Under the pieces are notes generated by a model. That model had not been told where the DNA came from. It did no database searches and saw only the letters and a program-made list of their open reading frames with translations. A DNA stretch of 40,523 bases from a virus: IMG/VR virus record IMGVR_UViG_3300044960_000842, positions 1 through 40,523 of that record. One strand, given 5' to 3'. Both the position numbers and the translations under genes were made by a program. Shown piece by piece: positions 1 through 40,523 of the stretch (position 1 is the first letter of the stretch; every line of letters starts with the position of its first letter).

Positions 1-46
1 GCGGCGGAGAACCCCGCCATCGGCCGGAGGTGACGCATGCCAGTGA
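1..46 (+). CDS. 3' end of the 104-aa gene (duplicate of 40397-40442)
   Basis: This is the last 15 codons and stop of the small protein described at 40128-40442, seen again because of the terminal overlap. Its stop codon lies 10 bases inside the next gene, which starts at 37, so the two genes are translationally overlapped across the circle junction. Confidence 0.75.
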   Translation, partial: RRRTPPSAGGDACQ

Positions 47-127
47 CGGAGCCGCGCGGCTCCGCTTCCCCGGGCGCCATTCGCACCCGGCGCTGGCGCG
101 AGCGGCGCGCACGCGGACAGACCGACG
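1..127. repeat. Terminal redundancy, left copy
   Basis: These 127 bases are identical to 40397-40523. A perfect overlap of this length is what an assembler leaves on a closed circle, so the sequence is most simply a complete circular or terminally redundant phage genome. The join falls inside the 104-aa gene that ends at 40442 (equivalent to position 46 here). A biological direct terminal repeat cannot be excluded from sequence alone. Confidence 0.9.
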
Positions 128-1206
128 CGCCGGCGGTGGCCGGTCGGCGCAGGCGCGATCCGAACTCGCCCGGCGCGATCCGCACCCGGCGGTGGCGTGC
201 ACGCCGCGCCGCTTCTGCCGCTGCGTCGCGCGACGACGAGCGTACCCCACCACGCAGGACCACCGCGTACATGAGCACCATCACATCGTATGCCGGACCG
301 CAACCCGGCGCGTGCCGCTGCTGCCCGCGATGCGCCGCCGAGCGCCGCGAGTTGCTGGAGCGCCTCGACCGCATCGAGGAGGCGCTGTCACGGCTCGTGC
401 GCACGCCACCCGGTGACGATGGCGCTGTGACGCGCGTCGCAGCCTGTGACGCCGGCCGTGACGGTGCGCGTGACGTTGCCGGTGACGCGCACAAGGCCGA
501 CGAGCTCGACATCTTCCTGGAGAAGACGGAGTCGGCGGTGACGTCACGGTGCGCCTGCGACGGTGTGACGCGTGACGCTTCGTGTGACGCTTCGTGTGAC
601 GCTTCCGGTGACGCCCTCCGGGCTGACGAGGGCAACGCGTTCTTGGGCGAAGTCGCCTTCGAAGCGTCACAGCGGAGCGTCACCGAACTGGCTGTGACGC
701 GTGACGTCGAGGGTGTTAGTATATCCTCCCCTCTCTTCCCCTCCCTTCTCCCCCTTTCTTCTTCCCCCCCATACCCCCCCTATAACTATCCCCCTCATCC
801 TACCCCTTCCTCACCCCTCCGGTGCGTGAGAGTACCAGCGAGTGAGATAGATTCGCTCAACGGCTCTGCCGCGACGTCATCGCAAGGTGAAAAGGGCCTC
901 GAGATGGAATTCGCCAGGTTCTGGCGCGTGTATCCGCGTAGAGTAGGGAAGGCAGCGGCAAGGAAAGCGTGGCGCAAGGCGACGCGCATTGCTTCGCCGG
1001 AGGAGATTATCGCCGGAGCGGAGCGTGCGGCTCGAAGCTGGACAGCGGCGGCCACCTCGTTGCAGTACGTGCCACACCCCTCGACTTGGCTGAACGCCGA
1101 GCGGTGGACGGACGACGACCACGCGATCGCGCCGGTCGAGCGGAAGCGGAACTACCTCGACGCCACTGTGGATTTTCTCAAGGAACTTGCGAACCATGAG
1201 CCATGA
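37..1206 (+). CDS. O-like replication initiator/replisome organizer with internal origin
   Basis: A 389-aa protein. The ATG at 37 has a GGAGG about 7 bases upstream and overlaps the preceding stop. Residues 1-60 are Arg-rich and carry two imperfect copies of SPGAIRTRRWR. Residues about 93-99 hold a Cys cluster (CRCCPRC) followed by a short charged helix. Residues about 130-225 are encoded by the GTGACG repeats, and about 229-262 form a Pro/Ser/Leu-rich linker encoded by the G-free tract. The C-terminal part (about 290-350) has the pattern FWRVYPR...K..A.KAW and YVPHPSTWLNAERW, seen at the C-terminus of many phage replisome organizers. Cis-acting repeats inside the initiator gene, with a loader-like gene following, match the lambda O/P arrangement. 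The origin role is inferred. An internal ATG at 271 is an alternative, less well supported start. Confidence 0.75.
   Translation: MPVTEPRGSASPGAIRTRRWRERRARGQTDAPAVAGRRRRDPNSPGAIRTRRWRARRAASAAASRDDERTPPRRTTAYMSTITSYAGPQPGACRCCPRCAAERRELLERLDRIEEALSRLVRTPPGDDGAVTRVAACDAGRDGARDVAGDAHKADELDIFLEKTESAVTSRCACDGVTRDASCDASCDASGDALRADEGNAFLGEVAFEASQRSVTELAVTRDVEGVSISSPLFPSLLPLSSSPPYPPYNYPPHPTPSSPLRCVRVPASEIDSLNGSAATSSQGEKGLEMEFARFWRVYPRRVGKAAARKAWRKATRIASPEEIIAGAERAARSWTAAATSLQYVPHPSTWLNAERWTDDDHAIAPVERKRNYLDATVDFLKELANHEP
413..706. repeat. GTGACG iteron array (candidate replication origin)
   Basis: GTGACG starts at 413, 427, 446, 458, 470, 482, 538, 565, 572, 584, 596, 608, 694 and 701 on the top strand. 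Its complement CGTCAC starts at 542, 665 and 678. Four copies (446-482) and four more (572-608) are spaced exactly 12 bp, close to one helical turn, and 538-547 is the palindrome GTGACGTCAC. By base composition well under one copy would be expected in 300 bp. The array lies inside the initiator gene, as the lambda origin iterons lie inside O. Confidence 0.75.
720..820. other. 101-base G-free polypyrimidine tract next to the iterons
   Basis: From 720 to 820 the top strand contains no G at all and is almost entirely C and T with a few A. In DNA of about 67% GC this is extremely unlikely by chance. It encodes a low-complexity Ser/Pro/Leu linker of the initiator, which suggests the DNA rather than the protein is under selection. 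Its place right after the iterons matches a DNA unwinding or strand-loading element. Triplex (H-DNA) formation is also possible. Confidence 0.65.
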
Positions 1207-1666
1207 CGAGCAGACGGCGGCGCTGCTGGCGCGCATCAAGGCGGCGGGCGTCCACTTCGCGCCGTCCGACGAGTCGGCATGGAGGGCGATGCTCGCCGTC
1301 TTCGTCCCGGCCCTGCGCAGCTACGATCCCAGGGACGTGCGCGTCGCCGCCATCGACTGGTGCGAGACGAAGCGACACTGGCCCGCGCTCGCCGAGCTCG
1401 TCGCGGAGATCAACGAGGCGCGACGCCGGCGCGAGCAGCGCGAGAGGCCGCAAGGCCCCCCGCGCGTCGAAGCCAGCGTCAAGGCCCGCAGCCTGCCACC
1501 GCCGCCGCACGATCCCGAGCCCATACTCCGCACGATCCGCGACATTCAGTCGCACCCGGAGCGGTACGCGATGCCGCACGCCCTGATCAAGCTGGCCAAG
1601 ATTTGGCTGGAGCGGCGCGGCCACGATCTCAAGGCGCTGGGCCTCGAGCCATTGCCGCCTCTCTAG
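1196..1666 (+). CDS. Putative helicase loader/inhibitor-like replication protein
   Basis: A 156-aa protein starting at the ATG at 1196, inside the last codons of the initiator gene, so probably translationally coupled. A TTG at 1187 is an alternative. The N-terminal half shows a helical pattern with W..ML.VF...L..Y and a WPALAELVAEI segment. This resembles the small G39P-type loader/inhibitor domain of phage helicase-loading proteins. The C-terminal half is charged and carries a basic Pro-rich linker at about residue 100. Position directly after an O-like gene fits a P- or DnaC-like role. The assignment rests on weak motif similarity plus context. Confidence 0.45.
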   Translation: MSHDEQTAALLARIKAAGVHFAPSDESAWRAMLAVFVPALRSYDPRDVRVAAIDWCETKRHWPALAELVAEINEARRRREQRERPQGPPRVEASVKARSLPPPPHDPEPILRTIRDIQSHPERYAMPHALIKLAKIWLERRGHDLKALGLEPLPPL

Positions 1667-1688
1667 GCGACGCGCGCGCACGGCGCGG
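1665..1688. repeat. 24-bp perfect direct repeat, copy 1
   Basis: Identical to 1924-1947 over 24 bp, with unit spacing of 259 bp. It begins at the last two bases of the stop codon of the preceding gene. The pair brackets the first copy of the 99-bp dyad element. Confidence 0.85.
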
Positions 1689-1772
1689 TCGGAGCGCTCA
1701 CTGCCCGTCCGCCACGGGCGTCGCCAGGCGGCTTCCGGCTCGTATCAGCAACCGTTCATCTGATTTCTTTTT

Positions 1773-1870
1773 GCTGGCGCTACAGGCCCCGCCAGGGCTC
1801 GCTGCCGTTTCCGGCATGGGTGGTAGCGACCCCTTCCGCGGTTGGCCCTGGCGGCCCCTCCCAGCGCCAG
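1773..1870. repeat. 99-bp dyad element, copy A
   Basis: The left arm, about 1773-1801, is inversely repeated by the right arm, about 1844-1870. The outer pair GCTGGCGC/GCGCCAG and the inner pair CCGCCAGGGC/GCCCTGGCGG are conserved, and the centre contains GGGTGGTAGC. Related elements with the same arms and spacing lie at 31691-31789 and 37509-37609. All three are intergenic. Confidence 0.7.
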
Positions 1871-1923
1871 GAGAGGGCATCCCGGAAGCCGCTCCTCCGG
1901 GATGACGCGCTCGCTGGACGGCC

Positions 1924-1947
1924 AGGCGACGCGCGCGCACGGCGCGG
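1924..1947. repeat. 24-bp perfect direct repeat, copy 2
   Basis: Second copy of the repeat at 1665-1688. It lies just upstream of the TTGACG promoter candidate at 1955. Confidence 0.85.
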
Positions 1948-1954
1948 CCCGCCC

Positions 1955-1984
1955 TTGACGCTGCGCGGGCGATCCCGGCAGACT
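1955..1984 (+). promoter_or_regulatory. Candidate promoter for the XRE regulator/lysis block
   Basis: TTGACG at 1955-1960 and a weak -10 (CAGACT, 1979-1984) at 18-bp spacing, about 36 bases before the start codon. The 11 bases beginning at the -35 (TTGACGCTGCG) are the same as those at the exonuclease promoter at 39.68 kb. The -10 is poor, so this is tentative. Confidence 0.4.
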
Positions 1985-2019
1985 ATGGCGGTCGCTTTTC
2001 CACTAACCGAGAGGGTTTG

Positions 2020-2355
2020 ATGCAAGCGCCAAGGACGCTCGGCCAGGCGATCAGGGAGGCCCGCAAGGCGCTGGGCCTGACGCAGCAGGAGCTGTGCATG
2101 CGGGTGGTGACCGGGAAGGACACGCCCATGGCGAACAGCTACATGTCGGAGATTGAGCACGACTTCCGCACCCCGAAGTCGCAGAAGACGATCCGATCGA
2201 TCGCCGCGGCGCTTAACGAAGAGCCGGACTACCTGCTCTTTCTCTCCGGCAAGATCCCCGAAGACATTCGCGAGATGGTCGCGGACCGGGAGACCGTGAT
2301 CCAGGCGCTGCGCGTGTTCCGGCAGACCATCGCCAGCAACGGAGAGCTGCCATGA
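2020..2355 (+). CDS. XRE-family helix-turn-helix regulator
   Basis: A 111-aa protein with an N-terminal Cro/CI-type HTH: TLGQAIREARKALGLTQQEL, then a turn region, YMSEIE and a P.......I..IA.AL pattern ending near residue 70. The C-terminal tail is short and helical and shows no peptidase-type CI domain, so it is not a self-cleaving LexA-like repressor. ATG at 2020 follows GAGAGGG, and an overlapping TTG at 2017 is possible. It overlaps the next gene by ATGA. As the first gene of the lysis-side block it could control that block or act as a Cro-like switch protein. Confidence 0.85.
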   Translation: MQAPRTLGQAIREARKALGLTQQELCMRVVTGKDTPMANSYMSEIEHDFRTPKSQKTIRSIAAALNEEPDYLLFLSGKIPEDIREMVADRETVIQALRVFRQTIASNGELP

Positions 2356-3044
2356 CGACGCCGGGCGCCGGCCTGCAGCGGTACTTCGCCAACTGGAGGG
2401 ACGTGCCGCCGGAGCGGTGGCGCTGGCGGAATTTCTCGCCCGCCGAGATCGCTTGCAGAGGGAGCGGGTCGATCCTCATCGACGACGACGCGCTCGACAA
2501 GCTGCAGGCGCTGCGGGATCGGCTCAACAAGCCGCTCATCGTGATTTCCGGCTACCGGTCCAGGGAGCACAACCGGGAGGTCGGAGGAGCCAAGCACTCC
2601 AAGCACATGGACGGCACCGCCTTCGATATCTCGATGGCGAACCACGACCCGGCGGCGTTCGAGGCGGCCGCCCGAGCGGTCGGCTTCCGTGGCTTCGGTT
2701 TCTATCCGCGCTCCGGCTTCATGCACATCGACACCGGGCCGGCCAGACAGTGGGGAGAGCGCTTCCCGCCGCGCGAGACCGCCTTCGCGCCCGAGCCGCC
2801 GCGCGCGCGAGAGACGCTGGCCGAGAGCCGCACACTGAAGGGGGCCGGCGTTGCGGGCGTGGCGACGGCCGGGCTTGCTGGGCTCGACGCTGTGCAGGGA
2901 GCGCTCGCCGACGCGCAGTCCTCCATCCTGCCGCTGCTCCCGTACGTGGAATCCCTGCGCTGGGCGCTGTTCGCGCTGGTCCTGGCCGGCGTGGCGGTCA
3001 CCGTCTACGCACGGATCGACGACTGGAAGCGGGGACGCCGGTGA
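2352..3044 (+). CDS. M15-family D,D-peptidase with C-terminal membrane anchor (endolysin candidate)
   Basis: A 230-aa protein. The N-terminal 135 residues form a Peptidase_M15-type domain. SGYRS (66-70) is followed by the zinc-ligand pattern KHMDGTAFD (H85, D92) and by GFMHIDTG (H125), as in phage and VanX/DacA-like D-Ala-D-Ala peptidases. After a Pro-rich linker, residues about 203-221 form one transmembrane helix ending in a basic tail. The expected role is cutting peptide stems of peptidoglycan during lysis. The membrane tail is unusual and suggests tethering to the inner membrane before release. It starts by ATGA overlap with the regulator and ends by GTGA overlap with the inner spanin. 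Confidence 0.85.
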   Translation: MTTPGAGLQRYFANWRDVPPERWRWRNFSPAEIACRGSGSILIDDDALDKLQALRDRLNKPLIVISGYRSREHNREVGGAKHSKHMDGTAFDISMANHDPAAFEAAARAVGFRGFGFYPRSGFMHIDTGPARQWGERFPPRETAFAPEPPRARETLAESRTLKGAGVAGVATAGLAGLDAVQGALADAQSSILPLLPYVESLRWALFALVLAGVAVTVYARIDDWKRGRR

Positions 3045-3301
3045 TCGGCGCGCTGCTCGGCTGGGCCGCGTCCAGCGCGTGGCTGCGCACTGCCTTGCGG
3101 TACGCGAGCATGGCGATGGCCGTTCTGCTGTTTTTGCTGATGTTTCGCCGGTCTGGCGAGCGTACGGCCCGGATGGCGGAGCGCCTCGAAGCTGAGGAGA
3201 AAGCCAATGCCGTTCAGCGGAAGATGCTCAACGCTGCTGCAAATCACCGCCCTCGCGACCGCGACGATCTTGTCCGCCGGCTGCGCGAGGGTGGGTTCTG
3301 A
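3041..3301 (+). CDS. Rz-like inner-membrane spanin
   Basis: An 86-aa protein starting at GTG 3041, overlapping the peptidase stop (GTGA). The N-terminus carries one membrane helix (about residues 18-38, AMAVLLFLLMF), followed by a charged helical region (RTARMAERLEAEEKANAVQRK) suited to a periplasmic coiled coil. The outer-membrane partner starts inside this gene in another frame, the classic Rz/Rz1 layout. Such pairs fuse inner and outer membranes in the final step of lysis of Gram-negative hosts. Confidence 0.75.
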   Translation: MIGALLGWAASSAWLRTALRYASMAMAVLLFLLMFRRSGERTARMAERLEAEEKANAVQRKMLNAAANHRPRDRDDLVRRLREGGF

Positions 3302-3464
3302 GCCGGCCACGGTCGTCTGCCCGCCCGTGGCCGAGTACGGCAGGGACTTCCAGGCCCGCGCTGCCGACGAGGTGGCCCTGCTGCCCGACGGGTCGGCAAT
3401 CGTGGAGATGCTGCAGGACTACGCGGTGATGCGGGCGCAGGCGCGTGCGTGCTCGCGCGGGTGA
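3207..3464 (+). CDS. Rz1-like outer-membrane spanin lipoprotein
   Basis: An 85-aa protein starting at ATG 3207 within the inner-spanin gene, with GAGGAG upstream. A hydrophobic signal peptide ends in the lipobox LSAGC (Cys at about residue 26), predicting an acylated, outer-membrane-anchored mature protein of about 60 residues. Overlap with the Rz-like gene in a shifted frame supports the spanin call. The mature part is less Pro-rich than the lambda Rz1. Confidence 0.75.
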   Translation: MPFSGRCSTLLQITALATATILSAGCARVGSEPATVVCPPVAEYGRDFQARAADEVALLPDGSAIVEMLQDYAVMRAQARACSRG

Positions 3465-3483
3465 CGAGCGAAGGGATTGCTCC

Positions 3484-3744
3484 ATGCTGAAACGGCTTGC
3501 AACTTACCTGCGCGTGGACGAGCCGCTTCCGCTCGCCGGGCAGATCGTGGTCCGCGCGATGGTGCTGGCGTTCGCGTTCTTCGCGCTGGTGATTCACGTC
3601 AAGGGCGCGCTTCGCGCCGACTCGCTGTTCTGGCTCGCGCTGCACGGCTTCTCGGCCAGCTGTGCGGTGGCGATCATGTTCCTGTTCATCGCCGCCCCCC
3701 CTTCGCGATCCACCGCGCTCTGCCCAGCGCGGAGAGGCCCATGA
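3484..3744 (+). CDS. Small two-TM membrane protein (holin candidate or channel accessory)
   Basis: An 86-aa protein with two predicted membrane helices (about 22-38 and 47-70), a short basic N-terminus (MLKRLATYLR) and a polar C-terminal tail. Size and place beside the peptidase and spanins would suit a class II holin. It also overlaps the MotA/TolQ-like gene by 4 bp (ATGA), so it may belong to that complex instead. No family was recognised. Confidence 0.6.
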   Translation: MLKRLATYLRVDEPLPLAGQIVVRAMVLAFAFFALVIHVKGALRADSLFWLALHGFSASCAVAIMFLFIAAPPSRSTALCPARRGP

Positions 3745-4370
3745 GCGGCGAGGGGCAGCGCAGCCTGCTCCTGCTCCGCTTCGCCCTGCTCAACATCGTA
3801 GCATCCTCGCTGCTCGGTGCGGCTTGGATGCAGGGCTGGCTGGACGAGCTGGTGCGCACCGACACCACCCATCTGTGCGCGATCATCGGCCTGGTATTCC
3901 TCGCCGGCCTCATCCAGGCCGGGCGGCGCGTGGTGCAGACCAGCTTGGAGCTGAACGAGGTTCGGCTCGACACCGGCCGGTCGCCGATCAGCGCGCTGAT
4001 CTGGAAGATGCAATGCACCGACCCCGATGGTAGGGCCGCTTTGGTCGCGCTGCTCCGTCTGCGCCTAGGCAACCGCATCGCTGGTGTGCGCCACGTCGCC
4101 AACACCCTGGTGCTGCTCGGGCTGATCGGCACGGTGATCGGCTTCATCATCGCCCTGTCCGGCGTCGATGCGACGGCGGCGGGCGACGTGGAAGCCATCG
4201 GACCGATGGTGTCCCGGCTGGTCGCCGGCATGTCCGTGGCGCTCTACACCACGCTCGCTGGGTCGGTGCTGAACATCTGGCTGATGCTCAACTATCGCCT
4301 GCTGGAAGCCGGCACGGTGAAGCTGTTCACGGCCATCGTTGAGCGGGCGGAAGCCGATGGACGGCCTTGA
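3741..4370 (+). CDS. MotA/TolQ/ExbB-family proton-channel protein
   Basis: A 209-aa protein with four likely membrane segments (about 11-31, 44-61, 118-140, 161-184) and a cytoplasmic loop between the second and third. Segment 3 reads LLGLIGTVIGFI and segment 4 reads MSVALYTTLAGSVLNI. These are the hallmark TolQ/ExbB/MotA motifs, with the conserved Thr residues (T131, T171) that line the ion path. Family members form pentamers around two single-TM partners and convert proton or sodium flow into movement. The next gene supplies a one-TM partner with an Asp at the helix start. Finding such a pair inside a phage lysis block is unusual. It could serve lysis, membrane de-energisation, superinfection exclusion or defence. 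Confidence 0.75.
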   Translation: MSGEGQRSLLLLRFALLNIVASSLLGAAWMQGWLDELVRTDTTHLCAIIGLVFLAGLIQAGRRVVQTSLELNEVRLDTGRSPISALIWKMQCTDPDGRAALVALLRLRLGNRIAGVRHVANTLVLLGLIGTVIGFIIALSGVDATAAGDVEAIGPMVSRLVAGMSVALYTTLAGSVLNIWLMLNYRLLEAGTVKLFTAIVERAEADGRP

Positions 4371-4965
4371 CCTGCGCGACGACGGCGACGACACGGGCAC
4401 GGTCTTCCGTGACGTGATCGCCTTGGCACTGGCCGGCTTCGTCGCCATCGTCATCCTTCTCCTGCCGCATATCAATCCGCCTGGCAGCAAGACCGCCGAC
4501 GGGATGGAGCCGCCGGGCAACGTCATCGTCGAGATACGCTGGCCGGACGAGCTGGACACGGACGTCGACCTGTGGGTCGAGGGGCCGGGCGACGTGCCGG
4601 TCGGTTACTCCAACAAGGGCGGCAAGCTGTTCAACCTGCTCCGCGACGATCTCGGCCGCCGCCACGACGCGACCGACCTTAACTACGAGGTGAGCTACTC
4701 GCGCGGCATCGTCGCCGGCGAGTACGTCGTCAACGTGCACCTCTACCGCAATCTATCGCGGCAGCTCCCCATCCCTGTCCGGGTCGTGGTCAGCACGAAG
4801 CGGTCGCGTGATCAGGGCGCGCGGCAGATACTGACGAGCGACGTTGAGCTGAAGCATGAAGGGCACGAGCTCACCGTCTTCCGGTTTCGCCTGGATGAGC
4901 ACGGCGACATACGGCCCGGCAGCGTCGGGAACCTTAACAAGCCGTTGCGCGCATGGAGACCGTGA
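4357..4965 (+). CDS. One-TM partner with periplasmic DUF2135/YfaP-like domain
   Basis: A 202-aa protein overlapping the channel gene by 14 bp. The short acidic N-terminus is followed by one membrane helix (about 18-37) beginning FRDVIALALAGF. The Asp at residue 19 is placed like the proton-carrying Asp of MotB, ExbD and TolR. The periplasmic part includes IRWPDELDTDVDLWVEGP (59-78), the signature of DUF2135/YfaP-like beta-sandwich domains, and YVVNVHLYRN at about 123-132. It has no OmpA-like peptidoglycan-binding domain, so it differs from MotB and ZorB. I infer a 5:2-type motor with the previous protein. Confidence 0.6.
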   Translation: MDGLDLRDDGDDTGTVFRDVIALALAGFVAIVILLLPHINPPGSKTADGMEPPGNVIVEIRWPDELDTDVDLWVEGPGDVPVGYSNKGGKLFNLLRDDLGRRHDATDLNYEVSYSRGIVAGEYVVNVHLYRNLSRQLPIPVRVVVSTKRSRDQGARQILTSDVELKHEGHELTVFRFRLDEHGDIRPGSVGNLNKPLRAWRP

Positions 4966-5474
4966 TGCCCGGGAGCCTGCCCATGCTGTTCGCGGCCGCA
5001 GCCGTGCTTGCCGCCTTCCTCGGCAGCATCGCTGTCTGGTCGCCACGACGGCTGCCGGTGAAGGTCTGCGCGCTCATCGTCGCCGGGCTGTTCATGCCGC
5101 TGGCCTATGCCGGCCTCAGCGACCTGCTCAGCCGTCCCAAGCCGATCAGCATGGAATGGTGGTTGGCGCACGCCGACGAAGCGACCGTGCTCGCCGCCGT
5201 CCCCGAGGAAGGGCGGCGTATCTTCCTTTGGCTTGCGCTGGAAGGTGCCGACGAGCCGCGCGCCTACGTCATGCCTTGGACCCGCGAGGCGGCGCAGCAG
5301 TTGCAGGACGCGCAGGAACAGGCGGCCCAGGAAGGCGGCGAGGTGCGCATGCAGATGCCGTTCGAGCGGTCGCTGGAGGATGCAGAAAGGATGTTCTACC
5401 CGGTCCCGCAGCCGGCTCCGCCTGCCAAGCCTGAGGAGGGCGAGCCCGTGGTGCGGTACGAGGGCGCCAGGTGA
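4965..5474 (+). CDS. Two-TM protein with soluble C-terminal domain, channel-module member
   Basis: A 169-aa protein. The ATG at 4965 shares a base with the previous stop (TGATG) and has GGAGA upstream. The ATG at 4953 is in frame but lacks a ribosome site. Two hydrophobic helices (7-25, 34-54) precede a soluble domain of about 100 residues rich in Glu and Gln, then a Pro-rich tail (PVPQPAPPAKP). No family was recognised. Tight coupling on both sides says it works with the MotA/TolQ-like module. Confidence 0.65.
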   Translation: MPGSLPMLFAAAAVLAAFLGSIAVWSPRRLPVKVCALIVAGLFMPLAYAGLSDLLSRPKPISMEWWLAHADEATVLAAVPEEGRRIFLWLALEGADEPRAYVMPWTREAAQQLQDAQEQAAQEGGEVRMQMPFERSLEDAERMFYPVPQPAPPAKPEEGEPVVRYEGAR

Positions 5475-5995
5475 CGCACGCGCCCGACGAGCAGTCGCTT
5501 CGCCAGTGGGCGCTCGACCGCCTGCAGGCGGACGGGAACACGCTGATGTGGATCGGGTCGGACGCCGACCGGGCGGGCGGCACGCCGGACCTGGTGCTGG
5601 TCACCGGCCGGCGGACCGTGTTCCTGCAGCTGAGCATGGCGAGCTGGCGGCGGGTCGGGAGCTTCCTGGTCTGTCCGGCGATTGCCGTGCGCCACCCGCA
5701 GAAGCGCTGGCATCGCGAGGCCGCCTATGCCGGTCTGCTGTCGGGCTTCATGGTCGGTCTGGCACCGCCGCCGCAGCTGACGCCGCCCGACGCGGTGGCC
5801 TGCTTCACCCGGCCGGACGGGCGCGCGGCCACTCTGTGGAACAGTGGCAGGATGTCGGTCGCCATGCTGTCGTCGGCACAGTACCGGCGCTGGGCGATCT
5901 CTGGCAGTCTGCCGTCCTTCGCCGTCGTCGACTCGTGGCCGGACGTGCGGTCGGTGATCGGCCAGTGGATCGCCGACGTTGAACTGGCGGCTTGA
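5471..5995 (+). CDS. Unknown protein, resembling a degenerate VRR-NUC/PD-(D/E)XK fold
   Basis: A 174-aa protein starting at GTG 5471 by GTGA overlap. Residues about 36-58 (GGTPDLVLVTGRRTVFLQLS) look like the core of VRR-NUC nucleases, where PDLvLv..gr.vFLELK carries the catalytic Asp and ExK. Here the Glu and Lys positions are Gln and Ser, so the site would be inactive. The rest is unfamiliar, with a moderately hydrophobic stretch at about 92-105. The similarity is a visual motif match and could be chance. Confidence 0.6.
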   Translation: MTHAPDEQSLRQWALDRLQADGNTLMWIGSDADRAGGTPDLVLVTGRRTVFLQLSMASWRRVGSFLVCPAIAVRHPQKRWHREAAYAGLLSGFMVGLAPPPQLTPPDAVACFTRPDGRAATLWNSGRMSVAMLSSAQYRRWAISGSLPSFAVVDSWPDVRSVIGQWIADVELAA

Positions 5996-6012
5996 GCGAA
6001 CCTGGATGCAGG

Positions 6013-6141
6013 GTGACCTGCTGGTCGACAACGAGTGTCTGCCCCGCGATGCACCGTCGGGCGGCGCACGATATCCCGCGCGAGCAGCGGCGGACGATGG
6101 CCGGCGAACCGGCTGACACTTTGGCGGAGTATGAGCGATGA
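6013..6141 (+). CDS. Possible 42-aa small protein
   Basis: An open frame from GTG 6013 to a TGA at 6139-6141 that overlaps the next ATG as ATGA. The peptide starts VTCWSTTSVCP and ends in a charged helix-like tail. The two Cys spaced seven apart may or may not bind metal. The coupling overlap and the lack of any other gene in this gap support it. Initiation at GTG with only GCAGG upstream is weak. Confidence 0.4.
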   Translation: MTCWSTTSVCPAMHRRAAHDIPREQRRTMAGEPADTLAEYER

Positions 6142-6467
6142 TCACCGAGACGGTGGTGCACAACGAGACCGAGCTCTTGGCGTGGCACAGCCGGGCGCGG
6201 CCCGGCGACCAGGCGGTCTACCACGTCGGCAATCTGGCCAAGGCCCGGTTCGAGGCAGCGAAGGACGGAGAGCCAAGCGCCATCGAGGAGCTCGCGAACA
6301 CCGTGATGGTGCTGGCCGAGTCCGGTATGGCGATCCCGGTCCAGCGGCGCGTGGGCGAAGGCGAGTTCGCCTACATCGCCATCATGCCGAGCCCATCGAC
6401 AGCCGTGAAACGCTCGCAGACGCGAGCAGCCGCGCAGACGCGCTTCAAGTCGAATACAATGCGTTGA
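6138..6467 (+). CDS. Hypothetical protein
   Basis: A 109-aa soluble protein (MITETVVHNETELL...). It has an alpha/beta-looking N-terminal half with DQAVYHVGNLAKARF, a helical middle part, and a basic Arg/Thr-rich C-terminus. No family was recognised. It starts by ATGA overlap with the possible 42-aa gene and is followed by an AT-richer promoter-like gap. Confidence 0.65.
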   Translation: MITETVVHNETELLAWHSRARPGDQAVYHVGNLAKARFEAAKDGEPSAIEELANTVMVLAESGMAIPVQRRVGEGEFAYIAIMPSPSTAVKRSQTRAAAQTRFKSNTMR

Positions 6468-6492
6468 TCTCTTGCAACAATTCCTTTAAAGT
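6464..6492 (+). promoter_or_regulatory. Candidate promoter before the 136-aa gene
   Basis: TTGATC (6464-6469), 17-bp spacer, TAAAGT (6487-6492), in a stretch clearly more AT-rich than its surroundings. It would start transcription about 28 bases upstream of the ATG at 6528. Confidence 0.4.
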
Positions 6493-6527
6493 CGTTTCAA
6501 TGCTGCCCTAAAGACGGAGGATGCCCG

Positions 6528-6938
6528 ATGATCGACCCTGCCGCACTGCTTACCAGGCGCGAGCTGCTGCTGCTGCGCGCCGTGGTCTGCATGCTGACCG
6601 AGCGCGACGACGGTGGCGACGGGAGAGCGCGAGACCTGGCATTCGACGACATCTTCGAGCGGTATCCCGAGCGTCGACCGAAGCCGGGGAGCAAGATCGC
6701 AGTGACGCGGGCGATCGTACTGTCGCTCTTCGGCGGTCTGCGTCTGAAGCTTCACCTGATGGCGGGCCGGCCCATGATCGAGCGCGTGTCCGGTCGCGGT
6801 CGCGGGCACCGGGCCCGGTTCCGCGTGCTCGACATCGACGCTCTGCTGGAGCTGGCGGAGCGGATCGCGGCGGCGACGAGCGACGACCCGCCGCCGGACC
6901 CTCAGCGGGTCCGTGGGTCGGAGGGCGGCACGTGCTGA
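6528..6938 (+). CDS. Hypothetical, possibly DNA-binding protein
   Basis: A 136-aa protein with a good ribosome site (GGAGG at 6514-6518). It is mostly helical. LLTRRELLLLRAVVCML opens the protein, and a central KIAVTRAIVLSLFGGLRLKLHLMAGRP and a basic SGRGRGHRARFRVLDID give a winged-helix-like impression. No family was recognised. Its last 37 bases overlap the end of the convergent leftward gene. A 6-bp-stem hairpin (6896-6901 with 6907-6912) at this junction may help stop transcription from either side. Confidence 0.65.
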   Translation: MIDPAALLTRRELLLLRAVVCMLTERDDGGDGRARDLAFDDIFERYPERRPKPGSKIAVTRAIVLSLFGGLRLKLHLMAGRPMIERVSGRGRGHRARFRVLDIDALLELAERIAAATSDDPPPDPQRVRGSEGGTC

Positions 6939-7219
6939 GCAAAGCGCTGTCGCAGCGACCGCAGCTCGTCCTGTATCAGCGTCATCTCCCGCTTTAGTAC
7001 TGCAATCGCCTCGCGGGACAACGCGAGGTTCTCGCTGATCTGCTCGACGCGGGTTTCGAGCGCCGCCAACCGCTTTTCCATGGCCGGGACGGAATGAGAC
7101 AGGTCGGCTAACAGAGCCGCGATCCACAGCAGAAGGGCGAGCACGCCGCCCGAGAAGATCGTCGCGATGGCGTTGCGGGCCAGGTGGTGCGCGCCGTTCA
7201 CGCTGCCGTTGATCGCCAT
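6902..7219 (-). CDS. Small one-TM coiled-coil protein at the end of the late operon
   Basis: A 105-aa protein with GGAGG before the ATG. A single hydrophobic helix (about 20-40, ATIFSGGVLALLLWIAALLA) is followed by a long heptad-like helix (MEKRLAALETRVEQISENLA and on to about 92). It resembles the small membrane/coiled-coil proteins often found last in tail operons. A holin-regulator or tail-completion role is possible. No family was recognised. Confidence 0.7.
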   Translation of the reverse strand: MAINGSVNGAHHLARNAIATIFSGGVLALLLWIAALLADLSHSVPAMEKRLAALETRVEQISENLALSREAIAVLKREMTLIQDELRSLRQRFAQHVPPSDPRTR

Positions 7220-7307
7220 CCAACCTCCGTCAGACCTGTGGTCCGGACACGCGCAGCAGCTGGTCGCGCTGCTGACGGACGATGCGGTACCACTGCATCG
7301 GGGCCAG

Positions 7308-7523
7308 TCAAGTCGTCACGCAGATGATGACCACCGGCCGCCGTTCGCTGGGCGGCGGGCTCACCTGCGCTGTGGAATGCAGGACCTCGGTGGCCACCAG
7401 GGTGGCGCGGGCCAGCGGCGTGCCGGTGAGCAGCGTCTCGGCCGCCTGCTGCGTGGAGCGGACGCTCGGCGTGCCAGCGAGCAGCGTCTCGGCCGCCTGC
7501 TGGGTGAGGCGCGCGTTGGTCAT
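7308..7523 (-). CDS. Small tail-associated protein with internal repeats
   Basis: A 71-aa protein starting by ATGA overlap with the lectin-like gene. Two 17-residue units, TQQAAETLLAGTP... and TQQAAETLLTGTP..., are encoded by a 36-bp near-perfect DNA repeat. Peptides of the type LTQ.A.E.L...TP are common in minor virion proteins of alphaproteobacterial phages, so a virion role is likely. The exact function is unknown. Confidence 0.6.
   Translation of the reverse strand: MTNARLTQQAAETLLAGTPSVRSTQQAAETLLTGTPLARATLVATEVLHSTAQVSPPPSERRPVVIICVTT
7416..7502. repeat. 36-bp direct repeat inside the 71-aa gene
   Basis: Copies at 7416-7451 and 7467-7502 differ at two positions, with 51-bp (17-codon) periodicity. 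They encode the repeated TQQAAETLL peptide and could change copy number by slippage. Confidence 0.8.
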
Positions 7524-8578
7524 GCGGTGACCTCGACGCCGATCCTGAGCCCGTTGACGGCGCTCTGGCTCCAGTCGCCGGCGGTGGCCGGATCGGTCTC
7601 AAGGATGTCGTCGTAGAGGACGTAGCTCGTGCCGAGCGTGCGGGTGGCGCCATTCTGCGTCGTGGTGCCAGACCTGGCGATTGCGCGAAGCGTGCGCGAG
7701 CCAGAGTCGGTCTTGCGGGCGACCGTCGCCAGCTGGACGGCATGGATCGCCGTCGGGGTGAGCGAGAGGTTCGCGATCTCGTACAGGTCCTTGTGCCCGA
7801 CCGTGCTGCTCTCGACGTAGGAGGTGTCGCCGTCGGCGATGTTCTCGTTCACGCGGTTGAAGCGCGTGCTGCCGCTGTCGGGCGTGAAGTCGGCCACGGT
7901 CGTGTCGGCGTCCGGGCGGAGCGTGCTGACGCGGACATCGCCCAGGAAGTCGTTGTTGCGGCTGCCGGAGCCGTCGCAGATGTAGACATCGTCCAGGCGC
8001 AGGTCGTAGCGGTCGTTCGACTGGAAGTGGCTGCTGAAGCGGACCGTCGCGACCTCGGCGGTGCCGGCGTTCCGAGTGTCGCCGGTGAAGTTGATGATCG
8101 TCGCGCCGTCGAGGCGGACCACGCAGATGCCGCCGCTGTCGGCGATCGTGGCCTTCATTTCGAGATAGCCCCAGACGTCGGACAGGAACGTCGCCGTCGA
8201 CGTCCCCAGGAGCGCGCCGCCGGTGGTGCCGCGATAGAGACGGAACAGCAGATCGGTGCTGCTCCAGGCGAGCGTGAGATGCACCGTGCCGCCGCTGTCG
8301 AGGAACTGCAGCAGCCGGCTGTTGTTCGTCGAGCTGGTGACGTTGGGGACCAGGCGGATCGCTCCGCCGGCAATCGTGGTGCCGGTGATCGGCGAGGTGA
8401 ACGTCTTGCTCACCGTCTCATCGGCGGTGACGGTGCGCAGCCGGATACAGCCGCCGCCGAAGCGGCCGCCGTTCGTCACCACATCGACGTTGGTGCCGCT
8501 GCTGGCCGAGGTCCAGCGGCGCAGGATGTCGGCGTTGGTGGCGTGCAGGTCGCAGCCGTCGAGGAACAGAAGCGCCAT
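7520..8578 (-). CDS. Concanavalin/LamG-like tail appendage protein
   Basis: A 352-aa protein. The N-terminal ~210 residues show the beta-sandwich pattern of LamG/concanavalin-like domains: RFGGGCIRLR, SFLSDVWGYLEMKATI-like strands, VRLDGATIINFTGDT and DLRLDDVYICDG. The C-terminal ~140 residues form a second beta-rich unit (GDVRVSTLRPDADTTVADFT...) common in phage proteins that follow the tail tip. A receptor or glycan contact role on the tail is likely. It sits between the fibre-like gene and the repeat protein, overlapping both by 1-4 bases. Confidence 0.65.
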   Translation of the reverse strand: MALLFLDGCDLHATNADILRRWTSASSGTNVDVVTNGGRFGGGCIRLRTVTADETVSKTFTSPITGTTIAGGAIRLVPNVTSSTNNSRLLQFLDSGGTVHLTLAWSSTDLLFRLYRGTTGGALLGTSTATFLSDVWGYLEMKATIADSGGICVVRLDGATIINFTGDTRNAGTAEVATVRFSSHFQSNDRYDLRLDDVYICDGSGSRNNDFLGDVRVSTLRPDADTTVADFTPDSGSTRFNRVNENIADGDTSYVESSTVGHKDLYEIANLSLTPTAIHAVQLATVARKTDSGSRTLRAIARSGTTTQNGATRTLGTSYVLYDDILETDPATAGDWSQSAVNGLRIGVEVTA

Positions 8579-9408
8579 CAGGCGAGCCTCCCCTTAAGCA
8601 GAATGGTCAGGTCGGCCAAGGTCGCGTCCTGCGGAGTCGGAGCGACCAGCTCAAGCCGGTCGGCTTCCGCGAGCGCCAGCGGGGACGCCATGATGAAGCT
8701 GGCCGTCGAGCTCCCGGCGGCGAAGCGCACCGTGCCTACAGCCGTGCCGTTGTGGCGCACCTCGAAGTCGGACTGGGCGGTGGCGGCGGTGCTGGCATGG
8801 CCTCGGGAGCCGGTGAGCCCTGCCGGCAGGCTGAACGCACGGACCGCCACCAGTTTGAAGACCAGCGCGCCGGCGGCGGGCCGGTCGGGGACGAACACGC
8901 CCACGTCGAGGCCCCTGGTCGCCGGGACCCAGAGGCTGCCGGTCCAGCGCAGGCCGTCGCCGGTGGCCGGCGGGGACGTGCTCGTGTCGACGTCGGTCAG
9001 ATCGTCCAGCGAGGCCACGGCGCCGGGCGGCGCGGGCGACAGGTCGACGACGTCGGTGCCGTTCGCGTACAGCAGCTTCGTGAGGTTGTGCGGGACGGCG
9101 ACGCCACTCCCCGACGGGGTGCGCACGGTGACAGTCCCGCCCGACAAGTTGCGCACCGCGTACAGCTTGCGGTTCGTCGGCACCACGACCTCGAACGTGC
9201 CGCCAGGGTGCGTCGGAGCGAGCTGCAGCACGGCTGCCTGCAGTGCCTCGGCCGTGGTGAGAGCGTGCGGCGAGGTGAGCCCGGTCAGTGGCTTCACCGT
9301 GATGCCGCAGAGCGCACGGTCGAGCCGGTCGAAGGCGTCGTTCGCGGTGACTTCCTTCTGGTTCTGCGAAGCGGCGATGTGCGGGATGGCGAGGTTCGGG
9401 GTGCTCAT
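8578..9408 (-). CDS. Tail fibre-like protein with DUF2793-type N-terminus
   Basis: A 276-aa protein. The start TPNLAIPHIAASQNQKEVTA (3-22), continuing into NDAFDRLD, matches the DUF2793-like opening found in alphaproteobacterial phage tail proteins. The rest is beta-rich, with a short LDDLTDVDTSTSPPATGDGL segment like those in fibre shafts and a C-terminal head of about 110 residues. It directly follows the tail hub gene, where host-range proteins usually lie. Confidence 0.65.
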   Translation of the reverse strand: MSTPNLAIPHIAASQNQKEVTANDAFDRLDRALCGITVKPLTGLTSPHALTTAEALQAAVLQLAPTHPGGTFEVVVPTNRKLYAVRNLSGGTVTVRTPSGSGVAVPHNLTKLLYANGTDVVDLSPAPPGAVASLDDLTDVDTSTSPPATGDGLRWTGSLWVPATRGLDVGVFVPDRPAAGALVFKLVAVRAFSLPAGLTGSRGHASTAATAQSDFEVRHNGTAVGTVRFAAGSSTASFIMASPLALAEADRLELVAPTPQDATLADLTILLKGRLA

Positions 9409-12400
9409 TCACAGGCTCGCAATCGCTGGGAAACCGCGGCCGACGGCGGCCGAGATCTGATAGACGCGGAGATGGACGATGGCCGGCGGCGCGCCGAAGT
9501 CGGCGGTCTGCTGCGTCGCCGTGTAGACGGCGGTGGGACTGGTGAGCGCCGTCAGCGTGCGGACCACGGCGCCGCCCGGAGCGTCGAGGATGTCGACCTC
9601 GTAGGCCTCTGCGGCCTCGCCGAGCGGCACGGCGCCGGTGCCATCGCGCCAGGCGCCGCCGATCCGGGTGCGGCGGACCCAGGTGACGGTGAGATCGCTC
9701 GCCTGATTGCGGCTGCCAGCGACGTGCGCCGGAGCGTACGGCATCAGGTCGCGGCCGGTGTGGCTCTGGACGAGCGTCTCGGCGTCCTCGAACAGGGTGC
9801 CGAACCCGACGGCCCGCCAGGAGCGGGCAAGGCCGAGCTCGCCGAGCGACACGGCGAGCGTCTCGACATCGTCGGGATCGAGGAGCACGAAGAGCTCGCC
9901 CACCGCATGGCCGTCGACGAAGACGTCGGTGCCCCGACGGCCGCGCAGCAGGCCGCGAAGCGTGTAGGAGCCGTCCGCGTTCAGCGTGACCTCGCGGAAC
10001 TGGATGACCTCCGGCTCGCCATTGGCCTTGAGCAGGAGCGCCGCGTTGGCGCCGTTGACCAGCGCTTCCTGGGTCACGCTCTCCAGACGGTCGCCGCCGG
10101 TGGTCATGAAGACCGTCAGGACGTTCTCCTCGTCGGTGGCGAAGGGCGAGCGCGGCGCGCCCAGCGCGTTCGCAGCGGCACCCCACGCGGCTTCGCTCAG
10201 CGCTCGGCCCACCTGCGCCCACGCGGAGCCGTCCGCGCTGCGGTAGAGCGCTGCGCCAGGCCAGCCCGAGCCGCCGAACCCAGCCATCAGATAGTAGACG
10301 CGCGACCCCGCGCCGCCAGTATCGTCGACATCGCGCAGGAGCGGCAGATCGGGCAGGATCAGCCGCGTGGCGGCGTCGGCGCCCACCGTCTGCGCCGGTC
10401 GGCCCGACCCGCCGTCCGCAACCACGGTCGAGACGTAGGTGGCGGCCGTCTCCGACACGCCCTTCAGCGCCAGCGAGAAGTCGGCGCCGATGTCGAGACG
10501 GTTGATCCTGGTGCGGAACGCCGAGCCGGGATCGAACACCACGTCCACCACATCGGTGGGATCGAGCCGTAGCCAGTCCGGCGGCAGCGCGGCCTCGTAC
10601 TGGCTACGCTCGACCCAGGCGCTGTAGAGCGTCTTCGCGGCGATGCGCTTGGCCGTGGTGGCGTCGATGGCGAGCGCCAGCTCCAGGCTCGCCTGGTTGC
10701 GCGAATGCATGGTGGGGAGCGGCAGGGATGCGCGCTTCTCGCTCTGCGTGCCCTGCTGGTAGTCGGCGTCCCGGTCCATGTAGACGACGGCGACGCGCTC
10801 GGGCAGCTCGACCTCCTGGGTGCGGCGCTCGCGCCAGGTCTCGCCCGTGCGCTCGTCGAGCGGCAGCAGAAGATCGGCGCCGATGGTGGCGACCGGCGTC
10901 CGCCCGCGCGTGCGGAAGCGCAGCAGGTCGTCGCTCTCGGCGGCGTCGAAGAAGTAGGCCTGCGCCAGCGGCTCGATCGCGTCGCGCACGGTGGTCTGCC
11001 GGCCGATCACATAGCCTGGAACCGACACCCCGAGCTCCGCGACGTCGATGTCGGCCAGGCCCAGCCCGGCACGTCCGCACAGATCGGCGACGATGGACGA
11101 CAGCGCCTCGCCCTGGCCGCCGCCGCGATTGAGGAACAGCCGCGCCCAGCTGCTGCCGCCGCGCACCAGATGGGTGTCGGTGACGGCGTCGTAGACCTGC
11201 GCGCCGCCCTCGTTGATGGCATTGGGCCAGGTTTCGTCGAGCACGATGGCGCCCGTCGCCGTGTCCAGCTGCACCACGCGCGTGCCGCGCATGCACGTCC
11301 AGCGCTGCCCTCGCAGCCGGCTCTGGCCGAAGAACGGACCCTCGTAGTTGATCTGGTGCGGGACGGCGGTCTTCCAGACGATGCCGTCGTCCGAGCGCCA
11401 TTTGATCGTGTAGATCGTCCCGGCCGCCCCGCCGTTCGACATGCGAACCTGGAAGATGACGCTGTCGTCGGTGGCGTCCCAGGTGAGCCCGCCGGCAGTG
11501 CCGTGGAAGCCAGTGGCTCCCGCCTCGATCGCCGCCGGGCTGAAGCTCGCCACCTTCTCCAAGGTCACACCCAAGGACTGGCCGGTCAGCGGATCGTACG
11601 CGGCCAGCGCCGAGACGCGCAGGCGATAGAGACCGAGGCTCGCGTGGTTCGTGCTCGTCCCGCTGCCGAGGATCCAGCCCTCGCCGAAGCCTTCGCCGAC
11701 CGCTCCGCCGATGGCGCCGCGCACGCGCGGCTCGGTCACCGTCTGGCCCGCACCCCAGACGTAGGTCATGTCGTCGGCCCGCAGCAGACCGATGTCGTCG
11801 AATTGCGAGCCGGTCAGCAGGAAGTCGACCCGTCCCGACAGTCCGTAGGCCGAGATCGTGCCCATCCAGTTCGTCGTCACGAAGCGGGTCGTGGTGTTCG
11901 ACAGGCCGGTGCTGGTGAAGCCGAAGCGGCCGACTTCCTTCAGCGCGTTCGGCTCGACGCGAATGATCGGCCGCGAGTTCGCCGCGCCGACCGTCAGGTA
12001 GAGGTGGCCGTCCTCGCCGCAGAACAGCGTGTTGGGCGAATTGTTGGGCGTGACCGAGGTCACGTCCGTCATCCTCGCCTGGCGGTCCTCGACCATGGTG
12101 CGCAGATTGAAGCGGCGAATGCCGGCGGCTTCGGCGTCGAGGCTCGTCGTGAGGAAGTAGGCGTAGCCCCTGCGCCAGTCGACCGCAAGCTCCCCGACCT
12201 GGTAGGACCCGAAGTAGCCGCCCTCGCCCGTCGTGATGAAGTCGAGGAGCTGATAGGGCTGCTGCGCGGCGCGCCGATAGGTGATCTCCGCCGTGATGTT
12301 CGGGATCCGGTTGCCGAAATCGGCAAGAGCGAGATCCTCGAACACGATGAGGCAGAGCCCGCGATGGGCCGGCGCGCGGCCGGCGCCCACATGCGCCTCG

Positions 12401-12903
12401 ATCAGGGGATCGGGCAGCTGGGTCTCGCTGCCAGGATAGAACCGGAACCGCAGGTTTGGCTTGGCCACGTCCGGGCTCGCCCCGGTCTTGTCGTAGATGA
12501 GCTTGCCGTCGGCCCAGATGCGCAGCACGTCCTCGGCGGGGCCCTCGCCGAAGCTTAGGGCGAAGGATGCGAAGTAGGCGTAGCTGACCTGGGTCTGCTT
12601 CGCGCCGCCGCCGCCCTTGCCGCCAGCGCGCGTCCGGGTGACGTTCTGCCGTTCCGTTATGCCCGGCGACCAGATCATGTTCCCGGCCATCCTGAGCGTG
12701 CCATAGCCGATCCCTATCGACGCGCCATACGCCGACGAGGTGACGGTGAGGTCGCCGAGACGCGGACCCTCGGTGCGGCTGCCCGGTATCTTGCGTGGAA
12801 ACAGCAGCTGGCCAGCGACCGCACCGACCAGCCAGCCGGCCTGCCAGCCTACACCGATGGCGGAGCCGAGCGCGGCGCCGCCGACTGCGACGAGAATGGC
12901 CAT
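9409..12903 (-). CDS. Tail hub/tip protein (J-like, GTA hub family)
   Basis: A 1164-aa protein, the largest in the genome. The N-terminus (GAALGSAIGVGWQAGWLVGA, then GQLLFPRK) is a short hydrophobic tail-tip segment seen in lambda J-like and gene-transfer-agent hub proteins. It is followed by YGASIGIGYGTLRMAGNMIW and a GEGPAEDVLRIWADGKLIY hub domain. A beta-propeller-like middle region and a C-terminal part with fibronectin-like strands complete it. It should close the distal tail tube and carry the fibre proteins encoded downstream. Gene order (DUF2460, DUF2163, NlpC/P60, hub) is that of the GTA and related siphophages. Confidence 0.85.
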   Translation of the reverse strand: MAILVAVGGAALGSAIGVGWQAGWLVGAVAGQLLFPRKIPGSRTEGPRLGDLTVTSSAYGASIGIGYGTLRMAGNMIWSPGITERQNVTRTRAGGKGGGGAKQTQVSYAYFASFALSFGEGPAEDVLRIWADGKLIYDKTGASPDVAKPNLRFRFYPGSETQLPDPLIEAHVGAGRAPAHRGLCLIVFEDLALADFGNRIPNITAEITYRRAAQQPYQLLDFITTGEGGYFGSYQVGELAVDWRRGYAYFLTTSLDAEAAGIRRFNLRTMVEDRQARMTDVTSVTPNNSPNTLFCGEDGHLYLTVGAANSRPIIRVEPNALKEVGRFGFTSTGLSNTTTRFVTTNWMGTISAYGLSGRVDFLLTGSQFDDIGLLRADDMTYVWGAGQTVTEPRVRGAIGGAVGEGFGEGWILGSGTSTNHASLGLYRLRVSALAAYDPLTGQSLGVTLEKVASFSPAAIEAGATGFHGTAGGLTWDATDDSVIFQVRMSNGGAAGTIYTIKWRSDDGIVWKTAVPHQINYEGPFFGQSRLRGQRWTCMRGTRVVQLDTATGAIVLDETWPNAINEGGAQVYDAVTDTHLVRGGSSWARLFLNRGGGQGEALSSIVADLCGRAGLGLADIDVAELGVSVPGYVIGRQTTVRDAIEPLAQAYFFDAAESDDLLRFRTRGRTPVATIGADLLLPLDERTGETWRERRTQEVELPERVAVVYMDRDADYQQGTQSEKRASLPLPTMHSRNQASLELALAIDATTAKRIAAKTLYSAWVERSQYEAALPPDWLRLDPTDVVDVVFDPGSAFRTRINRLDIGADFSLALKGVSETAATYVSTVVADGGSGRPAQTVGADAATRLILPDLPLLRDVDDTGGAGSRVYYLMAGFGGSGWPGAALYRSADGSAWAQVGRALSEAAWGAAANALGAPRSPFATDEENVLTVFMTTGGDRLESVTQEALVNGANAALLLKANGEPEVIQFREVTLNADGSYTLRGLLRGRRGTDVFVDGHAVGELFVLLDPDDVETLAVSLGELGLARSWRAVGFGTLFEDAETLVQSHTGRDLMPYAPAHVAGSRNQASDLTVTWVRRTRIGGAWRDGTGAVPLGEAAEAYEVDILDAPGGAVVRTLTALTSPTAVYTATQQTADFGAPPAIVHLRVYQISAAVGRGFPAIASL

Positions 12904-12906
12904 GGA

Positions 12907-13341
12907 TCAGAGCACGGGCTTGCGAAACCGGAACGCGAACTTGACCTTGACGAGCCACTCGCCGGCGTAGGGCTCCTCGATCACCTGACGGCGGGTCGCA
13001 TGGGCGTGCAGCAGGTGCGGGTGGCCCAGCCGCTCGGTGAGAAAGCCGCAGTGGCAGGGATAGGCCTGGTCGGCGAAGACCAGGACGTCGCCGGGACGGG
13101 CGTCGGGAATGGCGACGCCGTCCATATTCGCGCGGAAGTGCTCGACGAAGCCGTGGCCCTGCGCGCGCCGACCGTAGGCGGTGTGGTCGTAGCCCGAGAG
13201 ATCGAGGGCGCGCGCCACCTGCACCACGAGGCCGACGCAGTCGATGCCGGCACGGCTCCGGCCCTGGTGCCGCCAGGGCACGCCGAGCCAGCTGCGCGCC
13301 TCCGCGACGATGCTCTCAGGCGCGATCGTCTCAGCGGGCAT
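12907..13341 (-). CDS. NlpC/P60 peptidase, tail-tip assembly (lambda K-like)
   Basis: A 144-aa protein with the NlpC/P60 catalytic pattern: nucleophile in GIDCVGLV (C35), His in PCHCGFL (H97) and a third polar residue in LLHAHA (H112 probable). It probably processes a tail component or opens peptidoglycan locally at DNA entry. It overlaps the DUF2163 gene by 11 bp and ends 3 bp before the hub gene, the standard order. Confidence 0.85.
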   Translation of the reverse strand: MPAETIAPESIVAEARSWLGVPWRHQGRSRAGIDCVGLVVQVARALDLSGYDHTAYGRRAQGHGFVEHFRANMDGVAIPDARPGDVLVFADQAYPCHCGFLTERLGHPHLLHAHATRRQVIEEPYAGEWLVKVKFAFRFRKPVL

Positions 13342-14392
13342 CGGGATAGCTCATGATGGCGTCCTGCCCCGGCACGTAGGGCTCGCCACGGAAGTTGAGG
13401 ACGTTGGCGAAGCGATCGATGCAGGTGTCGAGACGCTTGTCGCAGCCGGGGTGGATGCGGAACGCGTCGCCGACGCCGATGGCGTAGCCCATGGGAAGGA
13501 AGAGCTCGATCTGGCCGGACGCCTGCGTCCAGGCCTTCACCTCGATCGAGCGGCCCGCATTGTCTCCGCTCTCCCAGGTGAGCACGCCGCCTGCGAACCA
13601 GCCGTCGACCGCGCGCGGCTCAGTGATCGAGGCGGCGAAGACGGCGCGGTTGACGACGCTGACAACCACGCCCGAGCGACTCCACGACTGCATCGCCTCG
13701 AACACGGCGCCGCCGTCCGTGGTCTGCTGGCCGACGGTCGTGTCGTAGACCGGCTGCGTCGCAGCGGTCGTGCCGGCGACGACGCACCGGTAGATGCGGT
13801 TCTCGTAGACCGCCGAACCGATGCCAGACCCGGTCGCGACGCGCACATGCTGGCCCACCGCGTAGGCGGTCGCGCGAGCGATCACGGGCGGGTGGATCGG
13901 CACCTTGCAGCGGTGGTCGCCGAGATCGGCGCGGCATTCAGGGCTGTAGAGCTCGCCGATGCGCTGAGCGAGCGCCTGCGCCAGGCCACGCAGCTCGGTG
14001 CGGAAGACGCCTTGTTCGGTCAGCACCACCTCGCCGAACCAGCCACGGCGCATGCGAAGCGCGCCCATCGACGGGTCGGCCCAGTTGACGAGGAAGATGC
14101 GCACCTCGGCCTGGTCGAAGAGACCCGCACGCAGCTCCTGCTCGGTGATCGCCTCGCTATCGAACACGCCCTCGACGTCGAGGTTGTCGACGCCCAGGCT
14201 TGCGTCGCTGGTGATCGCGGTGCGCGAATAGCCAGAGCTCGCCTTGTAGACGTCGCCCTCGAAGGCGATGTCGCGGTCATGGTCGGTGAAGAAGAACTCC
14301 TGGCCGTCGACGCGCGTGATGCGCCAGCAGGTGGCCAGCGTCGTGACCGTCCCTGCGAGATGGGTGGCGAGCGCCGGGGAGACCGACTTCAT
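13331..14392 (-). CDS. DUF2163 baseplate/hub protein
   Basis: A 353-aa protein. The N-terminal domain has CWRITRVDGQEFFFTDHDRD and the C-terminal domain ends with a Cys-containing CDKRLDTCIDRFANVLNFRG followed by GEPYVPG. Both are diagnostic of the DUF2163 family (gene-transfer-agent gp13, lambda L-like position). The paired Cys in the C-terminal part suggest a bound metal or Fe-S cluster, as proposed for lambda gpL. It acts in tail-tip assembly next to the DUF2460 and NlpC/P60 proteins. Confidence 0.9.
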   Translation of the reverse strand: MKSVSPALATHLAGTVTTLATCWRITRVDGQEFFFTDHDRDIAFEGDVYKASSGYSRTAITSDASLGVDNLDVEGVFDSEAITEQELRAGLFDQAEVRIFLVNWADPSMGALRMRRGWFGEVVLTEQGVFRTELRGLAQALAQRIGELYSPECRADLGDHRCKVPIHPPVIARATAYAVGQHVRVATGSGIGSAVYENRIYRCVVAGTTAATQPVYDTTVGQQTTDGGAVFEAMQSWSRSGVVVSVVNRAVFAASITEPRAVDGWFAGGVLTWESGDNAGRSIEVKAWTQASGQIELFLPMGYAIGVGDAFRIHPGCDKRLDTCIDRFANVLNFRGEPYVPGQDAIMSYPDAR

Positions 14393-14991
14393 GGCCGGAT
14401 CTCAAGGAGAACGATCTGCTGCCAGCTGCCCAGCTGGTAGGTCTCGACCGTGATGTCCATCTGGTCGCTGTCGAAGCGCACCGGCACGTCGAACTCGAAG
14501 TCCGCCGTCACCTGCACGCCGGGAGCGGGCGCGTTGGTGAAGGTCACGAGGCCGGTCGTCGTGTTCACGCTCCAGCCGGACTCCGCCTCGACGCCGTCGC
14601 GGTAGACCCGCACCGTGCCGGCGACGGGCTTGGTGATGGTGCGCACCTCGACCACCACGCCGCTGGAATAGCGCTTGACCAGCTGGAAGGTGGTGGTCGT
14701 GCCGTTGCCGACGCCCAGCAGCTGCGCGAACGCCTGGTAGTCGGTCCAGTCCTTGAAGCGGAAGCCGTAGGCGCGGCCCTTGCGCGCGCGGAAGAACGCG
14801 ATCAGGGCCGCGACCTGCTCCCGCTTCTTGAGGCCATGGGCCACGTTCCAGCGCCCGCGCGCCTGCGCCCAGTTGGCGTTGCGCCGCTCATGGCCGGACA
14901 CCGTGGTGACCACCGTGGTCGAGTAGCCGGGCCCGCCCGAAGCCCCGTACGAGATGTCGGGCGGGAACTGTACTTCGTGGAAGCCGCTCAT
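14389..14991 (-). CDS. DUF2460 distal tail protein
   Basis: A 200-aa protein opening with F.EVQFPPDISYGASGGPGY and containing RGRWNVAHGLKKREQVAALI followed by RARKGRAYGFRFKDWTDY. This is the typical DUF2460 signature (gene-transfer-agent gp12). It forms the ring joining tail tube to hub. It overlaps the next gene by 4 bp. Confidence 0.9.
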   Translation of the reverse strand: MSGFHEVQFPPDISYGASGGPGYSTTVVTTVSGHERRNANWAQARGRWNVAHGLKKREQVAALIAFFRARKGRAYGFRFKDWTDYQAFAQLLGVGNGTTTTFQLVKRYSSGVVVEVRTITKPVAGTVRVYRDGVEAESGWSVNTTTGLVTFTNAPAPGVQVTADFEFDVPVRFDSDQMDITVETYQLGSWQQIVLLEIRP

Positions 14992-15003
14992 CCTGGCGAC
15001 CCA

Positions 15004-17511
15004 TCACAGATTGCGTCGCGCCCGCTCCATGGCACGCGCGGCGTCGGCCGCGATCTGGCCCTGGGCGTAGCGGAAGCTGTTCGCGTCCGGCGTCACGATG
15101 TTCATCACCACACTGACAGCCGGGCGTGCGTCGCGGGACGCGCCCACAGCGGCGACCTGAGCGCGGGAGAGCACCATCTCGCCACGCTGCAGGATGGCGG
15201 GCACCTCGTCCGCACGGAGCGCCGCACCGCCGCCCGCGATGCCGCCACGGTGCAGACGCGGTGCGCCCGCGAAGGCCAGCGCCGGGACGAGCCGCTGCGG
15301 CGCGGGAGCCCCTACCAGCCCGCCGGCATGGAAGATGCCCGACAGGATGCCGCCACCGCCGAACAGGGTGCCGAAGATGCCGCCGCCCGAGCCGCCGAAC
15401 GCATTGGCGAGCGGGCCGAGGATCGTGGAGCGGAGCGCGATGCGCGTGATGTCCGCCACCAGGCTGTCGGCGAGCGACTTGAAGTCGAGCTTGCCGGAAA
15501 CAACGAAGTCGGCGATGGCGTCCTCTGCGTTGCGGAACGCGCCGACCAGCGTGCTGCTGACGCCCTTGCCCCAGTCCATCGCCTCGGTGGCGTAGCGGGC
15601 CAGCTCGTCGCGCACCCCTGCCCAGCCGGTCGCCGCCTCCTCGGCAGCCACCTTGATCTCCTGACCGGCCTCGCGGCTCGCCGCAGCCGCCCGGCCGGCG
15701 GAGCCGCCCGCCTCAGCCGAGCCGCGTGCGCCACCACCGCCCGCGCTCGCCTCGCCGCCGATCGCTTCGAACGCCTCGTCGAGGCGCTCGGTCGCAGCTG
15801 CGGCCGCGTCCAGCTCGGTGTTCGCACCGGACAGCGCCTCACGAATGGCTGCCACCGACGCCAGCGGCGCGCCAGCCAGGTCCCGCATCGCGTCCGCCGT
15901 GGCGCGGGCATTGTCGGCAGCGCGGCGCGCCTCGTCCGCGAACTCGGTCAGGCCCAGGCCGGGGACGCGGAAGGCGTCCGCTTCGAAGGCGGCGGCGAAC
16001 GCTTCGCGCGCCGCAGCGCCCGCGCGCTCGGCCGCGCCCGCGAACTCGTTCTCGATGCGACCGAGATCGACGGTGGGCACAAGCGCGATCGTTCGCTCGA
16101 TCCCAACCGCAGCGAGGCCGGCGTTGACGCCGTCGAGGAGGCTATTGATCCCGCGCGCCGCGCCATTGAGCATGCGCTCGACGCCCGAGATCAGGGCATT
16201 CGCCGCGCGGATCGCGATGTCGCCCACGGCAGCGGGCAGCGCGTTCCAGATCGCCACCATGGCGTTGAACGCGCCCTGGAAGGTGTTGACGGCCCGGTTG
16301 CCGAAGCCGACCACGGCTTCGAGCGCGCTCTGCAGCGCCTCTGCGACGCTCGCCTTGATCCCGAGCCAGACGGCGGCGACACGGTTCCCCAGGACCTGGG
16401 CGAGCAGACCGATCCGGTCCCAGACCTCGCGGGCGACGTCGCCCAGGAGGTTGAGCGCTGCGCCGAAGCCGCCGGTCGCCTGGACGAGCCGCCCGAACTG
16501 GTAGATCAGCTCGCCCGCCGCGACGACCAGCGCGCCGATCCCGGTGCGGATCAGCGCGCCGCGCAGGAAGACAAGCGCAGTGGCGAGACCGCGGACAGAG
16601 ACGGCCGCCGCCACCATGCTGGCCACGAAGCGCCCGGCCATCAGCGCGACGAAGGCGGCGGCGATCGACGCCAGACGGCCGAGATTGTCGAACAGCAGCC
16701 GGATGGCCTGTCCTATCGGGCCGGTGGTGCGCGCCATCGCCGCGAGCGCGTCGGCGACGGCTTCGAGCGCGGGTGCGGCGGCCACGGCCAGCTGGTTCGA
16801 GATGCCGCGCCAGATCAGCCCGAGCCGCGACAGCGCGTCGTTGGTGCGCTCGATCTGGGCCGCATCGCTCTGCGACACCGCCACACCGAAGTCCCGCACG
16901 TCCTGCGTCGCCGTCCGCAACGTCGCCGTGTCGATGCGCAGGAAGGTCAGCGCCGCGCGCTCGCCGAACAGCTGCGAGGCGACAGCCGCCCGCTGCGCCT
17001 CGGGCACATAGCGGGCCAGCGCGTCCTGGATCGCGGCGATGCGCTGGTCGAGCGGCAGCTTCTGCAGCTGCTCAGCAGTGAGCCGCAGGCGCTGCAGAGC
17101 CTCGACCGCCGGGCCGGTCCCCGCCGCCGCCTGGCTGAGACGCCTGGTCAGCTGGATCGTCGCCTGCTCGATCTCGCCCATCGAGACGCCGGCCAGATCG
17201 CCGGCGCGCTCCAGCACCTGGATGCTCTCGACCGTGGTGCCGAGCGAGGCGGCGAGCTTCGCCTCGGCGTCGACGACCTGGAGGCCCGAGCGGATCATCG
17301 CCGCAGCGGTGGCGGCGAACGCGGCGGCGGCCGCCGTGGCGGCAATCTGCAGTCGGCGATAGAAGGCGGCGACGCGGGTGTTCGCGGCATCCATCTCGCG
17401 CGACAGCCGCCGCATGCTGCTCTCGCCCGCATCGCCGATGCCCTGCAGCTCGGCGCGCACCTCACGGCCGCCGACGACGGCCAGACGCACGGAGACGCGC
17501 TTCTCAGCCAT
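15004..17511 (-). CDS. Tail tape measure protein
   Basis: An 835-aa protein. The N-terminal coiled coil (REVRAELQGIGDAGESSMRR and on) is followed by an Ala-rich helix and a long helical body. Hydrophobic stretches lie near residues 260-340 (LASIAAAFVALMAGRFVASM and others), and a Gly-rich C-terminal part (GGSGGGIFGTLFGGGG) comes near 745-765. It sets tail length and is expected to enter the host envelope. The start ATG lies inside the stop region of the gpGT frame. Confidence 0.9.
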   Translation of the reverse strand: MAEKRVSVRLAVVGGREVRAELQGIGDAGESSMRRLSREMDAANTRVAAFYRRLQIAATAAAAAFAATAAAMIRSGLQVVDAEAKLAASLGTTVESIQVLERAGDLAGVSMGEIEQATIQLTRRLSQAAAGTGPAVEALQRLRLTAEQLQKLPLDQRIAAIQDALARYVPEAQRAAVASQLFGERAALTFLRIDTATLRTATQDVRDFGVAVSQSDAAQIERTNDALSRLGLIWRGISNQLAVAAAPALEAVADALAAMARTTGPIGQAIRLLFDNLGRLASIAAAFVALMAGRFVASMVAAAVSVRGLATALVFLRGALIRTGIGALVVAAGELIYQFGRLVQATGGFGAALNLLGDVAREVWDRIGLLAQVLGNRVAAVWLGIKASVAEALQSALEAVVGFGNRAVNTFQGAFNAMVAIWNALPAAVGDIAIRAANALISGVERMLNGAARGINSLLDGVNAGLAAVGIERTIALVPTVDLGRIENEFAGAAERAGAAAREAFAAAFEADAFRVPGLGLTEFADEARRAADNARATADAMRDLAGAPLASVAAIREALSGANTELDAAAAATERLDEAFEAIGGEASAGGGGARGSAEAGGSAGRAAAASREAGQEIKVAAEEAATGWAGVRDELARYATEAMDWGKGVSSTLVGAFRNAEDAIADFVVSGKLDFKSLADSLVADITRIALRSTILGPLANAFGGSGGGIFGTLFGGGGILSGIFHAGGLVGAPAPQRLVPALAFAGAPRLHRGGIAGGGAALRADEVPAILQRGEMVLSRAQVAAVGASRDARPAVSVVMNIVTPDANSFRYAQGQIAADAARAMERARRNL

Positions 17512-18171
17512 CCTGTTCAGCCCTGATCTGTGCGTTCATCCCGCGCACCATCATCGCCTCGATCTCCGGGAGGAGCTCGGCGCAGATGAGCGTGTTGAGC
17601 CCGAGGGCCTCGGCGACAGCGAGCGCAGCCGTCATGTCGAGGCCGAGGACCGCGCCAGGGATGACGCGCAGCTGGCCCGTCAGCCGCAGAGCCAGGTCCC
17701 AGACCTGCCAGCCCTCGACCGTGACGGGACGGTTCAGGACGGCGGGACACTCGCTGCAGGTGCCTCGACACGATCGGCAGTACTGGTCGCCCCCGTTGAA
17801 ATGCCACTCGGCGAGGGCGCGAATTCGTTTTTTTCCTCTTCCAGCAGCAGACCCTTCGAGACGTAGCGCAGCTGGAAGTTCTCGAACAGCGGGAGGATGT
17901 CGAGCAGCGCATCGACCGCTTCCGGCGTGACCGGCACCGGGTTGCCCTCGGCGTCTCCGACGCCCTCCCAGTCCTCGACCACGAGCCGCGCCAGCGCCTT
18001 GGCCATCACCACCGCGATGGTTTCCTTCGAAGCGCCGTCCGGCAGACTGGCGACCGCAGGATCGCTGCGCGCGGCGGCCATGAGCGCGGTGGTCAGCGGC
18101 GCGACGCGCAGGCGCACCCCGTGGCCGAGATCGAGCCAGCGCGGCTCGCGAGAGAGATCGAGACGGATCAT
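17504..18171 (-). CDS. Tail assembly chaperone fusion gpGT, made by -1 frameshift
   Basis: The upstream protein reads 115 codons to the heptamer A AAA AAC (17833-17827) in exact X XXY YYZ phase. Slipping back one base opens a frame of 107 codons ending at 17504. That frame begins RIRALAEWHFNGGDQYC, has CxxC-x3-CxxC (a zinc-ribbon-like knot) and continues with VEGWQVWDLALRLTG and a long helix. Total length is about 222 aa. Lambda-like phages need a fixed ratio of G and GT to load the tape measure protein. The second frame has no start of its own at its beginning, so the fusion is the natural reading. Confidence 0.85.
17734..18171 (-). CDS. Tail assembly chaperone gpG
   Basis: A 145-aa unshifted product. 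The N-terminus (MIRLDLSREPRWLDLGHGVR) and the helical body (ETIAVVMAKALARLVVEDWEG) match small tail chaperones preceding tape measure genes. The last 30 residues after the slippery site (Pro/Ser/Ala-rich) are low in complexity, as expected for the tail of an unshifted product. Confidence 0.8.
   Translation of the reverse strand: MIRLDLSREPRWLDLGHGVRLRVAPLTTALMAAARSDPAVASLPDGASKETIAVVMAKALARLVVEDWEGVGDAEGNPVPVTPEAVDALLDILPLFENFQLRYVSKGLLLEEEKNEFAPSPSGISTGATSTADRVEAPAASVPPS
17827..17833 (-). promoter_or_regulatory. -1 ribosomal frameshift slippery site A AAA AAC
   Basis: On the minus strand, seven A's followed by C, read as GAA AAA AAC in the G frame, give the canonical A_AAA_AAC heptamer. It precedes a long open -1 frame. 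Confidence 0.85.
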
Positions 18172-18178
18172 GGAGGCC

Positions 18179-19450
18179 TCAGGCGTAGCTGGTGACGTCG
18201 TTCAGGAGACGAGCGCGCAGCATGGTGTCCTCGTCGTCGTCGAAGGCGGCGCGCCAGTCGAAGCTCGCCTCGACGCCGCCGGGCCCGGAGACGGCATACT
18301 TCGGCTTGGGCAGAAAGACGCGCGGCAGCTCGAAGCGCAGCTCATAGCCCTCGGGGAAGGTGAAGCCGTACTCAAGGGCGACGGGATCGCCATTGGCGGC
18401 CTCGGTCACCAGCGTCGTGCCGTCGAAGCGCACCGACATCGAGCCCTCGGCGGAGGCGAAGGTCGGATCGGCCGCCTCGATCTTGCCGTCCTCGCGAATG
18501 ACCCGCACCCGCTCCAGGTTGTTGGAGAAGGTGAGGCTGCCGCCGGTGACGCCGGCCAGCGGCGTCCCGCCGCGCCGAATGAAGCCGCGCCCTTGGCTGA
18601 ACCGCCGCAGCGAGTAGGCGCTCGGGCTCGCGTCGATCGTGGCGGCGAATTTCTCTTCGCCCTGGGCCACAAGCTGCAGGCGGGCGTTCGCCGGCCCTTC
18701 CTGGCCCATCTCGAAGTTCAGGCTCTCCGCCACCGTGCCGAGATGGCGGAAGAAGACCGGCGTCACCAGCTGCGGGTGGCCGATCTCGATCGTGTAGCTC
18801 GGGATGTCGTCCGCGCCGCTCTCCCAGACATGCGAGTAGCCGCCGCCCGTCAGCGTCGGCCCGGACACGGTCGCCGCCGAAGCCGCGATGGTGAAGGCGT
18901 TGCCGGTCGGCCCTGCGGTGTCGAACTCGATCGCCAGCCTCTGCGTGGCCGGCGGCCGGGAGTAGGTACACTTCGACACCTCGACGTCGGCCGAGGCGTT
19001 GAGGTCGGAGACCAGCTGGTCCACCGTCTGCGTCACCGTGCCCTGGATCTGCGTCTGGTTGCCGGACGGCGTGCCGGCGACGAAGGTCCACACCGTGCCG
19101 TTCAGGGTGATCGTGGCGCCGGGCGATGGGTTGGCGGCGAACGTGATCGAGCCGGTCGCCTTCACCGTCGTCGTCACCGGATCGCCGAACAGGGCGGTGA
19201 GCCAGAAGCCGGTGCCGCGCAGATCGAGGGGAATGTCGAGCTGGCCCTCGTCGGTGATGAGGCCGCGATACGGGTCCTGGGCGTTGCGCCCGCGACCGAG
19301 GAGCGGATCGTCGCCGAGCGGCTGGGCCGAGGAGAGATCGGTCGATTTGAAGTCGAGGCTCCGATAGCCGGACAGCGGCGCCACCCCATAGCTCGTTTCG
19401 CGGCAAGCCTTCAGCGTGGCGTCGGCGCCGTAGGCGCGCACCTTGGGCAT
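18179..19450 (-). CDS. Major tail tube protein
   Basis: A 423-aa protein (MPKVRAYGADATLK...). Beta-rich N- and C-terminal parts have the tube pattern YRGLITDEGQLDIPLDLRGT and SHVWESGADDIPSYTIEIGH. Between them, residues about 100-190 form an inserted domain beginning SITFAANPSPGATITLNGT, which makes the protein longer than typical tube subunits (about 200-320 aa). The insert probably projects from the tube surface. Place between the tail terminator and G genes fits. Confidence 0.85.
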   Translation of the reverse strand: MPKVRAYGADATLKACRETSYGVAPLSGYRSLDFKSTDLSSAQPLGDDPLLGRGRNAQDPYRGLITDEGQLDIPLDLRGTGFWLTALFGDPVTTTVKATGSITFAANPSPGATITLNGTVWTFVAGTPSGNQTQIQGTVTQTVDQLVSDLNASADVEVSKCTYSRPPATQRLAIEFDTAGPTGNAFTIAASAATVSGPTLTGGGYSHVWESGADDIPSYTIEIGHPQLVTPVFFRHLGTVAESLNFEMGQEGPANARLQLVAQGEEKFAATIDASPSAYSLRRFSQGRGFIRRGGTPLAGVTGGSLTFSNNLERVRVIREDGKIEAADPTFASAEGSMSVRFDGTTLVTEAANGDPVALEYGFTFPEGYELRFELPRVFLPKPKYAVSGPGGVEASFDWRAAFDDDEDTMLRARLLNDVTSYA

Positions 19451-19474
19451 GGCTAACTCCTTGCGTTGGGCAGG

Positions 19475-19906
19475 TCAGTGGTCAAGTGGATCGCTCACCA
19501 GGTACTCGACGACGACCACGAGCCTGGCGGTGAGGATCGGAACGGCACCCTCGATGGCCAGCGCGCCGGTCTCGGGCGCGGCCGGCGTCAGGTTCTCGGC
19601 AAGGCCGCCGAGCGAAGGGTCGATCTTGAGCGCCGCGCCGATGTCGCCGAGCAGGGCATCCAGCGTCGTCTCGCTGCCGCCGTCCGGGTCGCGCTGTACA
19701 TAGGCCTCGATCTCGACCCGGTGGCTGTAGAACTCGGTGCGCGGGTTTAGCGTCACGTCCGGTTCGCCTGGCTCGCCGTCGCGCAGGATGACGAGCCCTT
19801 CCGCCGGCACCCGCTCCGGCAGAACCTCGTTGCGGCGGACCTTCGCGGTCAGAGCGTTGTCGAGCGTCGCGAAGAGCGCCGCCAGAATGTCTTCGCGCCG
19901 GGACAT
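19475..19906 (-). CDS. Tail terminator (gpU-like)
   Basis: A 143-aa protein opening REDILAALFATLDNAL with a beta-rich core (TEFYSHRVEIEAYV) and a C-terminal strand LTARLVVVVEYLVSDPLD. This layout is common to tail terminators of siphophages. It overlaps the DUF6441 gene by one base. Family assignment rests on layout and gene position. Confidence 0.7.
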   Translation of the reverse strand: MSRREDILAALFATLDNALTAKVRRNEVLPERVPAEGLVILRDGEPGEPDVTLNPRTEFYSHRVEIEAYVQRDPDGGSETTLDALLGDIGAALKIDPSLGGLAENLTPAAPETGALAIEGAVPILTARLVVVVEYLVSDPLDH

Positions 19907-20562
19907 CAGCGGCTCCCTCCATCGCCGGACACCCAGTTGCGGACGACGAGACCCGGCAGCCGCTCCTGCCAGCGGAGCACGGCGCCTGCAACGTCGAGCC
20001 GCTTCCGGAAGGTCACCTGCGGCACCAGAATGAAGACCGGCACGGTCACCAGACCGCGTCCGCTGCGCAGGGCCGACGCGCTCGCCCGAGCGAAGCCGCC
20101 GCGCTGGCCGCTCCTCGCGCGCATCTCGGCCACCAGCAGCGACGGCGCGCCGCGACGGTAGACGAAGCGCAGTCGCTGGCCCGTGCGTCGCTCCCAGCCG
20201 CCTGGCGTGATCTTCCGGCCGCCATCGCCGTATCGCCCGGCCGCCTCGGTCGGGATCGCCAGGAAGAAGCCCTTGGCCGACCGGATCGTGGCGCCTTCCT
20301 CATAGATGCGAATGATGCCGGGCGCCTTGGACCAGACCAGACCGGCAGCGCGGATACTGTTCTGCCCCTTCGGGAACATCTCGGAGCGCCACGTCCGGGC
20401 GAGCCGCGCGCCGAGCCCCCCACTCGCGATCTGCGCTCGCAGCTCCGCCTTGAGCCCGTCGGTCGCCTCCCGCACACCTCCCGTCACCGCCCGCTCGGCG
20501 GCCTGGATCTGCTCGACCATGATGCGACCGAAGTCGCCGATGATCGCGGCGGACAGCCTCAT
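19906..20562 (-). CDS. DUF6441 family tail completion protein (gpZ-like position)
   Basis: A 218-aa protein with WSKAPGIIRIYEEGATIRSA, GFFLAIPTEAAG and RLRFVYRRGAPSLLVAEM, phrases I recognise from the DUF6441 family of alphaproteobacterial phages. It lies between the head-tail connector and the tail terminator, the place of lambda Z, so it should help join tails to heads. Confidence 0.8.
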   Translation of the reverse strand: MRLSAAIIGDFGRIMVEQIQAAERAVTGGVREATDGLKAELRAQIASGGLGARLARTWRSEMFPKGQNSIRAAGLVWSKAPGIIRIYEEGATIRSAKGFFLAIPTEAAGRYGDGGRKITPGGWERRTGQRLRFVYRRGAPSLLVAEMRARSGQRGGFARASASALRSGRGLVTVPVFILVPQVTFRKRLDVAGAVLRWQERLPGLVVRNWVSGDGGSR

Positions 20563-20873
20563 ACCTGCGCCAGCTCCGCCGTCCAGACGAGACGCTCGCC
20601 GTCGCGCACCGGCTCGCCCTGCACCACGAAGCTGTCGCCGTCGATGTCGAAGACATCGCCCTGCGCGAGCGTCGCCACCTCGGCCGTGCGCACCTCGACC
20701 ACGCTGGCAGCAGCGACGAGGCGCGTCTCGCCGAAGCCTCCGATGCGGTCCGGCCGGCGCAGGACGATCCGCACCGTCACCGGTGCGCCCGTCCCGCCCG
20801 GCTGCCAGACAGCATCCCGCGCGAGGTTCGGATCGGCGAACAGATCGTCGATCGCCTCCGCGAAGACGCTCAT
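20559..20873 (-). CDS. Head-tail connector (FII-like)
   Basis: A 104-aa protein (MSVFAEAIDDLFADPNLARD...) with a short N-terminal helix and a compact beta-barrel-like core (VRIVLRRPDR, GDVFDIDGDSFVVQGEPV, RLVWTAEL). It overlaps the DUF6441 gene by 4 bp and starts just after the capsid stop. This agrees with lambda FII-type joining proteins. Confidence 0.7.
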   Translation of the reverse strand: MSVFAEAIDDLFADPNLARDAVWQPGGTGAPVTVRIVLRRPDRIGGFGETRLVAAASVVEVRTAEVATLAQGDVFDIDGDSFVVQGEPVRDGERLVWTAELAQV

Positions 20874-20875
20874 GG

Positions 20876-21898
20876 TCAGTTGCTGGAGTAGATGCGCACC
20901 GCGAGCCTCGGCCGCTTGTTGACCGGCAGGATCGACGCCTCGGTCTTCACCTCGATCACGGAGCCGTCGGGCCGGGCAAGCTGCCGGGCGTAGATCGGCA
21001 GACCGACCGTGTTGACCGTCTCGATCAGGTTGGCCGGCGCGCCGTAGGTGACGAAGGTGTCGGTCGTGCCGAGCGGGAAGGCGATGCCGTCGTTCGCGGG
21101 GACGAGCTTCTCGGTGGCGCCGGTCGAGAGCGTGACGGTGGCGTTGTACTCCTCGAACATCACGCCGGCGAACGGGAAGCGCTGGCGCGTGTCCTCGCGC
21201 AGCGGCTGCGCGCCCGTGGAAGCGTAGTACTTGTACGCCTCCTCGACCTTCGGGTGGCTGATCAGCTTGTCGAAGAACTCCGGGCTGACCAGCGCATGCA
21301 CCCCGGTCATGCTCTCTCCCTTGAGCTCCTCCTCGATCTTGCGCAGCACCTCGCGCACCTTCGCCTGGACGTTGGTCGCGTTGGTGCCCAGCACGAAGTC
21401 CACAGTGATCTGCGTGAGGCCGAACTCGGTGAAGTAGTTGTAGAGCGTGGTCCCGGCGCCGTCCTTGACGGTGCCGCGCAGCGCGTTGATCTCCATGTAC
21501 TCGCGCGTCTGCGCGTGCTTCACCCGCATGCGGGTGAGCTTCCGCTCCATCACCGTCGCGAGCGGATCGGCGGCGTCGGCGACGCCGAAGCCGCGCACGC
21601 CCTGGATGTCCTGCGGCGTGATCACGTCGTCGTGCGGAATCCACGGCACGATGAACGACCGCATGGAGCGCGTGTCGCGGTTGGCGACGGTGGCCGGCCC
21701 GCCGAGCGGCACGGTCGGCAGCAGGTTCAGCACACCCTCTGCCTGCTCGATGACGACGGAGCGCTGGGTGATGCCCTCGAACCGGAACAGACCGATCTGG
21801 CCCAGGCGCGTGTAGACGTTGGGCAGGATGTTGATGGCCTGCGTCATCTCGGCAAGCGAGTAGCCGCCGGCGTCGAACGGATTGATCATGGCGACCAT
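20876..21898 (-). CDS. Major capsid protein (lambda E family)
   Basis: A 340-aa protein. Start chosen at 21898 because AAGGAGG lies 8-13 bases upstream. The frame continues open further upstream without one. It begins MVAMINPFDAGGYSLAEMTQ and contains FRFEGITQRSVVIEQ and KKYYAST-like and EVKTEASILPVNKRPRLAVR segments typical of the gpE family (HK97 fold). It forms the capsid lattice together with the D-like decoration protein encoded next to it. Confidence 0.9.
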   Translation of the reverse strand: MVAMINPFDAGGYSLAEMTQAINILPNVYTRLGQIGLFRFEGITQRSVVIEQAEGVLNLLPTVPLGGPATVANRDTRSMRSFIVPWIPHDDVITPQDIQGVRGFGVADAADPLATVMERKLTRMRVKHAQTREYMEINALRGTVKDGAGTTLYNYFTEFGLTQITVDFVLGTNATNVQAKVREVLRKIEEELKGESMTGVHALVSPEFFDKLISHPKVEEAYKYYASTGAQPLREDTRQRFPFAGVMFEEYNATVTLSTGATEKLVPANDGIAFPLGTTDTFVTYGAPANLIETVNTVGLPIYARQLARPDGSVIEVKTEASILPVNKRPRLAVRIYSSN

Positions 21899-21935
21899 CG
21901 GTCGGACCTCCTTCAGATAGGAACGGGAACGATGC

Positions 21936-22325
21936 TCAGGCGGCGTCGCGCGGAACGATGCCGGCGTCGACCAGCTGACTGTGCTTGGCAGCGATCTCCG
22001 GCTCGTCATCCACGTCAGCGTTGAAGACGAGCGCCGCCTTGGACACGATGACGGGCCCGCGGACGACCGCCACGCCCTTCGCGTTGCCGCCCGTCGCGTC
22101 GACCGCCTCGAGCAGCACGGCGGTCGCGATCTCCGCTCCGAGGTCGGCGGGGACCTGGACGTCCGGCGACAGCCGGTAGATGCCGGACGCGGTGATCTTC
22201 CCGAGCACCGAGCCGAGCGCGTAGTTCGTCCCGGCCTTGAGGGTGACCGTCTCCCGGCAATAGTTCGGGTTGAGCTCGTACTTGAGCAGATCGCCCAGCG
22301 TGGGCGCCTTGGTCAGAACAGGCAT
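21936..22325 (-). CDS. Head decoration protein (lambda D family)
   Basis: A 129-aa protein. It opens with a Pro-containing arm (APTLGDLLKYELNPNYCRET) and continues with the beta-rich gpD core: ALGSVLGKITASGIYR and EIATAVLLEAVDATGGN. It should bind as trimers on the expanded capsid and stabilise it. Confidence 0.9.
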   Translation of the reverse strand: MPVLTKAPTLGDLLKYELNPNYCRETVTLKAGTNYALGSVLGKITASGIYRLSPDVQVPADLGAEIATAVLLEAVDATGGNAKGVAVVRGPVIVSKAALVFNADVDDEPEIAAKHSQLVDAGIVPRDAA

Positions 22326-22340
22326 GACAGTTGCTCCTTG

Positions 22341-22709
22341 TCAGTGCTGTGCAGCGGCCGCCGCGCGCTCGCGCGCACGCCGGACGATCGGGCTCTCCGA
22401 CGGATTGTCGGCGGCCGGATTCCTCTTCGCGATGACGAGCGCGCTCGCCTCGGCACGCGCGGCGAGGCTGTCGAGCACGGAGCGGCGCAGCGCGTGGGCG
22501 CTGATGCCGCGCCGGATCGCGTCCGCCGCGTCCACCGCGACGCCGAGACGGTGCGCCTGTGCGGCCACCTCGGCGATCTCCGCTGCGGCGGCGCGCGCAG
22601 CCTCGTCCGGCGCTTCCGGCGCTGGCGCGATCGCGGCGGCCTCCTGCGACGGCTCCTCCTGCTCGACCTCCATCTTCGGAACGTCGTCAGGCTCGATCGG
22701 ATCGATCAT
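22341..22709 (-). CDS. Nested scaffold protein (Nu3-like), internal start
   Basis: A 122-aa product from ATG 22709, with AGGAGA 5-10 bases upstream inside the protease gene. It begins MIDPIEPDDVPKMEVEQEEP and is almost entirely acidic/Ala-rich helix ending in RRARERAAAAAQH. The same in-frame nesting is known for lambda C/Nu3. The strong internal ribosome site makes separate expression likely. Confidence 0.65.
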   Translation of the reverse strand: MIDPIEPDDVPKMEVEQEEPSQEAAAIAPAPEAPDEAARAAAAEIAEVAAQAHRLGVAVDAADAIRRGISAHALRRSVLDSLAARAEASALVIAKRNPAADNPSESPIVRRARERAAAAAQH

Positions 22710-23597
22710 CCTCAGTCTCCTGCCTTTGGCTTGGGTGGCGGAACTGCGCCGCCGGGATGGCGACGCAAGGGCGGCGGTCATGTCGGAGAGCGCGGTCTCG
22801 ACGGTGCCGATGCGGTCGGCCAGACCGATCGAGACGCCTGCGCGGCCGCGATAGACGGCTGCCTCGGTGGCGCGCACAGCGTCTGGCGACATCCTGCGGT
22901 TGCGCGCAACCAGGTCGACCAGCTCGAGGTAGAGCGCGTCGACGTCCTCCTGGATCGCCGCGCGCGCCGGATCGGACAGAGGCTGGTGCGGATTGCCGTC
23001 GATCTTGTGCTCGCCGGCGTACACGAAGGTCCACGACAGCCCGGCCTGGCTGTCGGCACCGCTCTGGTCGAGGTGCGCGGCGAGGATGCCGACCGAGCCG
23101 ACTTCGCCGGTCCGGGTGACGTAGATGCGCTCTGCCGCGCTGGCGATGGCGTAGGCCGCCGACGTCGCGCTGTCGCTCGCTACCGCCCACACCGGCTTGT
23201 CCGCAGCGCGGCGAAGCGAGACCAGGCGGTCGACCAGGTCGAACATGCCGGCGACTTCGCCGCCAGGCGAGTCGATCTCCATGACCACGCCGCGCACCGA
23301 CGGGTCGGCGAGCGCGGCCTCGAACGTCTCGCCGAGCTCGCCGTACGTCGACGCGCCGAACAACGCGGTCAGCCAGTCGCCGCGCGCCACCAGCGGCCCC
23401 ACCACCGGCACCACGGCGATGCTGTTGTCGGCGACGGCATAGCCACGCCTCGGCAGCGGCTCGCCGTCGCGCACCGGCAGCATGGCCGGCTGGGCCTCGA
23501 CCAGACGTCCAGCCGCAAGCAGCGCGTCGAGCGCGCGCGGCGCAATCGCCAGAGGCCGGCCGGAGAGCCGACCGAGCAGCGGTACAGAAGTCGTCAT
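22341..23597 (-). CDS. S49/ClpP-class capsid maturation protease (lambda C-like)
   Basis: A 418-aa protein. The N-terminal ~290 residues form an SppA-like serine protease domain: IDSPGGEVAG (108-117), nucleophile region SDSATSAAYA (S146) and the catalytic Lys region GEHKIDGNPHQPLSD (K198). The remaining ~120 residues are Glu/Ala-rich and helical, the scaffold part, which can also be made alone from an internal start. The enzyme cleaves the scaffold and portal/capsid proteins during head maturation. Confidence 0.9.
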   Translation of the reverse strand: MTTSVPLLGRLSGRPLAIAPRALDALLAAGRLVEAQPAMLPVRDGEPLPRRGYAVADNSIAVVPVVGPLVARGDWLTALFGASTYGELGETFEAALADPSVRGVVMEIDSPGGEVAGMFDLVDRLVSLRRAADKPVWAVASDSATSAAYAIASAAERIYVTRTGEVGSVGILAAHLDQSGADSQAGLSWTFVYAGEHKIDGNPHQPLSDPARAAIQEDVDALYLELVDLVARNRRMSPDAVRATEAAVYRGRAGVSIGLADRIGTVETALSDMTAALASPSRRRSSATQAKGRRLRMIDPIEPDDVPKMEVEQEEPSQEAAAIAPAPEAPDEAARAAAAEIAEVAAQAHRLGVAVDAADAIRRGISAHALRRSVLDSLAARAEASALVIAKRNPAADNPSESPIVRRARERAAAAAQH

Positions 23598-23603
23598 GGG
23601 ACC

Positions 23604-23942
23604 TCACACGGGCAAGCGGGAGCGGACGTCGCGGGCGATGGACGCCAGGTCGACCACCACCTCGACGGCTCCCTTCCGAGCGCTGACGACGTCCTGGCTC
23701 GCAGTCTGCGACGGCGACGTCCCGATCAGCGCGGCCGCGCGCGAGATCGGCACCCCCGCCGCCTGAAGACAGACCAATGCGCCCAGATGCACGGCATCGC
23801 GCAGCGTGTAGTCGCGTCCCACACCGCAGCGCGTCCCGTGGACCGGCGTGAACTGCCCCCGCTCGATCCACTGATGCAGCCGCGCCGGACTGATGCCCAC
23901 CGCCGCGCAGACGTCGGCGATGGCGAAGGTGCGCTCCGTCAT
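23604..23942 (-). CDS. MerR-like helix-turn-helix protein inside the head gene cluster
   Basis: A 112-aa protein. FAIADVCAAVGISPARLHQW, then IERGQFTP and the wing-like CGVGRDYTLRDAVHLGALVC resemble the winged-helix DNA-binding domain of MerR/excisionase-type proteins. The tail is a short helix. It starts by TGATG overlap with the portal stop and ends 7 bp before the protease gene, so it is fully embedded in the morphogenesis operon. A late-gene regulator or DNA-packaging accessory role is possible. No effector domain is present. Confidence 0.7.
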   Translation of the reverse strand: MTERTFAIADVCAAVGISPARLHQWIERGQFTPVHGTRCGVGRDYTLRDAVHLGALVCLQAAGVPISRAAALIGTSPSQTASQDVVSARKGAVEVVVDLASIARDVRSRLPV

Positions 23943-25390
23943 CAGGACGGCTCCTCCTGGCTCGGATCGCTGTCCGGCTCCGTGTCGGCCACGCTGCCGA
24001 AGCTGAGCCCCAGCCGGCGCTCCCGCTCGCGGTCGGCGGCAATCTCGGCATCGACCTGGTCGGCGTCGTAGCCACGCTCCGCAAGCGCTTGGGTGCGGCT
24101 CTTGAGACCCGCCTCGATCTGCTCGATCTCCGCGCGGGCGTCCTTCAGCGGGTCGACCCAGTCCCACTTCGGCGGCAGCCAAGCGCAGGCGACGTATTCG
24201 CGGCGACGCGCCTCGTAGTCGGGGAGTTCGAGAGCGCCGGCCATGACCGCCGTATCCATCCAGCGCGCCCACACGCGCCGGCAGATCTGCCAGACCATGA
24301 CGGCATGCTGATAGGCCTCGATGCGCCGGCGAAACTCGAGAAGCGCCAGCCGCGAGTTCGAGTAGTTCGCCTTCAGCATGTCGTTCGACAGGTACGCGTA
24401 CGGAATGCCCAGCGCCGCCGAGACCTGCAGCAGCGTACGGTACTGGAACGGCTCGTAGGTCTGGCCGACGTCGGCCGGCGCGGAGGTCTGCACCTCCTCG
24501 CCCGGCTCCAGCATCACGATCTGGCCGGGTCGCAGGTCCATCGTGCGCTCGCCGCCCTCGTCGGTCTCGGCGACGTCGAAGGGCTCGGCGGGCGCCGGCG
24601 TGGTGATGAACAGCGCGTGCATCGCCGCGACCTTCTTCCGGTCGAGCTCCGCATCGTCGTACTGGTCGAGCAGGAACAGCTTCACGATGGCCGGTGCGAA
24701 GCGGGACACGCCGCGCAGTTGCCCGGCATCCACCGGATCGATCACGTGGACGACCTCGGACGCCGGCACCCGCACCGTCTCGCCGGCGAGACCCGGGTCG
24801 GTCACGTCGCCCGGGTGCCGCCTGAGGAAGTGGTAGGCGACGCGCCGGCCGATAGGGTCGAACTCGATGCCCTGGCGCACGACATTGCCGCCGGGGAGCT
24901 GCTCGTTGCGCGTGAGCGGCAGCATCTCCGACGGGATCATCTGCAGCTGCAGCGGCACAGTGAGCCCGTCCTCGGGCCGGCGCGGGCGGAAGCGGAAGAA
25001 CACCTCGCCGGCCATGAACACCTCGCGCGCGGCGCGGCGCTGCTGGCCGTAGAAATCCGTGAACCCCTCCGCGTCGCTGTCGTCGGTCCAGTCGAGCCAC
25101 AGCCGCTGCACGCGCGCCTTGAGCGTCGGATCGGCAATCAGGGACGACGGCTTGATGCCGCTGCCCACCACGTTCCCGGCCCAGCTCTCGATGGCGTTCG
25201 CCGCATAGCCGTTGTTGCGCACCAGCCAACGGGCGCGTGCGGTGATGTCGGCTCCGGCGGCGGCGACCAGCGTGTTGAGGTGCGCCCGGCTCGGCTGGAA
25301 GTGCCGCAGCCGCCGGCTCGCCTCGCCCGCTTCGAAGCCGCCCACCAGGGCGCCCAGGCGGCGACGCCAGCGCGTGATCGCTTCCAGCAC
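23942..25390 (-). CDS. Portal protein (lambda B family)
   Basis: A 482-aa protein with the lambda-type portal signature: RARWLVRNNGYAANAIESWA followed by GNVVGSGIKPSS near residues 50-84. Further on come RAAREVFMAGEVFFRFR and the late segment ALGIPYAYLSNDMLKANYSN. It forms the dodecameric DNA gate at one capsid vertex. It lies between the W-like and MerR-like genes. Confidence 0.92.
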   Translation of the reverse strand: MLEAITRWRRRLGALVGGFEAGEASRRLRHFQPSRAHLNTLVAAAGADITARARWLVRNNGYAANAIESWAGNVVGSGIKPSSLIADPTLKARVQRLWLDWTDDSDAEGFTDFYGQQRRAAREVFMAGEVFFRFRPRRPEDGLTVPLQLQMIPSEMLPLTRNEQLPGGNVVRQGIEFDPIGRRVAYHFLRRHPGDVTDPGLAGETVRVPASEVVHVIDPVDAGQLRGVSRFAPAIVKLFLLDQYDDAELDRKKVAAMHALFITTPAPAEPFDVAETDEGGERTMDLRPGQIVMLEPGEEVQTSAPADVGQTYEPFQYRTLLQVSAALGIPYAYLSNDMLKANYSNSRLALLEFRRRIEAYQHAVMVWQICRRVWARWMDTAVMAGALELPDYEARRREYVACAWLPPKWDWVDPLKDARAEIEQIEAGLKSRTQALAERGYDADQVDAEIAADRERERRLGLSFGSVADTEPDSDPSQEEPS

Positions 25391-25393
25391 GGT

Positions 25394-25606
25394 TCAGAGC
25401 CCCTTGCTCGCCGCAGTGCGCACGATCCGACGCCTGGCGCCCGCCCTCGTCTCCGCGATGCGCCGCTCCAGGTCGGCGAGCGCGGCTGCCATCTCGGCGT
25501 CGGTCGCATAGGTGATGCGTCGTCCCTCGACCTCGACGGTGCGCACGCCACGGAACCGGGCAGCGAGCAGCGCATCGCGTCGCGCGGTCATCTCTTCGAG
25601 CGTCAT
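25394..25606 (-). CDS. gpW-like head completion protein
   Basis: A 70-aa protein (MTLEEMTARRDALLAARFRG) with a helix, a beta-hairpin (VRTVEVEGRRITYATDAEM) and a second helix (LADLERRIAETR). This is the compact fold of lambda gpW, and it lies exactly between terminase and portal as in lambda. It joins the head to the connector. Confidence 0.85.
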   Translation of the reverse strand: MTLEEMTARRDALLAARFRGVRTVEVEGRRITYATDAEMAAALADLERRIAETRAGARRRIVRTAASKGL

Positions 25607-25616
25607 GGCGTCGGGC

Positions 25617-27659
25617 TCAGCTCAAGTAGCTCGGGGTGAACACACGCCGGCCGCGCGGCCGCCGCTCGCGTCGCAGCAGGCCGGCAGAGGGCGGCTCGGC
25701 AACGTCCGGCTGCGCAGCCGGCTCGTCCTCCTCCGCGCCCTCCTCGCCGCTGGCCGCCACCTGGGCCTCGAGGTCGCGCCAGGTCGCCTCGGTCCAGCGG
25801 TCGATGCCGGCGATCCAGGCGGCGGCGCGGGCGTAGACGCGGCAGTCCAGCGCCTCGTTGCGCTCGCGCAGCTTCTGCCACTCCAAGCGCTGGAAGCCGC
25901 GCCTGGTATGGACGGTGACCAGCTGCTCGGCCACCAGCTGCTTGACCCACTCGGCGTCCGTTCCCTTCGGCAGATGGACGTAGCCGACGGGATATCGCGC
26001 TCCTTCGGCGAGCTCGTCATCGGTCGGCCTTTGGAGGCGCAGGAAGCGGTAGGTCTCGCTCTTGAAGGTGGCGACAGCGATTGTCCACAGCCGCGCGCCG
26101 CGCCGCAGCTTGCGGCCACTCGTCGTCACGTCGACGTAGCTCGGCCCGATCACGGGCGCGGCCCGGTTGAAGCCCTCGACGCCCTTCACGGGCGCCACCT
26201 GCGCGAAGCCGGCCTGGCGCGCCCAGGCATAGACCGCCGGCGCCTCGTAGCCAGTGTCGATGCCCAGCTTCTCCAGCCGCAGCCGCTGGCCATGCACGTG
26301 CGGCCACGTGCGGCCGAGCAGCGCAGAGAGCTCCGCCCAGGCCTTGGCACGCTCCGGCCCGCCCTCGATCACGATGTGGTCGACGAGCCAGCTCTCGAGG
26401 CCGCGTCCCCAGGCCCAGACCGAGACCTCGATCCGGTCCTTCTGCACGTCGGCCCCCGCCGTCAGGAACAGTCCGCCGGCCGGCACCGTGCCCAGTCGCC
26501 AGTCCTCGCGCCGCTCGTAGAGCCGCTGCCAGTCGGGCGCCTCGCCGGCCTCGATCCAGGTCTCGCCGAGAACGCTGTTCTTGAAGCTGCGGCGGGCCTC
26601 GGCGGTGGTGGCCGCCTCGCACAGGCGAGCGATCGTCTCCCAGGAGAGCCAGCCGACCGGCGAGTACAGGGCCGAGAGGTGGAAGCCGATCGTCGCCGGA
26701 TCGGCGGACTCGGCCGTCGGCCGCCACTCGCCGGCCAGCAGCATCGCCGTCTTGTGGTGCTCCTGGATCGCTCCGTCGCAGCCCTCGCACAGGTAGTGCG
26801 CCGTCTCCGGCCTGCCCTTCTCCCACTTCAGCCGCTCGAACCGCAGCCACTGGCGATGGCCGCAATGCGGGCACGGCACGAAGAAGCGGCGCCGGTCGGA
26901 CGCCTCGTACTCGCGTTCGATGCGCGAGACTCCGTGGATCGTCGGCGTCGACGTCATGAAGACCTTGCTCCGCCAGGAGAAGGTACGCGTGCGCGCCTCG
27001 GCGAGCGCGACCGGGTCGCCTTCCTCGTCGGCCGACGGTGGATAGGCGTCGACCTCGTCGAGGAACAGGTAGCGCGCCGGCATCGAGCGCAGGCCGACCG
27101 CCGAATTGGCGCCGGTGATGACCAGAAGCCCGGCAGGGAACTCCTTCGACAGCACGGTGTTGCCGGCGTCGCGCGAGCGCGCCGGCTTCACCCGCTCGCG
27201 CAAGGACGGGCTCTCGGCGATCAGCGGATCGACGCGCTGGCGCGAAAAGCGCTTGGCCAACTCGACCGTCGGCTGGACGGCGAGCATCGGGCCGGGCGCA
27301 TGGTGGATCACGTAGCCGATCCAGTTGTTCCCAGCCTCTGTCGCGCCCACCTGCGCCGCCTTCATCAAGACGACGCGCCGCGCGGGGTGCGACGGCGACA
27401 GCGCGTCCATGACCGCGCGCATGTAGGGCGTCCGATCCGTCCGGTAGCGTCCCGGCTCCGCAGACGCGCGCGGGCTCAGGAAGCGGTGCCGGTCGGCCCA
27501 TTCCGATACGTCGAGCAACGGGTCCGGCGTGAGGCCGTCGCGCCACGACTGCCGCAGGTCCTCCGCACCCTCGAAGCCGACCAGCTCGCCCGACTGCAGG
27601 TCGTCGCTAGCGGAACTCGGGTCGGACCTCGGCGAGCTCGGCGAGGTGTGAACGGACAT
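25617..27659 (-). CDS. Terminase large subunit (lambda A family)
   Basis: A 680-aa protein. ATPase motif A-like LMKAAQVGATEAG (98-110), motif B YLFLDEVD (197-204) and motif III SKVFMTSTPT are in order. A Cys4 knuckle (CPHCG ... CEGC) lies after the ATPase, and the C-terminal nuclease begins near TAGADVQKDRIEVSVW. It is slightly longer than lambda gpA (641 aa). It overlaps the small subunit gene by 53 bp, with CTGGAGA ahead of its ATG. Being a gpA-type enzyme, it suggests packaging from a cos site. Confidence 0.93.
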   Translation of the reverse strand: MSVHTSPSSPRSDPSSASDDLQSGELVGFEGAEDLRQSWRDGLTPDPLLDVSEWADRHRFLSPRASAEPGRYRTDRTPYMRAVMDALSPSHPARRVVLMKAAQVGATEAGNNWIGYVIHHAPGPMLAVQPTVELAKRFSRQRVDPLIAESPSLRERVKPARSRDAGNTVLSKEFPAGLLVITGANSAVGLRSMPARYLFLDEVDAYPPSADEEGDPVALAEARTRTFSWRSKVFMTSTPTIHGVSRIEREYEASDRRRFFVPCPHCGHRQWLRFERLKWEKGRPETAHYLCEGCDGAIQEHHKTAMLLAGEWRPTAESADPATIGFHLSALYSPVGWLSWETIARLCEAATTAEARRSFKNSVLGETWIEAGEAPDWQRLYERREDWRLGTVPAGGLFLTAGADVQKDRIEVSVWAWGRGLESWLVDHIVIEGGPERAKAWAELSALLGRTWPHVHGQRLRLEKLGIDTGYEAPAVYAWARQAGFAQVAPVKGVEGFNRAAPVIGPSYVDVTTSGRKLRRGARLWTIAVATFKSETYRFLRLQRPTDDELAEGARYPVGYVHLPKGTDAEWVKQLVAEQLVTVHTRRGFQRLEWQKLRERNEALDCRVYARAAAWIAGIDRWTEATWRDLEAQVAASGEEGAEEDEPAAQPDVAEPPSAGLLRRERRPRGRRVFTPSYLS

Positions 27660-28152
27660 GCGTCTCCAGCAGCTTCTGCATCGGGTGCGCCTCGACGCCG
27701 AGCTCGGCCGCCATCAGGGCGGCGATCCGCGCCGGCCAGTTCGCCCAGGCGTCCCGCTCCTCGCGCGCGAGCCGGAACACAAGCGCCGTCGCCCGCGCCC
27801 GGTCGACGAGCTCGCCCTTCATGCGCTGGAGCCTGAGGCGCGCCAGATGCGCCTTCGCGATCTCGTGCGCGGTACGCGCTTGGACGAAAGTCACGCTGCC
27901 GCTCGCGGGCAGTCCCTGCTCCTTGAGCGTCTCGCGCACCGAGCCGACCGCCGCGTCGGCGACCGGCTTCAGCTTCGCCGACCTGGCACGCGACAGGCTC
28001 GGATCAGTGGAGCGCACCCAGGCCGCGTCGGCCTTGACCGGATCGATGCTGCCATCCGGCTCCAAGGGGATGCGGCCGCTCCGTGCGGCCTTCAGCACCG
28101 CCACGTGGCTGACGCCGCGATGCCTCGCATAGGCGCGGATCGATATCCCCAT
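27607..28152 (-). CDS. Terminase small subunit (Nu1-like)
   Basis: A 181-aa protein. The N-terminal winged-helix (SIRAYARHRGVSHVAVLKAA, then RSGRIPLEPDGSIDPVKADA) should bind the packaging site. The C-terminal half is helical, with EIAKAHLARLRLQRMKGELVD for self-assembly and TerL contact. ATG 28152 was chosen; GTG 28155 is directly before it. It is the first gene of the leftward morphogenesis block. Confidence 0.8.
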   Translation of the reverse strand: MGISIRAYARHRGVSHVAVLKAARSGRIPLEPDGSIDPVKADAAWVRSTDPSLSRARSAKLKPVADAAVGSVRETLKEQGLPASGSVTFVQARTAHEIAKAHLARLRLQRMKGELVDRARATALVFRLAREERDAWANWPARIAALMAAELGVEAHPMQKLLETHVRSHLAELAEVRPEFR

Positions 28153-28296
28153 CACCCCGGTCTGCCGCTCGCTCTGCGTCGAAAAAAGAACGCGGACGAT
28201 GCACTTATCGCCTTGATGAAGCCGTCGACTAGAGCATGTATGGCGTCACCATCAGGCGCTGGACAACGCCACGCGCCGCAACTCGGAGAGGATCGC
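28153..28296. other. Divergent intergenic region, possible cos/late promoter zone
   Basis: This 144-bp gap between the leftward terminase genes and the rightward DUF3489 gene holds an A6 tract at 28181-28186. It also holds a rightward promoter-like pair TTGATG (28213-28218) and TGTATG (28237-28242) at 18-bp spacing. By analogy with lambda, the packaging site would lie next to TerS. No staggered cut site can be identified by eye. Confidence 0.3.
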
Positions 28297-28818
28297 ATGA
28301 AGCTTTCAGCCACGCAAAAAGCCATCCTCAGCGCCGCCGCGCAGCGCTCGACCATGCTGGCGCTGCCGCTGCCGAAGGGCCTCAAGGGCAGCGCCGCGCA
28401 GAAGGCGGTCGCGCCACTCCTCGCGCATGGTCTGCTGGAGGAGATCGACGCCGACACGCGCCTCGGCGAACCCATCTGGCGCGAGACCGACGACGGCCGC
28501 GCCGTCACGTTGGCGCTCACCGAGCACGGGATCGCCGCCATCGGCCTCGGGCCGAAGTTCCCGCGCGACGACGCCGGGTCGCCGGCTGCCGACACGGCGG
28601 CGAGGCCGCGGACGGCCAGCAAGCAGGCCCAGCTGATCGCCATGCTGAAGCGCCCGGAGGGCGCCAGCATCGAGGAGATCGTCGCCGCATTCGGCTGGCA
28701 GGCCCACACGGTGCGCGGCGCCATCGCCGGCGCGCTGAAGAAGAAGCTCGGCCTCGCAGTGACCTCCGAGAAGGTCGCCGGACGCGGCCGCGTCTACCGC
28801 CTCGGCCGGGAGGGCTGA
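28297..28818 (+). CDS. DUF3489 protein
   Basis: A 173-aa protein with GGAGAGG before the ATG. The N-terminal half is a winged-helix-like unit (MKLSATQKAILSAAAQRSTM). The C-terminal 70 residues (KQAQLIAMLKRPEGASIEEI, then FGWQAHTVRGAIAGALKKKL and a basic GRGRVYRLG end) are the DUF3489 domain, a helix-turn-helix module very common in alphaproteobacteria and their phages. It is probably a DNA-binding regulator, transcribed away from the terminase genes. Confidence 0.85.
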   Translation: MKLSATQKAILSAAAQRSTMLALPLPKGLKGSAAQKAVAPLLAHGLLEEIDADTRLGEPIWRETDDGRAVTLALTEHGIAAIGLGPKFPRDDAGSPAADTAARPRTASKQAQLIAMLKRPEGASIEEIVAAFGWQAHTVRGAIAGALKKKLGLAVTSEKVAGRGRVYRLGREG

Positions 28819-28821
28819 CCC

Positions 28822-29067
28822 ATGGCGAAGGCCACCATCCACGACCGCCTCGTCGCCGCCCTGCAGCGACATGGCGAAGTGATCGTCCCCAACACCCGCT
28901 CGACCCGCTACACCGTCCTCACGCGGACGCGCCGTGAAACCGGCGAGCAGGTCGGCTTCTACTTCGTCGGCCGCGCCGGCGCACTCAGGGTCGGCCGCAC
29001 CGTCGCCGAGAGCCGGCCGGTGCCCGAGCTCCTCCGCGCGAGGCTGCTCAGCATCGCGGCCAGCTGA
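28822..29067 (+). CDS. Small protein of the YFVGRAGALR paralog family, copy 1
   Basis: An 81-aa protein (MAKATIHDRLVAALQRHGEV...) starting 3 bp after the DUF3489 stop. It shares TIH.RLV..L, RYTVL, YFVGRAGALR.GR and SRPVP...ARLL with the 82-aa protein at 33752-34000 on the other strand. No outside family was recognised. The pairing with DUF3489 suggests co-transcription. Confidence 0.75.
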   Translation: MAKATIHDRLVAALQRHGEVIVPNTRSTRYTVLTRTRRETGEQVGFYFVGRAGALRVGRTVAESRPVPELLRARLLSIAAS

Positions 29068-29086
29068 CGCGCCACCACGCACCGGG

Positions 29087-29115
29087 ACGCCGCTGCCCAC
29101 CACGGGCGGCGGCGT
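29087..29115. terminator. Hairpin between convergent genes
   Basis: A 12-bp GC-rich stem (29087-29098 with 29104-29115, one G-U pair, 5-base loop) lies exactly between the rightward 81-aa gene and the leftward DUF7220 gene. It has no T-run on either side, so it may stop or pause transcription from both directions. Confidence 0.45.
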
Positions 29116-29120
29116 TGCGC

Positions 29121-29342
29121 TCATGCAGCCCAAGCGCGCATCCTCTCGAACAGACGCCGCACGACATAGCTGCGCGCCACCGAGACCAGCGTGAACAGCG
29201 CGCCGATCAGCAGATTGTCGCGCATGGACACCTGCAGACCGAACAGCGGGAAGACCGCGATCTGAGCGAGCACGGCCACGCCATAGCCGATCGCGACGTT
29301 GCTCACCGCCTCGATCAGCGACATGCGTCGCGACTGCATCAT
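29121..29342 (-). CDS. DUF7220 small membrane protein
   Basis: A 73-aa protein beginning MMQSRRMSLIEAVSNVAIGY with two membrane helices and SVARSYVVRRLFERMR at the end, the pattern I recognise as DUF7220 of alphaproteobacterial phages. It overlaps the preceding frame (stop at 29339) by ATGA. Function unknown. Confidence 0.8.
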   Translation of the reverse strand: MMQSRRMSLIEAVSNVAIGYGVAVLAQIAVFPLFGLQVSMRDNLLIGALFTLVSVARSYVVRRLFERMRAWAA

Positions 29343-29740
29343 TCCTCGGCATCACCCAGCGCGCAGCAGCTGAGCCGCCAGAGTTCGCAGCGCATGCGCT
29401 GCAACCAGCGGGACCACGCCGTTGCCACCGAGCCGAAGCCGGTCCACCCGGTGGGCCAGCCCATCAGCGCCTCGACAAACAGCGGGTTCAATGTCCGGCG
29501 CGACGGCGAGATATCGCGCCCAGCCATCGACATCGCCAGGACCTGGCGGCCAAGCAGGCGTTTCGTCGGCGTGCGCGCGAGGGTCGTCGCTCCGTCCTTG
29601 TGGTCCCGCGCCGTGGGCGTCATCCACATGCCCACCGGGCCCGCCAGGTCGACCGCACGGCCGCTCCGCCCATCCCCGTCGTTCGCTGTCGACGGCGGCC
29701 AGAGCCGCACCAGCTCCGTCCGGTTCGCGCCACTCGAACG
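29339..29740 (-). pseudogene. C-terminal remnant of a DNA methyltransferase, out of frame with the ParB domain
   Basis: This frame reads NRTELVRLWPPSTANDGD, then MWMTPTARDHKDGATTL, LLGRQVL and RRTLNPLFVEALMGWPTGWT. It closes with TAWSRWLQRM. Those phrases are typical of the C-terminal end of phage site-specific methyltransferases, but the catalytic domain is missing. It lies inside the 3' half of the ParB-like frame, one base out of step, and it is this frame whose stop overlaps the DUF7220 start (ATGA). It is either a relic joined to the ParB domain by deletion and frameshift, or a short separate product from an internal ATG at 29629. Confidence 0.6.
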
Positions 29741-30092
29741 GACCCCGGAGCAGGCGCGCGAGCTCGGCGGCCAGCAGCTCCTCGTTCCAGCCGGCGTTGA
29801 GCGCGATCTGGTTGTCGGCGATGCGGAAGGCACGGGCCTGGGCGTCGGTCAGGTGGGCAAGACGTATGACCGGCACCTGCGCCAGGCCGAGCCGCCGCGC
29901 CGCCAGCAGCCGCCCGTGGCCGGCCACCAGCACACCACGCTCATCGACGAGACACGGGACGTTGAAGCCGAACTCGACGATGCTCGCCGCGATCTGCGCC
30001 ACCTGGTCCTCTGGATGGGTCCGGGCGTTCGCGGCATAGGGCAGGAGCCGCTCGATGGGCCACTGCTCGACCTGCAGGTGATCAGACCGCAT
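29352..30092 (-). CDS. ParB/Srx-like N-terminal domain protein, 3' part frame-disturbed
   Basis: From ATG 30092 (ATG 30110 also possible), residues 1-120 are a clear ParB-like domain: QWPIERLLPYAANARTHPED, IVEFGFNVPCLVD and VLVAGHGRLLAARRLG, then ARAFRIADNQIALNAGWNEE. In phages this domain is usually fused to a DNA methyltransferase. Here, after about residue 127, the frame becomes Gly/Pro/Arg-rich and protein-like sequence continues in the neighbouring frame. The start lies 11 bp inside the preceding 70-aa gene. Confidence 0.7.
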   Translation of the reverse strand: MRSDHLQVEQWPIERLLPYAANARTHPEDQVAQIAASIVEFGFNVPCLVDERGVLVAGHGRLLAARRLGLAQVPVIRLAHLTDAQARAFRIADNQIALNAGWNEELLAAELARLLRGPFEWREPDGAGAALAAVDSERRGWAERPCGRPGGPGGHVDDAHGAGPQGRSDDPRAHADETPAWPPGPGDVDGWARYLAVAPDIEPAVCRGADGLAHRVDRLRLGGNGVVPLVAAHALRTLAAQLLRAG

Positions 30093-30294
30093 CGTGAAGG
30101 TCGATGCCACGCTCGGTGGCGATCGCTTCGAAGGTCCGGCCGTCCCCGTACTCGCTCCTGTCGCCGTCCGGCGACATCGGCTCCGTGTCGTCGAGCGGCG
30201 TCATCAGCCGGTCGATCGGCCAGTGCTCGACACTCTCGGGCAGACGTGGCGGCATGGACCTCGCAAGCCGGAAGGACACGCTGTTAACCGGCAT
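30082..30294 (-). CDS. Small protein resembling the ParB-domain N-terminus
   Basis: A 70-aa protein from ATG 30294 (MPVNSVSFRLARSMPPRLPE). Its middle, VEHWPIDRLMTPLDD, closely resembles VEQWPIERLLPYAAN at the start of the following ParB-like protein. The acidic C-terminal half (SPDGDRSEYGDGRTFEAIA) does not. It may be a partial duplication or an unrelated small gene. A cluster of GGTAAC half-sites covers its start. Confidence 0.55.
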   Translation of the reverse strand: MPVNSVSFRLARSMPPRLPESVEHWPIDRLMTPLDDTEPMSPDGDRSEYGDGRTFEAIATERGIDLHDAV

Positions 30295-30403
30295 TCGGTA
30301 ACAGCCAGGGACTGTTACCACAGCGCAGCGCCCGCGCGCCAGACCGTCGCGAACACGGCCCCGACCCGCACGGCGCGCCGCCGGCCCAGCGGCGTCTGGT
30401 AAC
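30281..30403. promoter_or_regulatory. Cluster of CTGTTACC/GGTAACAG half-sites (operator candidate)
   Basis: CTGTTAACC (30281-30289), GGTAACAG (30297-30304), CTGTTACC (30312-30319) and GGTAAC (30398-30403). The middle two form an 8-bp perfect inverted repeat with a 7-base loop, the first two a second dyad. They cover the start of the 70-aa gene, a good place for repressor control of the leftward ParB-side cassette. Confidence 0.5.
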
Positions 30404-30725
30404 GCCATTCCTGGCACTGGCGGTAGCGAACTTTCGGGCCATTGCCACCAGCATACGATCTGCGCCCGGAAGGAACCGCAATTTCAAAGAGTTAGCGGGT
30501 TCTGTGTATTAGGCAGACGGGTCGCATGTTCCCGACCGGCCACATTCCGTCCTGCGCCATGACCGCCGTGGCTCGATGTGAGCGCTCGGGAACATCCTGG
30601 AGGGCGGGCGATGCACCCACCTCGCCCAAGCATGGACGCGATCTAGCCGAACCGCGGTCCGCCTGTCTCCTCTGCGGGTGTCTCCCAAAAAGATGCCTCG
30701 TGTTAGCCTTTCCGATTGACAGCCG
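30295..30725. other. Non-coding or degenerate interval
   Basis: No well-supported gene was seen here. On the minus strand 30315-30485 is open and reads like protein (EIAVPSGRRSYAGGNG, RYRQCQEWRYQTPLGRR), but it has no ATG, GTG or TTG after the preceding stop and so is probably a gene relic. A perfect 10-bp inverted repeat (30526-30535 with 30586-30595) encloses a second CACAT/ATGTG pair, giving a possible structured RNA or operator of about 70 bases. Confidence 0.45.
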
Positions 30726-31172
30726 TCAGCCATAGACGAACCGCACCCGTGCGACCAGATGCTCGCGGCCCAGCCTTGTCGACAGCGGGCGTCGTCCGTT
30801 CAGTCGCCACACGATCAGGCACAGGCAGTATTCCCAGCGCCGGCACGCTGTGGCGCGGGAGATCCCGAAGCGCCAGCAGATCGGCTTCCACGGCGTCCGT
30901 TCGGCGCGCGCCCAGACCAGGCGGGCGTCGTCGGGTTCCAGCCAGTCGAGCCACCGCAGCGTCGCTTCCATGCGGCTGATCGCGTCCGGCAAGGGCGGCG
31001 GCCGCTTCATGCGCGGCGGCTCCTGACCGACGAGATCTGCGAACTCATGCACGATCTTCGGCCACACCGAGAAGTAGCCCCGCACCCGCGCCTCTGGCAG
31101 GCGCTTCATCACGTCGGCCGCCTCGACGAGCCGCGCCTCGACCTGGTCGCGAGTCCAGGCCGCCGTCGTCAC
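30726..31172 (-). CDS. DUF6362 protein
   Basis: A 148-aa protein from GTG 31172, which overlaps the preceding stop as GTGA. RVRGYFSVWPKIVHEFADLV, then GQEPPRMKRPP, WLEPDDARLVWARAERTPWK and WRFGISRATACRRWEY match the DUF6362 family. The last segment is a helix-turn-helix with the sigma-region-4 look of positional regulators. A role in transcription control is likely but unproven. The reading frame stays open far upstream, but that part is not protein-like. Confidence 0.8.
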   Translation of the reverse strand: MTTAAWTRDQVEARLVEAADVMKRLPEARVRGYFSVWPKIVHEFADLVGQEPPRMKRPPPLPDAISRMEATLRWLDWLEPDDARLVWARAERTPWKPICWRFGISRATACRRWEYCLCLIVWRLNGRRPLSTRLGREHLVARVRFVYG

Positions 31173-31480
31173 GCCGCCTCGCCCAGCAGGAGCGCGGACA
31201 GCGAGCGCGCCGCCCGCTCCGGCCTCGCCCGCGCGATGGCGAGGTAGCTGTAGTCGTCCGGGCCGTGACGACGCTGGACCAGATGGAGCAGATCGCGCTC
31301 CGCCGCCCACCGGGCGCGATGGGCGACACGGGCGAGCTCCGCCCTGTCCCGTTCGGCCAGACGCGTGCCCTGCGGCAGTGTGTCGCGCGCCAGGAAGCCA
31401 CGGTGGTATTCGAGGGTGTCGCCCGGGCCTGCCTGACCGATCCAGCCGCAGAGCTCGACCTCGGTGAGCGCCAGGCGCAC
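31169..31480 (-). CDS. Conserved hypothetical protein upstream of DUF6362
   Basis: A 103-aa protein from GTG 31480 (an in-frame ATG at 31582 would add 34 residues). It contains VRLALTEVELCGWIGQAGPG, DTLEYHRGFLARD, AELARVAHRARWAAERDLLH and LVQRRHGPDDYSYLAIAR. This looks like a small, well conserved alphaproteobacterial phage family normally found beside DUF6362 genes, but I cannot name it. Start is uncertain. Confidence 0.65.
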   Translation of the reverse strand: MRLALTEVELCGWIGQAGPGDTLEYHRGFLARDTLPQGTRLAERDRAELARVAHRARWAAERDLLHLVQRRHGPDDYSYLAIARARPERAARSLSALLLGEAA

Positions 31481-31615
31481 CGGGTCTGCGCCGTCCCAGT
31501 CCAGCTCCCCGCTGGCCCCGGCCGCGCCGCGCGCCACGCGGCGGCTGGCGCGAAGCGTCGAGCCGCAGGGCGTCTGTCCCATTCCCCGTCGCACCGCAGT
31601 ACATCGCCTCCCGTC

Positions 31616-31644
31616 GATATGTCGGACGGCACTGTCGTCGTCAA
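31616..31644 (-). promoter_or_regulatory. Leftward promoter candidate for the DUF6362 cassette
   Basis: On the minus strand, TTGACG (31644-31639), 17-bp spacer, CATATC (31621-31616). The -35 is the same as that of the exonuclease operon promoter. Confidence 0.45.
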
Positions 31645-31690
31645 GCCGCCGCACTGCCAGCCGGCCCCTCGGCGCACGGCCATGCCGTTC

Positions 31691-31789
31691 CCGGGCGCTC
31701 CAGGGCGGTGCCAGGGCTCGACCGGCCGTCGCCGCTAGGGTGATAGCCACCACGTCGTCCGCGCCCTGGCGGGCCGTCCTGGCGCCAGC
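31691..31789. repeat. 99-bp dyad element, copy B
   Basis: Left arm 31691-31720 with GGCGCTCCAGGGCGGTGCCA, centre with CTAGGGTGATAGCCACC, right arm 31761-31789 with GCCCTGGCGGGCC and CTGGCGCCAGC. The arms are mutually inverted. Same architecture as 1773-1870 and 37509-37609. Confidence 0.7.
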
Positions 31790-31798
31790 AAAACGAAA

Positions 31799-31814
31799 GC
31801 GAATGCGCGTTCGC
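31799..31814. promoter_or_regulatory. 16-bp near-perfect palindrome (operator candidate)
   Basis: GCGAATGCGCGTTCGC reads the same on both strands except for one pair. It lies 10 bp after dyad element B and about 40 bp upstream of the rightward promoter of the 200-aa gene. Confidence 0.4.
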
Positions 31815-31855
31815 TCACATGGCCTGCCGCGCGGCGTCCGGTGCGCCAGGTACGC

Positions 31856-31884
31856 TTCGGTTCCGCTCTTCGCTATGGTATAGA
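31856..31884 (+). promoter_or_regulatory. Rightward promoter candidate for the 200-aa gene
   Basis: TTCGGT (31856-31861), 17-bp spacer, TATAGA (31879-31884), about 28 bases ahead of the ATG at 31913. Confidence 0.45.
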
Positions 31885-31912
31885 CTGTGCGTCGCGCAAC
31901 CTGGAACTTGGC

Positions 31913-32515
31913 ATGAGCTCCATCCCGATCTCCGCCCTCGCCGCTCGCTGTGCCGACACGGGCTTGCGGCCGGCCCGTGCGCTTGCTGCGCTCGGCGAGG
32001 ATCCAGCCCTCGCGCCAGTGATCGGACGTGAGGTCGCGCGTATCCGCGCCCTGCGCGACCAGCGTCGGCAGCGGCTCTGGTTCGTCGACCCGTTGATCGT
32101 CGCGCAGCGGTCGCGGCCGTATCGCCGGCCGTCCGCGCTCCGCGAGGAGCGGCAGCGGGTGGAAGCCGAGCGCGCCAAGCGCGAGCGCGCGGCTCGCGAA
32201 GCCGCCCGCCGCGAGGCTGTCCGCAAGTCGCTGATCGCCGCTGCTGCGGTGGCGCGGCGCATGGGCCTGCAGGTCCGCGCGTCCCGCGCCCGGGATGGAC
32301 GGGTGAGCAGCTACTACTGCGCCGCGTCCGATGGTGTCCGGATCCGCATCTCGGACCATGAGATCCCGTGGACTGAGAAGCGGGAATTCATGGCCGCCGG
32401 GCGTGGTGGCTATTTCGGCTATCCCGGTCCGGAGCTCGTGCTGACGCGTCCGCGTCGCACCGAATGGCTGCGCCGGGCGCTTGTGCTCCTGGCCGCCGGG
32501 CGGAGCGTCCCGTAA
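31913..32515 (+). CDS. Orphan rightward protein of unknown function
   Basis: A 200-aa protein, the only rightward gene between 29 and 39.7 kb. Residues 1-50 are helical (SALAARCADTGLRPARALAA). A strongly charged helix (REERQRVEAERAKRERAARE) fills about 75-100. The C-terminal ~80 residues look globular (VSSYYCAASDGVRIRISDHE, then GRGGYFGYPGPELVLT and RRTEWLRRALVLL). No family was recognised. It has its own promoter candidate plus palindrome, so it is likely controlled apart from the leftward genes. Confidence 0.7.
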   Translation: MSSIPISALAARCADTGLRPARALAALGEDPALAPVIGREVARIRALRDQRRQRLWFVDPLIVAQRSRPYRRPSALREERQRVEAERAKRERAAREAARREAVRKSLIAAAAVARRMGLQVRASRARDGRVSSYYCAASDGVRIRISDHEIPWTEKREFMAAGRGGYFGYPGPELVLTRPRRTEWLRRALVLLAAGRSVP

Positions 32516-32519
32516 GCAC

Positions 32520-32547
32520 AAAAAAACCGCCGGGACGAGCCCGGCGG
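32520..32547 (-). terminator. Rho-independent terminator of the 32.6-33.2 kb cassette
   Basis: A perfect 8-bp stem (32527-32534 with 32540-32547, 5-base loop) is followed, in leftward reading, by seven T's. The stem is identical to that at 36394-36414. Confidence 0.85.
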
Positions 32548-32601
32548 AAGCAAGCGCAACCCATGGACACGAGGACGAGCGGAGAGGCCGCTCGCACGAC
32601 A

Positions 32602-32633
32602 ATGCTAGCCGGCCGCCTGGTCCTGCGCAAGCC
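32602..32633 (-). repeat. CTAG-containing 3' box, copy 1
   Basis: In leftward reading GGCTTG ... CTAGCAT, just after the stop of the 66-aa gene and 55 bp before a terminator hairpin. Related boxes are at 33427-33458 and 36462-36493. Confidence 0.55.
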
Positions 32634-32634
32634 G

Positions 32635-32835
32635 TCAGGAAGGGTGGCTCGGCGGCGGGTTGCCGGCGTGCCAGGCGACCGCGCGCGCCAGCCAGGCGGC
32701 CAGCGCGGGCGGCACCTGCGCATTGCCCGCAGCCCAGCGCCGCACCCGCGTCTCGTGGACGCCGGCGCGACGCGCGAGCTCGCGCTGCGACCAGCCGATG
32801 GTCCGCAGCGCGAGGGCGAGGTCGGTGGCGGTCAC
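32635..32835 (-). CDS. Small XRE-type helix-turn-helix protein
   Basis: A 66-aa protein from GTG 32835, overlapping the preceding stop as GTGA. TDLALALRTIGWSQRELARR, then AGVHETRVRRWAAG is a single HTH. VPPALAAWLARAVAWH follows as a final helix. This form is frequent in small phage and host DNA-binding proteins. Probably a regulator of its own cassette. Confidence 0.75.
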   Translation of the reverse strand: MTATDLALALRTIGWSQRELARRAGVHETRVRRWAAGNAQVPPALAAWLARAVAWHAGNPPPSHPS

Positions 32836-33218
32836 CGGCCGCCGCCGGCGAGCGCGTCGGCGATCACTTCGGTCGCCAGCTCCGCCACCTCGTGCAGCCG
32901 GGCATCCGGCCGCACTCCGTACCGGGCGCACGCTGCCTCGATGCACCACGCCGGCGCCCGCAACCGGTAGCGCCTGGTTGCCTCGCGGATCGTGTCCGCA
33001 AGCGTGACGCCGAGCGGGTCGCGGTCCGCCCACGCCCGCCCGTCGAAGCCATGCTGGGAGAAGTCCCAGCAGTAGTCCTCAATCCTCTCGGCGATAAACT
33101 CGTTCAGCCCGTTCGGCTGAACCTCGTTCTGGCCGGCCCAGTAGCCGACCGCGCCCGCGTGAAGCGACGCGCCCTTGACGAACGCCCAGGCCGCGTCGCA
33201 CCGGTCCGCCTTCCGCAT
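32832..33218 (-). CDS. Hypothetical protein preceding the small HTH gene
   Basis: A 128-aa protein with GGAGG before ATG 33218. It is largely helical and rich in Trp and Arg (DAAWAFVKGASLHAGAVGYW, LNEFIAERIEDYCWDFSQHG, RARLHEVAELATEVIADALA-like end). No family was recognised. Coupling to the HTH protein by GTGA overlap hints at a two-gene unit. Confidence 0.65.
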   Translation of the reverse strand: MRKADRCDAAWAFVKGASLHAGAVGYWAGQNEVQPNGLNEFIAERIEDYCWDFSQHGFDGRAWADRDPLGVTLADTIREATRRYRLRAPAWCIEAACARYGVRPDARLHEVAELATEVIADALAGGGR

Positions 33219-33268
33219 GGATGGTTTCCTCCTGTCTCGCCCGGCACCATCGCCATGGCTCGTCGCGA

Positions 33269-33297
33269 CGCATGACGCATTTCGCGCCTGCGCGCAA
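33269..33297 (-). promoter_or_regulatory. Leftward promoter candidate, TTGCGC-N17-CATGCG
   Basis: Minus strand -35 at 33297-33292, -10 at 33274-33269, spacer 17 bp, about 50 bases before ATG 33218. It shares the TTGCGY type with the promoters at 36.3 and 37.4 kb. Confidence 0.4.
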
Positions 33298-33334
33298 GCG
33301 CAAAACCCCGAGGGCGCTTTCCTGGGTGGCGGAC

Positions 33335-33362
33335 AAAAAAAAGCCGGGGCCGAAGCCCCGGC
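33335..33362 (-). terminator. Rho-independent terminator with TTCG loop
   Basis: A perfect 8-bp stem (33343-33350 with 33355-33362) closed by a TTCG tetraloop in leftward reading, followed by eight T's. It ends the 36.2-33.5 kb cassette and lies just upstream of the next leftward promoter. Confidence 0.9.
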
Positions 33363-33426
33363 GAAGCCTCGCGCCCTCCGGTGGGAGGGACGCGCTCGGG
33401 GAGGAAACCCGCACGACAACGACGCG

Positions 33427-33458
33427 ATGCTAGCTGGCCGCGCCTGCCTGATCAAGCC
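33427..33458 (-). repeat. CTAG-containing 3' box, copy 2
   Basis: Begins at the base after the stop of the 98-aa gene. In leftward reading GGCTTGATCAGG ... GCTAGCAT, 64 bp before the terminator hairpin. Confidence 0.6.
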
Positions 33459-33755
33459 TCACGGGATGCCGGGGCCCGGCTGCCGCGTGGCCGGCGTCAT
33501 GTCGGTGCCGGCCATCGCCATGCAGGCGAAGCCATCGCGCGTGACCAGCAGCGTCCACGTCCGCGTCTCCGGCGACAGCAGCAGGAGCAGCTCGCTCCCG
33601 TCGGCGTGCGTGGCGCGCACGAAGGGCCGCTCCTTGAAGAACCGGCCAAGCCGGTCGATCATCTGATCGGCGCTGCCGCATGGCGTCGCCTGCGGTTGCG
33701 GCGCCTGCGCGGCGGTGGCGCACAGCAGCGCTGCGGCTGCGACGGCGGCCTTCAC
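33459..33755 (-). CDS. Small exported protein
   Basis: A 98-aa protein from GTG 33755 (GTGA overlap). A Sec signal peptide (MKAAVAAAALLCATAAQA, cleavage after AQA) precedes a mature domain of about 80 residues with two Cys (TPCGSADQMI ... DGFACMAMAG) and a beta pair (ELLLLLSPETRTWTLLVT). It resembles small secreted alphaproteobacterial proteins of unknown role, with paired Cys likely disulfide-bonded. An exported phage protein in an accessory cassette could alter the envelope or exclude other phages. Confidence 0.7.
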   Translation of the reverse strand: MKAAVAAAALLCATAAQAPQPQATPCGSADQMIDRLGRFFKERPFVRATHADGSELLLLLSPETRTWTLLVTRDGFACMAMAGTDMTPATRQPGPGIP

Positions 33756-34000
33756 GCTGCGTCTCCCTGGATCGCGGAGGCGGTTCCGGCGAGCAGCCGT
33801 GCCTTGAAGTCCGGCGGCACCGGGCGGCTGTCGGTGATGCTCCGCCCGATCCGCAACGCGCCGGCGCGACCGACGAAGTACAGGCGCGGCTCCATGTGCG
33901 GGTGCGAGAGCACGGTATACCGCCTGGTCACGTACGAGATGACCTCGCAGCCGCGCCGGACAAGCTCCTCGACGAGGCGGCCATGAATGGTCTTCGTCAT
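33752..34000 (-). CDS. Small protein of the YFVGRAGALR paralog family, copy 2
   Basis: An 82-aa protein with GAGG before the ATG. It shares KTIHGRLVEEL, RRYTVL, YFVGRAGALRIGR and DSRPVP..FKARLL with the 81-aa protein at 28822-29067. The two genes lie on opposite strands 5 kb apart, in different cassettes. Function unknown. Confidence 0.75.
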   Translation of the reverse strand: MTKTIHGRLVEELVRRGCEVISYVTRRYTVLSHPHMEPRLYFVGRAGALRIGRSITDSRPVPPDFKARLLAGTASAIQGDAA

Positions 34001-34009
34001 GGCTTTTCC

Positions 34010-34321
34010 TCAGCTCACCCGCACCACGATCCAGCGGATCGCCGCGCCGTCCGGCAGCGACGTGGCGCCCTCCGGCAGCCGCGGGCCGGAGTACTGTCCG
34101 ACCAGCACGGTGTCGCCGGGCTGCAGCTGCAGGGTGGCGCGCGCGACCGGCACCTCGCGACCCAGCAAGGTCGCGAAGATCGCGGCCGTCGTCTCGTGGC
34201 CGACGGCGCTGGTCGCCGTGGTCGCAAGGCTGCGCGCCGTATCCAGGCCGACCTCCTCCGCGACGATGCGCGCGGGGAATGAACGCAGCATGTTAAGGCT
34301 GAAGGCGTTTGCCAGGTGCAC
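34010..34321 (-). CDS. DUF1874/STIV B116-like protein, AcrIII-1 ring nuclease family
   Basis: A 103-aa protein from GTG 34321 with AAAGGAG upstream. HLANAFSLNMLRSFPARIV (2-20), SAVGHETTAAIFATLLG (38-54), LQLQPGDTVLVGQYSG (64-79) and RLPEG (81-85) reproduce the DUF1874 signature. In characterised AcrIII-1 proteins (SIRV1 gp29) a His in the SxGH segment and a Glu in the RLxEG segment are the key active-site residues. Both are present here (H42, E85). The family destroys cyclic tetra-adenylate and so blocks type III CRISPR signalling. Activity here is inferred. It sits in a cassette of small unknown genes. Confidence 0.85.
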   Translation of the reverse strand: MHLANAFSLNMLRSFPARIVAEEVGLDTARSLATTATSAVGHETTAAIFATLLGREVPVARATLQLQPGDTVLVGQYSGPRLPEGATSLPDGAAIRWIVVRVS

Positions 34322-34343
34322 TTTCTTCTCCTTTCCGATGTGG

Positions 34344-34637
34344 TTAGCGCGAGGCGGCGGCGAGCAGCCGCGCCTTCATGGACCGGGCTGCTGTCGGTGG
34401 CGGTCGGGCCGACGCTCCGCCGGCCTCGACGCAGCGGAAGCGCGCCAGGTCGGTCGCCTCTGGCGTGGCGACGCACCACCCCGGCTCGCCATCATGCGCC
34501 AGCGCGGGATAGGCGCCCGCCCTGCGGCCCGCCACCCGCCTTGCGACGCGCTGCGCGGCTTCCGCTTCGTCGCGTCCGCGCGCGGTGGCCTTCCAGCGGC
34601 CGAAGCCGCCGACGCCCTCGAAGATGTACCTGTTCAT
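34344..34637 (-). CDS. Hypothetical protein next to the AcrIII-1-like gene
   Basis: A 97-aa protein with GGAGGAG before the ATG (MNRYIFEGVGGFGRWKATAR). The N-terminal 50 residues look like a small alpha/beta RNA- or DNA-binding unit, and the tail RPPPTAARSMKARLLAAASR recalls the C-terminus of the YFVGRAGALR proteins. No family was recognised. Confidence 0.65.
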   Translation of the reverse strand: MNRYIFEGVGGFGRWKATARGRDEAEAAQRVARRVAGRRAGAYPALAHDGEPGWCVATPEATDLARFRCVEAGGASARPPPTAARSMKARLLAAASR

Positions 34638-34690
34638 CCCGTCGTCTCCTCCGCTGGCCATGGCCGGCGGTCGATGGGCGCGGCGGCTCG

Positions 34691-35248
34691 TCATGCCTTG
34701 GTCCTCGGCAGGATGACCACGAGGCCGCGCGCGAAATTCTGCGCCAGCTCGGCGTCGCCTCGAAAGACCTCCCGATGGGCCTCGTACGGAAGGCCGGCCG
34801 GGTGGGCGTCGATGACCAGCTGGAGTTGGCGATACTCTGGCGCGCCGAACGGCAGCGGATTGAACGGACGGCCGGTCGCGTCCCGCGCCGCCGGGCCGAC
34901 GTGGAGCATGGTTCCCAGCAGCCGGCCGTAGCTTGGCAGCCGGATCGGCCGGCCGTCGGCGTCGCATGCGCAACGCGCCGTCCCGCTCGGCATGCGAATG
35001 CGGACCCGCCGGACGACCTCGTAGAGGCCGCTCCCCTCCGGCGGCGGGAAGCTGGCCAAGGTCTCCGCGCCGACATCGCCGGCGAGGCGCTCGACCTCCT
35101 CGAAGTATCGGCGCAGGCGTTCCTCGCGTTCCGCCTGCTTCTGCGCGGCGAGCGCGGCGTATTTCTCGTGGCGGCGGAGAACCATCTCGCCGTACCGCGC
35201 GAGGACGGCGGCGACCTCGGCGGGCAGTCCGCCGCGGGCGTCACACAT
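34691..35248 (-). CDS. Hypothetical protein with N-terminal coiled coil
   Basis: A 185-aa protein with GGAGG before ATG 35248. Residues 15-60 form a charged helix (HEKYAALAAQKQAEREERLR). The C-terminal ~110 residues are beta-rich (YEVVRRVRIRMPSGTARCAC, LPSYGRLLGTMLHVG, FARGLVVILPRTKA). No family was recognised. Confidence 0.65.
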   Translation of the reverse strand: MCDARGGLPAEVAAVLARYGEMVLRRHEKYAALAAQKQAEREERLRRYFEEVERLAGDVGAETLASFPPPEGSGLYEVVRRVRIRMPSGTARCACDADGRPIRLPSYGRLLGTMLHVGPAARDATGRPFNPLPFGAPEYRQLQLVIDAHPAGLPYEAHREVFRGDAELAQNFARGLVVILPRTKA

Positions 35249-35483
35249 GGCTCGCCTCCATGGGCGCGGCCGCCATCGCCGGCAATGGCTGGATCGTCTC
35301 GCCGATCAGCCGGCGGCCGAAGCGCGCCATCGCGCGGCGCTCGGCGGCGGCCAACCGCAGGTAGCGTCGGCGCTCGCCACCGGCGGCGGCGGCGGCGCGG
35401 CGCTCGTACGCCGATGCCAGGATCTGGCAGTAGCGGATCGAGCCAACCAGATTGGCGGCGCGGGCGATGTCGAATGGGCGCAT
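35241..35483 (-). CDS. Small basic helical protein
   Basis: An 80-aa protein from ATG 35483 with ACGGAG upstream (MRPFDIARAANLVGSIRYCQ). It is nearly all helix with many Arg and Ala, including ERRRYLRLAAAERRAMARFG. It could bind nucleic acid. It overlaps the next gene by 8 bp. No family was recognised. Confidence 0.6.
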   Translation of the reverse strand: MRPFDIARAANLVGSIRYCQILASAYERRAAAAAGGERRRYLRLAAAERRAMARFGRRLIGETIQPLPAMAAAPMEASHV

Positions 35484-35544
35484 GGGAAACTCCGTTGCGA
35501 GGGGAGGGCCGGCCGGCGCCATCGCGCCGACCGGCGGCTTGCCA

Positions 35545-36246
35545 TCAGTTCCGGTAGCGGGCGGGGACCACGCTGCGGGGAGCGAGGACCGCCTCCTCGG
35601 CGACCCGCGCGCCCGCGCCGACGAGGGAGTCCGCGCCAACCTCCGCGTTGGCGCGGATCCGCGCGCCAACCATGATCTGCGCGCGCGGCCCGACAACCGC
35701 GCCCGCCTCGACCTTGACGTGGCGGTTCAAGCTTGCGCCGCGCTCGATCTTGACGCGGCATTCGAGGTGCGTCTCGCGGCCGATCTGCGCCATTCGCTCG
35801 ATGCGGCAGTCCGCCTCGATGATGGCCTCGTCGCCGACGAGGACCTCGTCCTCAATCCGGACGCGATGGCTGATCCGCGCGCGGGGGCCGATGTGGACGC
35901 GATCCCCGACGATCACGCCCGCGCTGACGAAGGCCTCTTCGGCGACCAGGGAGTCGTCGCCGACCCGGGTGTCCGGGTCGAGCCATGCGCGCGGGCCGAT
36001 CACGGTCCGCTCGCCCACCACCACCCGCTGCGCGATCACGCAATCCGGGCCCACCGTCGCGTCGCGGCGGACTCGCGCGCCCTTATTGATGATGGTGTTG
36101 GGGCCGATGCAGGCGCCTGCCTCGACGCGGGCGCCGTCGCAAAGCGTCACACCGTTGTCGATCGTCGCGGTCGGGTCGATCTCGACCTGACCAAAGATGC
36201 TCAGCGTCGCGACGCTGCCATCCAGGTTCGTGCGGGTCTTGAACAT
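35545..36246 (-). CDS. Left-handed beta-helix (hexapeptide-repeat) protein
   Basis: A 233-aa protein from ATG 36246 with AAGGAG upstream. From about residue 18 almost to the end it consists of hexapeptide repeats of the type [LIV]-G-x4, for example VEIDPTATIDNGVTL, CIGPNTIINKGARV and VIVGDRVHIGPRARI, so the whole chain should fold as one left-handed beta-helix. Such folds are typical of acyltransferases acting on sugars, but those also have extra loops and a catalytic His environment not evident here. Options are surface-sugar modification, a structural rod, or a decoy of nucleic-acid shape. It heads the accessory cassette containing the AcrIII-1-like gene. Confidence 0.8.
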   Translation of the reverse strand: MFKTRTNLDGSVATLSIFGQVEIDPTATIDNGVTLCDGARVEAGACIGPNTIINKGARVRRDATVGPDCVIAQRVVVGERTVIGPRAWLDPDTRVGDDSLVAEEAFVSAGVIVGDRVHIGPRARISHRVRIEDEVLVGDEAIIEADCRIERMAQIGRETHLECRVKIERGASLNRHVKVEAGAVVGPRAQIMVGARIRANAEVGADSLVGAGARVAEEAVLAPRSVVPARYRN

Positions 36247-36286
36247 CGTCTTCGCGCTCCTTGCTGGCTCCCCGTTTCTGGCTTCG

Positions 36287-36315
36287 CTTATACCGTCAGC
36301 CGGGTCGAAACGCAA
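36287..36315 (-). promoter_or_regulatory. Leftward promoter TTGCGT-N17-TATAAG
   Basis: Minus strand -35 at 36315-36310 and -10 at 36292-36287 with a 17-bp spacer. An A-run lies just upstream as a possible UP element. The 13 bases CTTGCGTTTCGAC are shared with the 37.4 kb promoter. It drives the beta-helix/AcrIII-1 cassette. Confidence 0.65.
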
Positions 36316-36386
36316 GCGTTTTTTCCGCTGGAGGCAGAAATTTTTTGCGGCGGGTCCGGCGCGTCGGGACGGCGCCTGGCGCCAAC

Positions 36387-36414
36387 AAAAAAACCGCCGG
36401 GACGAGCCCGGCGG
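36387..36414 (-). terminator. Rho-independent terminator of the 37.4-36.5 kb cassette
   Basis: A perfect 8-bp stem (36394-36401 with 36407-36414, 5-base loop) followed in leftward reading by seven T's. Stem and loop are identical to the terminator at 32520-32547. Confidence 0.88.
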
Positions 36415-36461
36415 AAGTTCGCGCAAAGACGGCGCGAGCAGGGAGGAACTCGCGCGCGCCC

Positions 36462-36493
36462 ATGCTAGTCGCCCGCGCCGTCCGGATCAAGCC
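36462..36493 (-). repeat. CTAG-containing 3' box, copy 3
   Basis: In leftward reading GGCTTGATCCGG ... GACTAGCAT. Here the box also supplies the stop codon (TAG) of the 73-aa gene. It lies 48 bp before the terminator hairpin. Confidence 0.6.
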
Positions 36494-36686
36494 CGGCCGC
36501 GCGCCGCAACGCCGCTTCGTAGAACCGTCGCCAGTCGGCGATCCCGCCGAACCGCGCCGCCACGCGCTCGAACGACGCGAGCTTGGCCGCCTCGTCCGCC
36601 GCCAGGGGACGGTTGCCGCCGACCGCCCTGCGCGCCCGAGCGCCACCCGCCGCGCCACGCGCGGGCGCCGCGTCGCCGGGCTTCAC
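36465..36686 (-). CDS. Small hypothetical protein
   Basis: A 73-aa protein from GTG 36686 (GTGA overlap). The basic N-terminus (VKPGDAAPARGAAGGARARR) is followed by a short helical domain (EAAKLASFERVAARFGGIAD, WRRFYEAALRRAAG). No family was recognised. Confidence 0.6.
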   Translation of the reverse strand: MKPGDAAPARGAAGGARARRAVGGNRPLAADEAAKLASFERVAARFGGIADWRRFYEAALRRAAGLDPDGAGD

Positions 36687-37219
36687 GAGTCCGACCTCCG
36701 CGCGCCGAACCAGAACGGCTTGAAGAGGAAGGCCACCGCCTTCCCCCCGCCCCAGAACAGGACCAGCGACATCAGCAGGAGCAGGAACATCTCGCCCCAC
36801 GACACGGTTAACGCATGCCGCAGAAGCATCGCCGCCCAGAGCCACGATACGCATGCGAAACAGAGGATCACGATCCAGACCATTGCGAGACCGATCGCCT
36901 CGGCAACCGGACTCGGCTGGCTGACAGACGCGCTGCACGCCGCCGCGCTTCTCCTCGCGGACGGCTCTTTGCGCATCTCGCGCCAGTCCTCCCTGATCGC
37001 ATCGGTCGTGCCCTGCCACACGACTCCGCCACCAATGAAACAATAGATGAATGCCAGATAAAGCACGGGGAACATGAAGTACCACGGCAGGCCTGCCGCC
37101 CACCAGCAGAGCCAGCCGAATATGGCCCAGATGGCGAGCGCGGCGCCGTATCCGGCCACCGCCGTCACAAGGGCCATCGCGGCGAACGCGGCCAGGTCGC
37201 CGCATTGCGTTCTGCGCAT
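36683..37219 (-). CDS. Polytopic membrane protein
   Basis: A 178-aa protein with GGAGGAGG before ATG 37219. Four likely membrane helices: FAAMALVTAVAGYGAALAIW, WYFMFPVLYLAFIYCFIGGG, IGLAMVWIVILCFACVSWLW and MFLLLLMSLVLFWGGG. A charged cytoplasmic-type loop lies between the second and third. No family was recognised. Early expression beside the recombination genes suggests a takeover or exclusion role rather than lysis. Confidence 0.7.
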   Translation of the reverse strand: MRRTQCGDLAAFAAMALVTAVAGYGAALAIWAIFGWLCWWAAGLPWYFMFPVLYLAFIYCFIGGGVVWQGTTDAIREDWREMRKEPSARRSAAACSASVSQPSPVAEAIGLAMVWIVILCFACVSWLWAAMLLRHALTVSWGEMFLLLLMSLVLFWGGGKAVAFLFKPFWFGARRSDS

Positions 37220-37229
37220 GGCCTCCTCC

Positions 37230-37376
37230 TCAGCTGCGCAGAGCGCCGAGCAGGCGGGCAGCGGCACCGGCCGCGTCCGCGTTGCTCACCGCATCGACGG
37301 CCAGAAAGGCCAGAACCGTCACGCCGCCGACGAACAGCGCGACGGTGAACAGCGAGAGAGCGAGCTCGCGAAGCAT
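37230..37376 (-). CDS. One-TM micro-protein
   Basis: A 48-aa protein from ATG 37376 with GGAGG upstream (MLRELALSLFTVALFVGGVT). It has a single membrane helix and a short Ala-rich end. First gene of the 37.4 kb cassette, 10 bp before the polytopic protein. No family was recognised. Confidence 0.6.
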   Translation of the reverse strand: MLRELALSLFTVALFVGGVTVLAFLAVDAVSNADAAGAAARLLGALRS

Positions 37377-37420
37377 GGGTTTCCTCCAAGGCCAGGCGAC
37401 CGCCATCGGCCGCACGACAG

Positions 37421-37449
37421 AGCATGGCACGGATCACGTCGAAACGCAA
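37421..37449 (-). promoter_or_regulatory. Leftward promoter TTGCGT-N17-CATGCT
   Basis: Minus strand -35 at 37449-37444 and -10 at 37426-37421, spacer 17 bp. It shares CTTGCGTTTCGAC with the 36.3 kb promoter. It serves the membrane-protein cassette. Confidence 0.5.
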
Positions 37450-37508
37450 GCTGGCATTGCCGCAGACCGAAGGGCGACGGCGGTCCCCGGCCTGCGGACA
37501 TGCCCATT

Positions 37509-37609
37509 GCTGGCGCTCCAGGGCGGCGCCAGGGCTCGCCGCGAGGGCGGCCGCTATTGTGTGACCAGCCGAAACGCCGCCCGTGCCCTGGCGAGGCCTT
37601 GGAACGCCG
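37509..37609. repeat. 99-bp dyad element, copy C
   Basis: Left arm 37509-37538 (GCTGGCGCTCCAGGGCGGCG and on), centre with CGCTATTGTGTGACCAGCC, right arm 37583-37609 (GTGCCCTGGCGAGGCCTTGG). Arms are mutually inverted. Same architecture as copies A and B. Confidence 0.7.
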
Positions 37610-37680
37610 TTAAAAAGATTGCACGTGAAGGATCGCTGAAACACCCCGCCCGGCCGTCGCTTGCGGCGCGCTGGTCGTGC

Positions 37681-38142
37681 CTAGAACGGGATGTCGTCGT
37701 CGAGGTCGTCAGCCGGGCGCCCGCGCTGTGCCGGCGCGGCGCGGTCGTCGGAGCCGCGCGTCGGCTCGCCGCCGTACTCGTCGGCGCCGGTCCGCCCGGA
37801 GCCGGAGTCGCCGAGGAGCACCAGCTCGCCACGGCCGCGCGACAGGACGATCTCGGTGCGCTGGCGCTCGCCGCCGCCCTGGTCCGTCCACTTCCGCGTC
37901 TGCAGCTGGCCCTCCAGGAAGACCAGCCGTCCCTTGCGCAGATAGCGCTCGGCGACATCGGCCAGGCGTTCGTGGAAGATCACCACGCTGTGCCACTCGG
38001 TGCGCTCCTGCCGCTCGCCCGCCGCGTCCTTCCACCTCTCGGTCGTGGCGACCGTGAGCGACACCACCTTCTGGTTCGCCTGCGTGTACCGGACCACCGG
38101 GTCCTTCCCCAGGCGTCCCAGCAGCGTGACCCTGCAGTACAT
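37681..38142 (-). CDS. ssb: Single-stranded DNA-binding protein
   Basis: A 153-aa protein from ATG 38142 (TGATG overlap with the annealing-protein stop, GGAGG upstream). The OB fold shows CRVTLLGRLGKDPVVRYTQA, then WHSVVIFHERLADVAERYLR and LVFLEGQLQTRKWTDQ. After a Gly/Arg-rich linker it ends DDDIPF, the acidic tip by which SSB proteins recruit replication partners. It works with the exonuclease and annealing protein encoded just upstream. Confidence 0.95.
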   Translation of the reverse strand: MYCRVTLLGRLGKDPVVRYTQANQKVVSLTVATTERWKDAAGERQERTEWHSVVIFHERLADVAERYLRKGRLVFLEGQLQTRKWTDQGGGERQRTEIVLSRGRGELVLLGDSGSGRTGADEYGGEPTRGSDDRAAPAQRGRPADDLDDDIPF

Positions 38143-38891
38143 CACCCATCCTCCGTCCTGGTCGCGTTCAGCTCGGCCGCGCGGGCCCGCGCAGCCTCGG
38201 TCAGTCGACGGCACAGCTCCGGCTCGTCCGCCCGCAGGATGGCGAGCAGCGAGCGCGGCGGCTTGCCGTACCGGACGCTCAGCGCAGACCGCAGCACCGC
38301 CAGATCCTCCTCGCCCATGCCGGGGATCAGCGGCAGACGCTCGCGAATGTAGTCGATCGCGCCCTGCGTGATCTCGTCCGCCGGCGCGGTCGGCTTCCGT
38401 GCGGCAGGCTTCGGCTCCTGGTTCCCGGCGACGTAGCGATTGTCCGTGAAGTCATCCATCCAGATGTCGGCGGACGCGCCCAGCACCGACATGCCCTTGC
38501 TCAGAGCGTCCGTGAGCGACTTCTTCGGCGCGTCGGAGTCGACGACCCGCCGCCCGTTGCGCGCGACGAAGCTGAACGGCGTGCAGCCGAAGGTCTCCCA
38601 GTGACCGAAGCTGCCGTCGTCCAGGCGCCGCCAGAAGCGCACGTGCAGCACGTGGACGACGTCGGGCGGACCGTCCGCAGAGTCCGCAGGCGCATCCCTG
38701 TAGTACTCGTTCAGCACCTTCCAGCCCCAGCCGACGCCGACCGGGCCCAGCTGCTCGGTGACCCTCTTGACGTTGTAGATGGCCGAGACGGCCGTCCCCT
38801 GGAAGCCACCGGACCCGCCGAACGTTCGGGTGTACTTCGGGTCCGTCTTCTCCAGCGCCTCCCATTCCTTCAGGTTATTCTTCCAACTCAC
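38142..38891 (-). CDS. Rad52-like single-strand annealing recombinase
   Basis: A 249-aa protein from GTG 38891, with GGAGG 6-7 bases upstream, starting 17 bp inside the exonuclease gene. EALEKTDPKYTRTFGGSGGF, YNVKRVTEQLGPVGVGWGW and KKSLTDALSKGMSVLGASAD have the layout of phage Rad52/Sak-type annealing proteins. Position between a lambda-type exonuclease and SSB strongly supports this. A linker and a helical C-terminal domain follow from about residue 170. The exact subfamily is not certain. Confidence 0.75.
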   Translation of the reverse strand: MSWKNNLKEWEALEKTDPKYTRTFGGSGGFQGTAVSAIYNVKRVTEQLGPVGVGWGWKVLNEYYRDAPADSADGPPDVVHVLHVRFWRRLDDGSFGHWETFGCTPFSFVARNGRRVVDSDAPKKSLTDALSKGMSVLGASADIWMDDFTDNRYVAGNQEPKPAARKPTAPADEITQGAIDYIRERLPLIPGMGEEDLAVLRSALSVRYGKPPRSLLAILRADEPELCRRLTEAARARAAELNATRTEDG

Positions 38892-39543
38892 CGAACACCT
38901 CCATCGTGCTGAGGTACAGGTCGAGCGCGGCCCGCACCCGCCGCGCGCCCACCACGATCGGCCGGTGCTCGATGTACACCGGGTCGCGGTCGTCCGGCAT
39001 GACGTCCATCGCCAGGTAGCCGAGAAACTCTTCGGCGAGTTCCCGCAGCGCATCGATGCCGGCCGGGTCGGCCGGAAGCCATGCGACCGTGTGTCGCGGG
39101 CCTGGGTCGATCACGCCGAGCACGCAGCCGGGCGCGTCCCACAGGTCGCAGTAGACCATCGCCTGCGGCCAGTGGAGCTCGCGGAACGCCTCGATGCCGG
39201 ACTGCCCGGTGTACTTCGCCTCGAACGGAATGCGGCCGGCTATGCACCCGTCCGGCCGCCCGCGCCACAGGCCGGGCCGCACCCACAGGACGCCGCGCTC
39301 GTCCTGGGTCGCGATCCCGACGCCATCGGGAGCGCGCTCCCAGATCGGCAGACCCAGCGCCTGGCCGGACCAGGCCCGGTTCAGCGGCTCGGTCACGATC
39401 CCCATCTGGACGGCCAGCGCCCGGTCGAGGTCGGGCCGCTCGATCAGGCCTTTCCGCCGCAACCAGGCGTCCCGCCATCGTCCCGCGCACAGGTCGCGCA
39501 GATCCGATGCGGCGATCTCGGCCTGGTGCCTTGGTTGCGGCAT
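38875..39543 (-). CDS. Lambda-exonuclease/YqaJ-family recombination nuclease
   Basis: A 222-aa protein with GAGGAG before ATG 39543. LCAGRWRDAWLRRKGL, QMGIVTEPLNRAW (E52), RPDGCIAG (D98), FEAKYTG (E108, K110) and HWPQAMVY (Q127) are the YqaJ/lambda Exo motifs of the PD-(D/E)XK fold. It should digest 5' ends to give 3' tails for the annealing protein. First gene of the leftward recombination operon. The leader contains a strong hairpin. Confidence 0.88.
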   Translation of the reverse strand: MPQPRHQAEIAASDLRDLCAGRWRDAWLRRKGLIERPDLDRALAVQMGIVTEPLNRAWSGQALGLPIWERAPDGVGIATQDERGVLWVRPGLWRGRPDGCIAGRIPFEAKYTGQSGIEAFRELHWPQAMVYCDLWDAPGCVLGVIDPGPRHTVAWLPADPAGIDALRELAEEFLGYLAMDVMPDDRDPVYIEHRPIVVGARRVRAALDLYLSTMEVFGELEE

Positions 39544-39558
39544 GGCTCCTCGAAAAGA

Positions 39559-39584
39559 CCCCCGTGCACCGAAGCGCACGGGGG
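39559..39584 (-). promoter_or_regulatory. Leader hairpin before the exonuclease gene
   Basis: A perfect 9-bp stem (39559-39567 with 39576-39584, 8-base loop). In leftward reading it is followed by TCTTTTCGAGGAGCC and the start codon. It resembles an attenuator or weak terminator just ahead of the ribosome site. Confidence 0.55.
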
Positions 39585-39639
39585 CAGCCTGCGTCTGGGA
39601 GATCAAGGAGGTGCCGAAGACGCGCGCCGAAGAACCGGC

Positions 39640-39667
39640 TTGCGTCCAGAGGCAGGGCCACCATACT
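39640..39667 (+). promoter_or_regulatory. Rightward promoter candidate for the replication operon
   Basis: TTGCGT (39640-39645), 16-bp spacer, CATACT (39662-39667). Its -10 overlaps that of the leftward promoter. It would serve the DUF1064 gene and, across the circle junction, the initiator gene. Confidence 0.4.
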
Positions 39668-39687
39668 GGGCGTCCTCGCAGCGTCAA
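39660..39687 (-). promoter_or_regulatory. Leftward promoter of the exonuclease operon
   Basis: Minus strand TTGACG (39687-39682), 16-bp spacer, TATGGT (39665-39660). The run TTGACGCTGCG equals that before the XRE gene at 1955. Confidence 0.5.
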
Positions 39688-39715
39688 CCCCTGCAGGGAG
39701 CGCGCCCGCAGCCGC

Positions 39716-40111
39716 ATGACGATCCGCACGCGCATGTCCGCTGCACAGTACCGGGCCCGCGTGCTCGGGACCGCGAAATACCGCGCCGTGGCGGAGGAAG
39801 GCCCGGACGGTGCGGGCGGACGCCGGATCTATCGCTCGAAGCTGGAAGCCAGGCTCGCGCGCCACCTCGACTCCCTGCGCCAGGCGGGCGAGATCGTCGC
39901 CCACATCCCCGAGGTCTCGCTGCCGGTGGGGAAGCTCGGCGCGAAGATCGTGCGCCATGTCGTCGACCAGATGGCCATCATCGAGGTCCGCGACGATGGC
40001 AGCTTCGTCGCCCGCTTCTGCGAGGCGAAGGGCTTTGACACGCCGACGGGCAAGCGCAAGCGCAAGGCGGTGCAGGAAGCCTACGGGATCAAGATCGACG
40101 TCATTCGCTAG
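39716..40111 (+). CDS. DUF1064 PD-(D/E)XK nuclease
   Basis: A 131-aa protein. ATG at 39716 was chosen because the frame upstream is not protein-like and crosses the promoter region. YRSKLEARLARHLD (E44), HVVDQMAII (D84) and FCEAKGFDT (E103, K105) are the DUF1064 catalytic pattern, and KRKRKAVQEAYGIKI is the usual basic end. The family is thought to act on phage DNA branches or ends, resolvase-like. First gene of the rightward replication operon. Confidence 0.85.
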   Translation: MTIRTRMSAAQYRARVLGTAKYRAVAEEGPDGAGGRRIYRSKLEARLARHLDSLRQAGEIVAHIPEVSLPVGKLGAKIVRHVVDQMAIIEVRDDGSFVARFCEAKGFDTPTGKRKRKAVQEAYGIKIDVIR

Positions 40112-40127
40112 CTTGACGGAGGACCGC

Positions 40128-40442
40128 ATGACGACGCCGCACACTCGCCTGCAGCTGGATCGCATCCTGCGAATAACCGATCCGCCGCTGATCCCCGACC
40201 CTGAGGACCTCGAGGAGGCCAGCGGCACGCGGCGCTCGAAGTACGACCTGTCCGACGAGCGCCTGCGGGAGCTGTTCGCGATGAGCGGCGGGAACGGGGA
40301 GCTCGCGTCGCGCATGCTGGGCGGCAAGCCATCGGCGGCATGGCTGCGTGAGCTCTGGATGCGAGCCGGCATTCGGCACCGGACGACGTACGACAAGCGG
40401 CGGAGAACCCCGCCATCGGCCGGAGGTGACGCATGCCAGTGA
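40128..40442 (+). CDS. Hypothetical helix-turn-helix-like protein spanning the circle junction
   Basis: A 104-aa protein with ACGGAGG before the ATG. The N-terminal half is acidic (ITDPPLIPDPEDLEEASGT). The C-terminal half has helical segments LSDERLRELFAMSGGNGELA and MLGGKPSAAWLRELWMRAGI that look like a degenerate HTH. The C-terminus is coded by the terminal repeat and overlaps the initiator start. No family was recognised. Confidence 0.65.
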   Translation: MTTPHTRLQLDRILRITDPPLIPDPEDLEEASGTRRSKYDLSDERLRELFAMSGGNGELASRMLGGKPSAAWLRELWMRAGIRHRTTYDKRRRTPPSAGGDACQ

Positions 40443-40523
40443 CGGAGCCGCGCGGCTCCGCTTCCCCGGGCGCCATTCGCACCCGGCGCTGGCGCGAGCG
40501 GCGCGCACGCGGACAGACCGACG
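40397..40523. repeat. Terminal redundancy, right copy
   Basis: Identical to 1-127. It contains the end of the 104-aa gene and the first 29 codons of the initiator gene, whose complete copy is at 37-1206. Confidence 0.9.

Follow-up and report, generated by a model that had tools for sequence, protein, structure and literature searches.

A conserved B-C-D cassette of phages and Alphaproteobacteria encoding a MotA/TolQ/ExbB-family subunit and a putative proton-driven motor unit

The DNA analysed here, hereafter called the window, is the IMG/VR virus record IMGVR_UViG_3300044960_000842 with a length of 40,523 bases. The large terminase of this phage shares 65% identity with that of Rhodobacter siphophages, e.g. 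RcBaka, and recombination genes of SSB-like, Erf/Rad52-like and YqaJ-like appearance were recognised by eye from the translations at positions 37681-39735. A lysis block, made up of an endolysin gene and an overlapping inner/outer spanin pair, occupies positions 2352-3464, and five overlapping genes, here termed A to E, follow downstream of it at positions 3484-5995 (Table 1). An earlier, sequence-only reading of this stretch had listed five open reading frames, all coupled by overlaps. All five were found where that reading had placed them, and its statement on coupling is correct since A/B, B/C, C/D and D/E overlap by 4, 14, 1 (TGATG) and 4 bp, respectively.

Table 1. Positions of the lysis genes and of genes A to E in the window (TM, transmembrane)
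Feature	Position	Strand	Basis and remarks
M15-type peptidase (endolysin) with C-terminal TM helix	2352..3044	+	Pfam Peptidase_M15_3 4e-28; phrog_17373 2e-97; TM helix by hydropathy; first gene of the lysis block
Inner-membrane spanin-like protein	3041..3301	+	phrog_27122 6e-23; one TM helix
Outer-membrane spanin-like lipoprotein	3207..3464	+	phrog_26778 8e-21; lipobox LSAGC; overlaps the inner spanin gene
Gene A, 86 aa, two TM helices, probable holin, outside the conserved module	3484..3744	+	Sequence and hydropathy; overlaps B by 4 bp
Gene B, 209 aa, four TM helices, MotA/TolQ/ExbB-family channel subunit	3741..4370	+	Pfam PF01618; motifs in TM3 and TM4
Gene C, 202 aa, one TM helix with Asp19 and periplasmic beta-sandwich	4357..4965	+	Homologue alignment; AlphaFold
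Gene D, 169 aa, two TM helices, basic loop, beta-beta-beta-alpha domain and tail	4965..5474	+	AlphaFold; kept after C
Gene E, 174 aa, no TM helix, outside the conserved module	5471..5995	+	Overlaps D by 4 bp

The five genes had been regarded as one module; however, the conserved unit consists of the three genes B-C-D, and A and E do not recur. Gene A is grouped with the lysis genes and not with the motor module. Its two TM helices were placed by hydropathy at residues 21-39 and 51-69, and as a small protein with two such helices, encoded within the lysis cluster directly after the spanins, it fits the pattern of a class II holin. Profile searches against Pfam and other collections gave neither a family match nor a holin profile match for gene A, and no counterpart was seen in the other cassette loci compared; from its sequence, the protein is probably a holin. 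The product of gene E, with its 174 residues, is not the small module protein it had been called, and it produced no significant family match and a single weak viral relative.

With regard to gene B, the motifs GLIGTVIG (residues 127-134, TM3) and ALYTTLAG (residues 167-174, TM4) are presumably the counterparts of helices in TolQ and ExbB with the patterns GLxGTVxG and ALxATAxG, and the C-terminus lies about 30 residues past TM4. The protein matched PF01618 with an E-value of 1.3e-8 and 35.1 bits, above the curated cut-off of 22.9, and 16 of 18 gene B homologues matched this family individually (E≤0.1). When a profile of 70 relatives was compared with the PDB, MotA was the best match (3.8e-10), followed by PomA (1e-5) and by ZorA and TolQ (7e-5 and 5e-4), the two proteins with which a comparison had been suggested. 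G127, G130, G134, T171 and G174 are invariant among 70 homologues, and T131 is kept in 66 of them. Judged by these matches, gene B is a true MotA/TolQ/ExbB-family protein, as the sequence-only reading had proposed. The median length of B is 153 aa in viruses versus 223 aa in bacteria, with many phage copies being much shorter, and the loop between TM2 and TM3 comprises 22 residues in viral but 60 in bacterial copies. Some phage B subunits of about 140-150 aa (e.g. L071:5235-5651) are devoid of most of the cytoplasmic loop; they are among the smallest MotA/ExbB-type proteins seen here and shorter than the MotA, ExbB, TolQ and ZorA chains matched in the PDB.

Gene C had been described as a protein with one TM helix and an Asp at the helix start, and both features were borne out. 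In the AlphaFold model (pLDDT 89.9) a helix at residues 12-39 is followed by an eight-strand beta-sandwich, and Asp19, located near the inner (cytoplasmic) end of the helix, is invariant in 101 of 101 homologues. Charged residues are absent from helix positions 20-39 throughout these sequences, whose invariant positions also include W62, D69, D71, D97, N109 and E111. Searches with the window protein and its homologues (E≤0.1) assigned gene C to no Pfam family, neither ExbD/TolR nor an OmpA-like one. DUF2135 (PF09906), to which the outer domain had been likened, scored 12.1 bits against a Pfam cut-off of 22 and does not figure in the list of families matched by C homologues (E≤0.1), and this assignment was dropped. 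The model gave no fold match in the PDB at E≤0.001, and ExbD/TolR was absent from the 50 best matches; the best ones were Bacteroides beta-sandwich domains (7e-3 and 1.1e-2), one of them described as calcium-bound. In a viral library the fold matches were one unnamed protein (5e-5) and a tellurium-resistance-like protein (1e-3). Taken from sequence and model, the membrane part of gene C has the arrangement of ExbD, TolR and MotB while its outer part is different, so that the claim of a different periplasmic partner was sound: the predicted beta-sandwich has no ExbD, TolR or OmpA-like features. Moreover, this predicted domain may have a metal site, as is suggested by the invariant residues D69, D71, D97, N109 and E111 and by its weak likeness to a calcium-bound beta-sandwich.

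Gene D is the second protein for which two membrane helices had been noted, and these were confirmed. An upstream ATG at position 4953 offers an alternative start, and the AlphaFold model (pLDDT 86) was built from position 4968, with the first residue omitted. The loop between TM1 and TM2 is net positive in 93 of 96 sequences, and because of this basic loop both ends of the protein are predicted, by the positive-inside rule, to face outside. The outer domain is conserved, and a tail motif of the F/Y-P-P-K type was present in 50 of 55 bacterial copies versus 10 of 40 viral ones. No Pfam family was shared among D proteins, the D profile had no solved relative in the PDB, the model gave no PDB fold match at E≤0.001, and a tblastn search against GenBank phages found none.

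When the gene string was looked for elsewhere, B-C-D, but not A and E, was seen to recur in phages and bacteria, and it was intact in nearly all loci fetched (about 75 viral and about 80 bacterial). Adjoining C and D genes were present in 54 of the 56 viral loci fetched by gene B alone, the other two stopping at a contig edge, and all 13 viral loci fetched by gene C contained the complete string. The same holds for all eight GenBank Rhizobium or Sinorhizobium phage loci inspected, phage 16-3 included, and 78 of 80 bacterial loci had B, C and D. The viral carriers include small siphophages at one end and T4-like and 316-kb genomes at the other, and comprise both temperate and large lytic phages; in bacteria the distribution is patchy, the operon being present in 60 of 385 sampled alphaproteobacterial genomes and 19 of 399 Pseudomonadota genomes. 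It is also evident that the module is not specific to phages: B-C-D also exists as a stand-alone chromosomal operon of Alphaproteobacteria, which rules out a phage-only family. An explanation of the bacterial copies as prophage remnants was discarded as well, given that no phage gene families were found among the 25 commonest neighbour families listed.

The bacterial copies are surrounded by ordinary metabolic, transport and regulatory (housekeeping) genes, and in some clades their position is conserved although base composition differs strongly between the genomes; a PQQ-type dehydrogenase gene adjoins B-C-D in three genomes. Some bacterial genomes, e.g. in Azospirillum, have the cassette twice, and in this genus it is also found on plasmid-class replicons of 1.7-2 Mb. 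At least one cassette was present in 21 of 45 Azospirillum genomes, and in four Azospirillum loci (L125, L155, L127 and L149) two cassettes share a replicon at a distance of about 24 kb, the second having a diverged B. The neighbours of the viral cassettes are mixed and include replication genes, head-tail genes and genes of no assigned function. In some T4-like marine phages B-C-D looks stably kept, and it may not be accessory in every phage.

As to the origin of the window copy, a quick tree of gene C, in which distant viral rows have long branches, paired the window with the copy of an uncultured alphaproteobacterium as its sister, within a starred bacterial set and apart from the other viral groups. 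This closest bacterial copy of B-C-D, which comes from a metagenome bin, is 79% identical to the window at the DNA level over positions 3748-5416, and the match stops at both cassette edges. The dN/dS values of 0.20 for B, 0.20 for C and 0.32 for D indicate purifying selection. Transfer from host to phage followed by continued selection would be the simplest account of the window cassette, with the direction read from the tree and the alignment. Other phage lineages branch apart in the gene C tree and represent separate copies, and phages have apparently picked up the cassette more than once from alphaproteobacterial chromosomes.

The reading that we favour, with a probability of roughly 0.6, is that B-C-D represents a MotA/TolQ/ExbB-class family of proton-driven motor units which had not been studied before and which acts on the envelope as an accessory rather than as a part of lysis. 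In the inner membrane, a ring of five B subunits would enclose two C helices, and the protons would travel between C residue Asp19 and the conserved Thr of B. This passage may cause C to turn or shift against B, and the beta-sandwich of C together with the outer domain and tail of D would convey the movement to the periplasm, the cell wall or the outer membrane. In the window phage an alphaproteobacterial operon would have entered the genome as accessory cargo, downstream of the lysis block. The cassette could then serve to maintain or modify the envelope of infected or lysogenic cells, with exclusion of other phages as a possible benefit; from topology and homology, an envelope role is the most likely one. 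The proton-motor proposal of the sequence-only reading was thus upheld in part: the B homologue, the C helix with its invariant Asp and the different partner stand, while the link to lysis and the five-gene extent do not.

Motors of the 5:2 type comprise the Mot, Exb, Tol, Agl, Gld and Zor families, and B-C-D has features in common with several of them. It shares with TolQR and ExbBD a PF01618 channel subunit with GLxGTVxG and ALxxTxxG helices, a partner that spans the membrane once and has one Asp close to the inner end of its helix, and a further membrane protein that reaches the periplasm (TolA/TonB there, D here). It differs in the beta-sandwich that C carries in place of the ExbD/TolR domain and in the two TM helices of D, and the 25 commonest neighbour families listed include no conspicuous Tol or Ton family. 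The outer domain of C rules out that ExbBD or TolQR was transferred as such. The MotAB and PomAB stators provided the best structure matches of gene B (MotA 3.8e-10, PomA 1e-5), but C is without the OmpA-like wall-binding domain, the cytoplasmic loop of B is short and there are no flagellar genes nearby. As for Zorya, gene B matches ZorA over TM3-TM4, whereas the long ZorA tail, the wall-binding domain of ZorB and ZorC/D/E are missing; ZorC/D/E were found neither in the genes adjacent to the cassette in the window nor among the 25 commonest neighbour families listed. The PADLOC match of gene B to ZorA was weak and covered about 60 of 648 profile positions. Without tail, wall domain or effector genes, membership in Zorya was rejected.

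The same B-C-D string is encoded by p038-p040-p042 of Rhizobium phage 16-3, which are annotated without function and whose C is 44% identical to that of the window. It differs from the window copy in a B of 138 aa, in small inserted genes and in a trypsin-like protease gene upstream. In the 16-3 genome the cassette occupies 22.6-24.5 kb, with the tail fibre genes before it and int/xis behind it, and is outside the late region. This place falls in a region defined as silent (PMC10460002), not beside lysis genes.

The main rival to an envelope-acting motor is superinfection exclusion or abortive defence, which is possible although we consider it rather unlikely. The motor would here sense or block incoming phage DNA or wall damage, or leak protons, much as Zorya ZorAB and RexB are thought to act. 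The homology of gene B to ZorA would fit such a function, as would the occurrence of the cassette in temperate and large lytic phages and its patchiness in bacteria. In phage 16-3 the immX immunity genes are found within a few kb of the cassette, which is outside the late region, and in one T4-like phage it is located between rIIA and rIIB. However, the rII placement is absent in six relatives, the cassette includes no cytoplasmic effector gene and B no long cytoplasmic tail, and the bacterial copies are not in defence neighbourhoods and, in some clades, have stayed at the same place despite wide divergence. The T4-like contig in question (L008:3433-9418) has the cassette and a trypsin-like protease gene between rIIA and rIIB, which were identified by a PHROG tally and by reading of the sequences; as a single locus, it was not taken to reflect a rule of rII linkage.

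The sequence-only reading had connected the genes with lysis, the motor aiding outer-membrane disruption or collapsing the proton gradient and thereby triggering lysis. In the window the endolysin, the spanins and the probable holin are indeed adjacent and coupled by overlaps, and no convincing internal promoter or terminator was seen between the lysis genes and the cassette. Since the cassette is translationally coupled to the lysis block, it is likely to be expressed late with the lysis genes in the window phage. However, lysis genes adjoin the cassette in this window only: B, C and D are absent from all 74 viral loci with the window's M15 endolysin, including about 20 in which its spanins are seen as well, and this endolysin and these spanins were not found beside the cassette in the other cassette loci compared. 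Viral cassettes in general have the mixed neighbours described above, and bacterial chromosomes retain this operon too. A motor dedicated to lysis is unlikely because phages with this endolysin and spanins exist without the cassette and because the 16-3 copy is outside the late region. Lysis as the general role was rejected, and we regard an effector function in lysis as improbable.

If B-C-D is an accessory motor unit of the envelope, as we favour, it would add to the known motors a conserved family that is common among Alphaproteobacteria, has a different type of outer domain and includes a third subunit as a fixed part. A survey of the superfamily reports that non-flagellar members carry varied extra domains of unassigned function (mBio 2025; PMC12505986); in the parts of this survey considered here the B-C-D cassette is not described, and phages are mentioned with respect to Zorya defence. 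No paper describing the cassette was found in the open-access literature searched. As a viral tool that works on the cell envelope, a proton-powered motor borne by a virus would be of a new type, and it would bear on how phages handle the energy state and the outer membrane of the host. More tentatively, phages may repeatedly recruit and keep, and in several lineages slim (B of about 140-150 aa), a dedicated proton motor with its own beta-sandwich and third subunit that reshapes the envelope or excludes rivals, a class not described before. Phage 16-3 is a model temperate phage with well-developed genetics, and a knockout is therefore directly possible.

Two further kinds of genes were observed next to the cassette. 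A gene for a periplasmic trypsin-like protease is often beside or near it in Rhizobium phages (L071:4208-5107, and at the same place in L068 and L072-L074); such genes were also seen near the cassette in L075, L008, L130 and L181, with three in a row in L181, and a functional link between protease and cassette is possible. In two bacterial genomes a similar-looking lipoprotein gene directly follows D (L171:8776-9516 and L173:5723-6418), and its product is a possible fourth component.
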